Source of the DNA: Aurantimonas aggregata
GTDB lineage: Bacteria > Pseudomonadota > Alphaproteobacteria > Rhizobiales > Rhizobiaceae
Direction of reading: 5' to 3'
Length of the DNA stretch: 64,000 bases
Assembly (NCBI RefSeq): GCF_010500835.1
Contig: NZ_JAAAMJ010000010.1
Coordinates: forward strand, 62,001 to 126,000
The notes beneath the pieces are model-generated. The model made no database searches. It was not told the DNA's origin and saw only the letters and a list, made by a program, of their open reading frames with translations. Every line of letters starts with the position of its first letter. Position 1 is the stretch's first letter. Below, in pieces: positions 1-64,000 of this stretch. The translations under genes and the position numbers were made by a program.

Positions 1-471
1 CGAGGCGACGACGACGAAGCCGCGATAGTTCGGCAGGAACATGAAGCCGAGATTGGTGCCGCCGGCGAGCAGCGGCGGCGTCGGGTAGGGCTGGCCAGCC
101 GCGCCGAAATAGTAGCGGAACGTGCCCTCGATGATCAGCGCCAGGCCGAAGGTGAAGAGCAGCCCGTAGAGATGGTCGAGATCGTAGAGCCGCGACAGCA
201 TCGTCCGCTCGATGATCGCCGAGAGGAACGCCACGATCAGCGGCGCGAGGACCAGCGTCGGCCAGAAGCCGAGCCCGGCATAGTGCAAGATCAGATAGGC
301 GGTGAAGGCGCCGAGCATGTACTGGGCGCCATGGGCGAAGTTGATGACCCGCAGCAGGCCGAAGATCACCGCGAGGCCAAGGCTGAGCAGGGCGTAGAAC
401 GAGCCGTTGATGAAGCCGATCAGCAGCTGGCCGAGCAGCGCCGGAAGCGGAATGCCGAAGATCATGGTCAT
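1..471 (-). CDS. livH: Branched-chain amino acid ABC transporter permease LivH (partial, runs off the window)
   Basis: This is the inner-membrane permease of a LIV/HAAT-type amino acid ABC importer. The 157 visible residues start MTMIFGIPLPALLGQ and contain several hydrophobic helices. The stretch GLLRVINFAHGAQYMLGAF matches the conserved segment of LivH-type permeases. The C-terminal part lies outside the window. It starts 6 bp after the livF stop, so it is translated in the same operon as livF, livG and the binding protein further right. The substrate cannot be read from sequence; hydrophobic amino acids are usual, but related systems carry urea, amides or aromatics. A second in-frame ATG lies 6 bp downstream of the chosen start. 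Confidence 0.88.
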   Translation of the reverse strand, partial: MTMIFGIPLPALLGQLLIGFINGSFYALLSLGLAVIFGLLRVINFAHGAQYMLGAFTAYLILHYAGLGFWPTLVLAPLIVAFLSAIIERTMLSRLYDLDHLYGLLFTFGLALIIEGTFRYYFGAAGQPYPTPPLLAGGTNLGFMFLPNYRGFVVVAS

Positions 472-477
472 TTCGGG

Positions 478-1189
<712 letters not shown>

Positions 1190-1197
<8 letters not shown>

Positions 1198-1954
1198 GCT
1201 CGGTTCCCATGTAGGCTTCGCGCACCTTCGGATTGGCGCTGACCTCGTCATAGTCGCCCTCGGCGAGGATCTCGCCCCGTGCCAGCACGGTGACGCGGTC
1301 GCAGAGATCGGCGACGACGTTGAGATTGTGCTCGACCATGACGACGGTGCGATCTTTGACGATCTGTCGGATGAGGTCGGAGATCCGGCCGATGTCCTCG
1401 GCGCCCATGCCGGCCATCGGCTCGTCGAAGAGCAGCACCGGCGGGTCGAGCGCCAGCGTCGTCGCAAGTTCGAGGGCGCGCTTGCGGCCATAGGGCAGCT
1501 CGGCGGCGTCGAGATCGGCATAGGCCGACAGGCCGACGGCTTCGATCAGTTCGCCGGCGCGGCCATCCAGCCGGTCGAGGACGCGGTTCGAGCGCCAGAA
1601 CTGCGTGCCGAGATGCGCCTTGCGCTGCAGGGCGACGCGGACGTTGTCGAGAACTGTCAGATGGGGGAAGACCGCGGAGATCTGGAAGGAGCGCACGAGC
1701 CCGAGCCGTGCCACGTCGGCCGGCTTCAGCTTCGTGATGTCCTGGCCGCGAAAGCGGATCGTGCCGGCCGTCGGGTTCAGGAACTTGGTCAGGAGGTTGA
1801 ACACGGTGGTCTTGCCGGCGCCGTTTGGGCCGATCAAAGCGTGGATCGTGTTCTCCCTGATGTCGAGATCGACATTGCTGACGGCCTTGAAGCCGAAGAA
1901 CTCCTTGGTGAGGCCGCGGGCAGAGAGGATGACCTCCTGCGAAGATGCGCTCAT
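1190..1954 (-). CDS. livG: Branched-chain amino acid ABC transporter ATP-binding protein LivG
   Basis: Second ATPase of the importer, 254 residues. Walker A is LIGPNGAGKTTVFN (about residue 40) and Walker B is VLLFDEPMAGMG (about 165), with MVEHNLNVV as the switch region. The ABC signature is the LivG-like LPYGRKRALE rather than LSGGQ. The family normally has YGxQR here, so the RK pair is a mild deviation. It overlaps livF by 8 bp, which indicates translational coupling. It lies 165 bp downstream of the substrate-binding protein, consistent with one operon. Confidence 0.92.
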
Positions 1955-2119
1955 GGGCGAATGCCACTCCCGTCCAGCTCGATGTGAGGCTCGGTGTATT
2001 TCCGGCAGATCATGCGGGCAGAGATCGGCTCAGACTGCGGCCCGGACGGCTGGCTGTCCAGTCTGTCGCCGGACCTGCGAGGCGGGACGGCAACGTGCCG
2101 CCCCGCCATTGGCGCAGGA

Positions 2120-3337
2120 TCAGTTGGCGAAGCTCGCGACGTCGCAGCCGGATTCCTCGACGGTGAGGAAGGCCTCGCCGCCCGGAACCTGGGCGACTTC
2201 GGTGTAGTAGTCCCAAGGACCCTCGGACTCGCCCGGCGCCTTCACCTGGAACAGGTACATGTCGTAGACCATGCGGCCGTTCTCCTGCACCGTGCCGCCC
2301 TTGGCGAAGACGTCCTCGACCGGCAGTTCGTGCAGCTTGGCGGCAACTTCCGCCGTGGCGTCGGTGCCGGCGGCCTCGACGGCTTTCAGATACTGCATGA
2401 CCGCCGAATAGGTGCCGGCCTGGACCATGTTCGGCTTGCGCTGGGTCTTTTCCTCGAACTTCGTGGCGAACTCGCGGTTTTCGTCGCTCTGGTCCCAGTA
2501 CCAGCCTTCGGTGAGGTTCAGGCCCTGCGCCGCCTCGAGGCCGAGGCCGTGGACCTCGGCGAGGGTGAACAGGAGGCCGGCAAGCTGCTGGCCGGACTGG
2601 ACGATGCCGAACTCGGCCGCGCCCTTGATGGCGTTGGCGGTGTCGAGGCCGGCATTGGCGAGGCCGATGACCTTGGCGCCGGAGCTCTGCGCCTGCAGCA
2701 GGAAGGACGAGAAGTCGGTGGTGCCGAGCGGATGGCGGACGGCGCCGAGCACCTCGCCGCCATTCTCCTTGACGAAATTGCCGGTCTGCTCTTCCAGCGA
2801 ATAGCCGAAGGCGTAGTCGGCGGTGAGGAAGAACCAGCTGTCGCCGCCGGCCTTCACCAGCGCGCCGCCGGTGCCGACGGCCAGCGCATGCGTGTCGTAG
2901 ACCCAGTGGAAACCGTAGGGGCTGCACTGCGCGCCGGTCAGCTCGGTGGTCGCCGCGCCGGTGGTGATGGTGATCTTTTCTTTTTCGCGCGACAGGCCCT
3001 GCACGGCGAGGGCGACGGAGGAGGTCGTCAGCTCCATGATCGCGTCGACGTTCTGCACGTCGTACCATTCGCGCGCGGTGTTGGAAGCGATGTCGGCCTT
3101 GTTCTGGTGGTCGGCCGAGACGATCTCGATCGGCTTGCCGAGAACGGTGCCGCCGTAGTCCTCGACCGCCATGCGGGCGGCCTCGACCGACCATTGTCCG
3201 CCGAAATCGGCGTAGACGCCGGACTGGTCGTTGAGGATGCCGATCTTGACGACGTCGTTGGAAATTTCCTGCGCCTTCGCGGCGCCAGCAACGAGGGCGA
3301 GCGACGAGGCGGCAAGAAGCAGGGTCTTGAAGCGCAT
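2120..3337 (-). CDS. Periplasmic substrate-binding protein of a branched-chain amino acid-type ABC transporter (Peripla_BP_6)
   Basis: Secreted solute-binding protein of 405 residues, first gene of the transporter operon. The mature protein begins QEISNDVVKIGILND after a signal peptide (MRFKTLLLAASSLALVAGAAKAQ, cleavage expected after AKA), and GVYADFGGQWSVEAARMA is typical of type I LivJ/LivK-like folds. The ATG at 3337 was chosen because a strong GGGAGGA ribosome site lies 7 bp upstream and it begins the signal peptide. The longer open frame has no leader logic. Two cysteines (near Q-C-S-P and near the C terminus) may form a disulfide. The ligand is unknown. Many orphan members of this family bind amides or aromatic acids. 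Confidence 0.88.
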   Translation of the reverse strand: MRFKTLLLAASSLALVAGAAKAQEISNDVVKIGILNDQSGVYADFGGQWSVEAARMAVEDYGGTVLGKPIEIVSADHQNKADIASNTAREWYDVQNVDAIMELTTSSVALAVQGLSREKEKITITTGAATTELTGAQCSPYGFHWVYDTHALAVGTGGALVKAGGDSWFFLTADYAFGYSLEEQTGNFVKENGGEVLGAVRHPLGTTDFSSFLLQAQSSGAKVIGLANAGLDTANAIKGAAEFGIVQSGQQLAGLLFTLAEVHGLGLEAAQGLNLTEGWYWDQSDENREFATKFEEKTQRKPNMVQAGTYSAVMQYLKAVEAAGTDATAEVAAKLHELPVEDVFAKGGTVQENGRMVYDMYLFQVKAPGESEGPWDYYTEVAQVPGGEAFLTVEESGCDVASFAN

Positions 3338-3505
3338 GATGGTGATCCTCCCAGATCGATCGGCCGGCTGGTTGGTCGTAGCGTCTCCCAAAGCGAGACC
3401 GAACCGGCGTGGGGGAAGTTGTGCCGCGCCGCAGCGAAGCGTGTCAAGCTGCACCGCGCTGCGCACAGGCAGTTGAAATTCCAGCCGGGACGGGTCGCGA
3501 GGCGT

Positions 3506-3952
3506 TCAGCCCTGCCGCCGGCGCGTTTTCGCAGCAGCGGCACGGTGCCGGCGAAAGCGGGCGTTGAGCACGCGGCCGGCGGTGCGCTCGTCGGTCTCGC
3601 CATTCAGCTTCTGGTGATCTCCATCGAGCCAGTGGGCAAGGCGCCTGACGGCAATGTGACGGTTGATGTCGTAGCGCGGGTCGGCGCCGCGGGCCTGGCG
3701 CGTCAGGCGCTTGAGTTCGCTCGTGACACGCTCGCGGAGCCGGACGCCGAGCGGGGTGGGGAGATGGGCGGCGCTTTCGGCCGCGATGGCCACGCGCACC
3801 GCCGCGTCGTCGAGGCCGAGGCGCCGCAGCAGCACGGCCTTCTCCAGGCGCTGCAGATCGTTTGCCACGGATCGCCGCTGTCGCTCGGCATGGCGGCGAA
3901 TGGCCGCTGCCAGCGCGGCGTCGAGGGGGGCGGTATCGAAACTTCCGGCCAT
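3506..3952 (-). CDS. Conserved-looking hypothetical protein, basic and alpha-helical
   Basis: A 148-residue protein I do not recognise. The ATG at 3952 is preceded by GGAGCAGAAG, a good ribosome site, and codon use (GC-rich third positions) fits the neighbourhood. It is rich in Arg and Ala, lacks a signal peptide or membrane segment, and ends in a strongly basic tail (RFRRHRAAAAKTRRRQG), so nucleic-acid binding is possible. The segment KRLTRQARGADPRYDINRHI looks ordered. It is divergent from the DnaA-domain gene at 4160. The reading frame stays open far upstream, but the upstream part is a shadow of that gene. Confidence 0.55.
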   Translation of the reverse strand: MAGSFDTAPLDAALAAAIRRHAERQRRSVANDLQRLEKAVLLRRLGLDDAAVRVAIAAESAAHLPTPLGVRLRERVTSELKRLTRQARGADPRYDINRHIAVRRLAHWLDGDHQKLNGETDERTAGRVLNARFRRHRAAAAKTRRRQG

Positions 3953-4159
3953 CTTCTGCTCCAGACGAGAACCGGCGAAGCGTCGCCCGTCTGGCGACGA
4001 TGGGGATAAAGTCCCTGTGCTTCGAGGGCGACGATGGCGCCTGACCGCTGGCGTATCGTCACAAGCCGCGCGGCACAGAGATCCACGACATAGGAAATTA
4101 TTCACATATGCCGTGCGGGCCGCTATAGACGATGCATGTGGTGCGAACGGAGGTGTCCC

Positions 4160-4588
4160 ATGCAATCCCCCGACGGCGATGTCCTCGGCGCAGCGGCCGG
4201 CCATGGTGCCGGACCGGTTTTCCTCAGACTGGCGACGTGTCGGAACCGGCTGGCCTGCCGCCTGGCGCGCGAGATCGCCAGCGCCTTCTTCGCCGTTCCG
4301 GTGCCGGCGATCGCCAGCCCGAACCGCGCCGTCGCGCCGGTCTGCGAGGCGCGCCACGTGGCGATGTATCTTGCCCATGTGGTCTTCCAGGTGCCGCTGG
4401 CGGCGATTGCCGGAGCGTTCGGGCGGGACCGCACCAGCGTGGCGCATGCGGTGCGCCGCATCGAGGACCGCCGCGACGACAGGGTTTTCGACGCCATGCT
4501 GACGCGGCTCGAAGGGCTGGCGCATGCTGTCAGACTGGCGCTGGAACAGGTGCCGGACGACGCACATGACGCGGGGGTTGCCCGATGA
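4160..4588 (+). CDS. Small helix-turn-helix protein resembling DnaA domain IV (Bac_DnaA_C)
   Basis: A 142-residue protein whose C-terminal half looks like the DnaA-box-binding domain. ARHVAMYLAHVVFQVPLAAI corresponds to the first helices of DnaA domain IV, and FGRDRTSVAHAVRRIEDR corresponds to the DnaA signature (DHTTVLHAVRKIE in DnaA). No AAA+ ATPase module is present, so it is not an initiator. It may bind DnaA-box-like sites as a regulator. The ATG at 4160 has the ribosome site GGAGGTGT 5 nt upstream. The longer open frame from 4136 lacks one. Its stop overlaps the start of the DUF6456 gene by 4 bp (ATGA), so the two are translationally coupled. Confidence 0.72.
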   Translation: MQSPDGDVLGAAAGHGAGPVFLRLATCRNRLACRLAREIASAFFAVPVPAIASPNRAVAPVCEARHVAMYLAHVVFQVPLAAIAGAFGRDRTSVAHAVRRIEDRRDDRVFDAMLTRLEGLAHAVRLALEQVPDDAHDAGVAR

Positions 4589-5091
4589 CGGCGCGGGCGG
4601 GCTTCAACCCGGACGAGTCGCCGCTCGCAAGGTTGGCGACGCGCGGGGGCCGGGCCGGCGGGCCGTTTCTCGACGCGTCGGAAGCCATCGCCGGCGAGCG
4701 CCTGCGCGCCGACTTCACCCGCGGCCAGCTGATGCCCGGCATCACCCAGCGCTGGGACAGCCAGCCGCGGCAGGCGCGCGGCAGCAAAGGCAGCCGCGAC
4801 CTCTCCGACAGCGCCATCGACGCGCGGAAGCGGGTGGACGCCGCCATCGCGGCGGTGGGGCCGGAACTCTCCGGCGTGCTGCTCGACGTCTGCTGCTTCC
4901 TGAAGGGGCTGGAGATCGTCGAGCGGGAACGGCAGTGGCCGGCGCGCTCGGCCAAGCTGCTGCTGAAGGCAGGGCTCGGCGTCCTGGCACGCCATTACGG
5001 GATCAAGCCGGAACGCGCGAACGACCGGCCGGTGATCAGGCGCTGGGGGACGGCGGATTACCGCCCGACCATCGGCGGCGGGACGGAGTGA
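4585..5091 (+). CDS. DUF6456 domain protein
   Basis: A 168-residue protein of a family restricted to alphaproteobacteria. The N terminus contains FNPDESPLARLATR, the usual opening of DUF6456, followed by RLRADFTRGQLMPGITQRWD. The core FLKGLEIVERERQWPARSAKLLLKAGLGVLARHYG is the most conserved part (quoted only in pieces elsewhere). Function is unknown. It is coupled by an ATGA overlap to the DnaA-domain-IV-like gene, and the two families are commonly adjacent or fused in Rhizobiales. This suggests a two-part DNA-binding regulator, which is an inference. Confidence 0.8.
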   Translation: MTARAGFNPDESPLARLATRGGRAGGPFLDASEAIAGERLRADFTRGQLMPGITQRWDSQPRQARGSKGSRDLSDSAIDARKRVDAAIAAVGPELSGVLLDVCCFLKGLEIVERERQWPARSAKLLLKAGLGVLARHYGIKPERANDRPVIRRWGTADYRPTIGGGTE

Positions 5092-5092
5092 A

Positions 5093-5107
5093 GGGCGGCT
5101 GCCGCCC
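5093..5107. terminator. Candidate hairpin between convergent genes
   Basis: GGGCGG-CTG-CCGCCC is a perfect 6-bp stem placed 2 bp after the DUF6456 stop and 34 bp from the sufE stop on the other strand. There is no T tract on either side, so intrinsic termination is uncertain. Confidence 0.3.
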
Positions 5108-5140
5108 CAACGGCCCCAGCGGCGCCCCGCGGGCGCGCAG

Positions 5141-5563
5141 TCAGGCGGGCGCCAGCGCCTGTTTCGCGTCGCTCTGGATGCGGTTGACCATCGAGCGCAG
5201 GCCATTGGAGCGCTGCGGCGTCAGGTGGTCCTGAAGGCCGAGCCGGCCGAACACCGCCTCGGCGTCGATGTCGAGAATCTCGGGCGCGGTCTTGCCGGAA
5301 TAGAGCGCCAGCGCGATGGCGACGAGGCCGCGGACGATATGGGCGTCGGATTCGCCGCGGAAGGTCAGATGCGGTGGGTTGGCATCATCGGCTTCGCTGG
5401 TGAGCCAGACCTGGCTGACGCAGCCGCGGACCTTGTTCTCATCGTTGACCGCGTCTTCCGGCAGCGGCGGCAGCGCCCGGCCAAGCTCGATCAGATAGCG
5501 ATAGCGATCTTCCCAGTCGTCGAGATACTCGAAGTCCGTGGTGATGTCCTCGATCGTCTGCAT
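5141..5563 (-). CDS. sufE: SufE cysteine desulfurase activator
   Basis: Sulfur-transfer partner of the SufS cysteine desulfurase in Fe-S cluster assembly, cytoplasmic. The 140-residue protein begins MQTIEDITTDFEYLDDWEDR and carries the catalytic cysteine in VRGCVSQVWL (about residue 48), equivalent to Cys51 of Escherichia coli SufE. GLVAIALALYSGKT and FGRLGLQDHLTPQRSNGL are classic family motifs. The start is ATG 5563, with GGGAGACAGG just upstream, rather than the longer frame to 5593. It stands apart from any suf operon here, as is common in Rhizobiales. Confidence 0.92.
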   Translation of the reverse strand: MQTIEDITTDFEYLDDWEDRYRYLIELGRALPPLPEDAVNDENKVRGCVSQVWLTSEADDANPPHLTFRGESDAHIVRGLVAIALALYSGKTAPEILDIDAEAVFGRLGLQDHLTPQRSNGLRSMVNRIQSDAKQALAPA

Positions 5564-5634
5564 CCTGTCTCCCGCGCTGTCAGGAACCGCCATTCACCGG
5601 CAGTTCCCGCATATAGGCGCGGGAAGCCGCGATG

Positions 5635-6165
5635 TCAGGCCCGGGGGGCGGGGCGCGGGATCGGCAGGTCGTGGGCCTTCGGGCCGCGCGTCGCCGAGTT
5701 TTCTGCGGCCATGCCGATCTCGGTGGCGGGAAGGGGCAGGGGACGCGGCTCGGCAATTCGCTCGACGGCCGGCATGGCAAGCGGCGCGCCGCGTTCAATG
5801 GTGCCGGTGGCAAGCGGATCGCGGGGCGCGGGGGCGGTGGTCGACGCCATCGTCACGTCGTCGTCGTGCGGGTTGAATGCGCCGGGCAGGCGGGTATCGC
5901 CCTCGACGAAGCTGTAGGCGAGGGCAATGCCGTCGCCGATGCGCTCGCCCGCGAACTGGGCGATCTCGCCGCCGGCGGCGCAGGCGGCGGGAGCGCGGTC
6001 ACAGAAACCGGCGAGGTCGGCGATCGCCGCCTGGGCACCCATCATCGCGGTGAAGACGTCGAATTGCGGTGCGGTGTCCGTTGCTGCCCTTCCGTCGTCG
6101 GCCTTCGGCAGAAGCAGCGCGATGAGTCCCAGAATGAAGCCGGCCTTCAAGATGAACCTGATCAT
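5635..6165 (-). CDS. DUF5330 family protein, single N-terminal membrane anchor or signal
   Basis: A 176-residue protein starting MIRFILKAGFILGLIALLLP, a hydrophobic signal/anchor. The sequence DVFTAMMGAQAAIADLAGFC with a second cysteine pair in CDRAPAAC is characteristic of DUF5330. The C-terminal half is Pro/Ala-rich and low complexity, so it is probably an extended periplasmic tail. The four closely spaced cysteine-containing positions suggest disulfide formation after export. It follows sufE on the same strand, the usual order in this order of bacteria. Function is unknown. ATG 6165 has GGGGGT upstream. Confidence 0.78.
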   Translation of the reverse strand: MIRFILKAGFILGLIALLLPKADDGRAATDTAPQFDVFTAMMGAQAAIADLAGFCDRAPAACAAGGEIAQFAGERIGDGIALAYSFVEGDTRLPGAFNPHDDDVTMASTTAPAPRDPLATGTIERGAPLAMPAVERIAEPRPLPLPATEIGMAAENSATRGPKAHDLPIPRPAPRA

Positions 6166-6575
6166 GGGATACCCCCGGATGTCGTCCCCAGCCGGCATGA
6201 TCTTCCGGCCTTTGTCTGTGCTGTTAGAAGCCACAATGCACGAGGGGCGAGAAGGTCCCGTTGAAACGTGTCGACAAGTTTGTCTCAAATGCCACCGATC
6301 GCGGCAGAAGCGTCCTCCACGTCATCAGATGCCCGGAGAAGCCCGGAAACCAGGCTTTTGAGGCAAATTGGCGCCGTCGGCGAAGCGTTAACCATATCGG
6401 CATTCGATGCCACCCGAATCAAGGACTTGGCCGCGCAACTGGCCTTGTGGAGCGGATGTTCGCCGGCGGTTTATGCCTTCCTTAAACCGTCCCGACCATG
6501 ATCGCCTCGAAGCCGGGGCAGGCATCGTTGCCGATCTCCGGCTCCCCACGCAGTGAATTAAGTACGAGTAAACGA
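6166..6575. other. Intergenic region (410 bp) between divergent DUF5330 and histidine kinase genes
   Basis: No convincing gene was found. Two overlapping short plus-strand frames (6261-6501) lack ribosome sites and resemble no family I know. The right end holds a CtrA-like site, listed separately. If the kinase starts at the alternative ATG 6498, the last 78 bp are coding. Confidence 0.5.
6558..6573 (+). promoter_or_regulatory. CtrA-like box upstream of the DivJ-like kinase
   Basis: TTAA-GTACGAG-TAAAC matches the alphaproteobacterial CtrA consensus TTAA-N7-TTAAC at 8 of 9 defined positions. It ends 2 bp before the ATG at 6576. A single such match could be chance. Confidence 0.35.
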
Positions 6576-8378
6576 ATGATCGAAGCGTCGGGAGCGAGAC
6601 GGGATGGGAATGCGGCGAACGCCGTCGCCCGTCTTCTTCGCGAGCGCCTGGACGAGCTCGTGGCACCCGGCATCAGGGAGCCCCGCGAACGGCGACTGCA
6701 TGCCTGGTCGATCGGTGTCCTGATCGCAACGGGTCTGGCCGCGACGGTCGCGTCGCCGATCCTCGCGGCGCTGGCCATGGACGTTAGCGTCGTCGTGGCG
6801 CCGCTGGTGCTGGCCGGGCTGATGCTGGCCGCCGCCGCGTATCTCTCCAACCGCCGCAGCATCGACGCCGCGGCATGGCTCTACGGCACGTTGGCGATCG
6901 GCGGAGCGGGCGCCGCGGTCTTCGCGCTGGATGCCGTCCCGGCAAGCTGGCTGCTGGTGCTGGCGGCGCTGCCTCTCGAGGCGCTACTGGCACGGCGCCG
7001 GCAGCTGGCGCTGGCTTTGGCGGGCTCGCTGGCCGCTGTGGCCGTCGCGGGTGTCCTCCTCGGTGGGACCCCGGTGTTCGGCTTCGGGATCGCCGACCTG
7101 TTCGCGATGGCTCTCATTCTTGCCTATGCCGGATTTGCCGCTCGCCGGCTGCTGGCGCGCCGGCAGGCCCGCATCGTCGTCCGCCGCGCGGCGGATGGCC
7201 ACGACCTCGCCGCGGCGGCGGATTTCTTCGACGCCGCATGGCTGCGCGTCGATGGCGACGGGCACATTCTTCTGGCTTCCGCCGCTGCCCGCTCGCTGGT
7301 GGCGATAGACGAGGCAGATCTGGCCGGGGGCCTGTTCCTCCGGATCCATCCGGCCGACCAGTCAGGGCTCTCGGCAGCGCTCGAGGCGGTCGGCCGCGAG
7401 AGCGGACGGCGGCGCGTCGAATTGCGGCTGCGCCGGCGCGACGGCACCTGGCGGCCGAGCTTGGCAGTGCTGGCCGCGGTGCCGGGCGGCGCGGCGGTCG
7501 ACATCGCCGTCACGGCGCTGGTCGAGGATCGCCCTGACGCCCGCGCATTGCAGACGGCGCTCGAGACCGCCAACCAGTCGTCGGCGGCGAAGAGCCATTT
7601 CCTCGCCGCGGTCAGCCACGAACTGCGCACGCCGCTGAACGCCATCATCGGCTTCTCCGACATTCTCCACCAGGAATTCTTCGGTGGCTTCGAGAACGAG
7701 CGGCAGAAGGAATATGTCGGGCTGATTCGCCAGTCCGGGCAACACCTCCTGTCGGTGGTCAACAGCCTGCTCGACGTCTCGAAGATCGAGGCCGGGCGCT
7801 ACGAGCTGGTGCCCGAATCGTTCTCGCCGTCCGAGGCGATGGCGGTGGCGGCCGACGTGGTGCGGGACGAGGCGCAGCGGAAGGGCCTGCGGCTCGACCT
7901 GCGGCCCTGCGACGTCGACGTGATCGTCGCCGATCGCCGGGCCTGCCACCAGATCCTGCTCAACCTCCTGTCGAACGCGGTGAAGTTCACCGACAGCGGC
8001 GTCGTCACGCTGGAAGCCCGCTCCGATGCCGATTCGATCGAGATCTGCGTCAGCGATACAGGCATCGGCATCGCAGACGCCGATATCGACCTGCTGGGCC
8101 GGCCATTCGTACAGGTTTCCTGCGGCACCGCCCGGCGCTATCAGGGCACCGGCCTCGGTCTGTCGCTGGTGAAGGGCCTGGTCGAGCTGCATGGCGGGAC
8201 TTTCGCGATGACAAGCCAGCCGGCAATCGGCACGATGGTGACGATCCGCCTGCCACGCGATTGCACGAAGATCGAAGAACCGTCATCTCTTCCTAAGGAA
8301 AACATCGTAGCTCTGAGTGATGCCCGCACCAAAACGAACACCATCCCGAAGCTCGAAGAAGCGCGCCGCACGGCCTAG
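6576..8378 (+). CDS. Multi-TM PAS sensor histidine kinase, DivJ-like
   Basis: Membrane-bound hybrid-free histidine kinase of about 600 residues. Roughly residues 40-170 hold six hydrophobic helices, then a PAS-like sensor (about 205-310), a HisKA dimerisation helix with the phospho-acceptor His348 in AVSHELRTPLNAIIGFSDIL, and an ATPase domain with NLLSNAVKFT (N box), DTGIGI (G1) and GTGLGLSLVKGL (G2). A polytopic N terminus plus this HELRTPLNAIIGFSDI phosphotransfer helix fits the DivJ/PleC/CbrA group that talks to DivK in cell-cycle control, and DivJ is the closest layout. That assignment is an inference. The ATG 6576 is preferred; an upstream ATG at 6498 would add 26 residues of unpersuasive sequence. 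It overlaps the next gene by about 62 bp. Confidence 0.8.
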   Translation: MIEASGARRDGNAANAVARLLRERLDELVAPGIREPRERRLHAWSIGVLIATGLAATVASPILAALAMDVSVVVAPLVLAGLMLAAAAYLSNRRSIDAAAWLYGTLAIGGAGAAVFALDAVPASWLLVLAALPLEALLARRRQLALALAGSLAAVAVAGVLLGGTPVFGFGIADLFAMALILAYAGFAARRLLARRQARIVVRRAADGHDLAAAADFFDAAWLRVDGDGHILLASAAARSLVAIDEADLAGGLFLRIHPADQSGLSAALEAVGRESGRRRVELRLRRRDGTWRPSLAVLAAVPGGAAVDIAVTALVEDRPDARALQTALETANQSSAAKSHFLAAVSHELRTPLNAIIGFSDILHQEFFGGFENERQKEYVGLIRQSGQHLLSVVNSLLDVSKIEAGRYELVPESFSPSEAMAVAADVVRDEAQRKGLRLDLRPCDVDVIVADRRACHQILLNLLSNAVKFTDSGVVTLEARSDADSIEICVSDTGIGIADADIDLLGRPFVQVSCGTARRYQGTGLGLSLVKGLVELHGGTFAMTSQPAIGTMVTIRLPRDCTKIEEPSSLPKENIVALSDARTKTNTIPKLEEARRTA

Positions 8379-9150
8379 CCTCGGTGGCCGGCTGCTGCCG
8401 GTTGCCGGAGGGCTGCTGTCGCTCGCCGGCCGTGGCGCCAGGGCCGGCGGCGCCGTGCTGGCGCGCCGCCCGGCGCTGTCGGCCGGGCTTGTCGCCTTCG
8501 GCATCCTGTTCGGCTCGATGGCCGCCAACGCGATCTACGGGCAGCCCGGCAAGCATCCGCAGCCGCTGCTGGCGACCCGGGGCGATTCGGCCGGAGTCGT
8601 GACGGCAGCGCTCGGCAACGACAGCGGCCTGATGCCGGTGCCGCTGGTCGAGGAGGTCCAGTCGGCGCTTTCGTCGGCCGGCTATTACCAGGCGACGATC
8701 GACGGCAGGCCGGGGCCGGCTACCGAGGCGGCCGTGAAGGCCTTTCAGAAGGCGCACGGGCTGCCCGTCGATGGTGCGGCGACGCCGCAGCTGCTGGCGA
8801 ACGTGCGCCAGCTCGGCGCGTCCGAACCGGGCGTGCCGGACGCGATGGCGGTCGCCAGTCTCGAAGAGCGCATGGGCCGGACCAGCCGGCCGCTGGTGCA
8901 GGACGAGACCACCGAGATCGCGGAAGATCCGCTGTCGACGCTGTCGACGCTCAGCGAGGACGAGCTGGTGCGCCGGATCCAGGCCGGGCTCAACGCCGCG
9001 CAGGTCGCCGAATTGTCGGCCGACGGCATCGTCGGCGAGCGGACCCGGGCGGCGATCCGTACCTTCGAGGCTTTGGAGGGGCTGGAAGTCACCGGGTCGC
9101 CCGATCCGAAGATCCTCGAGCGGCTGATCGAGATCGGCGCGATCCAGTGA
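8317..9150 (+). CDS. Peptidoglycan-binding domain protein, membrane anchored
   Basis: A 277-residue protein with a basic N terminus (KRTPSRSSKKRAARPS), a hydrophobic segment around residues 53-72 (LSAGLVAFGILFGSMAANAI) and two PG_binding_1 repeats. The first is VQSALSSAGYYQATIDGRPG..TEAAVKAFQKAHGLPVDG (about 110-155) and the second RIQAGLNAAQVAELSADGIVG..TRAAIRTFEALEGLEVTG (about 225-265). The second domain likely holds periplasmic peptidoglycan. The start is GTG 8317 or the adjacent ATG 8320, within the end of the kinase gene. Tight overlap with the kinase suggests co-expression. Confidence 0.8.
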   Translation: MMPAPKRTPSRSSKKRAARPSLGGRLLPVAGGLLSLAGRGARAGGAVLARRPALSAGLVAFGILFGSMAANAIYGQPGKHPQPLLATRGDSAGVVTAALGNDSGLMPVPLVEEVQSALSSAGYYQATIDGRPGPATEAAVKAFQKAHGLPVDGAATPQLLANVRQLGASEPGVPDAMAVASLEERMGRTSRPLVQDETTEIAEDPLSTLSTLSEDELVRRIQAGLNAAQVAELSADGIVGERTRAAIRTFEALEGLEVTGSPDPKILERLIEIGAIQ

Positions 9151-9166
9151 CCCCGGCGCTGCGGCG

Positions 9167-9499
9167 ATGCGCGTAACCAGCGACTTCTTCGTTGCCCAGC
9201 TGCTGCGCCGGCTGTTCGCGGCCGGCGAGTTCGCCGCCGTCGTCAGGCGCGGCGCCGAGGCGGCCGGGGCGATCTTCGTCATCGCCCGCGGGCGATCGGG
9301 CAGCGTGCGGCTCTACGGGCCGGCACCGCAGAGCTTCGGCGAGGAGGACGGGTCGCGCCGCTTCATGGCCGAGCCCGCCATGGACGATGCGGCCATGGAG
9401 CAGCGGCTCGCCCGCGAGGCGCGCTTCGATCCGGATTACTGGGTCGTGGAGATCGAGGCCGACGACGTGGCGACCTATCTCGACATCGTCGAGGCCTGA
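9167..9499 (+). CDS. DUF1491 family protein
   Basis: A 110-residue cytoplasmic protein beginning MRVTSDFFVAQLLRRLFAAG, with the family's GAIFVIARGRSGSVRLYGPAP core and the closing motif FDPDYWVVEIEADD. Function is unknown. It follows the peptidoglycan-binding gene by 16 bp on the same strand, which is its usual neighbour in Rhizobiales. Confidence 0.88.
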   Translation: MRVTSDFFVAQLLRRLFAAGEFAAVVRRGAEAAGAIFVIARGRSGSVRLYGPAPQSFGEEDGSRRFMAEPAMDDAAMEQRLAREARFDPDYWVVEIEADDVATYLDIVEA

Positions 9500-9527
9500 C
9501 GGAAATCGTCAGGCCCGGCCGGATGGC

Positions 9528-10526
9528 CTAGCGGGTGCCGGTCGCGGCTGACGGGGCAGTGCGCCGCCGGCCGAAGGCGGCCCGGGGCTCGGCCGAGCGC
9601 AGCCGCGGTTCTAGCTCGGCGGCGCGGGGCTGCAGGGCAGGCGACACTGTCCCGGCCGGCCGGGCTGGCATCCGCAGGCGGATGCGGCAGATCTCGGCGT
9701 CGAGCTCGCGGTAGCGGCTCTTCATTGCCTGGAAGGCGTGGACGTGGAGGCCGATGCGGGGCTTCAGCAGCATGAGGATCGTCAGCGCGTCGCCACTGCC
9801 GACGCGCATCGCCTTCAGGGCCGAGGCGAGCATGTCGCCCTCGGGCTCGGCGACCAGCTCGTTCATCGCGTCGGGTGCGAGATCGAGGAACTGCGCCAGC
9901 CCGCGATAGGCCCGGCCGATCTCGCCGGATCGCGCCGCCGCGATGATCTCCTGGATGGTGCCGGGCGTGGTCCTGGCTTTCGGCGCGGCGCCGGGCTGGA
10001 CAAGCTTGCGGAGCGTTGCGCGGGCTTCGGCAGCGGAATTCGGGATTGCGGCGGGAAGGGCCGCGGCGGACTCCGGAGCGGTCACCGCCAAGACTGGCGC
10101 GGTCTCGGCGCGGACCGCTGGGGACAGTGGGGCAGAAGATGCCGGGCTATCGGCCCGCGCTGCCGCGATCTGGCGGAGAAGCGGGTCGGGCGAGCCCGCC
10201 AGCGCCGCGACATCGTCGGCGGTGAGGCAGCGGCTCGAGCGCAGGAACGGCTCGGCGATGGCAGCCGGCGCGGCGAGCAGGCACTCGACGACGGCGCGGG
10301 GCAGCGACGGGGCGGCGGCGAGGGTGAAGGCGATGCCGGACTGGGTCTCGAGGGTGAGCTTGCCCCAGACCGGCACGAGCAGCCGTCCGAGGCTGCGGGC
10401 CTGATGCTCGCTCGGGCTGCGAAGCGCGGCGTAACTTGCCACGGCGGCGCGCACGACCGTATCGAACCCACCGCGACCGGCTTCCTTCTCTAGCGAGCGA
10501 AAGATGCGCGGCGCTTTGTCCTTCAT
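9528..10526 (-). CDS. DUF2336 domain protein
   Basis: A 332-residue protein. Residues about 20-140 (including RLLVPVWGKLTLETQSGIAF, AVVECLLAAPAAIAEPFL and SSRCLTADDVAALAG) form the helical repeat pattern of DUF2336, an alphaproteobacterial family. A Pro/Ala-rich linker (about 145-180) separates a second helical region (about 185-290) with GEIGRAYRGLAQFLDLAPD. No membrane segment is present. Function is unknown; members are often near regulatory or motility genes. It is convergent with DUF1491, with a 28-bp gap. Confidence 0.75.
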   Translation of the reverse strand: MKDKAPRIFRSLEKEAGRGGFDTVVRAAVASYAALRSPSEHQARSLGRLLVPVWGKLTLETQSGIAFTLAAAPSLPRAVVECLLAAPAAIAEPFLRSSRCLTADDVAALAGSPDPLLRQIAAARADSPASSAPLSPAVRAETAPVLAVTAPESAAALPAAIPNSAAEARATLRKLVQPGAAPKARTTPGTIQEIIAAARSGEIGRAYRGLAQFLDLAPDAMNELVAEPEGDMLASALKAMRVGSGDALTILMLLKPRIGLHVHAFQAMKSRYRELDAEICRIRLRMPARPAGTVSPALQPRAAELEPRLRSAEPRAAFGRRRTAPSAATGTR

Positions 10527-10584
10527 GAAATTCCCGGATAGTTGATCGAGCGTTTCCCCGGTCGAAAGGATTATGCAAGATATA

Positions 10585-10600
10585 TTAGCAAGCTGTTAAC
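10585..10600 (+). promoter_or_regulatory. CtrA-like box in the divergent DUF2336 / small-protein intergenic region
   Basis: TTAG-CAAGCTG-TTAAC matches TTAA-N7-TTAAC at 8 of 9 positions. It lies 75 bp upstream of the small gene at 10675 and 59 bp upstream of the DUF2336 start. Surrounding bases are AT-rich, as in a promoter. Confidence 0.35.
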
Positions 10601-10674
10601 TCCGCGCCGGTCTTCTGACGACGACCGCTTACCCTACGGCAGGACGCCGGGGCGCAAATGAGGAGGACACGGTG

Positions 10675-10851
10675 ATGGGAGAGATCGTCGCATTGCGGGA
10701 CGCGCGGCCGCATGGAAATCCAGGCACGAGACGCGCCGGACAGGCGGACGGGCAGGGCAAGATCGTCTTCCTGCCCTGCATCAGGCGAGAACGCCTCGTG
10801 GCACCGGCAGAGGCCACCAAGCCAAAGCGCGACAATCCGCTGACGATGTGA
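10675..10851 (+). CDS. Small basic protein of 58 residues
   Basis: This gene is too short for ordinary ORF cut-offs but well supported. AGGAGG (10661-10666) sits 8 bp before the ATG, and the frame runs MGEIVALRDARPHGNPGTRR to KRDNPLTM. It is rich in Arg and Lys with a central hydrophobic patch KIVFLPCIRRERL containing one cysteine. No known family is assigned. It is convergent with the DUF1254 gene, with only 17 bp between stops. Confidence 0.6.
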   Translation: MGEIVALRDARPHGNPGTRRAGQADGQGKIVFLPCIRRERLVAPAEATKPKRDNPLTM

Positions 10852-10868
10852 AGCGCGTCTGGCGGGCG

Positions 10869-11492
10869 CTATCCGCCTTGGCTCGTCGCGACGTTGGCGG
10901 CGACGGGTTGGTTCGGGACGCAAGCCAGCGACCGGACGAAGGCGTCGATGAACGGGCGCTTGCTCTCCTCGTCGACCAGCACCCGGATGGTCATGTAGCC
11001 CTCGACCAGATTGACCTCCACCGGGATCGAGGTCGACTCGCGGTCCATGCCGAGTTCGTCGGCCGCATCGATGATCTGCTGCGGCGTGCCGACCAGGAGG
11101 TCGAAGGTGCCGGCGACGGCCGAGCGATCGTTGATGCTGTAGAGATTGTCGCCGCGGCGATCGTAGATCGAGGCCGACCAGAACGGCGCGTCGCTCTGGG
11201 CGGCGAACATCCGCACCGGGCCGTCGGCCAGCGAGAAGCGGCAACTGGCGGCGATGAAGGCCGGATCGACGAAGGCGAAGTCGGTCCGCTGCGAGCCGGC
11301 CGGCGGTGCGATCCGATCAGGACCCTCGACCCGCAGCGGCTCGACACGGACGACCTCGTAGATAGAGCCCAGTCCCGAAAGCCGGCCCCAGGCGTTGTTC
11401 TCGGCGACCGTCGGCATGATGAAGATCACGGCGATGTGCATGAGCACGGCGCCGACCAGTCCGACCACGATTGCCAGAAGCAGCTTACCCAT
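10869..11492 (-). CDS. DUF1254-like exported protein (DUF1214/DUF1254 pair, second gene)
   Basis: A 207-residue protein with an N-terminal hydrophobic anchor (MGKLLLAIVVGLVGAVLMHI). The rest is extracytoplasmic and contains DPAFIAASCRFSLADGPVRM and FWSASIYDRRGDNLYSIND, the pattern of the short DUF1254 proteins of Rhizobiales. The start at ATG 11492 overlaps the end of the DUF1214 gene by 8 bp, so the two are co-translated. The biochemical role of the pair is unknown. They regularly sit beside a class A penicillin-binding protein, as here. Confidence 0.75.
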   Translation of the reverse strand: MGKLLLAIVVGLVGAVLMHIAVIFIMPTVAENNAWGRLSGLGSIYEVVRVEPLRVEGPDRIAPPAGSQRTDFAFVDPAFIAASCRFSLADGPVRMFAAQSDAPFWSASIYDRRGDNLYSINDRSAVAGTFDLLVGTPQQIIDAADELGMDRESTSIPVEVNLVEGYMTIRVLVDEESKRPFIDAFVRSLACVPNQPVAANVATSQGG

Positions 11493-12069
11493 CGAGGCAC
11501 TTCTCCCGCGACAGTTCCGGCAGGACGACGTTGGCGACACCGCTGGCGGCGCTTACGGGCGTGTCGTAGAGCGACAAAGCGAGGACCAGCGGGCCGGTGC
11601 CCGACGTCGCCAGCCAGTTGCCGGCGCGGGCCAGGGGGCCGATGGCGATCTGGAAGGAATTGTCCTCGGCGCGCATCAGATTGTTGGAGGTCAGCCAGGC
11701 GACCCGGCCGGAGCCCGGCTGGATCAGCCGTCCGTCGGCCGAGTAGGGGGCGATGGTCCAGACGCGGGCGGCCGGCACCTGTCCGGCGATCCGGTACTGG
11801 CACTCGCGCCGCAGCGGCCGCCCGGCCGCGTCGCGCTCCGCCGTGAACTGGACGCCTTCGCCGAGGCCGAGCGTGAGATTGCCGACCTTGGCAAGCCTTG
11901 CCTTCGAATAGGGGTCGGCATCTGGCGCGCCGGCGGTCGGGTTGGCGACCCACGGTCCGACGGCCACCGTGCCGATCTCGGCCGACTGATCGAGCGCCCA
12001 GCGGGCCGACCAGCCGCCGAGGCCGATGGCGATGGCGAGCGCCAGGATGACGAGGAGGGTGAAGCGCAT
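11485..12069 (-). CDS. DUF1214 domain protein, membrane anchored
   Basis: A 194-residue protein starting MRFTLLVILALAIAIGLGGW (anchor or signal). The C-terminal half carries the DUF1214 pattern: ARVWTIAPYSADGRLIQPG, then SNNLMRAEDNSFQIAIGP and LSLYDTPVSAASG. The chosen ATG 12069 begins the hydrophobic leader. The longer open frame upstream shadows the penicillin-binding protein. It is coupled to the following DUF1254-like gene by an 8-bp overlap. Confidence 0.8.
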   Translation of the reverse strand: MRFTLLVILALAIAIGLGGWSARWALDQSAEIGTVAVGPWVANPTAGAPDADPYSKARLAKVGNLTLGLGEGVQFTAERDAAGRPLRRECQYRIAGQVPAARVWTIAPYSADGRLIQPGSGRVAWLTSNNLMRAEDNSFQIAIGPLARAGNWLATSGTGPLVLALSLYDTPVSAASGVANVVLPELSREKCLDG

Positions 12070-12112
12070 GCGCCGAAAATTCCGATCCGGTAACCGACTG
12101 GCGGCGGACGAC

Positions 12113-14311
12113 CTAACGCTGTGCGTCGTCGCCCGTCGCGCGGGCGGAAGCAAGCTTTTCGGGTTCGAGCGGCGGCAATTCGTCGAGCGCCGTCGCAATG
12201 TCGGCCAGAACATCCTGCGCCGCGCCGGTCAGCGTCTCGAGGCGCGGCGGCGGCTCGGCTCCCTCGGCGACGGCGACCTTGGCCTTCTCCGCCGGGAACG
12301 GGTCCTCGAGATACGGGATCGGCTTCAGATCGATGTTCTGGTGCGCCGTCTCCATGAAACGCTGCCAAGTCATGGCCGGCAGCGTGCCGCCGGTCATGTT
12401 GTTGGTCGGGCGGTAATTGTCGTTTCCGAACCAGACCGCGCCGATGTAATTGCCGGTGAAGCCGACGAACCAGGCGTCGCGATAGCTCTGCGTCGTGCCG
12501 GTCTTGCCGCCGACGCGCGTCATCGAGAGCTGCGACCGCCGGGCCGTGCCCTGCTCGGACACGGCGACGAGCATCTCGTTCATCGATTTCGTGGCGTCCT
12601 CCGTCAGTACCCGGTGGCGCTCCGGCATGTCGCGCCGCGCGTCCCACAGGACCTTGCCGGACGCATCGGTGAGCTGGATCACCGCATGGCGATGGGCATC
12701 CATGCCGCCATTGGCGAAGACGCCATAGGCGGTCGCTTGGTCGAGCACGGTGACCTCGCTGGTGCCGAGCGGCATCGTCTTGTCGCTGCGCAGCGGCGAG
12801 GCGATGCCCATCTCGTGGGCTAGATTGGTGACGTTCTCCAGCCCGACCTTCTGGCCGAGCTTGACTGCCGGGATGTTGAGCGAACGGGCCAGGGCATTGC
12901 TGAGGGTGACCGTGCCGGCGAAGGAACGGCCGTAGTTCTGCGGCGACCAGTTGCCGATGGTGATCGGGCTGTCGACGATCGTGTCGGTCGGCTTCATGCC
13001 CTGCTGCATCGCGGCGGCATAGACATAGACCTTGAAGGACGAGCCGGGCTGGCGCTGCGCCCTGGTGGCGCGGTTGAACTGGGAGACACCGTAATCCCGG
13101 CCGCCGACCATCGCCCGGACGCCGCCATCCTCGCCGATGATGACCATCGCGCCTTCGTCGACGGCGTAGTTCTTGCCGAACTGCAGGAGGTGATACTCGA
13201 CGGATTCGTCGGCGAGCTTCTGCAGGCCCATGTCGAGCGTGGTGCGCGCGACGAAGGTGCGCTCGGGCAGGCCCGACTCGTTGGCGAGGCGCTGGACCTC
13301 GTCGAAGGCGAAATCGAGGAAGTAATCCGGCGACTGGATCGCGGAGCGATCGACGGCGACCGCCGGCTGGCGCCGCGCCGCGACGACCTGGCCCTCGGTC
13401 ATGAAATTCGCCTGGACCATGTTGGTCAGGACGACGTTGGCGCGGGCACGGGCGGCGGGCAGGTTGATGTGCGGGGCGTAGCGGGCCGGGGCCTTGAAGA
13501 GGCCGGCCAGCATCGCCGACTCGGCCAGCGAGACGTCCCTGATGTCCTTGTCGAAATAGAACTCGGCCGCCGCCGCCGCGCCGAACGTGCCGCCGCCCAT
13601 ATAGGCGCGGTCGAGATACATCGAGAGGATCTCGCGCTTGGTGAGGTTCGCCTCCAGCCAGAGCGACAGGAAGGCTTCCTTGATCTTGCGGTCGATCGTG
13701 CGCTCGTTGGTCAGGAAGACGTTCTTGGCGAGCTGCTGGGTCAGCGTCGAGCCGCCCTGGACGACGCCGCCGGCCCGGGCGTTTTCGGTCAGGGCGCGAA
13801 GAAGGCCGAGGAAGTCGATGCCGAAATGGTCGAAGAAGCGGCGATCCTCGGTGGCGAGCAGCGCCTTGATGAACTGGTCCGGCAATTCGTCGATGGGCAC
13901 GGCATCGGAACGCAGCACGCCGCGCCGGCCGATCTCGTTGCCGTGGCGGTCGAGGAACATCACCGCGTAGTCGACATTCTGCGGCAGGCCGTTGGCGGTG
14001 ACCTTCATCGCCGACTGCGCCAGCGCCAGCAGCATGACGAAGCCGACGAGGCCGAGCGTCAGGCCCTCGCAGGCGACTTCCACCGCGACGCGGTTGATGC
14101 CGCGGGCGCGGAACTTGCGCGAGAAGATGGTGACGCCTTCCCACCAGGCGGCAAAGGAATGGAAGAAGCGCCACAGGCTCGAATCGATCCACGCGTCGAT
14201 CTCGATCAGCCCGGAGGGCTGGCGGCGTTTCCGGGTCGGTTTGGACGGATCCTGCAACGTCAACCTGTCACTCTTGGTCGTAAACTGCGGCGAACGGTCC
14301 CGCCGGCGCAC
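12113..14311 (-). CDS. Class A penicillin-binding protein (PBP1A-type transglycosylase/transpeptidase)
   Basis: Bifunctional peptidoglycan synthase of about 732 residues. Order: cytoplasmic tail; membrane helix (about 83-105, GLTLGLVGFVMLLALAQSAM); GT51 glycosyltransferase with catalytic ATEDRRFFDHFGID (about 155), QGGSTLTQQLAKNVFL (about 190) and RKIKEAFLSLWLE; transpeptidase with the active serine in RQPGSSFKVYVYAA (SxxK), SNALARSLN (SxN-like) and VGGKTGTTQSYRDAWF (KTGT). The C-terminal tail is acidic and Pro-rich. The start is a GTG at 14311. Rare-start alternatives further in (a TTG near 14260) cannot be excluded. It heads the minus-strand group with DUF1214/DUF1254. Confidence 0.93.
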   Translation of the reverse strand: MRRRDRSPQFTTKSDRLTLQDPSKPTRKRRQPSGLIEIDAWIDSSLWRFFHSFAAWWEGVTIFSRKFRARGINRVAVEVACEGLTLGLVGFVMLLALAQSAMKVTANGLPQNVDYAVMFLDRHGNEIGRRGVLRSDAVPIDELPDQFIKALLATEDRRFFDHFGIDFLGLLRALTENARAGGVVQGGSTLTQQLAKNVFLTNERTIDRKIKEAFLSLWLEANLTKREILSMYLDRAYMGGGTFGAAAAAEFYFDKDIRDVSLAESAMLAGLFKAPARYAPHINLPAARARANVVLTNMVQANFMTEGQVVAARRQPAVAVDRSAIQSPDYFLDFAFDEVQRLANESGLPERTFVARTTLDMGLQKLADESVEYHLLQFGKNYAVDEGAMVIIGEDGGVRAMVGGRDYGVSQFNRATRAQRQPGSSFKVYVYAAAMQQGMKPTDTIVDSPITIGNWSPQNYGRSFAGTVTLSNALARSLNIPAVKLGQKVGLENVTNLAHEMGIASPLRSDKTMPLGTSEVTVLDQATAYGVFANGGMDAHRHAVIQLTDASGKVLWDARRDMPERHRVLTEDATKSMNEMLVAVSEQGTARRSQLSMTRVGGKTGTTQSYRDAWFVGFTGNYIGAVWFGNDNYRPTNNMTGGTLPAMTWQRFMETAHQNIDLKPIPYLEDPFPAEKAKVAVAEGAEPPPRLETLTGAAQDVLADIATALDELPPLEPEKLASARATGDDAQR

Positions 14312-14402
14312 ACGACCGCCAATGCCCCTTCAGGTGTTACCGCTTCTCCCATATACGTCGGGAAACAGAAAATGTCCTGAATGATCGGCTCACATTTCCA
14401 AG

Positions 14403-14879
14403 ATGGGTGAATCCAGCAACAGACCGTTCTGGCGTGAAAAATCGCTGGAGGCGATGAGCGCAGCGGAATGGGAGTCGCTCTGCGACGGCTGCGGGCGCTG
14501 CTGCCTGAACAAGCTCGAGGACTGGGATACCGGCGAGATCGCCTGGACCAACCTCGCCTGCCAGCTGCTCGACGGGCAGAGCTGCCGCTGCAGCGACTAC
14601 GAGAATCGCTGGGCGACGGTGCCGGACTGCGTGCAGCTCGACCCGACGATGGTGCGCGAACTCTCGTGGCTTCCGGCAACCTGCGGCTACCGGCTCGTCG
14701 CCGAGGGGCGCGACCTTTACTGGTGGCACCATCTCGTTTCAGGCGACCCGGAGACGGTGCACCAGGCGGGGATCTCGGCGCGGGGCCGGACGGTCAGCGA
14801 GCTCGGCAAGGAGCTGGAGGAATACGAGGAGCACATCGTCGACTGGCCGGGGGAGAACCCGCTGGAGGACGCGGCGTAG
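14403..14879 (+). CDS. YcgN/UPF0260-type cysteine-cluster protein
   Basis: A 158-residue protein with a CxxxxC cluster at the N terminus: [20 protein letters not shown] then [13 protein letters not shown] second Cys group lies in [20 protein letters not shown] and a third at VPDCVQLDP. The motif order and the ending [19 protein letters not shown] are diagnostic of the YcgN family, which probably binds a metal or Fe-S cluster. The physiological role is not established. It is divergent from the penicillin-binding protein gene. Confidence 0.88.
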
Positions 14880-14895
14880 GGGCGTCGGAGAAGCG

Positions 14896-15249
14896 TACCC
14901 CTCTCTTGCGATTTCTATCGTTTAGCCCTTTGGGCTAAGCCGATGAAATCGCTTTCTCCCCCTCAAGGGGGGAGAGGGCGTCGAGAGCGGCGACGCTTGG
15001 GCCGAGGCGTCAGCGATGATCCACCCTCTCTCCCCTTGAGGGAGAGAAAGCCTTTTCGCGGTCTTGGTCCCGAGGCTTGCCGAGGGCCAAGTCGCAGAAA
15101 AGGCAAGAGAGGGGTGCGGGAGCGTTGCTGGCGGGCGGGGCGGACGGCGGCGGAGGAGGAGAATACCCCTCTCTTGCGATTTTTATCGTTTAGCGCCTTC
15201 GGCACTAAGCCGATGAAATCGCTTTCTCCCCCTCAAAGGGGGGAGAGGG
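14896..15249. repeat. Repeat cassette 1 (elements A1-B1-A2) upstream of the GTA cluster
   Basis: A composite of three related palindromic elements. A1 (14896-14978) and A2 (15164-15249) each begin ACCCCTCTCTTGCGATTT and end TTTCTCCCCCTCAA then a GGGGGGAGAGG tail. B1 (about 15017-15124) has the same ends in reverse orientation (its right end is the complement of ACCCCTCTCTTGC) but a different middle (CTTTTCGCGGTCTTGG). Apparent ORFs here translate only the repeats. A second cassette lies at 17523-17817. The structure resembles REP/BIME or MITE-type intergenic repeats. Confidence 0.8.
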
Positions 15250-15276
15250 GGGTGAGCAATTATAGGAAAATATCCC

Positions 15277-15305
15277 TTGACACCGTGACGGTGGTCGCGT
15301 AGGGT
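15277..15305 (+). promoter_or_regulatory. Candidate GTA structural-cluster promoter with palindrome in the spacer
   Basis: TTGACA (15277-15282), 17-bp spacer, TAGGGT (15300-15305). The spacer begins with CACCG-TGA-CGGTG (15281-15293), a perfect 5-bp-arm palindrome that overlaps the -35 end. It lies 100 bp upstream of the TerS start and just after repeat cassette 1. In Rhodobacter capsulatus the GTA promoter is bound by GafA; whether this palindrome has that role is speculation. Confidence 0.45.
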
Positions 15306-15404
15306 TCAGGCATAGTCGGAAATGTGCGGGCGGCGGAACGAAAGTTTCGGGCGCCTTTTGCGTTTCTAGCGCCGTTTTCTTCAGTTGGGGCAGGGAGTGT
15401 GTCG

Positions 15405-15926
15405 ATGGCGCTGGCGTCGGAGCGGCTACTGGCCCTGCTGGTTCGCGAGATCGCGGCGTTCGAGGCGGATGTCGCCGGAATCGAGGATGATAATCCCAAT
15501 GCTGGGCAGGCCGGCACCACGGTGACGGCTGGCGGTGCGGCGGCGGACGCGGCGCCGACGGTTTCGAGACGGCGGACGGCCGGCCAGCTGAAGGCGACCG
15601 CGCCGGGCGCCCCGAAGCGGATGGGGCCGAAGGAGCGGATCGAGCATATCGGCCAGATGGCAAAGGTGCTGGAGAAGCTCTTGGAGTTGCGCCGGCTGGA
15701 GACGCTGGCGGCGGCCGGCGGGCCGCAGGACGATGCGGAGGCGGCGCGGCTCGGCGCCGAGCTCCTGTCGCGGCTGCGCAGCCTCGATGCGCGGCGGCAG
15801 CGCGGCGAGTTGCTGTACGGGCCGGAGGCTTTGGCGGACGGGGCGGGCGATGCCGGTACGGTTGGCGATGGAGGGGCGGCGGCCGATCAAGTGAGCGCTG
15901 TTGATGCAACCGGTGGAGGACGATGA
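15405..15926 (+). CDS. GTA gp1, probable small terminase subunit
   Basis: A 173-residue protein immediately before the large terminase, in the position of Rhodobacter GTA gp1 (TerS). The central part KRMGPKERIEHIGQMAKVLE followed by KLLELRRLETL is a helical, coiled-coil-like segment as expected for a ring-forming small terminase. The N terminus MALASERLLALLVREIAAFE is also helical, and both ends are Gly/Ala-rich. ATG 15405 has GGGAG upstream; the open frame to 15324 is less likely. Its stop overlaps the terL start (ATGA). Assignment rests on position and helix pattern. Confidence 0.7.
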   Translation: MALASERLLALLVREIAAFEADVAGIEDDNPNAGQAGTTVTAGGAAADAAPTVSRRRTAGQLKATAPGAPKRMGPKERIEHIGQMAKVLEKLLELRRLETLAAAGGPQDDAEAARLGAELLSRLRSLDARRQRGELLYGPEALADGAGDAGTVGDGGAAADQVSAVDATGGGR

Positions 15927-17293
15927 TCCTGCCGGCCGATGGTCGGGCAGCCGATAGTGCTTTCTGCGACGACGTGCCAGTGGATCATGACGGTCCCCTC
16001 AGCGAGCCGGAGTACTGGGACAAGACCGCACAGGCAATCGACCGGTTCCCGGCCGCCGCGATTCGGCGCGCGATGTTTCCCTGGCACCGCGTCGGCCGGC
16101 CCGCCCAGTTGCCGCCCGAGGGCGACTGGCGGCAGTGGCTGCTGATCGGCGGGCGCGGCTCGGGCAAGACGCGGGCGGGGGCGGAATGGGTGAATGCGCT
16201 GGCGGCGGGCACGCCGCCCTTCGCGTCGCGGCCGCACGGGCGGATCGCGCTGATCGCCGAGACGCTGGGCGACGCGCGCGAGGTGATGGTCGAGGGCGAG
16301 AGCGGGCTGATGCGGGCGGCGCTGGGGGCGCGGCCGGTGCTGGAGGTGACGCGGCGGCGGCTGGTCTATGCCAATGGCGCGGTGGCGCAGATCTTCTCGT
16401 CGGAGGACCCGGACGCGCTGCGCGGATACCAGTTCGACGCCGCCTGGGGCGACGAGCTGGCGAAATGGGTGCATGGCGAGGCGTGCTTCGACAATCTGCA
16501 GTTCGCTCTGCGGCTGGGCGAAAGGCCGCGGGCGTTGTTCACCACGACGCCGCGGCCGATCCCGCTTCTGAAGCGGCTGGTCGCCGACCCCGGCACCGCG
16601 ACGACGCACATGCGCACCGACGAGAACGCCGTGCACCTGGCACCGGGCTTCATGGCGGCGATGCAGGCGCGCTACGGCGGCTCGCGGCTCGGGCAGCAGG
16701 AACTCGACGGGCTGCTGCTGGAGCTGCGCGAGGATGCGCTGTTCGACGTCGCCGCGATCGAGCGGCTCAGGGTGCGGGCGGCGCCGGCGCTGCGGCGCAT
16801 CGTCGTCGGCGTCGATCCGCCGGCCTCCTCGACGACGCGCTCGGACGCCTGCGGCATCGTCGCGGCGGGGCTGGCCGCCGACGGGACGATCTACATCCTC
16901 GCCGACGCGTCGGTGCAAGGGGCGAAGCCGCATGTCTGGGCAAGCGCGGCGGTGACATTGTTCGAGCGGCTGGAGGCGGACCGGATGGTCGCCGAGGTGA
17001 ACCAGGGCGGCGACATGGTCGAGGCGGTGATCCGGGCGAGCGCCCCGAACGTGCCGTTCCGCGCCGTCAGGGCGAGCCGCGGCAAATGGGTGCGCGCCGA
17101 GCCGGTGGCGGCGCTCTACGAGCAGGGGCGCGTGCGGCACGCCGGCCGGTTCGCCGCGCTCGAGGACGAGATGGCGGATTTCGGCCCGGATGGGCTCACG
17201 GGCGGGCGGTCGCCGGACCGGCTGGACGCGATGGTCTGGGCGGTGACGGCGCTGATGGGGCCGGTGCGCGAGCCGCGGGTAAGGGGATTGTGA
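15923..17293 (+). CDS. GTA gp2, large terminase (DNA-packaging ATPase/nuclease)
   Basis: The packaging motor of the GTA, 456 residues. The ATPase has Walker A LLIGGRGSGKTRAG (about residues 73-86) and Walker B-like FDAAWGDELAKW (about 170). The C-terminal nuclease has acidic positions in RIVVGVDPPAS (about 293), MVAEVNQGGDMV (about 352) and RSPDRLDAMVWA (about 430). The start ATG 15923 has GGAGGACG upstream and overlaps the gp1 stop by 4 bp. Length matches GTA terminases (about 450), which package random roughly 4-kb fragments in characterised systems. The protein looks intact. Confidence 0.93.
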   Translation: MILPADGRAADSAFCDDVPVDHDGPLSEPEYWDKTAQAIDRFPAAAIRRAMFPWHRVGRPAQLPPEGDWRQWLLIGGRGSGKTRAGAEWVNALAAGTPPFASRPHGRIALIAETLGDAREVMVEGESGLMRAALGARPVLEVTRRRLVYANGAVAQIFSSEDPDALRGYQFDAAWGDELAKWVHGEACFDNLQFALRLGERPRALFTTTPRPIPLLKRLVADPGTATTHMRTDENAVHLAPGFMAAMQARYGGSRLGQQELDGLLLELREDALFDVAAIERLRVRAAPALRRIVVGVDPPASSTTRSDACGIVAAGLAADGTIYILADASVQGAKPHVWASAAVTLFERLEADRMVAEVNQGGDMVEAVIRASAPNVPFRAVRASRGKWVRAEPVAALYEQGRVRHAGRFAALEDEMADFGPDGLTGGRSPDRLDAMVWAVTALMGPVREPRVRGL

Positions 17294-17347
17294 GGGGCGC
17301 GACGCCAGGAAGGCGACAGGGCGTCTACCGACGGTCTGTTCCCGGGA

Positions 17348-17446
17348 TCAGAAGAAGCCGAACACGAACAGCAGCACCAGCGTGATCAGCACCGACACGA
17401 CGATCGAGCCGAGGCATCCGAGACCGTTGGAAAAGAAGAAGAACAT
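17348..17446 (-). CDS. Possible 32-residue hydrophobic membrane protein
   Basis: A very short minus-strand frame, MFFFFSNGLGCLGSIVVSVL continuing through ITLVLLFVFGFF to a TGA. It is one long membrane helix with a Gly-Cys turn. It is antisense to no gene and lies between terL and repeat cassette 2. No clear ribosome site precedes the ATG. The composition is too uniformly hydrophobic to be typical of random GC-rich sequence, and I recall similar short FFFF-start proteins in related genomes, though I cannot check that. Confidence 0.45.
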   Translation of the reverse strand: MFFFFSNGLGCLGSIVVSVLITLVLLFVFGFF

Positions 17447-17522
17447 GGGCCGCCGGGTCGTTAGGAGTGACGAGCCGCTAACGGCGCGGCCGGCGGGTCG
17501 TTCCGTCGGGCGGCGGAGGTCG

Positions 17523-17817
17523 TACCCCTCTCTTGCGATTTCTATCGTTTAGCGCCTTCGGCACTAAGCCGATGAAATCGCTTTCTCCCCCTCAAGGGGG
17601 GAGAGGGAGCCTGGGCGAGGGCGGTCGGCGCCAGCGTCGGCGATGACCCGCTCTCTCTCCCCTTGAGGGAGAGAAAGTCTTTTCGCGGTCTTGGGCCGAG
17701 GCTGGCCGAGGACCAGGTCGCAGAAAAGACAAGAGAGGGGTGCGGGAGCGTCGATGGCGGGCGCTGAGGTGAGCGGAAGCGAATACCCCTCTCTTGCCCC
17801 TCAAGCGGGGAGAGGGG
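17523..17817. repeat. Repeat cassette 2 (elements A3-B2-A4) downstream of terL
   Basis: The same architecture as the cassette at 14896-15249. A3 (17523-17607) is nearly identical to A1/A2, and B2 (about 17641-17751) matches B1 with a handful of substitutions. A4 (17784-17817) keeps only the two ends of an A element (ACCCCTCTCTTGC fused to CCCCTCAAGCGGGGAGAGG), an internal deletion. Cassettes 1 and 2 are in direct orientation and bracket TerS and TerL. Confidence 0.8.
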
Positions 17818-17880
17818 CCCGGCATCAACGGTGGCGGGGCGGTACGGGAAATCTATGCCGCGCGGGCTGACGTGGGTACA

Positions 17881-17910
17881 TTGTCAATACGGCACCGCTT
17901 GTGCCATAGG
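17881..17910 (+). promoter_or_regulatory. Candidate promoter/operator of the tacA-tacT operon
   Basis: TTGTCA at 17881-17886 could be a -35. GGCAC-CGCTT-GTGCC (17891-17905) is a 5-bp-arm inverted repeat lying over the spacer and the likely -10 region (near CATAGG). Type II antitoxins with ribbon-helix-helix domains usually bind such repeats for autoregulation. It is 58 bp upstream of the antitoxin ATG. Confidence 0.4.
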
Positions 17911-17962
17911 TTGCGAAGGCACCACGCATGATGATGCCTGATCGGTCTTGGAGGATCGGCCA

Positions 17963-18247
17963 ATGACAGCGGTGAAGAAAGCCAGCAACATCAATGTCCG
18001 CATCGCCAGCGACGAGCTGGCGCTGATAAAGCGGGCGGCGGAAGCTTCCGGCAAGAGCCTGTCGAGCTTCGTCATCGAGGCCGCGACGGCGAGCGCCGAG
18101 AAGGAGCTGATGGATCAGCGGTTCCTCCATCTCGACGCGGCGCTGTTCGACTCTGTGGCGGAGACGCTGGCGCAGCCGGCTAGGGTGCATCCAGAACTGG
18201 CGGCGCTGCTTCGGGATGACAGCCAGTGGGCGACTTCGAAGCGATAG
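17963..18247 (+). CDS. DUF1778 (TacA-type) ribbon-helix-helix antitoxin
   Basis: A 94-residue antitoxin of a type II TacAT-like module. The N-terminal ribbon-helix-helix reads KKASNINVRIASDELALIKR, with GKSLSSFVIEAATASAEKEL as helix 2. The C-terminal part (FLHLDAALFDSVAETLAQPA) is the amphipathic tail that in characterised members neutralises the GNAT toxin. ATG 17963 was chosen because GGAGG lies 8 bp upstream; the frame from 17948 has none. Its 3' end overlaps the toxin gene by 22 bp. The position inside a GTA cluster, between terL and portal, is unusual. Confidence 0.9.
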   Translation: MTAVKKASNINVRIASDELALIKRAAEASGKSLSSFVIEAATASAEKELMDQRFLHLDAALFDSVAETLAQPARVHPELAALLRDDSQWATSKR

Positions 18248-18747
18248 GGCTCTTTGCCCCCGAGCCGCTTACCGAAAGCCACAATTTCTCGGACTTTCGA
18301 TGCGGAAGGCCGAGTCTGGATGCGTGGCTGTCGGACAGGGCGCTGACCAACCAGAGCGCGAACTACACGCGGACCTTCGTCGTGCGCGACGCAGGGATGC
18401 GTGTGTGGGCCTATTATGCGCTGTGCGCCGGGATAATCCTGCGCAAGGACATGCCGCGCTCGCAACGGCCACACGGATCGCCGAGCGAGATCCCGATCGC
18501 GCTATTGGCAAGGCTTGCAGTGCACGAGGACCTGCACGGCAAAGGGATCGGAAAGGCGCTTCTGACCAATGCCCTGCGGAATGCCGCTTCCGCGTCGCAA
18601 GCGGTGGCGTTTCGCGCCGTCGTGGTGGATGCGCTCGATGCCGAGGCCGCAGGTTTTTATCAGAAGCTCGGATTTCAGCCGACCCCGATCAGCCCGTTGA
18701 AGCTGATCCTGCCGACGCAGGACATCCTGGCTTCCATGGGGGCCTGA
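18226..18747 (+). CDS. GNAT-family (TacT-type) acetyltransferase toxin
   Basis: A 173-residue toxin partner of the DUF1778 antitoxin. Family members acetylate the amino group of aminoacyl-tRNAs and stop translation. Motifs include FDCRxPSLD-like FRCGRPSLDAWLSDRA (about residues 25-40), LARLAVHEDLHGKGIGKALL (acetyl-CoA pyrophosphate loop, about 93-112) and the catalytic-tyrosine segment AAGFYQKLGFQP (about 143-154). All are present, so the toxin looks active. It begins within the antitoxin gene (22-bp overlap). A strong terminator follows 44 bp after the stop, isolating the module from the portal gene. Confidence 0.9.
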   Translation: MGDFEAIGLFAPEPLTESHNFSDFRCGRPSLDAWLSDRALTNQSANYTRTFVVRDAGMRVWAYYALCAGIILRKDMPRSQRPHGSPSEIPIALLARLAVHEDLHGKGIGKALLTNALRNAASASQAVAFRAVVVDALDAEAAGFYQKLGFQPTPISPLKLILPTQDILASMGA

Positions 18748-18790
18748 GCGGGCGAGCGGCTCCACCGCACATCCATCTGAGACCCTTCAT

Positions 18791-18814
18791 AACCTCGCTT
18801 CGGCGGGGTTTTTT
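18791..18814 (+). terminator. Rho-independent terminator between toxin and portal genes
   Basis: The stem AACCTCGC / GCGGGGTT (one G-T pair) closes a TTCG loop and runs into six T residues. A second hairpin, CCGACGA-GGCT-TCGTCGG, follows at 18821-18838. Read-through into gp3 must occur, or a second promoter must lie beyond, for the GTA genes downstream to be expressed. Confidence 0.75.
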
Positions 18815-18857
18815 GTTGCGCCGACGAGGCTTCGTCGGGGGGAATTCGGAGATCACC

Positions 18858-20060
18858 ATGCGCCTGAAGAGAACGATCGCCGGCTGGTTCGGCGGCGACG
18901 ACCCGCGTCCGGCCGGGCCCGGCGAGCGCAAGGGCGCGGGTGTGGCCGGCGGTGCGCTGGTGTTTTCGGGTGCCGGCGAGGACGGGGCGTGGCGCGAGAA
19001 GGGGTATGCGGCGCTGGCGCGGTCGGGCTTCATGCAGAACCCGGTGGTGTACCGCTCGGTGCGGCTGATCGCGGAGAGCGCGGCGGCGATCCCGACGGTC
19101 CTCTATGACGGCGCCGAGGAAGTGGCGGGCCATCCGATCATCGAGCTGCTGCGCCGGCCGAATGGCGGGAGCGACGGGGCGGCGCTGATCGAGGCGCTGT
19201 GCGGGCACCTGCTGCTCTCGGGCAACGCGTATCTCGAGGCGGCGGGACTGGAGGGCCAGGTGCAGGCGCTGCATGCGCTGCGGCCGGATCGGATCCGCAT
19301 CGTCGAGGGCCAGGATGGCTGGCCGGAGGCCTACGAATATCGCGCCGGGGCGGCGCTGCGGCGGATCGCGGCGGAGACGGGCAGCGAGCGGCCGCCGCTT
19401 CTGTTGCATCTGCGGCTGTTCCATCCGCTGGCGGATCTGACCGGCTACGCGCCGCTGGCGGCGGCGCAGGCGGCGCTGGAGCTGCACAATGCGGCGTCGC
19501 GCTGGAACAAGTCGCTGCTCGACAATTCGGCGCGGCCCTCCGGCGCGCTGGTCTACCAGCCGGCCGATGGCGGCAACCTCTCGCCGGAGCAGTTCGAGCG
19601 GCTGAAGGCCGAGCTGGACAGCGGCTATTCGGGGCCGGCGCGGGCCGGGCGGCCGATGCTGCTGGAAGGCGGGCTCGACTGGAAGGCGATGGCGCTGTCG
19701 CCGAAGGACATGGATTTCGTCGAGGCGCGCAACGGCGCGGCGCGCGACATCGCGCTCGCCTTCGGCGTGCCGCCGATGCTGCTCGGCATTCCGGGCGACC
19801 TTACCTACGCGAACTATGCCGAGGCGAACCGCGCTTTCTTCCGCCTCACCGTGCTGCCGCTGATCACGCGGCTCACCGGGGCAATCGGCGACTGGTTGGG
19901 CGGGCATTTCGAGGCACCCAGCCTGCGCCTTTCGGTCGATCTCGACCGCGTGGAAGGGCTGAGTGCCGAGCGCGAGGCGCGCTGGGACCGGGTGGCGTCC
20001 GCCGACTTCCTGTCGCGGGCCGAGAAGCGCGAGGCGGTTGGCTACGGCGCCGAGGGCTGA
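18858..20060 (+). CDS. GTA gp3, portal protein
   Basis: HK97-type portal, 400 residues, forming the dodecameric DNA gate of the GTA head. Recognisable family segments are FMQNPVVYRSVRLIAESAAA (about residues 58-77), HLLLSGNAYLEA (about 116), NKSLLDNSARPSGALVYQP (about 220) and NGAARDIALAFGVPPMLLG then IPGDLTYANYAEANRAFFR (about 292-330). The start is ATG 18858, inside the much longer open frame. Everything upstream of it is toxin-gene shadow and terminator. Length matches other GTA portals. Confidence 0.93.
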   Translation: MRLKRTIAGWFGGDDPRPAGPGERKGAGVAGGALVFSGAGEDGAWREKGYAALARSGFMQNPVVYRSVRLIAESAAAIPTVLYDGAEEVAGHPIIELLRRPNGGSDGAALIEALCGHLLLSGNAYLEAAGLEGQVQALHALRPDRIRIVEGQDGWPEAYEYRAGAALRRIAAETGSERPPLLLHLRLFHPLADLTGYAPLAAAQAALELHNAASRWNKSLLDNSARPSGALVYQPADGGNLSPEQFERLKAELDSGYSGPARAGRPMLLEGGLDWKAMALSPKDMDFVEARNGAARDIALAFGVPPMLLGIPGDLTYANYAEANRAFFRLTVLPLITRLTGAIGDWLGGHFEAPSLRLSVDLDRVEGLSAEREARWDRVASADFLSRAEKREAVGYGAEG

Positions 20061-20158
20061 CGGTTTCGGGCGCGAACGGGCGAAACCGGACGCGCAAAAA
20101 AGGAGCGGCGCCAGAGGCACCGCTAAAAAATCGACATCAAAATCAGGACGGGACGACC

Positions 20159-20230
20159 ATGCGGCGAGGCTGGGCGATTGTCAATCCGCGGCGGCGTCAC
20201 GCCGCCGTGCGGGGGGAGTGGAGGCGATGA
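20159..20230 (+). CDS. Possible 23-residue leader-type small protein between portal and DUF6107
   Basis: MRRGWAIVNPRRRHAAVRGE followed by WRR and a stop. The ATG is preceded by GGACGGGACG and the stop overlaps the next ATG (ATGA), the same coupling used by the downstream GTA genes. It is extremely basic. It may be a real small GTA protein, a translational-coupling leader, or noise. Confidence 0.35.
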   Translation: MRRGWAIVNPRRRHAAVRGEWRR

Positions 20231-20568
20231 GCGCGGAGCCGGCGACCGACCTGGCGCTGTGGCTGGCGAAGCTCGTCGGCGCCATTGCCGGATCGGCGAT
20301 CTCGGTCGCCTATCTCCTGCCGCGCGGACCGCGCGAGGCGGCGACGCGGTTCCTGACCGGGATCGTCTCAGGGCTAGTCTTCGGCCCACCGGTTGCCCTG
20401 ATCCTGGCCGAGCGGATGCGCATCGACGACAGCCTCTCGGCGATCGAGCTGGCGCTGATCGGCTCGGCCGTCGCCAGCCTCTGCGCCTGGTGGGGGCTCG
20501 GCGTGCTGCAGCGCTTTGCCGAGAGCCTGTTCCGGGCCCGGCCGGGATCGGGCGGAGGCGACAAATGA
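20227..20568 (+). CDS. DUF6107 family protein (GTA gp3.5 position)
   Basis: A 113-residue protein with three hydrophobic segments: KLVGAIAGSAISVAYLLPRG, FLTGIVSGLVFGPPVALILA and AIELALIGSAVASLCAWWGL. It is therefore a small integral membrane protein. DUF6107 members sit in this place in rhizobial GTA clusters, between portal and prohead protease. Holin-like behaviour is conceivable but unproven. Start ATG 20227; stop overlaps the protease ATG (ATGA). Confidence 0.72.
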   Translation: MSAEPATDLALWLAKLVGAIAGSAISVAYLLPRGPREAATRFLTGIVSGLVFGPPVALILAERMRIDDSLSAIELALIGSAVASLCAWWGLGVLQRFAESLFRARPGSGGGDK

Positions 20569-21074
20569 GCGGCCGTGCGCGGGCGTTGCCTATGGGCGAG
20601 CCGGGGGCGGCGATCCGCGGCTATGCGGCGCTGTTCGGCGATCCCGACACGGCCGGCGATTTGATCGAGCCCGGCGCCTTCGGCGCCTCGGTGCGGCGCC
20701 GCGGCACAAGCGGCATCCGCATGCTCTGGCAGCACGATCCGGCGCGGCCGATCGGCGTCTGGACCGAGATCCGCGAGGACCGGGAAGGGCTTTACGTCGA
20801 AGGGCGGCTGGCGCTCGGCACGCAGGCGGGCCGCGAGGCGGCCGAGCTGGTCGCCACCGGCGCGCTGGACGGTCTGTCGATCGGCTTCCGACCCCGGCTG
20901 GCCCGCCGCGGCGTCGGCGCGACGCGACGCCGGCTGGTGACCATCGACCTCTGGGAGGTCTCGCTGGTGACCTTCCCGATGCACGACCGGGCGCGGCTGA
21001 TCACGCCCGCCTTTCGCCGCCCGGCCATCGCCGGCTCGCTTCCATCGCCAACTGAAGAACGGGGACAAGCATGA
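20565..21074 (+). CDS. GTA gp4, HK97-family prohead protease
   Basis: A 169-residue serine protease that matures the capsid. IRGYAALFGDPDTAGDLIEP is the typical N-terminal segment. The catalytic His is in RMLWQHDPARPIGVW (about residue 56), the catalytic Ser in GALDGLSIGFRP (about 105), and LWEVSLVTFPMHDRARL closes the domain. It is translationally coupled to both neighbours by ATGA overlaps (20565 and 21071). The longer open frame upstream is shadow. Confidence 0.92.
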   Translation: MSGRARALPMGEPGAAIRGYAALFGDPDTAGDLIEPGAFGASVRRRGTSGIRMLWQHDPARPIGVWTEIREDREGLYVEGRLALGTQAGREAAELVATGALDGLSIGFRPRLARRGVGATRRRLVTIDLWEVSLVTFPMHDRARLITPAFRRPAIAGSLPSPTEERGQA

Positions 21075-22321
21075 ACGAGTTCTCTCCCGCCGCCCCGATG
21101 ACCAAGGCGGCGACGCCGGGCGGCCGCGACTCCCTCGACGACTTCATGGAGGCGTTCGAGGGGTTCCGCGAGGCCAATGACGAGCGCCTCGGCGCCATCG
21201 AGAAGCGCATGAGCGCGGATGTGCTGACCGAGGAGAAGGTCGACCGCATCGGCCGGGCGCTCGACGAGCAGGAGCGGCGCATGGAGCGGCTGGCGCTGAA
21301 GCAGCTGCGCCCGCCGCTGGCCGGCAACGAGGGCGGCGGCAGGGCGCTGCCCAGCGAGCGCAAGCAGGCCTTCGAGCGCTATGTGCGAGCCGGCGACGAG
21401 CGCGAGCTGCGGCGGCTGGAAGAAAAGGCGATGTCGAGCCTGACCGGGGCGGATGGCGGCTTCCTGGTGCCGGACGAGACCGAGACGGAGATCGGAAGGC
21501 GGCTGGCGGCGATCTCGCCGATCCGCTCGATCGCCTCGGTGCGCACGGTCTCGGCGGCGGTGCTGAAGAAGCCCTTCGCGATCACCGGGGCGCAGACCGG
21601 CTGGGTCGGCGAGACCGAGGCGCGGCCGCAGACGACGGCGCCGCTTCTGGCGGAGCTGAGCTTCCCGACCATGGAGCTCTACGCCATGCCGGCGGCGACC
21701 AACGCGCTGCTCGACGATGCCGCGGTGGATATCGACCGCTGGATCGGCGAGGAGGTGGAGCAGGCCTTCGCCGCGCAGGAGAGCGCCGCCTTCGTCACGG
21801 GCGACGGGGTGAACAAGCCGGCGGGCTTCATGACCGTGCCGACGGTGGACGAGGCGGCCTGGGCCTGGGGCTCGGTCGGCACCATCGCTTCCGGGATGAA
21901 TGGCGGCTTCGCGCCGGACACGGCGGCGGACGTCCTGATCGACCTCGTCCATGCGCTGAAGGCCGGCTACCGGCAGAACGCCAGCTTCGTGATGAACCGG
22001 CGGACGCAGGCGGCGCTGCGCAAGATCAAGGATGCCGACGGCAACTATCTCTGGCAGCCGCCGTCGAGCGTCGGGGCGCGGGCGACGCTGATGGGCTTTC
22101 CGATGGTCGAGGCCGAGGACATGCCGGACATGGCGGCGGGGTCGAAGGCGATCGCCTTCGGCGACTTCGCGCGGTTCTACCTGATTGTCGACCGGCAGGG
22201 CGTCAGGGTGCTGCGCGACCCGTATTCCGCCAAGCCCTACGTCCTCTTCTACACGACCAAGCGGGTTGGCGGCGGGGTGCAGGATTTCGACGCCGCCAAG
22301 TTCCTCGAATTTTCCGCCTGA
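21071..22321 (+). CDS. GTA gp5, HK97-fold major capsid protein
   Basis: A 416-residue capsid protein. Residues about 15-85 form a charged coiled-coil (the delta/scaffold domain: SLDDFMEAFEGFREANDERL). Then comes the mature shell starting near LEEKAMSSLTGADGGFLVPD (about 118). FVTGDGVNKPAGFMTVP and SFVMNRRTQAALRKIKDADG are conserved capsid segments, and GDFARFYLIVDRQGVRVLRD lies near the end. This is compatible with cleavage by gp4 at the end of the delta domain. The protein appears complete. Confidence 0.94.
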   Translation: MNEFSPAAPMTKAATPGGRDSLDDFMEAFEGFREANDERLGAIEKRMSADVLTEEKVDRIGRALDEQERRMERLALKQLRPPLAGNEGGGRALPSERKQAFERYVRAGDERELRRLEEKAMSSLTGADGGFLVPDETETEIGRRLAAISPIRSIASVRTVSAAVLKKPFAITGAQTGWVGETEARPQTTAPLLAELSFPTMELYAMPAATNALLDDAAVDIDRWIGEEVEQAFAAQESAAFVTGDGVNKPAGFMTVPTVDEAAWAWGSVGTIASGMNGGFAPDTAADVLIDLVHALKAGYRQNASFVMNRRTQAALRKIKDADGNYLWQPPSSVGARATLMGFPMVEAEDMPDMAAGSKAIAFGDFARFYLIVDRQGVRVLRDPYSAKPYVLFYTTKRVGGGVQDFDAAKFLEFSA

Positions 22322-22391
22322 CGATCCGGCCAACCACGACGAGAGGCCGGGCGATGGCGCCCGGCCGGCTTCTGATTTCGAGGAGACGACC

Positions 22392-22952
22392 ATGACGACG
22401 ACGATCGACCTCGGCGGCGGCGTCGAGCCGGTGACGCTCGACGAGGCCAAGAGCTGGTGCCGGATCGAGCGCGACGACGAAGACGGGCTGATCGGCGACC
22501 TGATCCGCGCGGCGCGCCAGGGCATCGAGGCGATGACCGGGCTGGTGCTGGCGAAACGGGTGTTCCGCCTGGCGCTGGACGATGTGCCGGCGCATGGCTG
22601 GATCGAGACGACCCAGCGGCCGCTGGTAGGGATCGTGGCGATCACCGCCTACGGGCCGGGGGGCGAGCCGGTGAGCTTCGACCCCGACGAGGCGATCGTC
22701 GAGCGGGCACTGGGGATCGAGGCGATCCGGCTGTCGCCGGCGGTGCGGGCGGCGGCGGTCAACGGCGTCGAGGTGGATTTCGAGGCGGGCTACGGCGAAG
22801 GCGCGGTGCCGGAGAATATCCGCGTCGCGCTGCGGATGATCGTCGCTTCGTCCTACGAGCTGCGGGCGGCGGTTGATCCGCAGCTGCAGCCGGCGGCGAT
22901 CCCGGCGCGGGCGGCGTCGCTGCTGGCGCCGTATCGGCAGGTGTCGCTCTGA
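22392..22952 (+). CDS. GTA gp6, head-tail connector (adaptor)
   Basis: A 186-residue protein of the phage gp6-like connector family that docks beneath the portal. VTLDEAKSWCRIERDDEDGL then IGDLIRAARQGIEAMTG is the N-terminal signature, and the C-terminal region VPENIRVALRMIVASSYELR is the conserved final helix. ATG 22392 has AGGAGACGAC upstream. Its stop overlaps the gp7 start (TGATG). Confidence 0.88.
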   Translation: MTTTIDLGGGVEPVTLDEAKSWCRIERDDEDGLIGDLIRAARQGIEAMTGLVLAKRVFRLALDDVPAHGWIETTQRPLVGIVAITAYGPGGEPVSFDPDEAIVERALGIEAIRLSPAVRAAAVNGVEVDFEAGYGEGAVPENIRVALRMIVASSYELRAAVDPQLQPAAIPARAASLLAPYRQVSL

Positions 22953-23284
22953 TGACGCCGCTGTTTCTCGATCCGTCGCTCTTCAGGAAGCGCCTGTCGC
23001 TGCAGGAGGCGGTGCTGACGCCGGACGGCGCAGGCGGGGCGTCGGAAGAATGGGTCGAGCTGCGCGAAATCTCGGCGCATGTCGAGCCGGTGGCGACGCG
23101 CGATCGCGAAAGGTTCGACAGTCGGGAGGCGACCATCACGCACCGGGTGATCTGCCGGGCGACGCCGGAGGTGACGCGCGGGCGCTCGTTCATGCTGGGC
23201 GCGCGGCGGCTGGTGATCCGGTCGGTGCACGATCCGGACGAGACCGGGCGGTTCCTGGTCTGCCGCTGCGAGGAGGCGGCCTGA
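22952..23284 (+). CDS. GTA gp7, head closure / head-tail adaptor
   Basis: A 110-residue protein of the phage head-tail adaptor (SPP1 gp16-like) family. Core motifs are RLSLQEAVLTPDGAGGASEE then WVELREISAHVEPV, followed by ITHRVICRATPEVTRGRSFM and RRLVIRSVHDPDETGRFLVC. It closes the capsid after packaging. It is coupled to gp6 (TGATG) and followed by another TGATG at 23281-23285. Confidence 0.88.
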   Translation: MTPLFLDPSLFRKRLSLQEAVLTPDGAGGASEEWVELREISAHVEPVATRDRERFDSREATITHRVICRATPEVTRGRSFMLGARRLVIRSVHDPDETGRFLVCRCEEAA

Positions 23285-23580
23285 TGCGGATCGCCGTGCG
23301 GGTGACGGTGCCGAGATTGCGGCCGGTTCGGCCGGTGGACGCGGCGGCGCTGCGGGATCGGCTGCGAGCGGTGCGGGAGTTGGTCGGCGGTGCGCCGCTG
23401 CCGCGGACGTCTTGGCTGCGGGAGGCGGCGGCGGCCATGCCTGCCGAGGCCGAAGGTCGCAGGGAAGCCCGTGATCCCGGGCAGGGGAAAACGCCGATCG
23501 GTGGGTTACGAAAATTTCAGAATATTTGCCGCGTCGGTCTCTTTCCCCGCGCGGCGATCAACGTATCTTACAAGGCATAA
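23284..23580 (+). CDS. Uncertain ORF between gp7 and gp8 (99 residues)
   Basis: The frame opens directly on the gp7 stop (TGATG), the coupling used throughout this cluster, and reads MRIAVRVTVPRLRPVRPVDA. The first half is Arg/Ala-rich with local codon use. The second half (after about 23480) is AT-richer than anything else in the cluster and looks non-coding. It could be a degraded HK97 gp10-type gene, which occupies this slot in phages, or a short basic peptide. It matches no family I know. Confidence 0.3.
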   Translation: MRIAVRVTVPRLRPVRPVDAAALRDRLRAVRELVGGAPLPRTSWLREAAAAMPAEAEGRREARDPGQGKTPIGGLRKFQNICRVGLFPRAAINVSYKA

Positions 23581-23605
23581 CGGAACGCGAGCGAGGATGG
23601 TGAAC

Positions 23606-24016
23606 ATGGCGCATCCGAGCGCAGAACTGCAGAGCGTGATCTTCCAGACCCTGACCTCCGATCCGGGCCTGACGGCGCTGCTCGGCGGTCCGAAAGTGTT
23701 CGACCGCAGGCCCGAGCAGGCGAAGTTTCCCTATCTCACCCTCGGCCGGACGGCGGTCGTCGACTGGTCGACCGGCACCGAGGACGGCGCCGAGCACATA
23801 CTGACGCTGCATGTCTGGGCGAAAGGCGGCGGCAAGCAGGAAACCTACGAGATCATGGACAAGGTGGTCGAGCGGCTCAACAACACGGCGATGGCGCTTG
23901 AAGGCCACCATCTGATCAATCTCCAGCTGCAATTCGCCGAGGCGCGGCGCGAGCCGGAATCGACGGCCTATCACGGCATATTGCGGTTCCGGGCGGTGAC
24001 CGAACCGGTCGCCTGA
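23606..24016 (+). CDS. GTA gp8, tail completion/terminator protein (DUF3168)
   Basis: A 136-residue protein with the DUF3168 pattern: SAELQSVIFQTLTSDPGLTA, VFDRRPEQAKFPYLTLGRTA, then HILTLHVWAKGGGKQETYEI. It caps the tail tube at the head side. ATG 23606 is preferred over ATG 23597 because GAGG sits 8 bp upstream. The preceding 100 bp are AT-rich and may carry a promoter. Confidence 0.88.
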   Translation: MAHPSAELQSVIFQTLTSDPGLTALLGGPKVFDRRPEQAKFPYLTLGRTAVVDWSTGTEDGAEHILTLHVWAKGGGKQETYEIMDKVVERLNNTAMALEGHHLINLQLQFAEARREPESTAYHGILRFRAVTEPVA

Positions 24017-24071
24017 CCGAGGGGCGCGCGGACGGCGCCCCTGAGACCAACAATCATCAGCAGTGACATCC

Positions 24072-24098
24072 AGGCGGCCCTTCGGGTCGCCTTTTTTC
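24072..24098 (+). terminator. Rho-independent terminator upstream of gp9
   Basis: AGGCGGCC-CTTCG-GGTCGCCT is an 8-bp stem with one G-T pair, followed by six T residues. It lies in the 121-bp gap between gp8 and gp9, similar in style to the terminator at 18791. Confidence 0.7.
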
Positions 24099-24137
24099 AT
24101 GGCCGGTGCACCGGCGCCGAGAGGAGGAACTTCCGAG

Positions 24138-24551
24138 ATGGTGGCCCAGAAAGGCAAGGACCTGCTCCTGAAGGTGGACGAGGCCGGCAATGGCGGGTTC
24201 GTCACGCTGGCGGGTCTCAGGACGCGGCGCATCGCCTTCAATGCCGAGACGGTCGACATCACCGACGCCGAGAGCGCCGGGCGCTGGCGCGAGCTGCTCG
24301 GCGGGGCCGGGGTGCAGCGCGCGTCGCTGTCGGGCTCGGGCATCTTCAAGGATGCGGCCTCGGACGCGGCGCTTCGGCAGATCTTCTTTGCGTCGCGCGT
24401 CGTGCCGTTCCAGGCGGTGATCCCGGATTTTGGCACGATCACCGGGCCGTTCCAGGTGACGGCGCTGGAATATGGCGGCGAGCACAATGGCGAGGTGAGC
24501 TTCGAGGCGACGCTGGAATCGGCCGGCGCGCTGGTCTTCGCGGCGCTCTGA
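24138..24551 (+). CDS. GTA gp9, major tail tube protein
   Basis: A 137-residue protein of the phage major tail protein (TP901-1-like) family. MVAQKGKDLLLKVDEAGNGG opens it, with FVTLAGLRTRRIAFNAETVD then ITDAESAGRWRELLGGAGVQ as the conserved core and GEVSFEATLESAGALVF as the final strand. ATG 24138 has GAGGAGGAA upstream, one of the strongest ribosome sites in the cluster, fitting a protein needed in many copies. Confidence 0.92.
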   Translation: MVAQKGKDLLLKVDEAGNGGFVTLAGLRTRRIAFNAETVDITDAESAGRWRELLGGAGVQRASLSGSGIFKDAASDAALRQIFFASRVVPFQAVIPDFGTITGPFQVTALEYGGEHNGEVSFEATLESAGALVFAAL

Positions 24552-24553
24552 GG

Positions 24554-24892
24554 ATGGCGGTGAACCGGCGGCGCGGCGAGGTATCCGCGATCATCGACGG
24601 CAGAGAGCGGACGCTCTGCCTGACGCTCGGCGCGCTGGCGGAGCTGGAGGACAGTTTCGCCGCCGACAATCTCGCGGACCTTGCCGAACGCTTCGGCCAG
24701 GGACGGCTGTCGGCGCGCGACCTTATCCGCATCATCGGCGCGGGGCTAAGGGGCGCCGGCGAAACGGCGAGCGAGGCCGAAGTGGCGGCGATGCGCATCG
24801 AGGATGGCGCGGCCGGGGCGGCGAGGGTCGCGACGAAACTGCTGACGGCGGCCTTCGGCGCGCCGGAGGAGAGCCCGCCCCCAAACCCTTGA
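24554..24892 (+). CDS. GTA gp10, tail assembly chaperone (frameshift donor)
   Basis: A 112-residue GTA_gp10 family protein, beginning MAVNRRRGEVSAIIDGRERT and containing LGALAELEDSFAADNLADLA and DLIRIIGAGLRGAGE. In tailed phages the gene pair at this position encodes the G/GT-like chaperones that coat the tape measure. It ends in PPPNP, encoded by CCG CCC CCA AAC CCT, which contains the slippery heptamer CCCAAAC (24880-24886). The next ORF is in the -1 frame and overlaps by 4 bp. A 184-residue fusion with gp10.1 is predicted. Confidence 0.88.
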   Translation: MAVNRRRGEVSAIIDGRERTLCLTLGALAELEDSFAADNLADLAERFGQGRLSARDLIRIIGAGLRGAGETASEAEVAAMRIEDGAAGAARVATKLLTAAFGAPEESPPPNP

Positions 24893-24926
24893 GTGCCGCG
24901 CCGGCGGAAGGCGGCGCCGGCGCGGC
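24865..24926 (+). promoter_or_regulatory. Predicted programmed -1 ribosomal frameshift signal
   Basis: Visible parts in order: SD-like GGAGGA (24865-24870), 9 nt, slippery CCCAAAC in the correct zero-frame phase C CCA AAC (24880-24886), 8-nt spacer, then a perfect 11-bp all-GC stem GCCGCGCCGGC (24895-24905) / GCCGGCGCGGC (24916-24926) with a 10-nt loop. The zero-frame stop TGA is at 24890. This is the textbook bacterial -1 frameshift layout (as in dnaX and lambda G/GT). Confidence 0.75.
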
Positions 24927-25107
24927 TTTTCCCTGGGACGCGGCGATGGCGGCGGGGCTTGGCCATCTGCGGCTCGCCCCCCGCGACTTCTGGGCGATGA
25001 CGCCGCGCGAACTGGCCGCGGCGCTTGGGCCCGTCGGCGTGTCCGCCAGGCAACCGCCGCTGCGCGATGAGCTGGCCGCGCTGATCGCACAATTCCCCGA
25101 TCCTTGA
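24889..25107 (+). CDS. GTA gp10.1, tail assembly chaperone C-terminal part
   Basis: A 72-residue ORF of the short phage family next to gp10 (TIGR02216-like). The core FPWDAAMAAGLGHLRLAPRD then FWAMTPRELAAAL is typical. As a separate gene it would have to use the TTG at 24889 that overlaps the gp10 stop (TTGA). The SD-like GGAGGA is too far upstream for efficient initiation there. The -1 phase and slippery site suggest it is mainly made as a gp10-gp10.1 fusion. Confidence 0.85.
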   Translation: MSAAPAEGGAGAAFPWDAAMAAGLGHLRLAPRDFWAMTPRELAAALGPVGVSARQPPLRDELAALIAQFPDP

Positions 25108-25117
25108 GGGACGATCC

Positions 25118-25690
25118 ATGGAAGATGACGAGACGCTGAGCGTTGCCATCGTCGCCGATACCAGCGGCTTTGCGCAGGCGATGGACGACCTGACGCGCCG
25201 GGCGAACAGCTTCGGCACGGCGATCAGCTCGGCCCTGCGCGGCGCGGTGTCGGGCGGGCGGAGCTTCGACACGGTGCTGCGCCAGCTTGGGCAGAGAATC
25301 TCGACGATCGCACTCGATGCCGCGTTGCGGCCGCTGACCAATCTGGCGGCGAATGGGATCGGCCAGGTGCTCGGCGGGATTGGCGGCGCGGTGGCAGGCC
25401 AGGCGCCGCGCATCCTGCCGTTCGCGCAAGGCGGGGTGGTCGGGGCGCCGACCTTCTTTCCGACCGGCGGAAGGCTCGGGCTGATGGGCGAGGCGGGGGC
25501 GGAGGCGATCCTGCCGCTGCGGCGCGGCGCGGATGGCACGCTGGGCGTCGCGGCGCCTTCCGGCGGCGGGACGGGGCCGTCCATCGTGTTCAACGTGACG
25601 AGCCCAGACGCGGAAAGCTTCCGCCGCTCGGAGGCGCAGATCCAGGCGATGCTCGCGCGGGCGACAGGCCGCGGCCGGCGGGGGCTGTAG
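25118..25690 (+). CDS. GTA gp11, short tail tape measure protein
   Basis: A 190-residue tape measure protein. VAIVADTSGFAQAMDDLTRR is the N-terminal tape-measure motif, and SGGRSFDTVLRQLGQRISTI with ALDAALRPLTNLAANGIGQV is the central part. The C-terminal Gly-rich segment PFAQGGVVGAPTFFPTGGRL is shared with other GTA tape measures. The length is close to, and a little below, the 219 residues I recall for the Rhodobacter protein, consistent with a very short tail. Confidence 0.88.
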   Translation: MEDDETLSVAIVADTSGFAQAMDDLTRRANSFGTAISSALRGAVSGGRSFDTVLRQLGQRISTIALDAALRPLTNLAANGIGQVLGGIGGAVAGQAPRILPFAQGGVVGAPTFFPTGGRLGLMGEAGAEAILPLRRGADGTLGVAAPSGGGTGPSIVFNVTSPDAESFRRSEAQIQAMLARATGRGRRGL

Positions 25691-25692
25691 CG

Positions 25693-26328
25693 ATGGCTAT
25701 CGCGGCGTTCGAGGAAGTCAGGTTTCCGCTGCGCCTGTCCTTCGGGACGAGCGGCGGGCCGGGGCGGCGGGTGGAGATCGTGCGGCTTTCGACCGGGTTC
25801 GAGCACCGCAACCTCAGGCACCGTCACTCGGTGCGCCGCTACGACGCCGGGTCGGGGCTGCGGAGCCTGGCCGATCTCGCCGAGGTGTTGGCGTTCTTCG
25901 AGGCGCGGCGGGGGCGGCTGACAGGGTTCCGGTTTCGCGATCCGCTGGACTGGCATTCGGCGCCGCATGGCACGGCGGTCGGGGCGTTCGACCAGTTGCT
26001 CGGCATCGGCGACGGGACGACGACGCGCTTCGACCTGCGGAAGTCCTACGGCGAGGGAGAGGCGGCGTATCACCGGCCGATCGAGAAGCCGGTGGCGGGC
26101 ACGGTGAAGGCGGCGGTGGACGGAACGGAGGTCGCGGCGGGCGTCGTGGTCGATACGGTCGCGGGCGCTGTGAGCTTCGCGGCGCCGCCGGGGGTCGGGG
26201 CGGCGGTGACGGCGGGCTTCGCCTTCGACGTGCCGGTGCGCTTCGACATCGAGCAGCTGAGCGTCAACGTCGCGGCCTTCGAGGCCGGCGACATCCCCTC
26301 CATTCCCCTGATCGAGATAAGGCCATGA
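25693..26328 (+). CDS. GTA gp12, distal tail protein (DUF2460)
   Basis: A 211-residue baseplate protein of the DUF2460/TIGR02217 family. IAAFEEVRFPLRLSFGTSGG opens it. LIVxL-type patterns include FEHRNLRHRHSVRRYDAGSG, LADLAEVLAFFEARRGRLTG and FRFRDPLDWHS, and the end FDIEQLSVNVAAFEAGDIPS then IPLIEIRP is diagnostic. It overlaps gp13 by 4 bp (ATGA). Confidence 0.92.
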   Translation: MAIAAFEEVRFPLRLSFGTSGGPGRRVEIVRLSTGFEHRNLRHRHSVRRYDAGSGLRSLADLAEVLAFFEARRGRLTGFRFRDPLDWHSAPHGTAVGAFDQLLGIGDGTTTRFDLRKSYGEGEAAYHRPIEKPVAGTVKAAVDGTEVAAGVVVDTVAGAVSFAAPPGVGAAVTAGFAFDVPVRFDIEQLSVNVAAFEAGDIPSIPLIEIRP

Positions 26329-27215
26329 GAGACATTCCGGCGGCGCTGGCCGCGCATCTGGCGCGCCCGACGACGACGCTGGCGCATGGCTGGCGGCTGA
26401 CGCGCCAGGACGGCGCGGTGTTCGGCTTCACCGATCACGATGCGCCCCTGGACTTTGCCGGGACGGTGTTCGAGGCGGCGACGGGGCTGGGCGCGACGGA
26501 GGCGGAAGAAACGCTGGGGCTGGCGGCGACGACCGCGGAAGTCGAGGGCGCGCTGTCGTCGGCGGCGATCAGCGAGGCCGACATCAGGGCCGGGCGGTTC
26601 GACGGGGCGAGGGTCGAGATCTTCGTCGTCGACTGGCAGGACCCGGCGTCGCATCTGCTGCTCGACGTCGCTGAACTGGGCGAGGTGAAATACGGCGAGA
26701 CCGGCTTTGCTGCGGAACTGCGCGGCCGGACCGCTTCGCTCGACCGGGTGCGCGGACGGCTCTATCGCCGCCGCTGCGACGCGGTATTCGGCGACCATCG
26801 CTGCCGGTTTCCGGCACAGGAGCCGCCCTTCACGACCGAGGTCACGATCGCCGGCGTCGAGAGCGGGGCAGTGCTGGTGGCCGGCGATCTCGGCGGCGAT
26901 CCCGGGCGGTTCGGCCATGGGCGGGCGGTGTTCCTCGAAGGCGCGGCGGCGGGGCTGGCGGCGGAGATCGTGACGGCCGCTGCGACGGGGCTCGGCACGG
27001 TGCGGGTGGCCCTGGCCGATCCGCCGGAGGCGGCGCTCCAGGCGGGCGACCGGCTGCGATTGACCGAGGGCTGCGACCGGCAGTTCGCGACCTGCCGCGA
27101 CCGGTTCGGCAATCAGGCGAACTTTCGCGGCTTCCCGCATATTCCGGGCGGCGACCAGGTGTTCTCGATCGCCAAGAGCGACGGCGTGCATGACGGCGCG
27201 CCGGTGGTGCCATGA
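26325..27215 (+). CDS. GTA gp13, tail hub protein (DUF2163)
   Basis: A 296-residue protein with the DUF2163 N-terminal domain (MRDIPAALAAHLARPTTTLA, WRLTRQDGAVFGFTDHDAPL) and a C-terminal phage BR0599-like domain. The cysteines at RRCDAVFGDHRCRFP and EGCDRQFATCRDRFGNQANF fit the Fe-S/zinc-type site noted for GTA hubs. FRGFPHIPGGDQVF is the strongest conserved block. Both ends are coupled by ATGA overlaps to gp12 and gp14. Confidence 0.92.
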   Translation: MRDIPAALAAHLARPTTTLAHGWRLTRQDGAVFGFTDHDAPLDFAGTVFEAATGLGATEAEETLGLAATTAEVEGALSSAAISEADIRAGRFDGARVEIFVVDWQDPASHLLLDVAELGEVKYGETGFAAELRGRTASLDRVRGRLYRRRCDAVFGDHRCRFPAQEPPFTTEVTIAGVESGAVLVAGDLGGDPGRFGHGRAVFLEGAAAGLAAEIVTAAATGLGTVRVALADPPEAALQAGDRLRLTEGCDRQFATCRDRFGNQANFRGFPHIPGGDQVFSIAKSDGVHDGAPVVP

Positions 27216-27646
27216 GCGCGCCGAGGCGACCGGCCGAAGCGCTGGCCGTGGCGCGGAGGTTTCTCGGCACGCCCTATCGGCACCAGGGCTCTCGGCGCGG
27301 CATCGGCTGCGACTGTCTCGGCCTGGTGCGCGGGGTCTGGCGGGAGCTCTACGGCGACGAGCCGGAGGATCCGGGGCCTTATCGCACCGACTGGGCGGCG
27401 CGCGGCGGGCCGGACCGGCTGATGGCAGCGGCACGACGGCATCTCGTCGCGGTCCCTACGGCCGACAGGCTGCCGGGGGACGTCCTGCTGTTTCGCTGGC
27501 GGGACGGCGGGCCGGCGAGCCATTGCGGCATCGTGGAGACATGCGGGCGGGTGATCCACGCGTATGAGGGCGCCGCCGTCGTCTCCTCGCCGCTGCCGCA
27601 TGCCTGGTCGGCGCGGATCGCCGGCGTCTTTCGATTTCCGGAGTAG
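27212..27646 (+). CDS. GTA gp14, NlpC/P60 cell-wall peptidase
   Basis: A 144-residue peptidoglycan hydrolase of the tail tip, used to cross the recipient's wall. The catalytic Cys is in RRGIGCDCLGLVRGVW (about residue 34). The catalytic His is in GGPASHCGIVETCGRVIHAY (about 103), with a further His after it. Length is normal for GTA gp14. It is 3 bp from gp15. Confidence 0.92.
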   Translation: MSAPRRPAEALAVARRFLGTPYRHQGSRRGIGCDCLGLVRGVWRELYGDEPEDPGPYRTDWAARGGPDRLMAAARRHLVAVPTADRLPGDVLLFRWRDGGPASHCGIVETCGRVIHAYEGAAVVSSPLPHAWSARIAGVFRFPE

Positions 27647-27649
27647 ACG

Positions 27650-29812
27650 ATGGCGACGATCCTGTTGCAGGCGGCGGGCAGCCTCGTCGGCGGCGTGCTG
27701 GGCGGGCCGTTCGGCGCGATCCTCGGCCGGGCGGCGGGGGCGCTGGCCGGCGCCTCGGTCGATTCCTGGCTGTTCGGCGGCACGACGCGCAGCGAGGGGC
27801 CGCGGCTGACCGGCAGCCGCATCATGCAGGCCGACGAGGGCGCCGGTATCCCGCGCGTCTATGGCAGCGCCCGGGTCGCCGGCCAGGTGATCTGGACGAC
27901 GCGCTTCGAGGAGGATTCCGACACCGAGCGACAGGGCGGCAAGGGCGGCGGCCCGCGCACCGAGGTCACGACCTACAGCTATTACGGCAATGTCGCCGTC
28001 GGGCTCTGCGAGGGGCCGATCGCCGGGATCCGGCGGATCTGGGCGGATGGGGAGGAGCTCGACCTCACCGACATCGTCCACCGCGTGTATCCCGGCGACG
28101 AGAGCCAGGCGGCCGATCCGCTGATCGAGGCGCGGCAGGGCCAGGGCAACGCGCCGGCCTATCGGGGCCTCGCCTATCTGGTCTTCGAGCGGCTGCCGCT
28201 GGAGCGCTGGGGCAACCGCATCCCGCAGATCTCCTGCGAGGTGCTGCGCCCGGTCGGAAGGCTGGAGAACCAGATCCGGGCGATGACGATCATCCCCGGC
28301 GCCAGCGAGCACGGGCTCGACCCGCGCCCCGTGCGCGAGCGGCTGGGGCCGGGCGAGGACCGGCTGATGAACCGCAACATGCTCTACAAAACCAGCGACT
28401 GGTCGGCGGCGATGGACGAGCTCTCCGCGCTCTGCCCGGCGCTGGGGCGCTCGGCGCTGGTGGTCTCGTGGTTCGGCGACGATCTGCGGGCCGGGCACTG
28501 CCGGCTGCGGCCGGGGGTGGAGCTGGCGACGCGGGACGAGGAGGAGAGCTGGCGGGCCGGCGGCGTCGGGCGAAGCGGCGCGCGGCTGATCAGCCGGCTC
28601 GACGGCGGCCCGGCCTTCGGCGGCACGCCGAGCGATGCCGGCGTGTTGCGGGCGATCGCCGACCTGAAGGCGCGCGGGCTCGCCGTCACCTACTACCCGT
28701 TCATCCTGATGGACGTGCCGCCGGGCAATACGCTGTGCGACCCCTATGGCGGGACCGCGCAGGCGGCGTTTCCCTGGCGCGGGCGGCTGACGCTAGACAT
28801 CGCGCCCGGCCGGCCGGGTTCTCCGAATGGTACGGCAGCGGCACGGACGGCCATCGCGGCGTTTCTCGGCGCGGCCGATCCGTCGGACTTCAGCGTCGGG
28901 CCGAATGGGATCGCTTATTCGGGGCCGAACGAGTGGTCCTATCGCCGGATGATCTTCCACCAGGCGCATCTGGCGAAGCTGGCCGGGGTGGATGCCTTCG
29001 TCATCGGGTCGGAGATGCGCGGCCTGACGCAGATCCGGGACGGCGAGGGGCGGTTCCCCTTCGTCGAGGGGCTGATCGCCATCGCCGAAGCGGTGAAGGC
29101 GATGATGCCGGATGCGATCGTCACCTATGCCGCGGACTGGAGCGAGTATTTCGGCCACCAGCCGGCGGACGGCTCGGGCGACGTGTTCTACCACCTCGAT
29201 CCGCTCTGGGCGTCGCCGGCGATCGACGTCGTCGGCATCGACAATTACCTGCCGCTGGCCGACCGGCGCGATGGCGCGGCGGGGACGGACGAGGCGCCGT
29301 CGGACTACGATCTGCCGGCGCTGCGCGCGGGGATCGCGGGCGGGGAGTATTTCGACTGGTATTATGCCAGCGACGCCGACCGGGCGGCCGGGCTGCGCAC
29401 GCCGATCACCGACGAGGCGGCGGGCAAGCCCTGGGTGTTCCGGCCTAAGGACATCGCCAGCTGGTGGGCGTACCCGCATGTCGAGCGGCGCGGCGGCGTG
29501 GAAGTGGCGGGTACCTCGCCCTGGGTGCCTATGTCGAAGCCGATCTGGTTCACCGAACTCGGCTGCCCGGCGATCCACCGGGGGCCGAACCAGCCCAATG
29601 TCTTCGTCGATCCGAAATCGTCGGAAAGCTTCGTGCCGCATTTCTCCGCCGGCGGGCGGGACGACCTGGTGCAGCGGCGGTTCCTCGAGGCGCAGCTCGG
29701 CTTCTGGGACCCGGCGTCACCGGATTTCGCCGCGGCGAACAATCCGGTCTCGCCGCTCTATGGCGGGCACATGGTCGATCCCGGCGCGATCCATCTCTGC
29801 GCCCTTATGTAG
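27650..29812 (+). pseudogene. GTA gp15 (tail tip/host specificity protein), 5' part, truncated by an insertion element
   Basis: The first 716 codons of the approximately 1,294-codon gp15. The N terminus (ATILLQAAGSLVGGVLGGPF) is the usual GTA opening. The GTA TIM-barrel glycosidase-like domain occupies about residues 430-715 (MIFHQAHLAKLAGVDAFVIG, VDVVGIDNYLPLADR-like GIDNYLPLADRRDG, FTELGCPAIHRGPNQPNVF). At 29799 the frame enters the IS element and terminates at IHLCALM. Without the insertion the codons join TG+G to read IHLWTWDAR, continuing at 33432. The product, if made, lacks the whole C-terminal tail-tip half, so gp15 function is probably lost. Confidence 0.92.
29792..29799. repeat. Left target-site duplication
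   Basis: CATCTCTG, identical to 33424-33431. Flanking bases differ on both sides, so the duplication is exactly 8 bp, as expected for IS1595-family transposition. Confidence 0.93.
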
Positions 29813-29824
29813 CAGATGCACCAG
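29800..29824 (+). repeat. Left terminal inverted repeat
   Basis: 25 bp, exact inverse of 33399-33423. Similarity continues weakly inward (TTTCGG versus TCTCGG). Confidence 0.92.
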
Positions 29825-29867
29825 CATTTCGGTAGGCGGAACAGCCGGCTAGCCCGATAATGGGCGC

Positions 29868-30335
29868 ATGGAACGAAAGCACCGCGCCACCCGAACCGAC
29901 AGCTACAAGCTTACCATAGCCGGGCTGCTCACCACACGCGCCGAGATGGCAGGGGAACGTGTCCGGGCCGTCGAGCACCTGGCCGCAGTGGATCGCGATC
30001 TGGGCCACCTAGATGCGGTGCTGGCGATGTTCGGCGTGACGGACGGGCACAAGGTGAAGCCGCTGCAGCGGGCCACCACGCCACGCGCAAAGCGGGCGGA
30101 CGTGCTGGCGCGGCATCGGACCATGCTCGCCGTTATGCGCTCTACAGGAGCCGCCACGACCACCCAGATTGCCGAAGCGGTGACGCCACTGTTCAAGCTA
30201 CACGACGATCACGAGCCGGAACCCGCCGCCGTCCTGTCAGCCGTGCGCAAGATGTTGCACAGGCTGGAGCGACAAGGCGGAGTGGTGCGGGACGGTTGGG
30301 ATGGGGACGCGCGGGTGTGGCGTCTGCAAGGCTGA
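29868..30335 (+). CDS. Passenger gene: hypothetical winged-helix-like protein
   Basis: A 155-residue protein not recognised. The first half is charged and helical (LLTTRAEMAGERVRAVEHLA). The second half, KRADVLARHRTMLAVMRSTG with TTTQIAEAV and then AVRKMLHRLERQGGVVRDGW, reads like a winged helix-turn-helix with a recognition helix and a wing ending DARVWRL. It lies just inside the left end of the element and is transcribed inward. It may regulate the element or be accessory to transposition; neither is shown. Confidence 0.6.
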   Translation: MERKHRATRTDSYKLTIAGLLTTRAEMAGERVRAVEHLAAVDRDLGHLDAVLAMFGVTDGHKVKPLQRATTPRAKRADVLARHRTMLAVMRSTGAATTTQIAEAVTPLFKLHDDHEPEPAAVLSAVRKMLHRLERQGGVVRDGWDGDARVWRLQG

Positions 30336-30456
30336 GGTATGGCGACCGGATTTTGTACGTTGTATGGCGCTCAGCGCGGGGCTAACGCGGGAGCGTATTC
30401 TATGCGCTGCGGGATGCGGGTGTGAGTGAAATTATCTTCACTAGCGATGGCGCGAT

Positions 30457-30687
30457 CTAGTCTTCTAGCGAGGAAGGGTGCTGGCCAAACTCATCGCAGA
30501 GCTTCTGGAGTGCCCAGAACTCGCAACGGTCATCGGTGCCTTCTGTCGGAACGGTGAAAGGGTATCCATCAGGCCCCTTCCACCACTCTGCCGTATTAAG
30601 CGGACCCTTCCCCTCCAAGGGAGAGCAACCCCAGCGTCGGAGCTTACCTTCCCATTGGGATCGGGACAGGAGGCGATTAGCAATCAA
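30457..30687 (-). CDS. Passenger gene: 76-residue hypothetical protein
   Basis: Starts at TTG 30687, 3 bp after the DUF1902 stop, so probably co-translated with it. The sequence (RLLSRSQWEGKLRRWGCSPL, EWWKGPDGYPFTVPTEG, CDEFGQHPSSLED) has no membrane or signal part and no family I know. The tryptophan-rich centre is unusual for random ORFs. The GC content is lower than that of surrounding GTA genes. Confidence 0.5.
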   Translation of the reverse strand: MIANRLLSRSQWEGKLRRWGCSPLEGKGPLNTAEWWKGPDGYPFTVPTEGTDDRCEFWALQKLCDEFGQHPSSLED

Positions 30688-30690
30688 TGG

Positions 30691-30978
30691 TCAGTGGCAA
30701 TATGCGACGTATTCTTTTTGTGTCGGCATGAACGAGCGAGGCTCGACAATGCCGCCATTTTCGAGAATTTCACGTATATTGCGTAAGGGTTCGACTTCGA
30801 TTTCCGCTTTCAGCCGAGCCGACAAAATGGTTTCCATGGCCGGGCAAATGTCCGCCAGAACTCCATCTATGTCCGTGTGGGAAAGCACCAAACCGGGCAC
30901 GTCATCGCTCCATGCTCGCAGCCCGCCGTCTGGGCGAGACTCAAACATGACCGTAACCTTAAATGATCTTTCCGACAT
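30691..30978 (-). CDS. Passenger gene: DUF1902 (HicB-like fold) protein
   Basis: A 95-residue protein with the DUF1902 pattern: SFKVTVMFESRPDGGLRAWS then DDVPGLVLSHTDIDGVLADI, and a C-terminal part naming the residue LRNIREILENGG. DUF1902 shares the partially degraded RNase H-like fold of HicB antitoxins, but no HicA toxin is beside it. The downstream 76-residue ORF is not HicA-like. A toxin-antitoxin role is therefore only a possibility. Confidence 0.7.
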   Translation of the reverse strand: MSERSFKVTVMFESRPDGGLRAWSDDVPGLVLSHTDIDGVLADICPAMETILSARLKAEIEVEPLRNIREILENGGIVEPRSFMPTQKEYVAYCH

Positions 30979-31096
30979 GATATTATCTCTGATCCCGAGG
31001 GATTCCGGCTGAGGATGTGGTCCGTCAACTCACGTCATATGTGTTTCCTTTTAAGTCCGTGTCAATTGAAGTTGCGTTAACGATCGCGTTGGTCGT

Positions 31097-32059
31097 TCAC
31101 CGCTGCCAGTAGCCGCACCATGATCGGCTGATCGGCGACAGCATCGCATTGCCGACCAGCGCGAAGGCGTTGCCGCCGTTGTCGCGGCGACGGTGATCCT
31201 CGCACCATGCGGCGTTCGCAGCGTAGGCGGCGAGGTACTTGGGCGACACGCCGTGGTGCTGGCCTGCGACCATGCGGCGAAGGCGGGAGAAGAAGCTTTC
31301 CACCCAGTTCGTGTGCTTGCCGTGGCCCTCGCTATAGGCTTCCGAGTGATTGATCCGCTCGGTGGGGAAGAAGGCTTCAAGAACGTCCCAGTGCGTCGCC
31401 TCGTCAGCAAAGACGGTGCCGGTGGATGCGACCAGCTCGCGGGCCAGGGCGACGCCCTCGTGCTCGAAATTGCGGACGAAGGTCAGGGTCCGGCCCATGC
31501 GCTGGCGAAGGGCGATGACAACGCGGCGGGTGCCGGTCTGGTGCTCTTTGAGGCGACGGTCGATCCGGTCTTCCTTGCGGTTTTCCGGCTTGATCGAACC
31601 GCCGAAATAGGCGCCGTCGATCTCGACTTCCTCGTCCAGCGTGAAGCCGGCGGTTTCGTTCGCCATCGCCTCGCGCAGCTTGTGGCAGAGAACGAAGGCC
31701 GTCTTGTACTGGCAATCGAGATCGCGGGAGAGCTGCAGGGCGGAGATGCCCTTAACCGCGTTCACGAACAGCGCGATGGCAGCGAGAAGGTCGGTAAAGC
31801 CCATCTTGCGGGAATGAAAGATCGTGCCGCTCGTCACCGAGAACTGGTGATGGCAGGCGGCGCACTTGAACCGGCGGCGGCTGGTGATCTCGTAGCTGTC
31901 GAGGCAGCCGCAACGCGGGCAAACCGGGGTGCCGTTGGTGGAAGCCCAGCGGATCGCCTTGAACTGCTCGTAAGCTTTCTCCTCGCCGGCCTTGTAGATG
32001 GCGCGGATCGAGAGGGTGCGGGCTTTTGCGGAGAGAAGGAAGTGCTGTGCCATTGTCAT
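31097..32059 (-). CDS. IS1595-family transposase (ISXO2/ISNwi1-like DDE)
   Basis: A 320-residue transposase. It has an N-terminal zinc ribbon with Cys47, Cys50, Cys66 and Cys69 (VCPRCG, KCAACHHQFS). The catalytic residues are Asp148 in EVEIDGAYFGG, Asp219 in VFADEATHWDVL and the third acidic/Asn site in HTNWVESFFSRLRRM (Asn251/Glu254). All motifs are intact and no stop or frameshift is seen, so the element is probably active. ATG 32059 follows GGAAACG. It is divergent from DUF6471. Confidence 0.93.
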   Translation of the reverse strand: MTMAQHFLLSAKARTLSIRAIYKAGEEKAYEQFKAIRWASTNGTPVCPRCGCLDSYEITSRRRFKCAACHHQFSVTSGTIFHSRKMGFTDLLAAIALFVNAVKGISALQLSRDLDCQYKTAFVLCHKLREAMANETAGFTLDEEVEIDGAYFGGSIKPENRKEDRIDRRLKEHQTGTRRVVIALRQRMGRTLTFVRNFEHEGVALARELVASTGTVFADEATHWDVLEAFFPTERINHSEAYSEGHGKHTNWVESFFSRLRRMVAGQHHGVSPKYLAAYAANAAWCEDHRRRDNGGNAFALVGNAMLSPISRSWCGYWQR

Positions 32060-32066
32060 CGTTTCC

Positions 32067-32136
32067 AGTGCTTGTGCACTAGATATGATGACATCGCATC
32101 ATCGTGTCAAGGGCTTAAGCACCTTAAATGATGACA
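32067..32136. promoter_or_regulatory. Divergent control region between transposase and DUF6471 genes
   Basis: Contains AGTGC-TTGT-GCACT (32067-32080), an inverted repeat just upstream of the transposase start. Two direct copies of ATGATGACA lie at 32085-32093 and 32128-32136, with a reverse relative (TGTCAT) at 32054-32059. This looks like operator architecture. DUF6471, encoded next door, would be a candidate ligand. Confidence 0.4.
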
Positions 32137-32189
32137 AAAGCCCCGTGGGACGCTACATGCTCGGTAGCGAAACGAGTGGAGCGATATAG

Positions 32190-32414
32190 ATGGTCGAGCG
32201 GACGGACTGGGAAGAGAAGGCGAAGGGCATTCTACGGGGCGAGATGGCCCGCAGGAGCGTGACCTATGCGCAGCTCGTTGAGAAGCTTGCGGCTATCGGG
32301 GTTGAGGAGACAGAACGGAACCTGCGCAATAAGGTGAGCCGGGGGAAATTCACCGCAGGATTCTTGCTTCAATGTCTAGCCGCATTAGGGACGGAACATT
32401 TGCAACTTGGCTAA
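32190..32414 (+). CDS. Passenger gene: DUF6471 protein
   Basis: A 74-residue protein with the DUF6471 pattern: WEEKAKGILRGEMARRSVTY, then AQLVEKLAAIGVEETERNLR and NKVSRGKFTAGFLLQCLAAL. The helices suggest a small helix-turn-helix-like domain. DUF6471 members are often found with transposases and phage-like accessory genes. ATG 32190 has GGAG upstream. The last 43 bp overlap the next gene. Confidence 0.78.
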   Translation: MVERTDWEEKAKGILRGEMARRSVTYAQLVEKLAAIGVEETERNLRNKVSRGKFTAGFLLQCLAALGTEHLQLG

Positions 32415-33298
32415 TCATCGCCATCGGCCTCTCACTTATTGCGTTGGTGGCCTTCACGGTCGCTTCGTCAAAGGGATACCAGCGCGCCTATCAGCAAAAC
32501 GAGGCTGAAAACGCTTCCTATGCTCAGCGTGAAGGCCACTATCGCAGCTGCCTCATGCTGCCCAGCGTCGAGCAGGCGCGGGAGTGCGCCGAAAATGCCC
32601 CCGAAGCAGATCGCGCAGAGAGACGCGCCGAGGAAGATCTGAATGCTCAACGGGAGATGGCGGACTGGGCCGAGGGTGTATTGTGGGCCACGCTGGCTAG
32701 CGTCGGGGTCACTGCCGTCGGCATAGTGTTCGTCTGGCGATCCTTGAACGCCAACACCGCTGCCGTCGACCAAGCGAGGCGAGCCAACGACATCGCTGAT
32801 CAGCATAGTCGTGCTGATCTTAGAGCATGGCTGATCGTGAAGATTAACTCGATCGGCCCGATCTTTCGCGAAAGTGACAATATTTTCGTCAGTGTAGATG
32901 CCAGCATTGAGAACACCGGCCGCTCCCCGGCCACGGATTTGTGCTTTTACATCGATATCGTTTCGCTTTTCAACAACGATCCCAAGCTTGGGCCTCGATG
33001 GTTCGATGGCGCCACAACATCTCGTCGGACGGGCGGAGGAAATGATGCACTCGGACCCAACGAGGTTCGCTCTATTCGGGTGGATTGTGTGGTGCATGAG
33101 AAGGACTTTGCTTCTGCCGGCGAATTTTTGAGCCTCAAATACAAGATGTTCATCGGGGTTGTTTACAGAACCATTATCCCGAACCATGAGTGCTTCACCT
33201 TCAAGGTCCTCGCAATCCAAGGCTCCACAAGCATTGAAAATGGCGACCCGTTCCATGTCGAAGCCAGATGGTGGGATATGGCCTCCAAGATGCGTTAG
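32372..33298 (+). CDS. Passenger gene: two-TM hypothetical membrane protein
   Basis: A 308-residue protein with one membrane helix at about residues 11-33 (FATWLIIAIGLSLIALVAFT) and another at about 105-125 (LWATLASVGVTAVGIVFVW). Between them is a charged periplasmic segment with a Cys pair (SCLMLP, ARECAENAPEADRAERRAEE). The C-terminal 180 residues form a soluble beta-rich domain. It overlaps DUF6471 by 43 bp and probably shares its promoter. Layout resembles phage-exclusion or stress-type accessory membrane proteins, but no function can be assigned. Confidence 0.65.
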   Translation: MSSRIRDGTFATWLIIAIGLSLIALVAFTVASSKGYQRAYQQNEAENASYAQREGHYRSCLMLPSVEQARECAENAPEADRAERRAEEDLNAQREMADWAEGVLWATLASVGVTAVGIVFVWRSLNANTAAVDQARRANDIADQHSRADLRAWLIVKINSIGPIFRESDNIFVSVDASIENTGRSPATDLCFYIDIVSLFNNDPKLGPRWFDGATTSRRTGGGNDALGPNEVRSIRVDCVVHEKDFASAGEFLSLKYKMFIGVVYRTIIPNHECFTFKVLAIQGSTSIENGDPFHVEARWWDMASKMR

Positions 33299-33398
33299 GT
33301 TATTTCCGGTCGCGGCCAGAGCGGAGTACGCCACTACAGCGGCCAGCGTAGCTAGCGCGATCATGCCTCACCGCCCCTCAGCGGACTGACCGCCGAGA

Positions 33399-33423
33399 CT
33401 GGTGCATCTGCTACATAAGGGCG
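33399..33423 (-). repeat. Right terminal inverted repeat
   Basis: 25 bp, exact inverse of 29800-29824, ending GGGCG at the element boundary. Confidence 0.92.
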
Positions 33424-33431
33424 CATCTCTG
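33424..33431. repeat. Right target-site duplication
   Basis: CATCTCTG, matching 29792-29799. Joining after it restores the gp15 reading frame. Confidence 0.93.
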
Positions 33432-35166
33432 GACCTGGGACGCGCGGGCTTATCCGGCGTTTCCGGCCCGAACCGACATCTGGAGCGATGGCGACAACTG
33501 GCGTCGCGGCCACTGGCTGAGCGGTAGGCTGGCGAACGCGCCGGTGGACGCGCTGATCGCGGCGATCCTCGATGACCATGGCATCGGCAACTACGACGTC
33601 TCGGGCGTCGAGGCCTCGGTCGCGGGCTTCGTCGTCTCGGGCCCGGACACGGCGCGGCGCTCGCTGGAAGAGCTGATGCGGCTGACCGGCACGCTGGCGC
33701 ATGCGCCCGGTGGGCGGCTGGTGTTCCGGTCGCTGGCGCGGGTGTCGCCGGCGACGGCGATCGACGCGTTCGTCGACGACGAGGGCGCCTATGTCGAGCG
33801 GCGGCGGGGCGAGGCCGGCGAGACGGCGGAAGAGATCTCGCTGAGCTTTCTCGATCCGGCGCGCGCCTACCAGCCGGGTTCGGCCGAGGCGGCAAGGGCC
33901 GGGGCGGCGCATCCGCGCAAGGAGATCGTCGACCTGCCGGTGGTGCTGGAGGAAGGCGAGGCGCGGGTGCTGGCGGCGGCGATGCTGCAGGAGGCGGCCG
34001 GCGTGTCCGAGACCGCCCGTTTTGCCGTCGCGCCGTCGCTGCTGGGGCTCGAGACCGGCGACGTGGTGACGCTGGCCGAGCGGTCGGGCGAGTGGCTGGT
34101 GACGCGGATCGAGACGGGCGCGGCACGGCGCGTCGAGGCACGGCGCCTGCCGCCGCGCCGACGGGCGATGCCCGACCAGGGGGCGCCTGGACCGGCGCCG
34201 CAGCCGGGCCGGCCGGGGTTGGCGTCCCGGCCGGTGGTGCATCTCCTCGACCTGCCGCTGCCGGATGGCGGCGAGGGGATTGCCGGGGCGCGCTTCGCCG
34301 TGGTGGCGAAGCCGTGGGTTCCCTATGCGATCACGGCCGCCGGCGTCGACGGGCCGCAGGAGCGGCGGGCGACGGCGACGCGCCCGGCGACCGCCGGCAT
34401 TCTCTCGCGGGCGCTGGCGGCGGGACCGGTCGGGATCGTCGATCGGACCAACCGGCCGCGCGTTCGGCTGCATCGCGGCGCGTTGGCGTCGATCTCGAAA
34501 GCGGCGATGCTGGACGGCGGCAATCTCTGCGCCGTCGAGTGCGCGCCAGGTCTCTGGGAGGTGCTGCAGTTCGAGACGACCGAGGAGGTGGCACCGGGCG
34601 AGTTCGAGCTTCGCGGCCTGCTGCGGGCGCAGGGCGGGACCGAGGACGCGATGGCGTTGGGTGCGGAGGTCGGCGCGGCCTTCGTGCTGCTGGACGCCGG
34701 CGCCGGCGACCTCGGGCTGACGAGCCGGGATGTCGGGCGGAGCCTTTCCTGGCGAATCGCGCCGCTCGGCCGGCCGCTGGACGATCCGGCGACGGTGACG
34801 CTTTCGGCGGCCTTGGGCAGCCGCTCGGTGAAGCCGCTGTCGCCGGTGCATCTGCGCTGGGCGTTGGCGGCTGACGGCAGCCTGACGGCGGCCTGGATCC
34901 GGCGGACCCGTGTCGGCGGCGACGGCTGGGACGGCATCGACGTGCCGCTCGGCGAGGAGCGCGAACTGTACCGCATCGAGATCACCGACGGGGCCGGCGG
35001 GCTGCTCGTGCGGGAGGCGGACGGCCCGGCGCTCGTCGTGCCGGCCGGGGAGGTGGCGGCGGCCTTCGGGACGATGCCGGCCGCGCTGACGCTGAGCGTC
35101 GCGCAGGTGAGCCCGCAATGGGGCGCCGGGACGGCGCGGAGCACAGTGATAAGTCGGCTGATCTGA
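33424..35166 (+). pseudogene. GTA gp15, 3' part separated by the insertion
   Basis: Continuation of gp15 from the codons TG|G ACC TGG GAC (WTWDARAYPAFPARTDIWSD) to the stop at 35164-35166, about 578 codons. It holds the phage tail-tip domains: LIAAILDDHGIGNYDVSGVE, QLRPLMRLTGTLA-like EELMRLTGTLAHAPGGRLVF, and the repeat-rich C terminus ending ARSTVISRLI. No start or ribosome site exists near the join; a GTG at 33544 is the first in-frame possibility and has no Shine-Dalgarno. The frame is fully open with no secondary decay, so the disruption is recent. Confidence 0.9.
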
Positions 35167-35204
35167 AACCGGAAACCATCCAAAACCAGCGAAAGGAGAC
35201 GCGC

Positions 35205-35411
35205 ATGACCGAGGAAAAACCCTGGTACCAGTCCCGCAGCATCTGGGGCGGCATCGTCGCGCTTGTCGCGGCGGTCGCCGGCCTGTTCGGCATTCCGCTC
35301 GACGCGGCGACCCATGAGGCGTTGACGGTCGCGCTGACCAGCGCGGCGGCGGCGATCGGCGCCGTGGTGGCGATCATCGGCCGGCTGGCGGCACAGAAGA
35401 CGCTTCGCTAG
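35205..35411 (+). CDS. Small two-TM protein after gp15, holin-like
   Basis: A 68-residue protein: KPWYQSRSIWGGIVALVAAV, AGLFGIPLDAATHEALTVAL, then TSAAAAIGAVVAIIGRLAAQ. Two hydrophobic helices with a short charged N terminus resemble small phage holins and the tail-end proteins of prophages. ATG 35205 has AAAGGAGAC upstream, the best ribosome site in this area. It closes the GTA cluster. In Rhodobacter the GTA holin is encoded elsewhere, so a local holin would be notable. Confidence 0.65.
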   Translation: MTEEKPWYQSRSIWGGIVALVAAVAGLFGIPLDAATHEALTVALTSAAAAIGAVVAIIGRLAAQKTLR

Positions 35412-35422
35412 CATGGGCAGAC

Positions 35423-35446
35423 GGCGGCGGGCGAAAGTTCGCCGCC
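35423..35446 (+). terminator. Hairpin at the end of the GTA cluster
   Basis: GGCGGCG (35423-35429) pairs with CGCCGCC (35440-35446), and an alternative inner stem GGCGAA/TTCGCC is also possible. It lies 11 bp after the holin-like stop. No T tract follows, so it may stabilise the 3' end rather than terminate. Confidence 0.4.
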
Positions 35447-35533
35447 TACATTCATTCGTCGTTCAGCGACATGCTGCTAGGTAGAAGCAAGACCGTCACG
35501 CCCGGCGGCCCTCAGGCTCATTCCCAGGCCCTC

Positions 35534-35854
35534 ATGACCATACCGCCACCCATCATCGCCTGCCTCCTGATCATCATGCTGCCCGGCATGGCAGGCGCGG
35601 CGACAGGCGGACAAGCGCCGGCGGCGCAGACGGTCGAGGGTTTCGACTGGTCGGAGCGCCCGGACGAGAGCTTCGAGATTGTGCAGGTGGACTGCTCGGG
35701 CGCTGCGGCCCAGGCGGCGGCGCAGACCGGCGGGCAGGTGCTGTCGGTGTCGAGCCGCGAGGAGGGCGGTCAGACCGTCTGCGTGGTCACCGTGCTGGTG
35801 CCGGGCACCGATGGCGGAAGGCCGCGCAAGGAAACGGTGACCATCCGGCCCTGA
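35534..35854 (+). CDS. FeuN-like small exported inhibitor candidate
   Basis: A 106-residue protein with a signal peptide (MTIPPPIIACLLIIMLPGMA, cleavage after AGA). The mature part is acidic and contains one disulfide candidate pair (VDCSG and TVCVVTVLV). It lies 62 bp upstream of feuP. In Sinorhizobium meliloti the small periplasmic protein FeuN is encoded at the same place and restrains FeuQ. Homology is assigned on position and export, not on sequence identity I could measure. ATG 35534 begins the signal; the longer frame to 35471 does not. Confidence 0.5.
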   Translation: MTIPPPIIACLLIIMLPGMAGAATGGQAPAAQTVEGFDWSERPDESFEIVQVDCSGAAAQAAAQTGGQVLSVSSREEGGQTVCVVTVLVPGTDGGRPRKETVTIRP

Positions 35855-35916
35855 TCGAGGGACTCGAAGGAACCGGCGGTCCCCGCGAAGGGACGGCAGG
35901 AGCAGGGGACAAGATC

Positions 35917-36588
35917 ATGCGCATCCTGGTGGTCGAGGACGACCAGACACTGAACCGCCAGCTGACCGAGGCGCTGGGCGGCGCCGGCTACGTGGTCGAC
36001 CGCGCCTTCGACGGCGAGGAGGGGCATTTTCTCGGCGACACCGAACCCTATGACGCGGTGATCCTCGATGTCGGGCTGCCGGTGATGGACGGCATCAGCG
36101 TGCTCGAGCGCTGGCGCCGCGAAGGGCGCGTCATGCCGGTGCTGATCCTAACCGCCCGCGACCGCTGGAGCGACAAGGTTGCCGGCATCGATGCCGGCGC
36201 CGACGACTACGTGACCAAGCCGTTCCACGTCGAGGAAGTGCTGGCGCGGGTGCGGGCGCTGATCCGCCGCGCCGCCGGCCATGCCTCATCGGAGATCCAT
36301 TGCGGGCCGCTGCGACTCGACATGCGCGCCTCGCGCGTGACGCTCGACGGCACGCCGCTGAAGCTGACGTCGCACGAATACCGGCTGCTCGACTATCTGA
36401 TGCACCACCAGGACCAGATCGTCTCGCGCACCGAGCTGATCGAGCATCTCTACGACCAGGATTTCGACCGCGACTCCAACACGATCGAGGTGTTCGTCGG
36501 CCGGCTGCGCAAGAAGATCGGCATCGACCTGATCGAGACGGTGCGCGGCCAGGGATACAGGATGCGCGATGCTGAACCGGGCCGGTAG
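35917..36588 (+). CDS. feuP: FeuP, OmpR-type response regulator
   Basis: A 223-residue regulator. The receiver domain has DD at residues 8-9 (VVEDDQ), phospho-acceptor Asp51 in AVILDVGLPVMDGIS, Thr/Lys switch residues (LILTARD, YVTKPFHVEE) and a winged-helix DNA-binding domain with LTSHEYRLLDYLMHHQDQIV and IEVFVGRLRKKIG. The FeuPQ system controls cyclic glucan export and envelope genes in rhizobia. It overlaps feuQ by 20 bp. Confidence 0.82.
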   Translation: MRILVVEDDQTLNRQLTEALGGAGYVVDRAFDGEEGHFLGDTEPYDAVILDVGLPVMDGISVLERWRREGRVMPVLILTARDRWSDKVAGIDAGADDYVTKPFHVEEVLARVRALIRRAAGHASSEIHCGPLRLDMRASRVTLDGTPLKLTSHEYRLLDYLMHHQDQIVSRTELIEHLYDQDFDRDSNTIEVFVGRLRKKIGIDLIETVRGQGYRMRDAEPGR

Positions 36589-37954
36589 GTCCCTCACCGC
36601 CCGCGTCATCGTGCTGTCAAGCCTGTGGGCGATGGTGGCGCTCGTTGTCGCGGGCGGGCTGATCTCCAAGCTCTACGAGCAGACGGCGGCCAGGGGCTTC
36701 GAAGAGCTCCTGACGGCGCAGCTCTACAATCTGGTGAACAGCGTCGGCATCGGCCAGAACGGCTCGCTGTCCGGCTCCCCCGATCTCGGCGATTTGCGCT
36801 ACGTCCAGCCGCTGTCCGGCTGGTACTGGGAGGTTCTGCCGGCGAGCGAGAACACCCGCGGCCGGCTCTCTTCCGGCTCGCTCGGCATCTTGTCGATCCC
36901 TGAGGTGCCGACCGCCGAGGCGCCGTTCGACCCGGCCTATCGGCGGACCTACGAGATTCCCGGCCTCGACGGCGAGACGCTCAAGGTCCTGGAGACCGAA
37001 GTCGTGCTCGACGCGCAGAACCATGCGGCGCGGTTCCGGGTGATGGGCAATGCCAGCGTGCTCGCGGCCGACATGGCGCAGTTCGACCGGACCCTCGTGC
37101 TCTATCTCGGCGTCGTCGGGCTCGGAACGGTGCTGGTCAACGTGCTCGCCATCCTGTTCGGCCTGCGCCCGCTCGGCGAGGTGCGCCGGGCGCTGTCGCG
37201 GGTGCGTACCGGCCGGGCGGAGCGGCTGACCGGGCAGTTCCCGAGCGAGATCGAGCCGCTGGCGGTCGAATTGAACGCGCTGATCGACAACAACCGCCGC
37301 ATCGTCGAGCGCTCGCGCACGCAAGTCGGCAATCTCGCCCACTCGCTGAAGACGCCGATCGCGGTGCTGGTCAACGAGGCGGAGGCGGTCGGCGGCGAGC
37401 GTGGCCGGATCATCGCCGACCAGAGCGAGCGCATGCGCCAGCAGGTCCAGCATTATCTCGATCGCGCACGGGTGGCGGCGCAGTCGGAAGGCGCGGTGTT
37501 CCGCGCGCCGGTGCAGCCGGTGCTCGAGCGGCTCGCCCGCGTCATCGCCAAACTCAATCCGCATCTGGCGCTGACATTCGACGCAGCCGCGCCCCGCGAC
37601 CTGGTCTTCGCCGGCGAGCAGCAGGATCTGGAGGAAATGGTCGGCAATCTCCTCGAGAATGCCGGCAAATGGGCGAGGGGCCAGGTGCGGCTGAGCGCCG
37701 TCGCATCGTCGCCGGAGCGGCTGGCGATCGTCGTGGAGGACGACGGGCCGGGCCTCAGCGAGGCCGAGATCGCCGTCGCCACGAAGCGCGGAAGGCGGCT
37801 CGACGAGGCTGTGCCAGGCAGCGGGCTCGGCCTTTCCATCGTCTCCGACATGGTGGCGGAATATCGCGGGTCGCTCGGCTTCGGCCGCTCGGCGCTGGGC
37901 GGATTGCGCGCCGAGATCGCGCTGCCGCGCGCGCTCGGTTCGTTCGCTGCTTGA
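36569..37954 (+). CDS. feuQ: FeuQ, sensor histidine kinase
   Basis: A 461-residue two-TM kinase. TM1 is about residues 11-33 (VIVLSSLWAMVALVVAGGLI), with a periplasmic sensor about 34-165. TM2 is about 171-193 (LVLYLGVVGLGTVLVNVLAI), followed by a HAMP domain. The phospho-acceptor is His258 in GNLAHSLKTPIAVLVNEAEA, and the ATPase domain has GNLLENAGKWARGQV and EDDGPGLSE with PGSGLGLSIVSDM. LAHSLKTPI is the PhoQ/FeuQ-type H box. It starts within feuP (20-bp overlap). Confidence 0.82.
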   Translation: MLNRAGRSLTARVIVLSSLWAMVALVVAGGLISKLYEQTAARGFEELLTAQLYNLVNSVGIGQNGSLSGSPDLGDLRYVQPLSGWYWEVLPASENTRGRLSSGSLGILSIPEVPTAEAPFDPAYRRTYEIPGLDGETLKVLETEVVLDAQNHAARFRVMGNASVLAADMAQFDRTLVLYLGVVGLGTVLVNVLAILFGLRPLGEVRRALSRVRTGRAERLTGQFPSEIEPLAVELNALIDNNRRIVERSRTQVGNLAHSLKTPIAVLVNEAEAVGGERGRIIADQSERMRQQVQHYLDRARVAAQSEGAVFRAPVQPVLERLARVIAKLNPHLALTFDAAAPRDLVFAGEQQDLEEMVGNLLENAGKWARGQVRLSAVASSPERLAIVVEDDGPGLSEAEIAVATKRGRRLDEAVPGSGLGLSIVSDMVAEYRGSLGFGRSALGGLRAEIALPRALGSFAA

Positions 37955-38032
37955 CATGACCGGGCGAAGCGACGAACTCCCGTTCAAAGAAGCCGACGTT
38001 CCGCCTGCCGAATGTCTTATCGGATGAATGCC

Positions 38033-38437
38033 ATGCGCACCCTGTCGAAGCTCGCCGTGCCGCTCTTGCTGCTGCCGTTCGCCGGCTGCCTGAGTGGCGG
38101 GCTGGGCGGCGGCGGGCTTGGGCCCACCTCGGCCGGCGTCACGGCGCTGGACGGTGGCCTGATCGGCCAGGACCAGACGACCGGCACCTGGCCGTCGCAG
38201 GCCCGCGCGCGGGCGCTGGAGGCCGAATTCCAGGCGCTGCAGTTCGGGCAGGCCGGCCAGCCGGTCGCCTGGGCCGTCGAGGGTTTCAGCGGCGAGGTCG
38301 TCCCGACGCAGCTCTACCGCGTCGGCTCGCAGGATTGCCGCGGCTATTCGCACACCTTCAAGGGCACCGCCCAGCCGACTAAGGCGATCGGGACCGCGTG
38401 CAAGACGCAGGAAGGGTTCTGGAAGCCGGTGGCGTGA
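38033..38437 (+). CDS. Outer-membrane lipoprotein, RT0821/17-kDa antigen-like
   Basis: A 134-residue lipoprotein. Signal and lipobox are LAVPLLLLPFAGC, with Cys at about residue 19. A Gly-rich segment (LSGGLGGGGLGPTSAG) follows, resembling the glycine zipper of 17-kDa antigens. The C-terminal part SQDCRGYSHTFKGTAQPTKA then IGTACKTQEGFWKPV matches the conserved ending of that family (CREYxQT..YGTACRQPDGSW). The ATG 38033 is preferred, although ATG 38024 is possible. It lies 78 bp after feuQ and may be in its regulon. Confidence 0.75.
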   Translation: MRTLSKLAVPLLLLPFAGCLSGGLGGGGLGPTSAGVTALDGGLIGQDQTTGTWPSQARARALEAEFQALQFGQAGQPVAWAVEGFSGEVVPTQLYRVGSQDCRGYSHTFKGTAQPTKAIGTACKTQEGFWKPVA

Positions 38438-38474
38438 GGGTGGGGAGCCCGCGACTCGACGGCGCGTCTCTCGA

Positions 38475-38502
38475 TTGACAAGATACGTAACTTACGTATC
38501 TT
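38475..38502 (+). promoter_or_regulatory. Promoter/operator of the relE-higA operon with a perfect 23-bp palindrome
   Basis: TTGACA (38475-38480), 16 bp, TATCTT (38497-38502). The arms AAGATACGTAA (38480-38490) and TTACGTATCTT (38492-38502) are exact complements around a single C. The palindrome fills the whole spacer and -10, so bound antitoxin would block RNA polymerase. The -10 ends 7 bp before ATG 38510, which implies a nearly leaderless transcript. Confidence 0.75.
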
Positions 38503-38509
38503 CTTGGGC

Positions 38510-38872
38510 ATGCACACGGTCTGCCTGACACCCGCATTCGACCGCGCGGCTCGGTTGGCGGGTATGAGCGAAAGCGAGATCAACGATCTCGTCGACTACC
38601 TGGCCGAGAACCCGGCCGCCGGCGACGAGATGAAGGGCACGGGCGGGTGTCGAAAGCTCCGCGTGGCGGGTCGCGGAAAAGGCAAGAGCGGCGGCTATCG
38701 TACCATCACCTTCTATTCCGGTGAGGCAGTTCCCGTCTTCCTCATCACGGTGTTCTCGAAAGGCGAGCGTGCCAGCCTGACTGCCGGCGAGAGGAACAAG
38801 CTCAAAGCGATGTCAGCCGTGCTGGTCGACGCTTACAGGCAACGTTTGACGAAGATGGGTGAGGAGCGATGA
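38510..38872 (+). CDS. RelE/HigB-like mRNA-interferase toxin
   Basis: A 120-residue toxin of the RelE superfamily (HigB-2 type). Key segments are LTPAFDRAARLAGMSESEIN, TGGCRKLRVAGRGKGKSGGY (the basic active-site strand), RTITFYSGEAVPVFLITVFS and KGERASLTAGERNKLK. Start ATG 38510 is chosen over TTG 38504; with the promoter above, translation may be leaderless. The antitoxin gene overlaps by 4 bp (ATGA) and follows the toxin, the order of HigBA-type systems. Confidence 0.88.
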   Translation: MHTVCLTPAFDRAARLAGMSESEINDLVDYLAENPAAGDEMKGTGGCRKLRVAGRGKGKSGGYRTITFYSGEAVPVFLITVFSKGERASLTAGERNKLKAMSAVLVDAYRQRLTKMGEER

Positions 38873-39180
38873 GCAAGGCGGCTTTCGACAAGATCGCAGA
38901 AGGTCTGGGCGAAGCGATTGAGATCGCGCGCGGCGACCTGGATCCCGTGAAGCTTCATGTCCCTTCCGAACTCGACGTCCGGGACATGCGCCAGCGGCTG
39001 GGAATGTCGCAAGATGCCTTCGCGTCGGCCTTCGGGTTCACCATCAACCAGATCCGCGAGTGGGAACAGGGACGGGCGCGGCCGCTTGGCGGGGTCCGCG
39101 CCTATCTGATGCTGATCGAGCGTTCTCCGGAAAGCATTCTCGCGCTGCTTCAGGATGCCGGGGCGCACAAAGCGGCCTAA
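38869..39180 (+). CDS. HigA-type XRE antitoxin
   Basis: A 103-residue antitoxin with a helix-turn-helix: VRDMRQRLGMSQDAFASAFG then FTINQIREWEQGRARP (about residues 41-75). MSKAAFDKIAEGLGEAIEIA is the toxin-binding N terminus usual in HigA partners of RelE-like toxins. ATG 38869 has GAGGAGCG upstream and overlaps the toxin stop. It should bind the palindrome at 38480-38502 for autoregulation. Confidence 0.88.
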   Translation: MSKAAFDKIAEGLGEAIEIARGDLDPVKLHVPSELDVRDMRQRLGMSQDAFASAFGFTINQIREWEQGRARPLGGVRAYLMLIERSPESILALLQDAGAHKAA

Positions 39181-39394
39181 GGAACTTGTCCCTTCGAGGC
39201 TGTCGGAGCGACAGCACGGGCTCCATGCTCTCCCCACCTGCGGAATCTACCTAGCCGTTTTCCCTTTGAATTGAATGGGCAGGCAGCGCCGGCTCTGATA
39301 GAGGCTCGCGGCGTCTTGCAGTGAAACTGCGGGGCGCGACGCGCGGCCTCCCGGGCCTGTTCCGCTTCGCTCCCGCTGTTCGTATAAGGGTGGC

Positions 39395-40573
39395 ATGGTT
39401 TTCTGGTTTGTCGCAGCCGGCATGACGGCTGCCGCGACGCTCATCGCCTTGTGGCCGCTGTTCGCCGACGGGCCGCGCCGGGTCGCTTCCCGCGCCGAGC
39501 ACGACGTCGAAGTCTATGCCGCCCAGTTGCGCGAGTTGGACGCCGACGTCGAGCGGGGCACGATGCCGGCCGCCGAGGCGGCGACGGCGCGGGCCGAGAT
39601 CGGGCGCCGGCTGCTGCGCGCCGACGGCAAGGCCAGGCTCGCCGTCGAGGGCGGGGCACGCGGCTGGCAGCGGCGCGGCGCCATGGCGACGGTGGTCGCG
39701 GTCGTGGCGCTGGTGCCGCTGACCTCGGCGGGCCTCTATTATCTCTACGGCGCCCCCGGCCTTCCCGACCTGCCGCTGGCCTCGCGCCAGGGCGAGAGCC
39801 AGACCCCTGACCCCGATATCGGCCAGATGGTCGCGGCGGCCGAGGAGCGGCTGCGCACCGAACCGGACGACGGCCAGGGCTGGGACGTGCTGGCGCCGAT
39901 CTATCTGCGCATGGAGCGGCCGCAGGAAGCCGCCGAAGCCTTCCGCCAGGCGATCCGCCTGCTCGGCGCCTCGGCGCCGCGCGAAGCGGGCCTCGGCGAG
40001 GCATTGACCCAGCTGGCCGACGGCGAGGTCACCGAAGAGGCGCGGGCGGCGTTCGAGCGGTCGCTGACGATCAATCCGGCGTTCCTGCCGGCGCGGTTCT
40101 TCCTGGCGCTCGACCTGTCGCAGGAAGATCGTTACGAGGAAGCCGGGGTCGCCTGGGCGCAGCTGGTCGAGATGAGCCCGCCCAACGCGCCGTGGATGCA
40201 GATCGCCAACGCGGCTCTGGCCGATGCCCGCCAGAACAGCGGCGCCCCGGCGCCGACAGCTGAAGCCGGGGCGGCTGCGCCGGGACCGACCGCCGCGGAT
40301 GTGGAAGCCGCGAGCGCGATGGAAGAGACCGATCGCCAGGCGATGATCCGGGGCATGGTGGGGCAGCTTGCCGCGCGGCTGGAGACCCAGCCCAACGACG
40401 TCGAAGGATGGAAGCGGCTGATCCATTCCTATAGGGTGCTGGGCGAGGACGACCGGGCGAGCGAAGCATATCAGACCGCCTCGCGCTCCTTTGCCGCGGA
40501 CTCGGCCGCCGGCCGGGAAATCGCCGCATTGGGAGCGGAACTCGGCCTTGTCGCTGAGGAGACGCAGCCATGA
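39395..40573 (+). CDS. ccmI: CcmI, cytochrome c biogenesis chaperone
   Basis: A 392-residue membrane protein that holds apocytochrome c for heme ligation. Two TMs: about residues 3-22 (WFVAAGMTAAATLIALW) and about 94-112 (ATVVAVVALVPLTSAGLYYL). The cytoplasmic loop has VYAAQLRELDADVERGTMPA, a strong CcmI mark. The periplasmic part holds TPR repeats (GQGWDVLAPIYLRMERPQEA, RAAFERSLTINPAFLPARFF). ATG 39395 has AAGGGTGGC upstream. First gene of ccmIEFH, coupled to ccmE by a 4-bp overlap. Confidence 0.92.
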   Translation: MVFWFVAAGMTAAATLIALWPLFADGPRRVASRAEHDVEVYAAQLRELDADVERGTMPAAEAATARAEIGRRLLRADGKARLAVEGGARGWQRRGAMATVVAVVALVPLTSAGLYYLYGAPGLPDLPLASRQGESQTPDPDIGQMVAAAEERLRTEPDDGQGWDVLAPIYLRMERPQEAAEAFRQAIRLLGASAPREAGLGEALTQLADGEVTEEARAAFERSLTINPAFLPARFFLALDLSQEDRYEEAGVAWAQLVEMSPPNAPWMQIANAALADARQNSGAPAPTAEAGAAAPGPTAADVEAASAMEETDRQAMIRGMVGQLAARLETQPNDVEGWKRLIHSYRVLGEDDRASEAYQTASRSFAADSAAGREIAALGAELGLVAEETQP

Positions 40574-41061
40574 CCCGTAAAGCCAAGCGCCTGAGTTCGA
40601 TCGTCGCCATCCTGGTCGTCATCGGCGCTGCGGCGGGCCTGGTGCTGACGGCCCTGTCGGACAGCGTCGCCTTCTTCAATTCGCCGAGCGACATCGTCGC
40701 CAATGCGCCGGCGGCGACGCAGCGCATCCGGCTGGGCGGCATCGTCGAGGAAGGGTCGGTCGTCCGCGACGGAACGAAGCACGTCACCTTCCGCGTCACC
40801 GACACGCTGGAAAGCGTGCCCGTCGCCTATACCGGCCTCCTGCCGGACCTCTTCCGCGAGGGGCAGGGGGTCGTCACCGAAGGCCTGCTGGGGCCCGATC
40901 GCGTCTTCATGGCCGACACGGTGCTCGCCAAGCACGACGAGAACTACATGCCGAAGGAAGTCGTCGACGATTTGAAGGCGCGCGGCCTCTGGGAGGACGG
41001 CAAGGGCATGGTCAAGCCCGACGCGACGCCGGTCGCGATGGATTCCGGAGCCGGCTCATGA
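40570..41061 (+). CDS. ccmE: CcmE, periplasmic heme chaperone
   Basis: A 163-residue membrane-anchored protein. TM at about residues 8-28 ([20 protein letters not shown]). The OB-fold domain includes [20 protein letters not shown] and [20 protein letters not shown]. The heme-binding His122 lies in [10 protein letters not shown], with Tyr126 as the axial ligand candidate. Both are intact. It is coupled by ATGA overlaps to ccmI and ccmF. Confidence 0.95.
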
Positions 41062-43040
41062 TCGTCGAGATCGGCCATTACGCGCTCATCCTGGCGCTGT
41101 CGCTGTCGCTGCTGCAGTCGGTGCTGCCGGCGATCGGCGCGCGCACCGGCGATGCGCGGCTGATGGAGACCGGCCCGCTGACGGCGACCGCCTCCTTCGT
41201 GCTGCTCGCCATCTCGTTCTCGGCGCTGACCGCCGCCTACGTGATGTCCGACTTCTCGGTGCTCAACGTCTTCCAGAATTCGCACTCGCTGAAGCCGATG
41301 CTCTACAAGATCACCGGCGTCTGGGGGAACCACGAGGGCTCGATGCTCCTCTGGGTGCTGATCCTGGTGTTCTTCGGCGCGCTGGTGGCGCTGTTCGGCC
41401 GCGACCTGCCGGCCAGCCTGAAGGCCAATGTCCTCGCGGTGCAGGCCTGGATCACGACGGCCTTCCTGCTGTTCATCCTGATCACCTCCAACCCGTTCAC
41501 GCGGCTGGTGCCGGCGCCGATGGAGGGACAGGACCTCAATCCGATCCTCCAGGACATCGGCCTCGCGATCCATCCGCCGCTGCTCTATCTCGGCTATGTC
41601 GGCTTCTCGGTGGCGTTTTCCTTCGCCGTCGCCGCGCTGATCGACGGGCGTATCGACGCCGCCTGGGCCCGCTGGGTGCGGCCCTGGACGCTGGCGGCCT
41701 GGATCTTCCTGACGGCCGGCATCTCGATGGGCTCCTACTGGGCCTATTACGAGCTCGGCTGGGGCGGCTGGTGGTTCTGGGATCCGGTCGAGAACGCCTC
41801 GTTCATGCCGTGGCTGTCGGGCACCGCGCTGCTCCACTCGGCGCTGGTGATGGAAAAGCGCTCGGCGCTGAAGATCTGGACGATCCTGCTCGCCATCCTG
41901 ACCTTCTCGCTATCGCTGCTCGGCACGTTCCTGGTGCGCTCAGGCGTCCTCACTTCGGTCCACGCCTTCGCCGTCGATCCGGAACGCGGCGTGTTCATCC
42001 TGGGAATCCTCTGCATCTTCATCGGCGGCTCGCTGGCGCTCTTCGCCTTCCGCGCCGCGTCGCTGGAGTCCGGCGGTCTGTTCGCGCCGATCAGCCGCGA
42101 GGGCGCGCTGGTGCTGAACAACCTCTTCTTGACCACGGCTGCCGCGACAGTGCTGATCGGCACGCTCTATCCGCTGCTGCTCGAGGTCGTCACCGGCGAG
42201 AAGATTTCCGTCGGTGCGCCGTTCTTCGACCTGACCTTCGGCCCGCTGATGGTGCCGCTGCTGCTCGCCGTGCCGTTCGGGCCGCTGCTCGCCTGGAAGC
42301 GCGGCGACCTTCTGGCCGCGGCGCAGCGGCTCTATGTCGCCGTCGGCGCGGCGATGCTCGCCATCTTCGCGACCGTCGCGGCCAACTCCGGCGGCGAGAT
42401 CCTTGCCGCGCTCGGCTTCGGCCTGGCGGTCTGGCTGCTCGTCGGCAGCCTGGTCGATCTCGTCGGTCGGGCGAATTTCGGCAAGGTCGGCTTCCGTGTC
42501 GGCCTGTCGCGCCTGCGCGGCCTGCCGCGCTCGGCCTTCGGCACGGCGCTGGCGCATTTCGGTCTGGGCGTGACGGTGCTCGGCATCGTCGCCACCACGG
42601 CCTTCGAGACCGAGACGGTGACCACGATGGTGCCGGGCCAGAGCGTCGACGCTGGCGGCTATTCGGTGCAGTTCGACGGCATCGTGGCGCGGACCGGGCC
42701 GAACTACCAGGAGCAGGTCGGCACGTTCACGCTGCGGCGGGACGGGGTGGACGCGGGGTCGATGGAAAGCGCCAAGCGCTTCTACCCGGCGCGGCAGATG
42801 CCGACGACCGAGGCGGGGATCACCACGACCTGGTTCTCGCAGCTCTACATCTCGCTCGGCGATCCGGCTCCGGACGGCGGCACGGTCGTGCGGATCTGGT
42901 GGAAGCCGCTGATCACGCTGATCTGGATCGGCACGATTTTCATGGCCGTCGGCGGCATGGTCTCGCTCGCCGATCGCCGGCTGCGGGTCGGCGCGCCGGC
43001 CCGTGGCCGCGGCCGCAAGCTCGCGGAGGCGTCGGCCTGA
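41058..43040 (+). CDS. ccmF: CcmF, heme lyase core subunit
   Basis: A 660-residue polytopic membrane protein that joins heme from CcmE to apocytochrome c. The WWD heme-handling domain is [19 protein letters not shown] (about residue 234). Other landmarks are [40 protein letters not shown] and [12 protein letters not shown]-like [20 protein letters not shown], each with conserved His. The C-terminal periplasmic part precedes a last TM. It overlaps ccmE and ccmH (TGATG at 43038-43042). Confidence 0.95.
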
Positions 43041-43525
43041 TGCCGCGCCTGCGCCGTCTCCTCGCTGCCGTCGCCCTGGCGTTGATGCTGCTGCCCGGCG
43101 CGCCGATGCCCGCCGCCTTCGCCGTCCAGCCCGACGAGGTGCTGGCCGACCCGGCGCTGGAATCGCGCGCCCGGGACCTGTCGGCTGGGCTCAGATGCCT
43201 CGTCTGCCAGAACCAGTCGATCGACGATTCCGATGCCGAGCTCGCCAAGGACCTGCGGGTACTGGTGCGCCAGCGGCTCGTTGCCGGCGACACCGATGCC
43301 GAGGTCATCGACTATCTCGTCTCGCGCTACGGCGCCTTCGTGCTGCTGAAGCCGCGCTTCGAGTGGGGTACCCTGGCACTGTGGGGCGCGCCCGTAGTCG
43401 TGCTCTTGGGCGGCATCGCCTTTGCCGTGTTCAGCGTCCGGCAGCGCCGGCGCGAGAGCGCCACGGCGGCGCTGTCGGCAGAGGAAGAGGCGGCGCTCGA
43501 CGAACTGGTCCGGCGGCCGAACTGA
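43040..43525 (+). CDS. ccmH: CcmH, cytochrome c biogenesis thioredoxin-like protein
   Basis: A 161-residue protein that reduces the apocytochrome CXXCH motif. Signal peptide at the N terminus, then the active site [20 protein letters not shown] (LRCxxC, Cys near 53 and 56), and a C-terminal TM ([20 protein letters not shown], about 115-135). [10 protein letters not shown] is the conserved segment before the TM. Complete and in-family length. Last gene of the ccm operon. Confidence 0.94.
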
Positions 43526-43685
43526 CACGCGGCGCTGGCGTCGATCAGCTCCGCGAACCTTACGAACAATTCACCCGGCCGAAAAGCTCCGGTAATCCCG
43601 GCATCCCTATTTTCCCCGTCATCAGCCGCTATCCGCAATCCGAGCGGACCAGCCGCGGACGAATTCAACGGAAAAAGGGTCTCCG

Positions 43686-45212
43686 ATGCGAAACCAAGTC
43701 AACAGCAAGAAGACACGCCGGGGCATGCTGGCAGGCGTCCTCGCCGCCGGCGTTGCCGGGTCGGTCCTGGTCGGCGGGATGGTCAGCAACACCGCGCCGG
43801 TTCTTGCCGAGCCGGTGAAGGTCGAAGCGCCGGTCGAGAACTTCGGCTTTGCCGACGTCGTCGAGAAGGTCTCGCCGGCCGTCGTGTCGGTGCGCGTCAC
43901 CCAGGACATCGCCCCGGCCGCCGATCGCCGCAGCGAGATGACGACGCCGTTCGACAACCTGCCGGAAGATCACCCGCTGCGCCGCTTCTTCGACGTGCCG
44001 GGCGGGCCCGGCGGCCCTGGCGGGCCTGGCATCAACCCGCGTCGCGAGCCGCGCAACGCCATGGGCCAGGGCTCGGGCTTCTTCATCTCCGACGACGGCT
44101 ACGTGGTGACCAACAACCATGTCGTCGAGGGCGGCAGCAAGTACACGGTGGTCATGGATGACGGCACCGAGTTCGACGCTAAGCTGATCGGCACCGACCC
44201 CCGCACCGACCTCGCGCTGCTGAAGATCGACGATGCGGCCCGGACCTTCACCTATGTCGAGTTCGACAGCGACGACGCGGTGCGCGTCGGCGAATGGGTC
44301 GTTGCCGTCGGCAATCCCTTCGGCCTCGGCGGCTCCGTGACGGCCGGCATCGTCTCGGCGCGTGGCCGTGACATCGGCGCCGGCCCGTACGACGATTTCC
44401 TGCAGATCGATGCGGCGGTCAACCGCGGCAATTCCGGCGGCCCGGCCTTCAACCTCAACGGCGAGGTCATCGGCGTCAACACAGCGATCTTCTCGCCGTC
44501 GGGCGGCAATGTCGGCATCGCCTTCGCCATCCCGGCCTCGGTCGCCAAGGACGTCATCCAGTCGCTGCGCGAGAACGGTAATGTCGATCGTGGCTGGCTC
44601 GGCGTGCAGATCGGACCGGTGACCGACGACATCGCCGAGGCGGTCGGCCTTGCCGACGATCAGGGCGCCATCGTCACGCTTCCGGAGACCGAGACCCCGG
44701 CCTCCAAGGCCGGCATCCAGACCGGCGACGTCATCACCGCGGTGAATGGCGAAACCGTCGAGGGTCCGCGCGAATTGTCGCGCAAGGTCGCCGACTTCCG
44801 GCCGAACACCGAGGTCGACATCACGGTCTGGCGCGATGGCGAGGCGCAGGACATCGCGGTCACGCTCGGCAATCTCGCCAGCCTCGACGAGGCGGCCTCG
44901 GCCGAGAATTCGGGTGCGCCGCGGCCCTCGGTCGACCCGTCGTCGCTGTCGGGCTACGGCCTGACGCTGACGCCGTCGGAAGACGGCGCCGGCGTGGTGG
45001 TGACGGATGTCGACCCTGACTCGACCGCGGCCGACCGTGGCGTCCAGCCCGGCGACGTGATCATCGCGGTCAACGGCAAGCAGGTCACCAGCCAGAGCGA
45101 GGTTCGCGACGCGATTTCGGAAGCGTCGGAAGCCGGCCGCAAGGCGGCGCTGTTCCAGCTGCGCACCGGCGACCAGAACCGCTTCGTGGCGCTGCCGATC
45201 ACCGAGGGCTGA
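43686..45212 (+). CDS. degP: Do/DegP-type periplasmic serine protease
   Basis: A 508-residue protein with a Tat/Sec-like signal (RRGMLAGVLAAGVAGSVLVG). The trypsin-like domain has a complete triad: His145 in VVTNNHVVEGG, Asp175 in RTDLALLKID and Ser250 in NRGNSGGPAFN. A Gly-Pro-rich loop (PGGPGGPGGPG) lies before the first core strand. Two PDZ domains follow (about 285-380 and 420-500). It handles misfolded envelope proteins. The response regulator/kinase pair follows after two hairpins, which is the usual rhizobial order. Confidence 0.93.
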   Translation: MRNQVNSKKTRRGMLAGVLAAGVAGSVLVGGMVSNTAPVLAEPVKVEAPVENFGFADVVEKVSPAVVSVRVTQDIAPAADRRSEMTTPFDNLPEDHPLRRFFDVPGGPGGPGGPGINPRREPRNAMGQGSGFFISDDGYVVTNNHVVEGGSKYTVVMDDGTEFDAKLIGTDPRTDLALLKIDDAARTFTYVEFDSDDAVRVGEWVVAVGNPFGLGGSVTAGIVSARGRDIGAGPYDDFLQIDAAVNRGNSGGPAFNLNGEVIGVNTAIFSPSGGNVGIAFAIPASVAKDVIQSLRENGNVDRGWLGVQIGPVTDDIAEAVGLADDQGAIVTLPETETPASKAGIQTGDVITAVNGETVEGPRELSRKVADFRPNTEVDITVWRDGEAQDIAVTLGNLASLDEAASAENSGAPRPSVDPSSLSGYGLTLTPSEDGAGVVVTDVDPDSTAADRGVQPGDVIIAVNGKQVTSQSEVRDAISEASEAGRKAALFQLRTGDQNRFVALPITEG

Positions 45213-45222
45213 CAGCGAAAGG

Positions 45223-45314
45223 GGACGGGGCCTCTCGGGGCCTCGTCCGACCGGCGGGCGGCGGCGCCGGCGACCCGGAAACGGGACGCTTCGGCACCGC
45301 CGCCTTTTCTTTTG
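45223..45314 (+). terminator. Two hairpins after degP, the second an intrinsic terminator
   Basis: Hairpin 1: GGACGGGGCC/GGCCTCGTCC, a 10-bp stem (one G-T pair) at 45223-45248. Hairpin 2: GGCGGCGG (45257-45264) pairs with CCGCCGCC (45297-45304), encloses CCCGG-AAA-CGGG, and runs into TTTTCTTTT. Confidence 0.65.
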
Positions 45315-45343
45315 GGTTCAATCGACGACATAAGGAAGCGGAC

Positions 45344-46060
45344 ATGTCTTCTCCCGCAGCCGAGCGACCCTCTCCCGTTTCCATGCGCATTCTCATCATC
45401 GAAGACGACCGCGAGGCGGCGGCCTATCTCGTCAAGGCGCTGCGCGAGGCAGGCCATGTCGCCGAGCACGCGGCGAACGGCGAGGACGGCTTCCACATGG
45501 CCGACACCCGCAGCTACGACGTGCTCATCGTCGACCGGATGCTGCCGGAACGCGACGGGCTCTCGGTGGTCTCCGGACTGCGCGAGAAGGGCAACGGCAC
45601 GCCGGCGCTGATCCTCTCCGCGCTCGGCCAGGTCGACGACCGCGTCACCGGCCTGCGCGCCGGCGGCGACGACTATCTGCCCAAGCCTTTCGCCTTTTCC
45701 GAGCTGCTGGCCCGGATCGAGGTGCTCGGACGGCGCCGTGGCGGCAAGGATGTCGAGACGGTCTACCGGGTCGGCGACCTCGAACTCGACCGGCTTTCCC
45801 ACGAGGTGAAGCGGGCGGGGCGGACGATCATCCTGCAGCCGCGCGAGTTCCGCCTGCTCGAATATCTGATGAAGCACGCCAACCAGGTCGTGACGCGCAC
45901 GATGCTGCTGGAGAACGTCTGGGACTACCATTTCGACCCGCAGACCAACGTCATCGACGTGCATGTCTCGCGGCTGCGCTCGAAGATCGAGCGCGAGTTC
46001 GGCTCGGCGCTGCTCCACACGGTGCGCGGCTCGGGATACATCATGCGCGCCGGCGAATAG
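45344..46060 (+). CDS. OmpR-type response regulator (degP-linked)
   Basis: A 238-residue regulator. Receiver: DD acidic pair (IIEDDRE), phospho-acceptor Asp64 in VLIVDRMLPERDGLSVV, switch Ser/Thr and Lys (LILSALGQ, YLPKPFAFSE). The winged helix has LQPREFRLLEYLMKHANQVV and IDVHVSRLRSKIERE. AAGGAAGC lies before the ATG at 45344; ATG 45383 is an alternative. Its partner kinase follows 3 bp later. The pair is conserved between degP and glnE in rhizobia. Confidence 0.85.
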   Translation: MSSPAAERPSPVSMRILIIEDDREAAAYLVKALREAGHVAEHAANGEDGFHMADTRSYDVLIVDRMLPERDGLSVVSGLREKGNGTPALILSALGQVDDRVTGLRAGGDDYLPKPFAFSELLARIEVLGRRRGGKDVETVYRVGDLELDRLSHEVKRAGRTIILQPREFRLLEYLMKHANQVVTRTMLLENVWDYHFDPQTNVIDVHVSRLRSKIEREFGSALLHTVRGSGYIMRAGE

Positions 46061-46063
46061 GGC

Positions 46064-47467
46064 ATGGCGCGGCTGAAGGCCCTGATGCGGATGACGGCGG
46101 TCCGCCTGTCCGCCGTCTACCTGCTGCTCTTCGCCGTCTGCGCCGTGGTGCTGGTGTTCTACGTCACCGCCACGGCCTCGAACATCCTGAAGAGCCAGAG
46201 CCGCGCGGCGATCGCCGAGGAGATCAGCGAACTCGCGGTGATCTACGAGACGGCCGGCATCATCGGCCTGGTGCGCACGATCGACCGGCGGGCGCGCCAG
46301 CCGGGCGCCTCGCTCTACCTCGCCACCGACGCCACCGGCCGGATCATCGCCGGCAATGTCGAGAGCCTGCAGGCCGGCGTGCTCGACAAGGGCGGCTTCA
46401 CCGAGAACGTCTTCGGCTACGAGCGCTTCGCCGACAATGCCGAGGACCGCTACCACATCGCCGTCGCCGAGGTGGTCAGCCTGCCCAACGGCATGCGCAT
46501 CCTCGTCGGCCGCGACCAGACCGAGCAGGAGCGCTTCCGCCAGGTCGTCCGCTCGGCGCTAACGCTGGCGCTGGCGCTGATGGGCGCGGCGGCGCTTCTG
46601 GCCTGGGTGTTCGTCGGCCGACGGGCGCTGCAGCGGCTCGACCGGATGTCGGCGGCCAGCAACCGGATCCTTGCCGGCGATCTCACAGAGCGGCTGCCGG
46701 TGACCGGCGCAGGCGACGAGTTCGACCGCCTGTCGGAAAACCTCAACCGGCTCCTGGCGCGCGTCGCGCTGCTGCAGGAGGGGCTGCGGCAGGTTTCCGA
46801 CAACATCGCCCACGACCTCAAGACGCCGCTGACGCGGCTGCGCAACCGCGCCGAGGCGGCGCTGGGCGGCGGCGTGCCGCGCGAGGCGCTGGAAGGCATG
46901 ATCGGCGAGGCCGACCAGATGATCCGCACCTTCGACGCGCTCCTGATGATCTCTCGCGTCGAGGCGGGCTCGCACCCGGTGCTCAAGGACCGCATCGACA
47001 TCGCGACGATCGTCGCCGACGTCTGCGAACTCTACGAGCCGCTGGCCGAAGAGGTCGGCGCGCGGCTCATCGTCGATGCGCCGTCGCCGGTTCCGGCCCT
47101 CGTCAGCCGCGAGCTGATCGCCCAGGCGCTGTCCAACCTCATCGACAATTCGCTGAAATACGCCGTCGGCGAGGGACGGCCGACGACGGTGACGATCCGC
47201 CTTTCGGCGAGTGAGGGGAACTGCGTCCTGTCGGTCGCGGACGACGGCCCTGGCATTCCTGCAGACCAGCACGAGCGCGTGCTGGAGCGGTTCTACCGGC
47301 TCGACCAGAGCCGCACGATGCCGGGCTCGGGCCTCGGCCTGTCGCTGGTCCAGGCGATTGCCCGCGTCCATGACGGCGAGCTGGCGCTTGAGGATGCGGC
47401 GCCCGGCCTTAGAGTCGTGCTGGTGTTTCCCCTCGACGGAAGGACCGGCAGCGACGATGGCGGATGA
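46064..47467 (+). CDS. Sensor histidine kinase partner of the degP-linked regulator
   Basis: A 467-residue membrane kinase. TM1 about residues 16-35 (LSAVYLLLFAVCAVVLVFYV), a periplasmic sensor about 36-165, TM2 about 167-187 (LTLALALMGAAALLAWVFVG), a HAMP domain, HisKA with phospho-acceptor His250 in DNIAHDLKTPLTRLRNRAEA, and an ATPase with LSNLIDNSLKYAVGE and DDGPGIP, PGSGLGLSLVQAI. The DLKTPL box marks the envelope-stress type. It overlaps glnE by 11 bp. Confidence 0.87.
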   Translation: MARLKALMRMTAVRLSAVYLLLFAVCAVVLVFYVTATASNILKSQSRAAIAEEISELAVIYETAGIIGLVRTIDRRARQPGASLYLATDATGRIIAGNVESLQAGVLDKGGFTENVFGYERFADNAEDRYHIAVAEVVSLPNGMRILVGRDQTEQERFRQVVRSALTLALALMGAAALLAWVFVGRRALQRLDRMSAASNRILAGDLTERLPVTGAGDEFDRLSENLNRLLARVALLQEGLRQVSDNIAHDLKTPLTRLRNRAEAALGGGVPREALEGMIGEADQMIRTFDALLMISRVEAGSHPVLKDRIDIATIVADVCELYEPLAEEVGARLIVDAPSPVPALVSRELIAQALSNLIDNSLKYAVGEGRPTTVTIRLSASEGNCVLSVADDGPGIPADQHERVLERFYRLDQSRTMPGSGLGLSLVQAIARVHDGELALEDAAPGLRVVLVFPLDGRTGSDDGG

Positions 47468-50453
47468 CAGACCAGGCCTTTCGATCGGCGGAGATATCCG
47501 ACCGGTTCCGCTCGACCCGGCGAAGGCGGCGGCCTGGCTCGCCGACCTGCGCAAGGCCGCGGCCGCGAAGGAGCTGGCGCGGCTCGATGCCTTCCTCGCC
47601 GGAGGCGGCCCGGAGGTCGATGCGCTCGCGGCGATCCTCGACCTCTCCACCCATCTCAACGCCGAGATGCTGCAGCATCCCGAATGGCTGGAGACGCTGT
47701 TCGACCAGGACGCGCGGACCCGGATCGACGCGCTGATCGCCGAAGCCGCTCACCTCGACGGGGGCGATCTCGGCGAGACCGCCATGATGGGGGAACTGCG
47801 CCGCATCAAGCGCGAGACCTGCCTGCTGGTGGCGCTGCGCGATCTGTTCGGCGCGAGCACCGTGGCGGAAACCACGGCCGATCTGTCGGCGCTGGCGGAG
47901 GCGGCGATCGGGGCGGCGATGCGCTTCTGCCTCGCCGACGCGCATCGCGCCGGCAAGTTGAAGCTGCCGCATCCGGACCAGCCGGAGCGCGGCTGCAGCA
48001 TCTTCGTCCTCGGCATGGGCAAGCTCGGGGCGGGCGAGCTGAACTATTCCAGCGACGTCGACCTGATCGTGTTCTTCGACGCAGGCGCCGGCATCGCCGC
48101 CGATCCGGGCGAGGCGGTGGACATGTTCTCCCGGCTGGTGCGACGGCTGGTGCGGATGATCGGGGAGCGGACGGCGGGGGGCTACGTCTTCCGCACGGAC
48201 CTGCGCCTGCGCCCCGACCCCGGCGCCATGCCGCTGGCGATCTCCACGGACGCCGCGATGACCTATTACGAGGGAAGCGGGCGCAACTGGGAGCGCGCCG
48301 CGATGATCAAGGCCCGGCCGATCGCCGGGGATCGGGCGGCGGGCGAGGCCTTCCTGCAGGAGCTGACGCCCTTCGTCTGGCGGCGCTACCTCGACTTTGC
48401 CGCGATCGCCGACATCCAGGCGATGAAGTCGCGCATCGACGAGCACCGCGGTTTCGACGACATCGCGGTGGCGGGCCACAACGTCAAGCTCGGGCGCGGC
48501 GGCATTCGCGAGGTGGAGTTCTTCGTCCAGGCGCAGCAGCTGATCGCCGGCGGCCGCTCGCCGGCCCTGCGGCAGCGGCGCACCGACCGAGCGCTGGCGG
48601 CGCTGACCGCCGGTGGCTGGATCGCCGCCGACACCGAGCGTGAACTCTCCGACGACTACTGGTTCCTGCGCCGCATCGAGCACTGCATCCAGATGGTCGC
48701 CGACGCGCAGACCCACACGCTGCCGGACGATGCGGACGGGCTGGAGCGCATCGCACGCCTGGCCGGCTACGAGGACCGCGAAGCCTTCTCGACGGCGCTG
48801 CTGGAGCGCCTGCGCCGCGTTGACCGGCATTTCACCCGGCTGTTCAACGACGGGCGCGACAGGGACGCGGATGTGGTTCCGGAGGGCGGCTTCGAGCGCC
48901 TCCTCTCCACCGACGACGACCCGGAAAGCCTCGCCCGCCTCGCCGAGCTCGGCTATGCGCGCCCCGCCGACATTGCGCGGATCGTTCGCTCCTGGAATTA
49001 CGGCCGCTACCGTGCGACGCGCTCGGAAGCCGCGCGCGAGCGGTTGGCGAAGGTGATGCCGATGCTGCTGACGGCCTTCGCCGATGCGCGCGACCCCGAT
49101 GCCGCCATCGCCGCCTTCGACACGTTCCTGGCTGGGCTGCCCGCGGGCATCCAGTTCTTCTCGCTGATCGCCTCCAACCCGCGCATCCTCGACCTCCTGG
49201 CGCTGATCATCACCTCGTCGCCGATGCTGACCGAAACCATGGCCGCGCGACCGCATGTGTTCGATGCGCTGCTCGACCCGGCCTTCTTCGACGAGGTGCC
49301 CGATCGCGACCTGATGGCCGCGCGACTGGCGCCGTTCCTGGCCGATGCGCAGGGCTACGAGGACGTTTTGGCGCGGCTGCGGATCTTCGCCTCAGAGCAG
49401 CGCTTCCTGGTCGGCGCGCGCCTGCTCAGTGGCGTCGTCGATGTCGCGGAGGCGGGACCGGCCTTCTCCAACATTGCCGACGTGGTGCTCGACGCGACGC
49501 TGACAGCCGTTTCGGATGCGTTCGCCGAGCGCCACGGCCAGGTGCCCGGCGCCCGCGTCGCGCTGCTCGGCATGGGCCGGCTCGGCAGCCGCGAGCTCAC
49601 GGCGGGCTCCGACGTCGACCTCATCCTGCTCTTCGACCACGATCCGGCGGCGGAGGAATCCGACGGCGAGAAGCCGCTGCCGGTGAACGTCTACTTCGCC
49701 CGGCTGACGCAGCGGCTGATCGCGGCGCTGACCGCGCCGATGCGCGAAGGCGTGCTCTACGAGGTGGATTTCCGCCTCCGCCCATCCGGCAACATGGGCC
49801 CGCTGGCAACCCATATCGACCGGTTCCGGCGCTACCAGCAGGTCGAGGCCTGGTCCTGGGAGCGCATGGCGCTGACCCGCTCACGGCCCGTGGCCGGCGA
49901 TTCCGCGCTTCGCGATATGGTCACGACAACGATCACGGAGCTTTTGGCCGAGCCCCGCGATCCTGCCGCCGTGTCCCGCGACGTCGCGGCGATGCGGGCG
50001 CGGATCGAACGGGAGAAGCCGCCGAAGGGTCCGCTCGACCTCAAGCTGCGGCCCGGCGGGTTGATCGACCTCGAATTCCTGGCGCAATGGGCGCTGCTGA
50101 CCGGACGGGCGCCGCTCGATCTCGTCGGCCATCCGACGGCCGATGTTCTTGCCGCGGCGGATTTCGGCGATGCGGCCGCCTGCATCGAGGCGAACCTGCC
50201 GGGGACGATGCGCTGTCTCACCGCGGTGATCCAGGTGCTGCGGCTGGGGCCGGGCGGGGTCGGCGACGTGTCGGAGCTGCCGCCGGGCCTGCGCGAGCGC
50301 CTGGCACGGACCATCGGGGCGGAATCGCCCGAGGAGATCGAGCCGCAGCTCGAAGCCGACGCCATCGCCACGCGGCGGGCCTTCGAGACGCTGTTGCCGT
50401 TGGACGAAGAAGCCGCGGAGAGTCCGCCGGCCGGCGCGACGCGCCAGCGCTGA
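47457..50453 (+). CDS. glnE: GlnE, glutamine synthetase adenylyltransferase/deadenylase
   Basis: A 998-residue bifunctional enzyme tuning glutamine synthetase to nitrogen status. The N-terminal deadenylylase domain has VLGMGKLGAGELNYSSDVDL (about residues 184-203). The C-terminal adenylyltransferase domain has LLGMGRLGSRELTAGSDVDL (about 703-722). Each has the Gly-Ser plus Asp-x-Asp nucleotidyltransferase triad. GRGGIREVEFFVQ and LDLKLRPGGLIDLEFLAQ are also diagnostic. The start is ATG 47457, overlapping the kinase stop; the open frame further upstream is shadow. Confidence 0.95.
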   Translation: MADDRPGLSIGGDIRPVPLDPAKAAAWLADLRKAAAAKELARLDAFLAGGGPEVDALAAILDLSTHLNAEMLQHPEWLETLFDQDARTRIDALIAEAAHLDGGDLGETAMMGELRRIKRETCLLVALRDLFGASTVAETTADLSALAEAAIGAAMRFCLADAHRAGKLKLPHPDQPERGCSIFVLGMGKLGAGELNYSSDVDLIVFFDAGAGIAADPGEAVDMFSRLVRRLVRMIGERTAGGYVFRTDLRLRPDPGAMPLAISTDAAMTYYEGSGRNWERAAMIKARPIAGDRAAGEAFLQELTPFVWRRYLDFAAIADIQAMKSRIDEHRGFDDIAVAGHNVKLGRGGIREVEFFVQAQQLIAGGRSPALRQRRTDRALAALTAGGWIAADTERELSDDYWFLRRIEHCIQMVADAQTHTLPDDADGLERIARLAGYEDREAFSTALLERLRRVDRHFTRLFNDGRDRDADVVPEGGFERLLSTDDDPESLARLAELGYARPADIARIVRSWNYGRYRATRSEAARERLAKVMPMLLTAFADARDPDAAIAAFDTFLAGLPAGIQFFSLIASNPRILDLLALIITSSPMLTETMAARPHVFDALLDPAFFDEVPDRDLMAARLAPFLADAQGYEDVLARLRIFASEQRFLVGARLLSGVVDVAEAGPAFSNIADVVLDATLTAVSDAFAERHGQVPGARVALLGMGRLGSRELTAGSDVDLILLFDHDPAAEESDGEKPLPVNVYFARLTQRLIAALTAPMREGVLYEVDFRLRPSGNMGPLATHIDRFRRYQQVEAWSWERMALTRSRPVAGDSALRDMVTTTITELLAEPRDPAAVSRDVAAMRARIEREKPPKGPLDLKLRPGGLIDLEFLAQWALLTGRAPLDLVGHPTADVLAAADFGDAAACIEANLPGTMRCLTAVIQVLRLGPGGVGDVSELPPGLRERLARTIGAESPEEIEPQLEADAIATRRAFETLLPLDEEAAESPPAGATRQR

Positions 50454-50459
50454 GGCTGG

Positions 50460-52808
<2,349 letters not shown>

Positions 52809-52940
52809 GTCTCACCCCTCGTGGCCGCATTCTCTGATCCGGGACGCCGCACATCCCGAATCACTTCCAATTGAGCAGACCCGAATCACCTTGTCCAGAG
52901 TCAGAATGAGGAGGAATTAAGAAATCAATGAGACCGTCGC

Positions 52941-55589
52941 TCAGCGCAACGATCTCCCCACAATATCCCTGGTGTCGTTGGAAAGATCTGGAATCGCTGC
53001 AAGGTTTTCCAGCGCTGCCTTTGCGGCATGCCGCCGACCCGCCTCGAAGCTCCGCCACGAACGAAATGTGGTCGCAATTCGTGCGGCGATCTGCGGGTTG
53101 AGCTTGTCGAGTTCGGCTATCCGCTCCGCCACGAAGCGGTAGCCGGCGCCGTCCGCGCGGTGGAAGGCGAGCTGGTTGCCGCCCGCGAAGGTGCCGACGA
53201 GGGCGCGGACACGGTTGGGATTGCGCAGCGTGAATTTCGGATGGTCGAGCAGGCCGGCGACGGTGTCGAGCGCCGCCACGTCGGGGATCGTCGCCTGCAG
53301 CGCGAACCATTTGTCGACGACCAGTCCGTCATCCTCGAAGCGGGTGTAGAAGTCGGCCAGCGCCGCCTTCGACGCGTCCGCCGCTGGAAAGCGGTGCACG
53401 AGGATCGCCAGCGCGGCGAGACGGTCGGTCATGTTGCGCGCCGCCGCGTATTGCGCCTCGGCGGGGGCCGGATCGCCGCTGGCCGCCGCCAGATAGCCGA
53501 GCGCGACGTTGGCGAGCGACCGCCGGCCGGCGCTGTCGGCATCGGGCGAGAAGTCCGCGGCCGGCCTTGCGTCGGCGCGGATGGCCTCGAACAGCTTGCG
53601 GCCCCGTTCGCCGATGAACCGCTTGGCGGCCTCGACGGCTGCGTGGATCGCGTCGGGATCGACGTTCTCGGCGAGCATACGGGCGATTTCCGGCTCGCTG
53701 GGCAGCGCCAGCGCCTGGGCGCGATAGGCGGCCTCGATGCTCTCGTCGCCGGCCGAGCCGAGGATCGCGTCGACGATCTCCGGCGGCAAAGGCGGCTGCG
53801 AGGGCGCCAGTGGCTTGCGACTGGCCTCGACGAGGGCCTCGGCGACGAGGTCGTTGAGAATCCGCCAGCGGTTGAAGAGGTTCGGATCGAGCCGCGCCAG
53901 CGCCAGCCGGTCGGACAGGCTCTGCTCGTGATGCAGCGTCACCGGCGCCGAGAAGTCGCGCAGCACCGACAGATACGGCCGCTCGCCGACATTCTCGAAG
54001 ACCACGGTCTCCTCTTCGCCGGTGAGATGGATGACATCCCCGTCGACCTCGGCGCCATGGGCGACCGTGAACGCCTTGTCTTCACCGTTGGAGCCGACGA
54101 GGCCGAAGCGCACGGGGATGTGGAACGGCGCGCCGCCGGTGCCAGAGGCGCCGACTTCCAGCGCCTGCTTCAGTCCGACCGTCAACGTGCCGCTGGCCGC
54201 GTCGTAGTCCTCGGTGATCGCCAGCGACGGCGTGCCGGCCTGACTGTACCAGAGCGCGAACTGCGTGAGGTCGGCGCCGGCGGCGTCCTCGAAGCAGGCG
54301 ATGAAATCCTCGATCGTCGCGGCATCGCCGTCATGGCGCTCGAAATAGAGGTCCATGCCCTTGCGGAAATCGTCGCGGCCGAGGATCGTTGCGATCATCC
54401 GAACCAGCTCGGCGCCCTTGTCGTAGACGGTCGCGGTGTAGAAGTTGTTGATCTCCTTGTATTCGCGCGGCCGCACCGGGTGCTGCAGCGGTCCCTGGTC
54501 CTCGGGGAACTGGTGCGCCTTCAGCCGCCGCACCGAGTTGATCCGCTGCACCGGCGCCGAGCGCTCGTCGGCCGAGAACTCCTGGTCGCGATAGACCGTC
54601 AGGCCTTCCTTCAGGCAGAGCTGGAACCAGTCGCGGCAGGTGATGCGGTTGCCGGTCCAGTTGTGGAAATATTCGTGCGCGATGACCGTCTCGACGCCGG
54701 CATAGTCGGCGTCCGTCGCGGTGTCGGAATCGAGCAGCACGTATTTGTGGTTGAAGACGTTGAGGCCCTTGTTCTCCATGGCGCCCATGTTGAAGTCGGA
54801 GATCGCGACGACGTTGAACACGTCGAGATCGTATTCGCGGCCGAAGCGCCGCTCGTCCCACCACATCGAGCGCTTCAGCGCGTCCATGGCGTAGCCGGCC
54901 TGCGCGACGCGGCCCTTCTCGGTGTAGATGCCAAGCGTCACCGGCTTGCCGCTGGCGGTGGTGAATTCCTCGTGGATGGAATCGAGGTCGCCGGCGACAA
55001 CGGCGAAGAGATAGGATGGCTTGTTGAACGGGTCGTCCCAGACGGCGAAGTGCCGGTCGTCCGGCAATTCGCCGTGCTCGGCCGGATTACCGTTGGACAG
55101 AAGGATCGGCGCGGCCGCCTTGTCGGCTTCGATCCGTACCTTGTAGGGCGCCAGCACGTCCGGCCGGTCGAGGAAATAGGTGATGCGACGGAAGCCCTCG
55201 GCCTCGCACTGCGTGCACCAGACGCCGTTGGAGCGGTAGAGCCCCATCAGCTTGGTGTTCTCCTCCGGCACGATGCGCGTTCCGATGGCGAGGGTGAAGC
55301 GGCCGGCGGCGGGCAGGGCGGAGATTTCCAGCCGCTCGGGCGAGGCGGTGTAGGCGTCGGCGGCCAGTGCGGCGCCGTCCAGTGTTACGCCGCTCAGCGT
55401 CAGCTCGTCGCCGTCGAGCACCAGCGGCGTATCGGCACCGACGCCCTCGCGACGCTCGAGGACCAGCTGCGTGTCGATCTCGGCGCTGCCCTCGAACAGG
55501 CGGATGGTCATCGCCACCGAGTGGAGGACGAAGTCGGTCGGGCGGTAGTCCTCGAGCTTGATCGTCGGGCCGTCATCGGTGCGCAGCAT
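52941..55589 (-). CDS. pepN: PepN, aminopeptidase N (M1 metallopeptidase)
   Basis: An 882-residue cytoplasmic aminopeptidase. The exopeptidase motif ISDFNMGAMENKGLNVF (GAMEN, about residue 266) and the zinc motif HEYFHNWTGNRITCRDWFQL, continuing with the distal zinc-ligand region (about 301-325), are intact. Length matches Escherichia coli PepN (870). It lies upstream of pleC on the same strand, 132 bp away. A long antisense frame runs opposite and is rejected below. Confidence 0.96.
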   Translation of the reverse strand: MLRTDDGPTIKLEDYRPTDFVLHSVAMTIRLFEGSAEIDTQLVLERREGVGADTPLVLDGDELTLSGVTLDGAALAADAYTASPERLEISALPAAGRFTLAIGTRIVPEENTKLMGLYRSNGVWCTQCEAEGFRRITYFLDRPDVLAPYKVRIEADKAAAPILLSNGNPAEHGELPDDRHFAVWDDPFNKPSYLFAVVAGDLDSIHEEFTTASGKPVTLGIYTEKGRVAQAGYAMDALKRSMWWDERRFGREYDLDVFNVVAISDFNMGAMENKGLNVFNHKYVLLDSDTATDADYAGVETVIAHEYFHNWTGNRITCRDWFQLCLKEGLTVYRDQEFSADERSAPVQRINSVRRLKAHQFPEDQGPLQHPVRPREYKEINNFYTATVYDKGAELVRMIATILGRDDFRKGMDLYFERHDGDAATIEDFIACFEDAAGADLTQFALWYSQAGTPSLAITEDYDAASGTLTVGLKQALEVGASGTGGAPFHIPVRFGLVGSNGEDKAFTVAHGAEVDGDVIHLTGEEETVVFENVGERPYLSVLRDFSAPVTLHHEQSLSDRLALARLDPNLFNRWRILNDLVAEALVEASRKPLAPSQPPLPPEIVDAILGSAGDESIEAAYRAQALALPSEPEIARMLAENVDPDAIHAAVEAAKRFIGERGRKLFEAIRADARPAADFSPDADSAGRRSLANVALGYLAAASGDPAPAEAQYAAARNMTDRLAALAILVHRFPAADASKAALADFYTRFEDDGLVVDKWFALQATIPDVAALDTVAGLLDHPKFTLRNPNRVRALVGTFAGGNQLAFHRADGAGYRFVAERIAELDKLNPQIAARIATTFRSWRSFEAGRRHAAKAALENLAAIPDLSNDTRDIVGRSLR

Positions 55590-55787
55590 GGGGCGTATCC
55601 TCTTTGATCGTCACGCAGGTAGGCCCGCGCGGCACGAATGCCAACCGTTTCACCGCAAAGCTTGCCGTTGCTGCCCTCGACGCCGGCGCGCTGCCGCAAT
55701 AAATGGGACGGGCGGCTTTTCAGCGCGGACCGGTCGACGCATGGTTCGAGCGGCGCCGTTGCGGACCGCGTGCGAGGAATCATCAGC

Positions 55788-58082
55788 ATGAACGTCATGA
55801 CCCCCAAGTTCGGCCTCGGCGCCTCGGTGCTGCGCAAGGAGGACGATGTCTTCATCCGCGGTGCCGGCCACTACACCGACGACGAGACGCGCGAAGGCCT
55901 GCTGCACGCCGTCGTGGTGCGCTCGCCGCACGCCCATGCCCGCTTCACGATTGCCGATCTCGAGGCCGCCCGCTCGGCACCCGGCGTCCGGCTGATCCTC
56001 ACCCACGAGGACATCGCCGATCTCGGCGACATTCCCTGCATGGCGCCGATCAAGCCGGCCGACGGCATGCCTTTCGCGCCGCGCAACGCGCCGGTGCTGG
56101 CGCGAGACATCGTCCAGCATGTCGGCGACGCCGTCGCCTTCGTCGTCGCCGACAGCGCCATGGAAGCGCGCGACGCCGCCGAGCTTGTCGAGGTCGACTA
56201 CGACCCGCTGCCTGCCGTCGCCGACATCGCCAGCGCCCGCGCCGAGGGTGCGATCCTTGCGTCCGAGGGCAGCGCCGACAATCTCGCCACCCGCCTCCAC
56301 GAGGGCGACAAGGCGGCGACCGAGGCGGCCTTTGCCGCAGCGGTGCATGTCACCACCGTCACGCTGGCGCAGAACCGTCTCGTCTGCAACTACATGGAGA
56401 CGCGCTCGGCGGTCGGCGAATATGCCGAGCCGCGCTACACGCTGACCACCGGCAGCCAGGGCGTCCACGGGATGCGCAACATCCTGGCGGGCCGCGTGCT
56501 GAAGATCGACAACGACCAGCTGCGCGTCGTCACCCGCGACGTCGGCGGCGGCTTCGGCACCAAGGCCTTTGTTTACCGCGAGCATGCGCTGGTGCTGGTC
56601 GCGGCGCGCCGCCTCGGCCAGCCGGTCAAGTGGACCGCCGACCGCACCGACCATTTCGTCAGCGACGCGCATGGCCGCGACAACATCGTCACCGGCAAGA
56701 TGGCGATGGACGCGGACGGGCGCTTCACCGCGCTGTCGATCGACCTGGCCGCCAATCTCGGCGCCTATGCCTCGCAATACGGGCCGATGATCCCCTGGTT
56801 CGGCATGTCGATGGCGACCGGCCTCTACGACATCCCGGCGATCGACGTCGACTGCCGCGCCTACTACACCAACACCGTGCCGGTGGACGCCTATCGCGGC
56901 GCCGGCCGGCCGGAGGCGGCCTATCTGATCGAGCGCCTCGTCGACCAGTGCGCCCTCGATCTCGGGATCGACCGGGTGGAACTGCGCCGGCGCAATTTCA
57001 TCCGCGGCGACCAGCTGCCGTACCGCACGGCGTTCGGGCGGCTCTACGACACCGGCGATTTCACCGGCCATCTGGACGAGGCGCTGCGCCGCTCCGGCTG
57101 GGCGGATTTCGAGACCCGCCGCGCGGCCGCGAAGGAAGAGGGCAAGCTGCGCGGCATCGGGCTGGCCGCCTATGTCGAGGCCTGCGCGTTCCCTGGGTCG
57201 GAGCCCGCCTATGTCGAGCTGACCGCCGAGGGCCGCGTCGAGCTGAAGATCGGCACCCAGACCAACGGCCAGGGCCACGCGACCGCCTATGCGCAGTTCG
57301 TCGCCGAGGAGCTGAAGCTCGACTACGACCTGATCGACGTGCGCCAGGGCGACACCGACGAGACGCCGACCGGCGGCGGCACCGGCGGCTCGCGCTCGAT
57401 CCCGCTCGGCGCCGTCTCGGTGCGCCGGGCGAGCCAGGCGCTGGCCGACAAGCTGAAGAAGCTCGCCGCCGACGAGCTGGAGGCTGCCGTCGCCGACATC
57501 GAGCTCGATGGCGGGACGGCGCGCATCGTCGGCACCGACCGGTCGATCGACTTCGCCGCGCTGGCGGCCGCCGCGAAGAGCGACGCGGACCGCAAGGCGA
57601 CCGGCGAGTTCAAGCAGGAAGAGGCGACCTATCCGAACGGCACGCATGTCTGCGAGGTCGAGATCGACCCGGAAACCGGCGCGACCCACATCGTCGCCTA
57701 CACGATCGTCGACGATTTCGGCGTGACGGTGAATCCGATCCTGCTGGCTGGCCAGATCCATGGCGGCGTCGCGCAGGGCATCGGCCAGGCGCTGATCGAG
57801 AACGCCGTCTATGACGGCGAGGGACAGCTGGTCACCGCAAGCTTCATGGACTACGCCATGCCGCGGGCGGAGGATCTGCCGAATTTCGACTTCCGCACCC
57901 GCAACGTTCCCTCGACCACCAACGCCCTCGGCATCAAGGGCGCGGGCGAGGCGGGCACGATCGGGGCAGCGCCGGCGGTGATGAACGCCGTCGCCGATGC
58001 GCTCCGGCCGGCCGGCGTCGACCATATCGACATGCCGGCGACGCCGCTGCGGATCTGGGAGGCGCTGCAGGCAGCGCACTGA
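55788..58082 (+). CDS. Orphan molybdenum hydroxylase large (molybdopterin-binding) subunit, xanthine dehydrogenase/CoxL family
   Basis: A 764-residue catalytic subunit. The N-terminal segment LGASVLRKEDDVFIRGAGHY, substrate-channel VDAYRGAGRPEAAYLIERLV (form II type, in place of the AYRCSFR loop of CO dehydrogenase), VVTRDVGGGFGTK and the catalytic-Glu motif KGAGEAGTIGAAPAVMNAV are present. Members normally work with a 2Fe-2S subunit and an FAD subunit, and neither lies in this window. Start ATG 55788. The substrate is probably an aldehyde or aromatic N-heterocycle, but this cannot be read here. Confidence 0.88.
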   Translation: MNVMTPKFGLGASVLRKEDDVFIRGAGHYTDDETREGLLHAVVVRSPHAHARFTIADLEAARSAPGVRLILTHEDIADLGDIPCMAPIKPADGMPFAPRNAPVLARDIVQHVGDAVAFVVADSAMEARDAAELVEVDYDPLPAVADIASARAEGAILASEGSADNLATRLHEGDKAATEAAFAAAVHVTTVTLAQNRLVCNYMETRSAVGEYAEPRYTLTTGSQGVHGMRNILAGRVLKIDNDQLRVVTRDVGGGFGTKAFVYREHALVLVAARRLGQPVKWTADRTDHFVSDAHGRDNIVTGKMAMDADGRFTALSIDLAANLGAYASQYGPMIPWFGMSMATGLYDIPAIDVDCRAYYTNTVPVDAYRGAGRPEAAYLIERLVDQCALDLGIDRVELRRRNFIRGDQLPYRTAFGRLYDTGDFTGHLDEALRRSGWADFETRRAAAKEEGKLRGIGLAAYVEACAFPGSEPAYVELTAEGRVELKIGTQTNGQGHATAYAQFVAEELKLDYDLIDVRQGDTDETPTGGGTGGSRSIPLGAVSVRRASQALADKLKKLAADELEAAVADIELDGGTARIVGTDRSIDFAALAAAAKSDADRKATGEFKQEEATYPNGTHVCEVEIDPETGATHIVAYTIVDDFGVTVNPILLAGQIHGGVAQGIGQALIENAVYDGEGQLVTASFMDYAMPRAEDLPNFDFRTRNVPSTTNALGIKGAGEAGTIGAAPAVMNAVADALRPAGVDHIDMPATPLRIWEALQAAH

Positions 58083-58144
58083 CGGTCGAAGCGAGCGATC
58101 GCACGGCCCGGCGGCAAGAGCCGCCGCGAGGGGGATAGCAGGGC

Positions 58145-59098
58145 ATGAACAGTTCGACGGCGGACGGGCGGGTATCCCGCCCGATGCTCGGCATTTTGCT
58201 GAAATGCATTTCGGTGGTGGTCTTCGTCGGCATGCAGACGGCGATCAAGACGGGCGGCGAGGCGATCCCGGCCGGCGAGATCGTGTTCTTCCGCTCCTTC
58301 TTCGCGCTGATCCCGGTGGCGATCTACCTCGCCTGGCTTGGGGACCTCGGCACCGCGATGAAGACCGACGACCTGCCCGGCCATGTCGTGCGCGGGCTCG
58401 TCGGCGTCACCTCGATGGGCTTCGGCTTCTTCGCCCTGACCCGGCTGCCCTATCCGGAGTGGATCACCATCTCCTATGCGGCGCCGCTGCTGACGGTGGT
58501 CTTCGCGGCGGTGTTCCTCAAGGAGGTGGTTCGGCTCTATCGCTGGAGCGCGGCGATCGTCGGGCTGCTCGGCATCGTCGTGGTGACGCTGCCCAGCCTT
58601 TCCGTCACCGCGGAGCCGCTGGACGATGCCGAGCTGGTCGGCATCGGCGCCGCGCTGATCTCCGCGACCGTCGCGGCGATCGCGATGATCCAGATCCGCC
58701 GGCTGGTGCGCACCGAGGCGACAGCGACGATCGTCGTCTATTTCTCGCTGACCTGCTCGGCGATCGCGGCAGTTTCGGCGCTGATCTTCCCCTGGGTGAT
58801 GCCGAGCCCGCAGCAGGCGGCGTTCCTGGTCGTGGCAGGGCTCTGCGGCGGCGTCGGCCAGCTGCTGCTCACCTCCGCCTATCGCTACGCCGACGCCTCG
58901 ACCGTCGCGCCGTTCGAATACACCTCGATGATCCTCGCCATCGCCATCGGCTATTTCGTGTTCGGCGAGGCGGTCGGCCTTGCGACCCTCATCGGCGGCG
59001 GCATCGTCGTGTCGGCGGGTATCTTCATCATCTGGCGCGAGCACCGGCTGGGCATCGAGCGCAACCGGGCGAGGGGCGTGTCGCCGCCGGGGGGATGA
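58145..59098 (+). CDS. DMT (EamA) family transporter
   Basis: A 317-residue inner-membrane transporter with ten TM helices in two EamA halves. Landmarks are GEIVFFRSFFALIPVAIYLA, YPEWITISYAAPLLTVVFAA and, in the second half, YADASTVAPFEYTSMILAI with GYFVFGEAVGLATLIGGG. The last motif recurs as a damaged copy at 61298-61425. Substrate is unknown; family members export amino acids or metabolites. It starts 62 bp after the molybdenum hydroxylase gene, so may be co-transcribed. Confidence 0.9.
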   Translation: MNSSTADGRVSRPMLGILLKCISVVVFVGMQTAIKTGGEAIPAGEIVFFRSFFALIPVAIYLAWLGDLGTAMKTDDLPGHVVRGLVGVTSMGFGFFALTRLPYPEWITISYAAPLLTVVFAAVFLKEVVRLYRWSAAIVGLLGIVVVTLPSLSVTAEPLDDAELVGIGAALISATVAAIAMIQIRRLVRTEATATIVVYFSLTCSAIAAVSALIFPWVMPSPQQAAFLVVAGLCGGVGQLLLTSAYRYADASTVAPFEYTSMILAIAIGYFVFGEAVGLATLIGGGIVVSAGIFIIWREHRLGIERNRARGVSPPGG

Positions 59099-59127
59099 GG
59101 GGCCGCCACATCCGGCCTGTCGCCCGC

Positions 59128-59550
59128 CTAGCGCGTCAGTGCGACGATCGGATCGTGCAGCTGTTCGAGCCAGCGGCCGAATTGCGACGGATCGCCGTCG
59201 ACCCGCATCGCGCCCGAACGCCGGAACCCGTCGAGGGCGGCGTGAAACGCCGGATCGTCGCTGCGCAGCAGGTTGAGCGTTCGCGCCGCCGCCGCCGTGA
59301 TCTCGATCGTCACCGCGGCCCGCTCGTTTGGTTGCACGCCGGCCCTGAACGACGGCGTGCCCGCTACGATGTCGAAGCGAAGTCCCTGGACGAGGCCGTC
59401 GGAGAGTTCGACCCCTTCGGTATAGCGCTCGACCAGCGACAGGCTCAGCGCCGTCGACAGCGCCGCCCGCGTGGCGGCTTCGCACATCATCGTTCCGACC
59501 ATCTCGAACCAGGCGGTCGTTCCCTGGCGCAGCCTTGCATCCGAGCCCAT
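59128..59550 (-). CDS. Hypothetical protein, SCP2-like
   Basis: A 140-residue protein. The pattern LVQGLRFDIVAGTPSFRAGV, VTIEITAAAARTLNLLRSDD and AALDGFRRSGAMRVDGDPSQ resembles the sterol-carrier (SCP2) fold, where a hydrophobic tunnel binds lipids. This is a shape-level guess. It is on the same strand as the oxidoreductase at 59614, with 63 bp between them, and may be in its operon and under the TetR regulator. Confidence 0.6.
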   Translation of the reverse strand: MGSDARLRQGTTAWFEMVGTMMCEAATRAALSTALSLSLVERYTEGVELSDGLVQGLRFDIVAGTPSFRAGVQPNERAAVTIEITAAAARTLNLLRSDDPAFHAALDGFRRSGAMRVDGDPSQFGRWLEQLHDPIVALTR

Positions 59551-59613
59551 CGGACTTCCTTTCCATGACGGGGCCGCCGCTGCTTGAGCGGCGGCCGATG
59601 ACGCGCGTCCGCG

Positions 59614-60633
59614 CTATCCGACCGTGAGGACGATCTTGCCGCGGATGTACCCGCCGGCGGCGCGCTCGTGCGCCTTGCGGGCGTCGGCGAGCGGGAAGAC
59701 GCTGTCGATGGCGACGCGGACGGTGCCGTCGTCGAGCAGGCGCCCGACTTCCTCCAGCTGCGCGCCGTTCGAGCGAACCTGGGTGGTCGAGACGGTGACC
59801 CCCAGCGTTGCTGCCTTGTCGGTACCATCGAAGCCCAGCGGGAACACCGGGAACAGCGCGCCGCCGCGTTTCAGCGTGCGCAGGAAGCGGCCGGTCGTCG
59901 GACCACCGACGGCGTCGAGGACGAGATCCACCCCGTGGACGACATTTTCGGGCGGTGTCGCCGTGTAGTCGATGAATTCGTCGGCCCCGAGATCGCGCAG
60001 GAACGCCGCGTGCTCGCCGGACGCGACCGCGATCACCCGCGCCCCGCGCCATTTCGCCAGCTGCACCGCGAAGTGCCCGACGCCGCCGGCGGCGCCGTTG
60101 ACCAGCACGGTCCGGCCCTCGAGCGGGACCGGTTCGTGCCGGTGCGGCTGCAGCGGGTTCGGCCCATCGTGCCCCAGCTCGATCAGGAACTGCCAGGCGG
60201 TCAGCAGCGACATCGGCGCGGCGGCGGCATGGTCATGGTCGATGCCGGCGGGCTTGCCGGCGAGCTCCGACGCCGGGACGCCGACGAACTCGGCATAGGC
60301 CCGGCTGTCCCCGGCAAGGCCTTCCGGGAAGCGGACCATCGAATAAACCGCGTCGCCGACGGCGAACGCCGTCACGTCGTCGCCCACCGCCGCGACGACG
60401 CCGGAAATATCCGTCCCAAGAATGAGGGGAAACGCCACCTTCGGCTGCCATTCGGGCGGCAGCATCCTGTAGCCCTCGCGCAGATACCAGTCCGGCGGGT
60501 TGATCCCCACCGCGCGGACGCGGACGAGCACGTCGCCGGCCGCTAGCGCCGGGACCGGCGCGTCCTCGTAGACCAGCATTTCGGGGCCACCGAAGCCGTG
60601 CTGCCGGATCGCCTTCATCATTTCTGTCGCCAT
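59614..60633 (-). CDS. Zinc-type/NADPH quinone oxidoreductase family (MDR superfamily)
   Basis: A 339-residue oxidoreductase of the quinone-reductase-like MDR group. The N-terminal GroES-like domain has AIRQHGFGGPEMLVYEDAPV and VRAVGINPPDWYLREGYRML. The Rossmann fold is VLVNGAAGGVGHFAVQLAKW (about residue 160), with DLVLDAVGGPTTGRFL afterwards. It lacks the zinc ligands of alcohol dehydrogenases. The start is ATG 60633 with GGTGGAAGCG upstream. It is divergent from the TetR gene, an arrangement usual for regulated drug/quinone detoxification pairs. Confidence 0.88.
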   Translation of the reverse strand: MATEMMKAIRQHGFGGPEMLVYEDAPVPALAAGDVLVRVRAVGINPPDWYLREGYRMLPPEWQPKVAFPLILGTDISGVVAAVGDDVTAFAVGDAVYSMVRFPEGLAGDSRAYAEFVGVPASELAGKPAGIDHDHAAAAPMSLLTAWQFLIELGHDGPNPLQPHRHEPVPLEGRTVLVNGAAGGVGHFAVQLAKWRGARVIAVASGEHAAFLRDLGADEFIDYTATPPENVVHGVDLVLDAVGGPTTGRFLRTLKRGGALFPVFPLGFDGTDKAATLGVTVSTTQVRSNGAQLEEVGRLLDDGTVRVAIDSVFPLADARKAHERAAGGYIRGKIVLTVG

Positions 60634-60670
60634 CGCTTCCACCTTGCCGGGAATTGCTCTATCGCATGAG

Positions 60671-60706
60671 CGGAGCAGTGATCCGTATAAGCGGAGCACC
60701 GACCCG
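60671..60706. promoter_or_regulatory. Tandem operator candidates between the oxidoreductase and TetR genes
   Basis: Two copies of a 15-bp motif at a 21-bp period (two helical turns): CGGAGCAGTGATCCG (60671-60685) and CGGAGCACCGACCCG (60692-60706). The first is an inverted repeat (CGGA...TCCG). They lie within 89 bp of divergent promoter space, where TetR repressors bind. TATAAG between them could be a -10. Confidence 0.55.
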
Positions 60707-60722
60707 TTTGTCAAGGGAAACC

Positions 60723-61271
60723 ATGCGCGCCGACGCGAGGAAGAATTACGATCACCTGCTCGCCGTGGCGCGCACGGTGATCGCCGAGCAGGGCGCCGAG
60801 GCGTCCCTGCGCGATATCGCCCGCCAGGCGGGGGTCGGGCTCGGCACGCTCTACCGGCATTTTCCGCGGCGCGAGGCACTGCTCGACGCGCTGCTGCGCG
60901 CGAGCTTCGATGAACTCACGCGACGGGCGGGGGATCTGGAAGGCTCGGCCGCGCCCGGGCAGGCGCTGACCGTGTGGCTGCGGGAAGCCGTCGCCGTCGC
61001 GCATGTCTACAGCGGCGCGATCGAGTCGATGGTCGCGGCGATCGCCGACCCGGAATCGGCGCTGCACGCCTCCTGCCACGCCATGCGCGCGGCGGGCGCC
61101 CATCTCCTGGCGCGCGCCCAGGCCACGGGCGAGGCCCGCGCCGATCTCGACGGCACCGACCTCTTCGCGCTGCTCGGCGCACTCGCCTGGCTGCGCGATC
61201 AACCCTCGCTGGCGCCCCGCGCGGACCATCTCTTCGATGTCATCGCCGGTGCCATCCTGGTGAGGGTGTGA
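60723..61271 (+). CDS. TetR-family transcriptional regulator
   Basis: A 182-residue repressor. Helix-turn-helix: VIAEQGAEASLRDIARQAGV then GLGTLYRHFPRREALLDALL (about residues 17-60), the standard TetR_N signature with TLYRHF. The C-terminal ligand pocket is helical (AVAVAHVYSGAIESMVAAIA, DLFALLGALAWLRDQPSL). ATG 60723 has AAGGGAAACC upstream; the frame from 60654 runs through the operator region and is rejected. It probably represses itself and the divergent oxidoreductase. Confidence 0.9.
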   Translation: MRADARKNYDHLLAVARTVIAEQGAEASLRDIARQAGVGLGTLYRHFPRREALLDALLRASFDELTRRAGDLEGSAAPGQALTVWLREAVAVAHVYSGAIESMVAAIADPESALHASCHAMRAAGAHLLARAQATGEARADLDGTDLFALLGALAWLRDQPSLAPRADHLFDVIAGAILVRV

Positions 61272-61297
61272 CCGCCGGCGGCCTGTCGCTGCGCCGA

Positions 61298-61425
61298 GGC
61301 TCCACCGTCGCGCCGTTCGAACGCGCGGCGATGATCCTCCCCACCGGCTATGTCCTGTTCGGCGAGGCGCTGGGCCTCGAAACCCTGATCGGGGGCGGCA
61401 TCGCCGTCTCGGCCGGCATCACGCC
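61298..61425 (+). pseudogene. Remnant of a DMT transporter C-terminus
   Basis: Read from 61301 the DNA encodes STVAPFERAAMILPTGYVLF then GEALGLETLIGGGIAVSAGI. This aligns with the intact transporter at 58145 (STVAPFEYTSMILAIAIGYF, GEAVGLATLIGGGIVVSAGI). Only about 42 codons remain. It lies directly after the TetR stop and has no start of its own. Confidence 0.75.
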
Positions 61426-61491
61426 TGAACGCAGACAGCAAAACGGGAGCGGCGTCGCCACCGCTCCCGTCTCGCAATCAGCACCGCAGGA

Positions 61492-61671
61492 TCAGCTGAA
61501 CTGATCTTTCACCGCGTCCTTGGCCTTGCCGATGTTCTTCTCGGTCTTGCCTTCGACGCGATCGCCGGTGCCTTCGGCTTCCATGCGATCGTTGCCGGTC
61601 AGCTTGCCGGCTTTTTCCTTGATCGAGCCGCCAATTTCCTTGGCTTTGCCGTCGGTCTGTTCGTTGCTCAT
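61492..61671 (-). CDS. CsbD-family general stress protein
   Basis: A 59-residue hydrophilic protein: MSNEQTDGKAKEIGGSIKEK, AGKLTGNDRMEAEGTGDRVE, then GKTEKNIGKAKDAVKDQFS. It is the typical Gly/Lys-rich CsbD pattern, predicted disordered. Members are strongly induced by osmotic and stationary-phase stress. The ATG 61671 is preceded by GGAGAAAACG. An EcfG-type promoter lies upstream at 61715-61739, agreeing with this role. Confidence 0.92.
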   Translation of the reverse strand: MSNEQTDGKAKEIGGSIKEKAGKLTGNDRMEAEGTGDRVEGKTEKNIGKAKDAVKDQFS

Positions 61672-61714
61672 CGTTTTCTCCTCTCGGGCTGGATGCCCGG
61701 ATCGTCCCATGGCC

Positions 61715-61739
61715 AACGAGAGCTGCCCGTGATCGTTCC
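61715..61739 (-). promoter_or_regulatory. EcfG (general stress response) promoter of csbD-like gene
   Basis: On the minus strand GGAAC (61735-61739), 16-nt spacer, CGTT (61715-61718). This is the exact consensus GGAAC-N16-17-CGTT recognised by sigma EcfG in alphaproteobacteria. It ends 44 bp upstream of the ATG, giving a leader of about 35-40 nt. Confidence 0.75.
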
Positions 61740-61882
61740 GAGAAAGGCCAGGCTGGAAGGAGCGGCCGCAGGCCACGGGATCGTCGACATTTCCGTTACG
61801 GCGATGTTTCGGCGGATGCCGCCCGCCATCGCGCCGGCCCGCAAGCCCGACGCCGATCCTCCGGCTGGCCATGATCGGCGGA

Positions 61883-62944
61883 TCATGTTCCCCCGACCGC
61901 AGCGCGGGTGCCGGGCGCTGCCTCGGCCGCGAGGCCCTTCTTTTCACCCATGCCGCTTAGCAGGCATCGCAGGACGTCCGACCCGGTGATCATGCGCTTT
62001 TCCTCCGGCGACCAGAGGAGAATGACCGTCTCGTCATGCCCGGCCTCCTGGCCGCGGCGCAGGGCAAGGATGCCAAGGGCGGTATCGAGCGTGTCGGTCG
62101 GCCGGGTGACGACTGCCGGACGATGACAATAGGCGCGGGGAGAGGCCTGGTCGCCCAGCACCAGGACGTCGCGCAGGAAAGCGGACGCGTTCATCAGAAG
62201 GCGCGGCAGACCTTCGTCATCCGTGAGGACGATCCACTTCTTGCGGGAGGCCGCCAGCCTGGCGACGAAGGGATCATCCTGCGCGCCGCCGATGGCGGGA
62301 AACACCGGGTCGGCTCCCTCGAAGGGCAACCGCATGACGCTGTCGGGATCGAGCGGTTTGCCCTGGTCCCGGACGACGAGGTCGTCGAGCGCCAGGAAGT
62401 TGGTGGCGCCGATCGCCTCTATCCGACCCACCTCGCTTTCATCGTTCACGGCATGATAGCGCAGGATGTTGTGCAGCTCGCGTTCGCGGAACCAGGGCAC
62501 GGTCTCGGTGCCCACCCATGCGTCGAGAAGTAGTGCGGTGGGCTTTGCGAGTGGCCACAGGATGATGCGGTAGAACCGCAGGACCGGGGCGAAGAAGGCG
62601 ACGGCCCGCAAAGCATGGCGGGAAAAATAGGCCTGCGGCACGATCTCGCCCAACGCCGTGATGACGACGGTGGAAAACAGGAAGGCCAGCAAGCCGGTCA
62701 TCACCGAATCCGCCAGCATGGTCAGCAGCACGTTGATGGCGACATTGCCCATCAGGATGGTGACGAGCGTGAAATTCGCGTCCCGCCGGAATTCGAGGGC
62801 GCTGGACGCGCTCTTGTCCCCCGCCGCAGCCGCCGCCTCCAGCCGAAGGCGGCTGAGGCTGAACACGGCGATGTTGGAACCGGAGAACAAGGCCGACTGC
62901 GAGATGCAGACGGCTATCCCTATCCAGATGAGTATGTCGTCCAT
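61883..62944 (-). CDS. CNNM/DUF21-type membrane protein (CorC/HlyC-like)
   Basis: A 353-residue inner-membrane protein. The DUF21 domain (about residues 1-150) has SQSALFSGSNIAVFSLSRLR, NFTLVTILMGNVAINVLLTM and TVVITALGEIVPQAYFSRHA. Two CBS-like segments follow (about 180-310). Family members are linked to Mg/Co efflux or haemolysin-like accessory functions. The hallmark CorC C-terminal transporter-associated domain is not evident, so the protein is a short version. ATG 62944. Possibly co-transcribed with csbD downstream, although csbD has its own promoter. Confidence 0.8.
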   Translation of the reverse strand: MDDILIWIGIAVCISQSALFSGSNIAVFSLSRLRLEAAAAAGDKSASSALEFRRDANFTLVTILMGNVAINVLLTMLADSVMTGLLAFLFSTVVITALGEIVPQAYFSRHALRAVAFFAPVLRFYRIILWPLAKPTALLLDAWVGTETVPWFRERELHNILRYHAVNDESEVGRIEAIGATNFLALDDLVVRDQGKPLDPDSVMRLPFEGADPVFPAIGGAQDDPFVARLAASRKKWIVLTDDEGLPRLLMNASAFLRDVLVLGDQASPRAYCHRPAVVTRPTDTLDTALGILALRRGQEAGHDETVILLWSPEEKRMITGSDVLRCLLSGMGEKKGLAAEAAPGTRAAVGGT

Positions 62945-63277
62945 GGAATCTCCTGTGCCTTCAGGGCGCAATGGGCTGGTGTCGGCTGCAGTTCCGGCGC
63001 AGGCGACGAGGGAATGGCTGAGGACCCTGGGATGGTGGCCGTCGAGGGGTCGTGAGCTGGGAATTCGCAACTAACGCCAAGGCGGTATCGCAGACCTCCT
63101 CCCGATGATCGGGTCGCGGCTATGGATCACGAATTATTGAGCGAAGGCATCAGCTTCGCAAAAGTTGCGCCGGGCTAGTTTCGCGTGTCGCGAGGCCGCT
63201 CCGGCTCGAAGCCGCGGCTCGACCAGCCGTTCGACACGCCGTCTCGCCAGCTTCATTTTCCTCCGATTGGACCCGCC
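62945..63277. other. Intergenic region (333 bp) between divergent CNNM and PRC-barrel genes
   Basis: Short frames here have no ribosome site or family similarity. The segment near 63060-63145 is AT-richer and probably contains the two divergent promoters; I could not pick out clear -35/-10 boxes. Confidence 0.5.
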
Positions 63278-64000
63278 ATGAGATCCCAGATCCTCCTCTC
63301 CCTCGCTCTTCTCGGCGGGCTCGGAACAGCTTCGGCCCTGGCCGAGTGCAACCTTGCCGATTCCGGGCTGGAGGAGGCGATCATCCAGAAGCCGGAGCTG
63401 CGCGGGCCGGAAGGGCGCCACATGGTGCGCGACCTCCGCCACTTGCGCGATACGGCCTTCATCCTCTGGTCCTACGGCCGCACCGACGACTGCGCGCGGG
63501 TCATGGGCAACATCCGCGAGCTCGTCTCCGAGCCGTCGATGGCCAGCATGGGCGGCAACGACGAGGACGAGGCGGACCAGCAGTTCGCCGCCCGCGAGCC
63601 CATGGTCCGGCGCGGCGCGACGGAAGGCCATCGCGACGACGTCGGCGCGACGCCGCTCGTCGCCATCGCCGAGCTGTCGCCGGGGCTGCGGGCCAACGAG
63701 TTCATCGGCTCGGAAGTGCGCAGCTCCGACGACCGGATCATCGGCGAGGTGAGGAACGTCGTCTTCGAGACCAAGGACCACGACGGCTACGCGGTCATCG
63801 CCTCCGGCGGCTTCTTCATCCCCGGCACCGACAGCATCATCGCGCCGATCCGGTTCCTCAAGGTCTCGCAGGAACGCGACGTGTTCTTCCTGCCGATGCC
63901 CGAGACCGAGGTGAAGACCATCCCGCTGATGCCCGACCAGGACTACACCTGGCTGTCGAACACCGACTGGCGCAGCCGCAACGACGCGCTGTTCGAGAAG
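63278..64000 (+). CDS. PRC-barrel domain protein, exported (partial, runs off the window)
   Basis: The first 241 residues of a secreted protein. Signal peptide MRSQILLSLALLGGLGTASA (cleavage near ALA), with Cys24 in AECN and Cys72 in DDCARVM as a disulfide pair. The PRC-barrel lies about 145-220: FIGSEVRSSDDRIIGEVRNV, VFETKDHDGYAVIASGGFFI. The C terminus is outside the window; it may hold a second PRC-barrel. ATG 63278 begins the signal. In Rhizobiales such proteins often sit beside stress genes. Function is unknown. Confidence 0.8.
   Translation, partial: MRSQILLSLALLGGLGTASALAECNLADSGLEEAIIQKPELRGPEGRHMVRDLRHLRDTAFILWSYGRTDDCARVMGNIRELVSEPSMASMGGNDEDEADQQFAAREPMVRRGATEGHRDDVGATPLVAIAELSPGLRANEFIGSEVRSSDDRIIGEVRNVVFETKDHDGYAVIASGGFFIPGTDSIIAPIRFLKVSQERDVFFLPMPETEVKTIPLMPDQDYTWLSNTDWRSRNDALFEK

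Follow-up and report, generated by a model that had tools for sequence, protein, structure and literature searches.

How is gp10.1, the second of two short tail assembly chaperone genes in the gene transfer agent (GTA) cluster of Aurantimonas aggregata, translated when it lies in the -1 frame and its only ATG, GTG or TTG before its domain overlaps the gp10 stop? Here we compare the junction in the window, the whole 64-kb stretch of DNA analysed, with the corresponding junctions of its relatives. We conclude that the gp10/gp10.1 junction is very probably a -1 programmed ribosomal frameshift signal, giving gp10 together with a 184-residue fusion (112 + 72 aa). This reading follows from a slip site that is conserved and kept in phase, the many relatives that have no usable start codon and the compensatory changes in both of two alternative downstream stems. 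A first-pass annotation of the window had already proposed a fusion of gp10 to gp10.1 in the manner of lambda G/GT, and the comparison supports that proposal well. Phages are the classic setting for frameshifting in tail chaperone genes, and Xu, Hendrix and Duda reportedly described it in 2004 for lambda G/GT and other dsDNA phages.

In the proposed mechanism, most ribosomes would read gp10 through to its stop, while a fraction with tRNA-Asn and tRNA-Pro on AAC CCT would slip back one base onto AAA CCC, aided by the stem that starts 5 nt downstream. The slipped ribosomes would go on into gp10.1 and produce the gp10-gp10.1 fusion, the equivalent of lambda gpGT next to gpG, and both products would act in tail assembly as chaperones of the tape measure protein, whose gene (gp11) comes next. 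We infer the occurrence and efficiency of slippage and the function of the fusion; a chaperone role on the tape measure is suggested by gene position and family names. The features concerned are collected in the table.

Table. Features of the gp10/gp10.1 junction, in window positions
Feature	Positions	Strand	Details
gp10, upstream tail assembly chaperone ORF, zero frame	24554..24892	+	112 aa; PF11836 Phage_TAC_11, E 2.6e-31
GGAGGA, SD-like, possible upstream stimulator	24865..24870	+	direct reading
CCCAAAC	24880..24886	+	in phase as C_CCA_AAC, overlaps A_AAC_CCT; direct reading
A_AAC_CCT, conserved candidate slippery heptamer	24883..24889	+	AAC CCT would slip to AAA CCC; comparison across relatives
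gp10.1, -1 frame ORF	24889..25107	+	72 aa; PF09550 Phage_TAC_6, E 4.9e-20
Zero-frame stop TGA of gp10	24890..24892	+	with 24889 forms TTGA
5' arm element GCCGC..., common to local hairpin and long-range stem	24895..24902	+	111/240 loci
Local hairpin, 5 nt past the slip site	24895..24926	+	arms 24895-24905 / 24916-24926, perfectly complementary
TCTGCGGC, 3' arm of the long-range stem of relatives	24966..24973	+	in the window 6/8 pairs with 24895-24902

Gene context and sample

The window cluster is of the RcGTA type, with terminase, capsid, tail and Rcc01698-like gp15 genes in order and gp15 split by an insertion. The gp10/gp10.1 pair is flanked by a PF06199 tail tube protein upstream and by a tape-measure-like ORF next (PHROG matches), and PF11836 carries the Pfam name 'GTA-gp10'. 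An AlphaFold model of gp10 residues 1-100 (pLDDT 82) had no match at E <= 0.001 among viral models or, by Foldseek, in the PDB. The nearest named folds among the viral models include tail assembly chaperones such as A0A8S5PUK9 (TMq 0.67, prob 1.00, E 0.026), with weaker matches to two phage Seuss tape-measure chaperone entries of different lengths (E 0.29 and 0.47). Solved structures searched by sequence yielded no convincing relative, Rfam over 24300-25400 gave just two sub-threshold matches, and no tRNAs were found in the 64-kb window.

The gp15 gene is split by an insertion at 29798-33425 that carries an IS1595-type transposase (31097-32059, minus strand) and ends in 27-bp perfect inverted repeats (29798-29824/33399-33425), separating a GTA_TIM part (27650-29812) from an Rcc01698_C part (33544-35166). 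The GTA particle of this strain is therefore probably defective. Elsewhere in the cluster, a TacA-like antitoxin ORF and a GNAT acetyltransferase ORF, likely a toxin-antitoxin pair, occupy 17948-18747 between a terminase ORF and the next portal-like ORF.

Relatives were collected via gp10, and loci with a very divergent gp10 escape this search. The gene was detected in 73/100 relatives, 268/394 genomes of the family, 42/290 genomes of the class, 30/40 and 5/6 genomes of two further families and 65/80 genomes of a genus-rich family (f57), of which the junctions read are a subset. A first set of 235 loci with both genes was reduced to 203 distinct loci by merging 32 duplicate junctions (L221 had no gp10.1), and the addition of loci from families f49, f135 and f57 enlarged the set to 262 unique junctions. 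A later-fetched set contributed 56 new unique junctions, possibly from the same or close species, out of 81 loci with both genes drawn from two phage records and viral contigs (L340 had no gp10.1).

A conserved candidate slip site

The -1 placement of gp10.1 relative to gp10 holds for the window and for 195 of the 203 distinct loci, although this alone proves nothing because any ATGA, GTGA or TTGA overlap yields the same frame; the start codons, taken up below, are decisive. The last codons of gp10 in the window read AGC CCG CCC CCA AAC CCT TGA. The zero-frame stop follows 3 nt after CCCAAAC, as the first-pass annotation stated, and A_AAC_CCT, which lies 3 nt downstream of CCCAAAC, abuts that stop directly.

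Comparison across the relatives singles out A_AAC_CCT. Within the gp10 linker (gp10 domain end to stop), A_AAC_CCN occurs in phase in 96/195 loci, against a mean of 1.7 and a maximum of 6 in 500 codon shuffles of the same linkers, and any in-phase X_XXY_YYZ is found in 128/195 loci against 36.1 in the shuffles (maximum 51). The codon preceding Asn-Pro ends in A in 96/103 cases, compared with 7.3% of gp10 domain codons, while spanning ten different amino acids, and the Pro codon of the slip site is CCT in 79/96 loci, compared with 13/140 Pro codons in the gp10 domain; both backgrounds were taken from gp10 domains. As the relatives are not independent, we also counted one locus per genus label, which leaves an A before Asn-Pro in 48/52, a count that can hold one genus twice (by code and by name). 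All eight loci of the window's genus, among them A. endophytica (L002) and A. coralicida (L009), carry A_AAC_CCY (CCT 6, CCC 2), and the later-fetched loci have A_AAC_CCN in 33/56 and A before Asn-Pro in 33/36. The A before AAC and the CCT bias point to a constraint at the nucleotide level, which a need for AAC CCT to re-pair as AAA CCC would predict, and the comparison argues that the slip site under selection is A_AAC_CCT rather than CCCAAAC.

Beyond this heptamer, loci with the same phase carry C_CCT_TTN (15), G_GGA_AAN (8), G_GGC_CCN (5) or A_AAA_AAN (2); the heptamers of other lineages include A_AAA_AAG and G_GGA_AAG, the latter being the lambda motif. The tetramer C_CCY alone is left in 35/195 loci, 24 of them with TTGA. 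Thirteen loci of f135 and f49 (L210, L213, L215, L217, L218, L237-L239, L260-L264) have the putative slip site C_CCT_TTC CCT, which overlaps the Pro-Phe-Pro-Trp codons opening the gp10.1 domain, near which no start codon is listed. Three class-level loci (L223, L224, L225) read AAC CCT TTA, with C_CCT_TTA at or beside the stop; L223 and L224 additionally have an overlapping ATG, possibly a mixed state. In the window's genome, AAACCCT-N5-GCCGC has 4 matches, the other three being counted irrespective of reading frame.

The available parts of a study of E. coli -1 motifs (PMC4066793) bear on how such a site might perform. Efficient motifs there permit cognate A-site re-pairing, which CCT to CCC should allow and AAC to AAA should not, and the tetramers C_CC.U and C_CC.C shift above background given a stimulator. 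According to the same passages, CCN A-site motifs are weaker on average than AAN or UUN, motifs with a purine X and a pyrimidine Z also tend to shift less, and A_AA.C_CC.A falls below threshold; modest efficiency is therefore favoured for A_AAC_CCT.

Upstream, an SD-like GGAGGA ends 9 nt before CCCAAAC, as originally noted, but enrichment of such a stretch among relatives appears only mild: it is present in 68/95 loci against a triplet-shuffled mean of 55.7 (sd 3.1), and at eight other upstream offsets in 18-53 of 95.

Two downstream stems

The 11-bp stem-loop reported in the first-pass annotation is indeed perfectly complementary in its arms, and its 8-nt spacer is correct when counted from CCCAAAC to 24895; from the conserved A_AAC_CCT the spacer is 5 nt. 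RNAfold pairs 12 bp over 24890-24930 (-31 kcal/mol, z -3.82), and over 24890-24990 the minimum-energy fold contains the local hairpin, as does the centroid fold. At least 10/11 pairs are retained in 8/8 loci of the window's genus and in 23 of the 86 slip loci with a readable FPW anchor, compared with 67/2000 swapped arm pairings. In alignment A3, covariation of the local hairpin is 0.440 against 0.118 when shuffled, with changes on both sides in 8/10 pairs; its 21 rows were hand-picked among well-paired loci, so that its 96.7% is biased upward and 23/86 is the fairer figure. Only 1/44 of the later-fetched loci has the local hairpin.

The 5' arm is more widespread than the hairpin. Zero-frame C_CCY-N5-GCCGC accounts for the 111/240 loci given in the table, and the other two frames for 0 and 1. 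GCCGC stands 5 nt after A_AAC_CCN in 73/96 loci, comprising 54/67 in which the stop is adjacent and 19/29 in which it lies 3-78 nt further on. Since the 5-nt spacing is kept even with the stop elsewhere, the element is tied to the slip site rather than to the stop.

In many other Rhizobiales this element, GCCGCAGC, pairs with GCTGCGGC, the Leu-Arg-Leu codons of gp10.1, at an arm spacing of ~60-100 nt (the twelve commonest distances range from 59 to 104 nt). This long-range stem was spotted after looking at the data, where it is paired 8/8 in 82/136 loci (shuffled maximum 50 in 2000 draws) and fully paired in 17/65 distinct arm combinations (shuffled maximum 11). It was afterwards tested on the later-fetched loci, of which 40/45 have it, compared with a shuffled mean of 27.9 and maximum of 35. 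Controls gave 0-1 for slid partners, 1/33 for no-slip loci and 0/26 for loci with other heptamers. The arms have also changed in parallel, GCCGCATC with GATGCGGC, GCCGCAGG with CCTGCGGC, GCCGCAAC with GTTGCGGC and GCCGCAAG with CTTGCGGC. In alignment A2 (34 rows), long-range covariation is 0.106 against 0.092 (sd 0.005; 1/500 shuffles as high), with changes on both sides in a single pair.

Taken at the level of sequence, the local hairpin is best regarded as real but mostly confined to the lineage near the window, with the long-range stem replacing it elsewhere. Minimum-energy windows downstream of all A_AAC_CCN loci showed no excess of folding on average, probably because two structures are mixed, one of them long-range. 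The 5' arm would have two possible partners, local or distant, which lineages would have swapped; that some may use both as an RNA switch, with the ratio depending on ribosome traffic, is an unlikely though conceivable extension. The distant arm is part of the translated gp10.1 sequence, so on this view a ribosome that had moved on into gp10.1 would unfold the stem for the ribosome behind it, and frameshifting, with it the gp10:fusion ratio and GTA tail assembly, would follow ribosome traffic on the transcript.

Competing explanations, lineages and meaning

The principal alternative to frameshifting is translational coupling, in which ribosomes would stop at the gp10 TGA and reinitiate at the TTG of TTGA to make a separate gp10.1 and no fusion. 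The window does have a TTG at 24889, so reinitiation is possible there; it is the only ATG, GTG or TTG in the gp10.1 frame before its domain and, as the first-pass annotation recognised, is poorly served by a ribosome site, the SD-like GGAGG ending 19 nt before it. TTGA is present in 75/195 loci, most no-slip relatives (25/33) place an ATG or GTG in that overlap, and f57 has ATG or GTG starts at or near the junction (30 loci); our tally of starts covered ATG, GTG and TTG. Against coupling, the TTG arises simply from CCT followed by TGA: where AAC-CCY abuts the stop, 20/68 loci have no TTG (CCC-TGA 10, CCT-TAG 6, CCT-TAA 2, CCC-TAG 2), CCT is as common before TAG or TAA (8/10) as before TGA (48/58), and two of the eight genus members have CTG in its place. 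Moreover, 57/195 loci have no ATG, GTG or TTG at all in the stretch that runs from the last in-frame stop to the gp10.1 domain, a further 16 have one solely inside the gp10 domain, and neither the A before AAC nor the stems have any role in a coupling model. We consider coupling improbable at this junction. We regard as very improbable a frameshift in which CCCAAAC, with its 8-nt spacer, is itself the slip site: it is in phase and suitably spaced in the window, but C_CCA_AAN is in phase in just 3/240 loci (two of them with CCCAAAC itself) and in 1/8 of the genus, it should lack the cognate A-site re-pairing discussed above, and GCCGC keeps its distance from A_AAC_CCN instead. CCCAAAC could add slippage in the window strain; both registers yield an identical fusion peptide, and mass spectrometry of that peptide therefore cannot tell CCCAAAC from A_AAC_CCT.

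An intrinsic terminator or attenuator within the operon is a scarcely credible reading of the hairpin. A pattern scan did flag the stem plus TTTTCCCTGG (1 found; shuffles mean 0.4), but the T run encodes the conserved Phe of FPW and in relatives frequently amounts to no more than TTT, the downstream tail genes need the transcript, and the long-range stem that many relatives have instead is not of terminator shape. A different kind of caveat, compatible with frameshifting, is that the signal may be a relic in this strain, where a possibly dead GTA would leave the frameshift free of selection. The IS1595 transposase between the two gp15 halves makes this a possibility to be kept in mind, if the less probable one; the window has kept the signal intact, the other genus members share it, and the question bears on this strain and not on the mechanism.

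Frameshifting of gp10 into gp10.1 is nonetheless not universal in alphaproteobacterial GTAs, since a minority of orthologues have a start overlap instead. The junction comparison proposed in the first-pass annotation thus bore out a phase-conserved slip site and stems, with A_AAC_CCT in place of the heptamer first named, and it also turned up a minority of orthologues lacking the heptamer and stem: 33/195 of the -1 loci have no slip motif, and in 25 of them an ATG or GTG overlaps the stop. Among the remainder, L101 and L212 carry C_CCT-N5-GCCGC away from the stop, by eye, and L125 nearly so. Across the 262 loci, where a slip motif means a heptamer or C_CCY at the stop and loci outside the -1 frame were scored as no slip, 133 have a slip motif without a nearby ATG or GTG, 84 the reverse, 35 both and 10 neither, and slip motif and strong start tend to exclude each other in these sequences. 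By the script's motif rule, 9/262 loci lack a motif as well as a start close to the junction. An independent-pairs tree test of slip motif against absence of ATG/GTG gave a median p of 0.5 with just 6 supported pairs. The fewest slip/no-slip changes on the FastTree tree number 29, from which we claim no count of gains or losses. In f57, perhaps the Rhodobacteraceae judging by its many genera, 30/30 loci shown have a start codon at or near the junction, with a doubtful X_XXY_YYZ in two, and f49 has GTG or ATG overlaps in one genus and C_CCT_TTC in another. In this sample, the A_AAC_CCN signal appears to belong mainly to Rhizobiales.

The arrangement resembles lambda G/GT in having two short ORFs between the major tail protein and the tape measure, the first with a slippery heptamer close to its end and the second in -1. 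It differs in residing in a domesticated gene transfer agent, in its main heptamer A_AAC_CCT, in its two interchangeable stems and in the ATG/GTG overlap used by some lineages. The g10/g10.1 genes of RcGTA (Rhodobacter capsulatus) are a homologous pair by way of PF11836; RcGTA itself lies outside the sample, and the contrast with it comes through the 30 loci of f57, with start codons and no convincing slip site. The dnaX -1 cassette likewise combines a slip motif with an upstream SD-like stretch and a downstream stem. IS3-family elements, in the sections of PMC4066793 available, share the slip motif, the SD-like stretch and a stem 4-10 nt downstream; both systems involve other genes and another motif, whereas the GTA long-range stem lies inside a conserved protein motif.

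In the literature searched on GTA/RcGTA frameshifting, g10.1 and Aurantimonas, with most subscription papers outside its scope, we recognised no description of the gp10/gp10.1 junction. Passages of these papers mention the usual chaperone frameshift for R. capsulatus phages and not for RcGTA (PMC8601537), propose a +1 shift for a Wolbachia phage hydrolase (PMC10299305), note g10.1 as short (PMC9765227), speak of frameshifts in SPP1 only (PMC8718954) and give 7% frameshifting for a phage tail chaperone cluster similar to HK97 (PMC3711429); PMC7296036 had no match for the terms asked. The apparent, though not proven, novelty is a GTA case of the known chaperone frameshift with an unusual heptamer and two interchangeable stems.

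On a practical level, the finding bears on annotation, as two public records list gp10.1 as a separate CDS. The annotated gp10.1 CDS starts 68 nt past the gp10 stop in MW091529.1 (L296) and 44 nt past it in MW462191.1 (L297), and both records have A_AAC_CCT followed 5 nt later by GCCGCAG. More broadly, a frameshift kept in a domesticated virus-like particle would point to strong selection on how these particles build their tails, and the lineages with start codons, standing beside relatives that probably frameshift, offer a natural experiment on whether the fusion protein is important or just the ratio of the two proteins.
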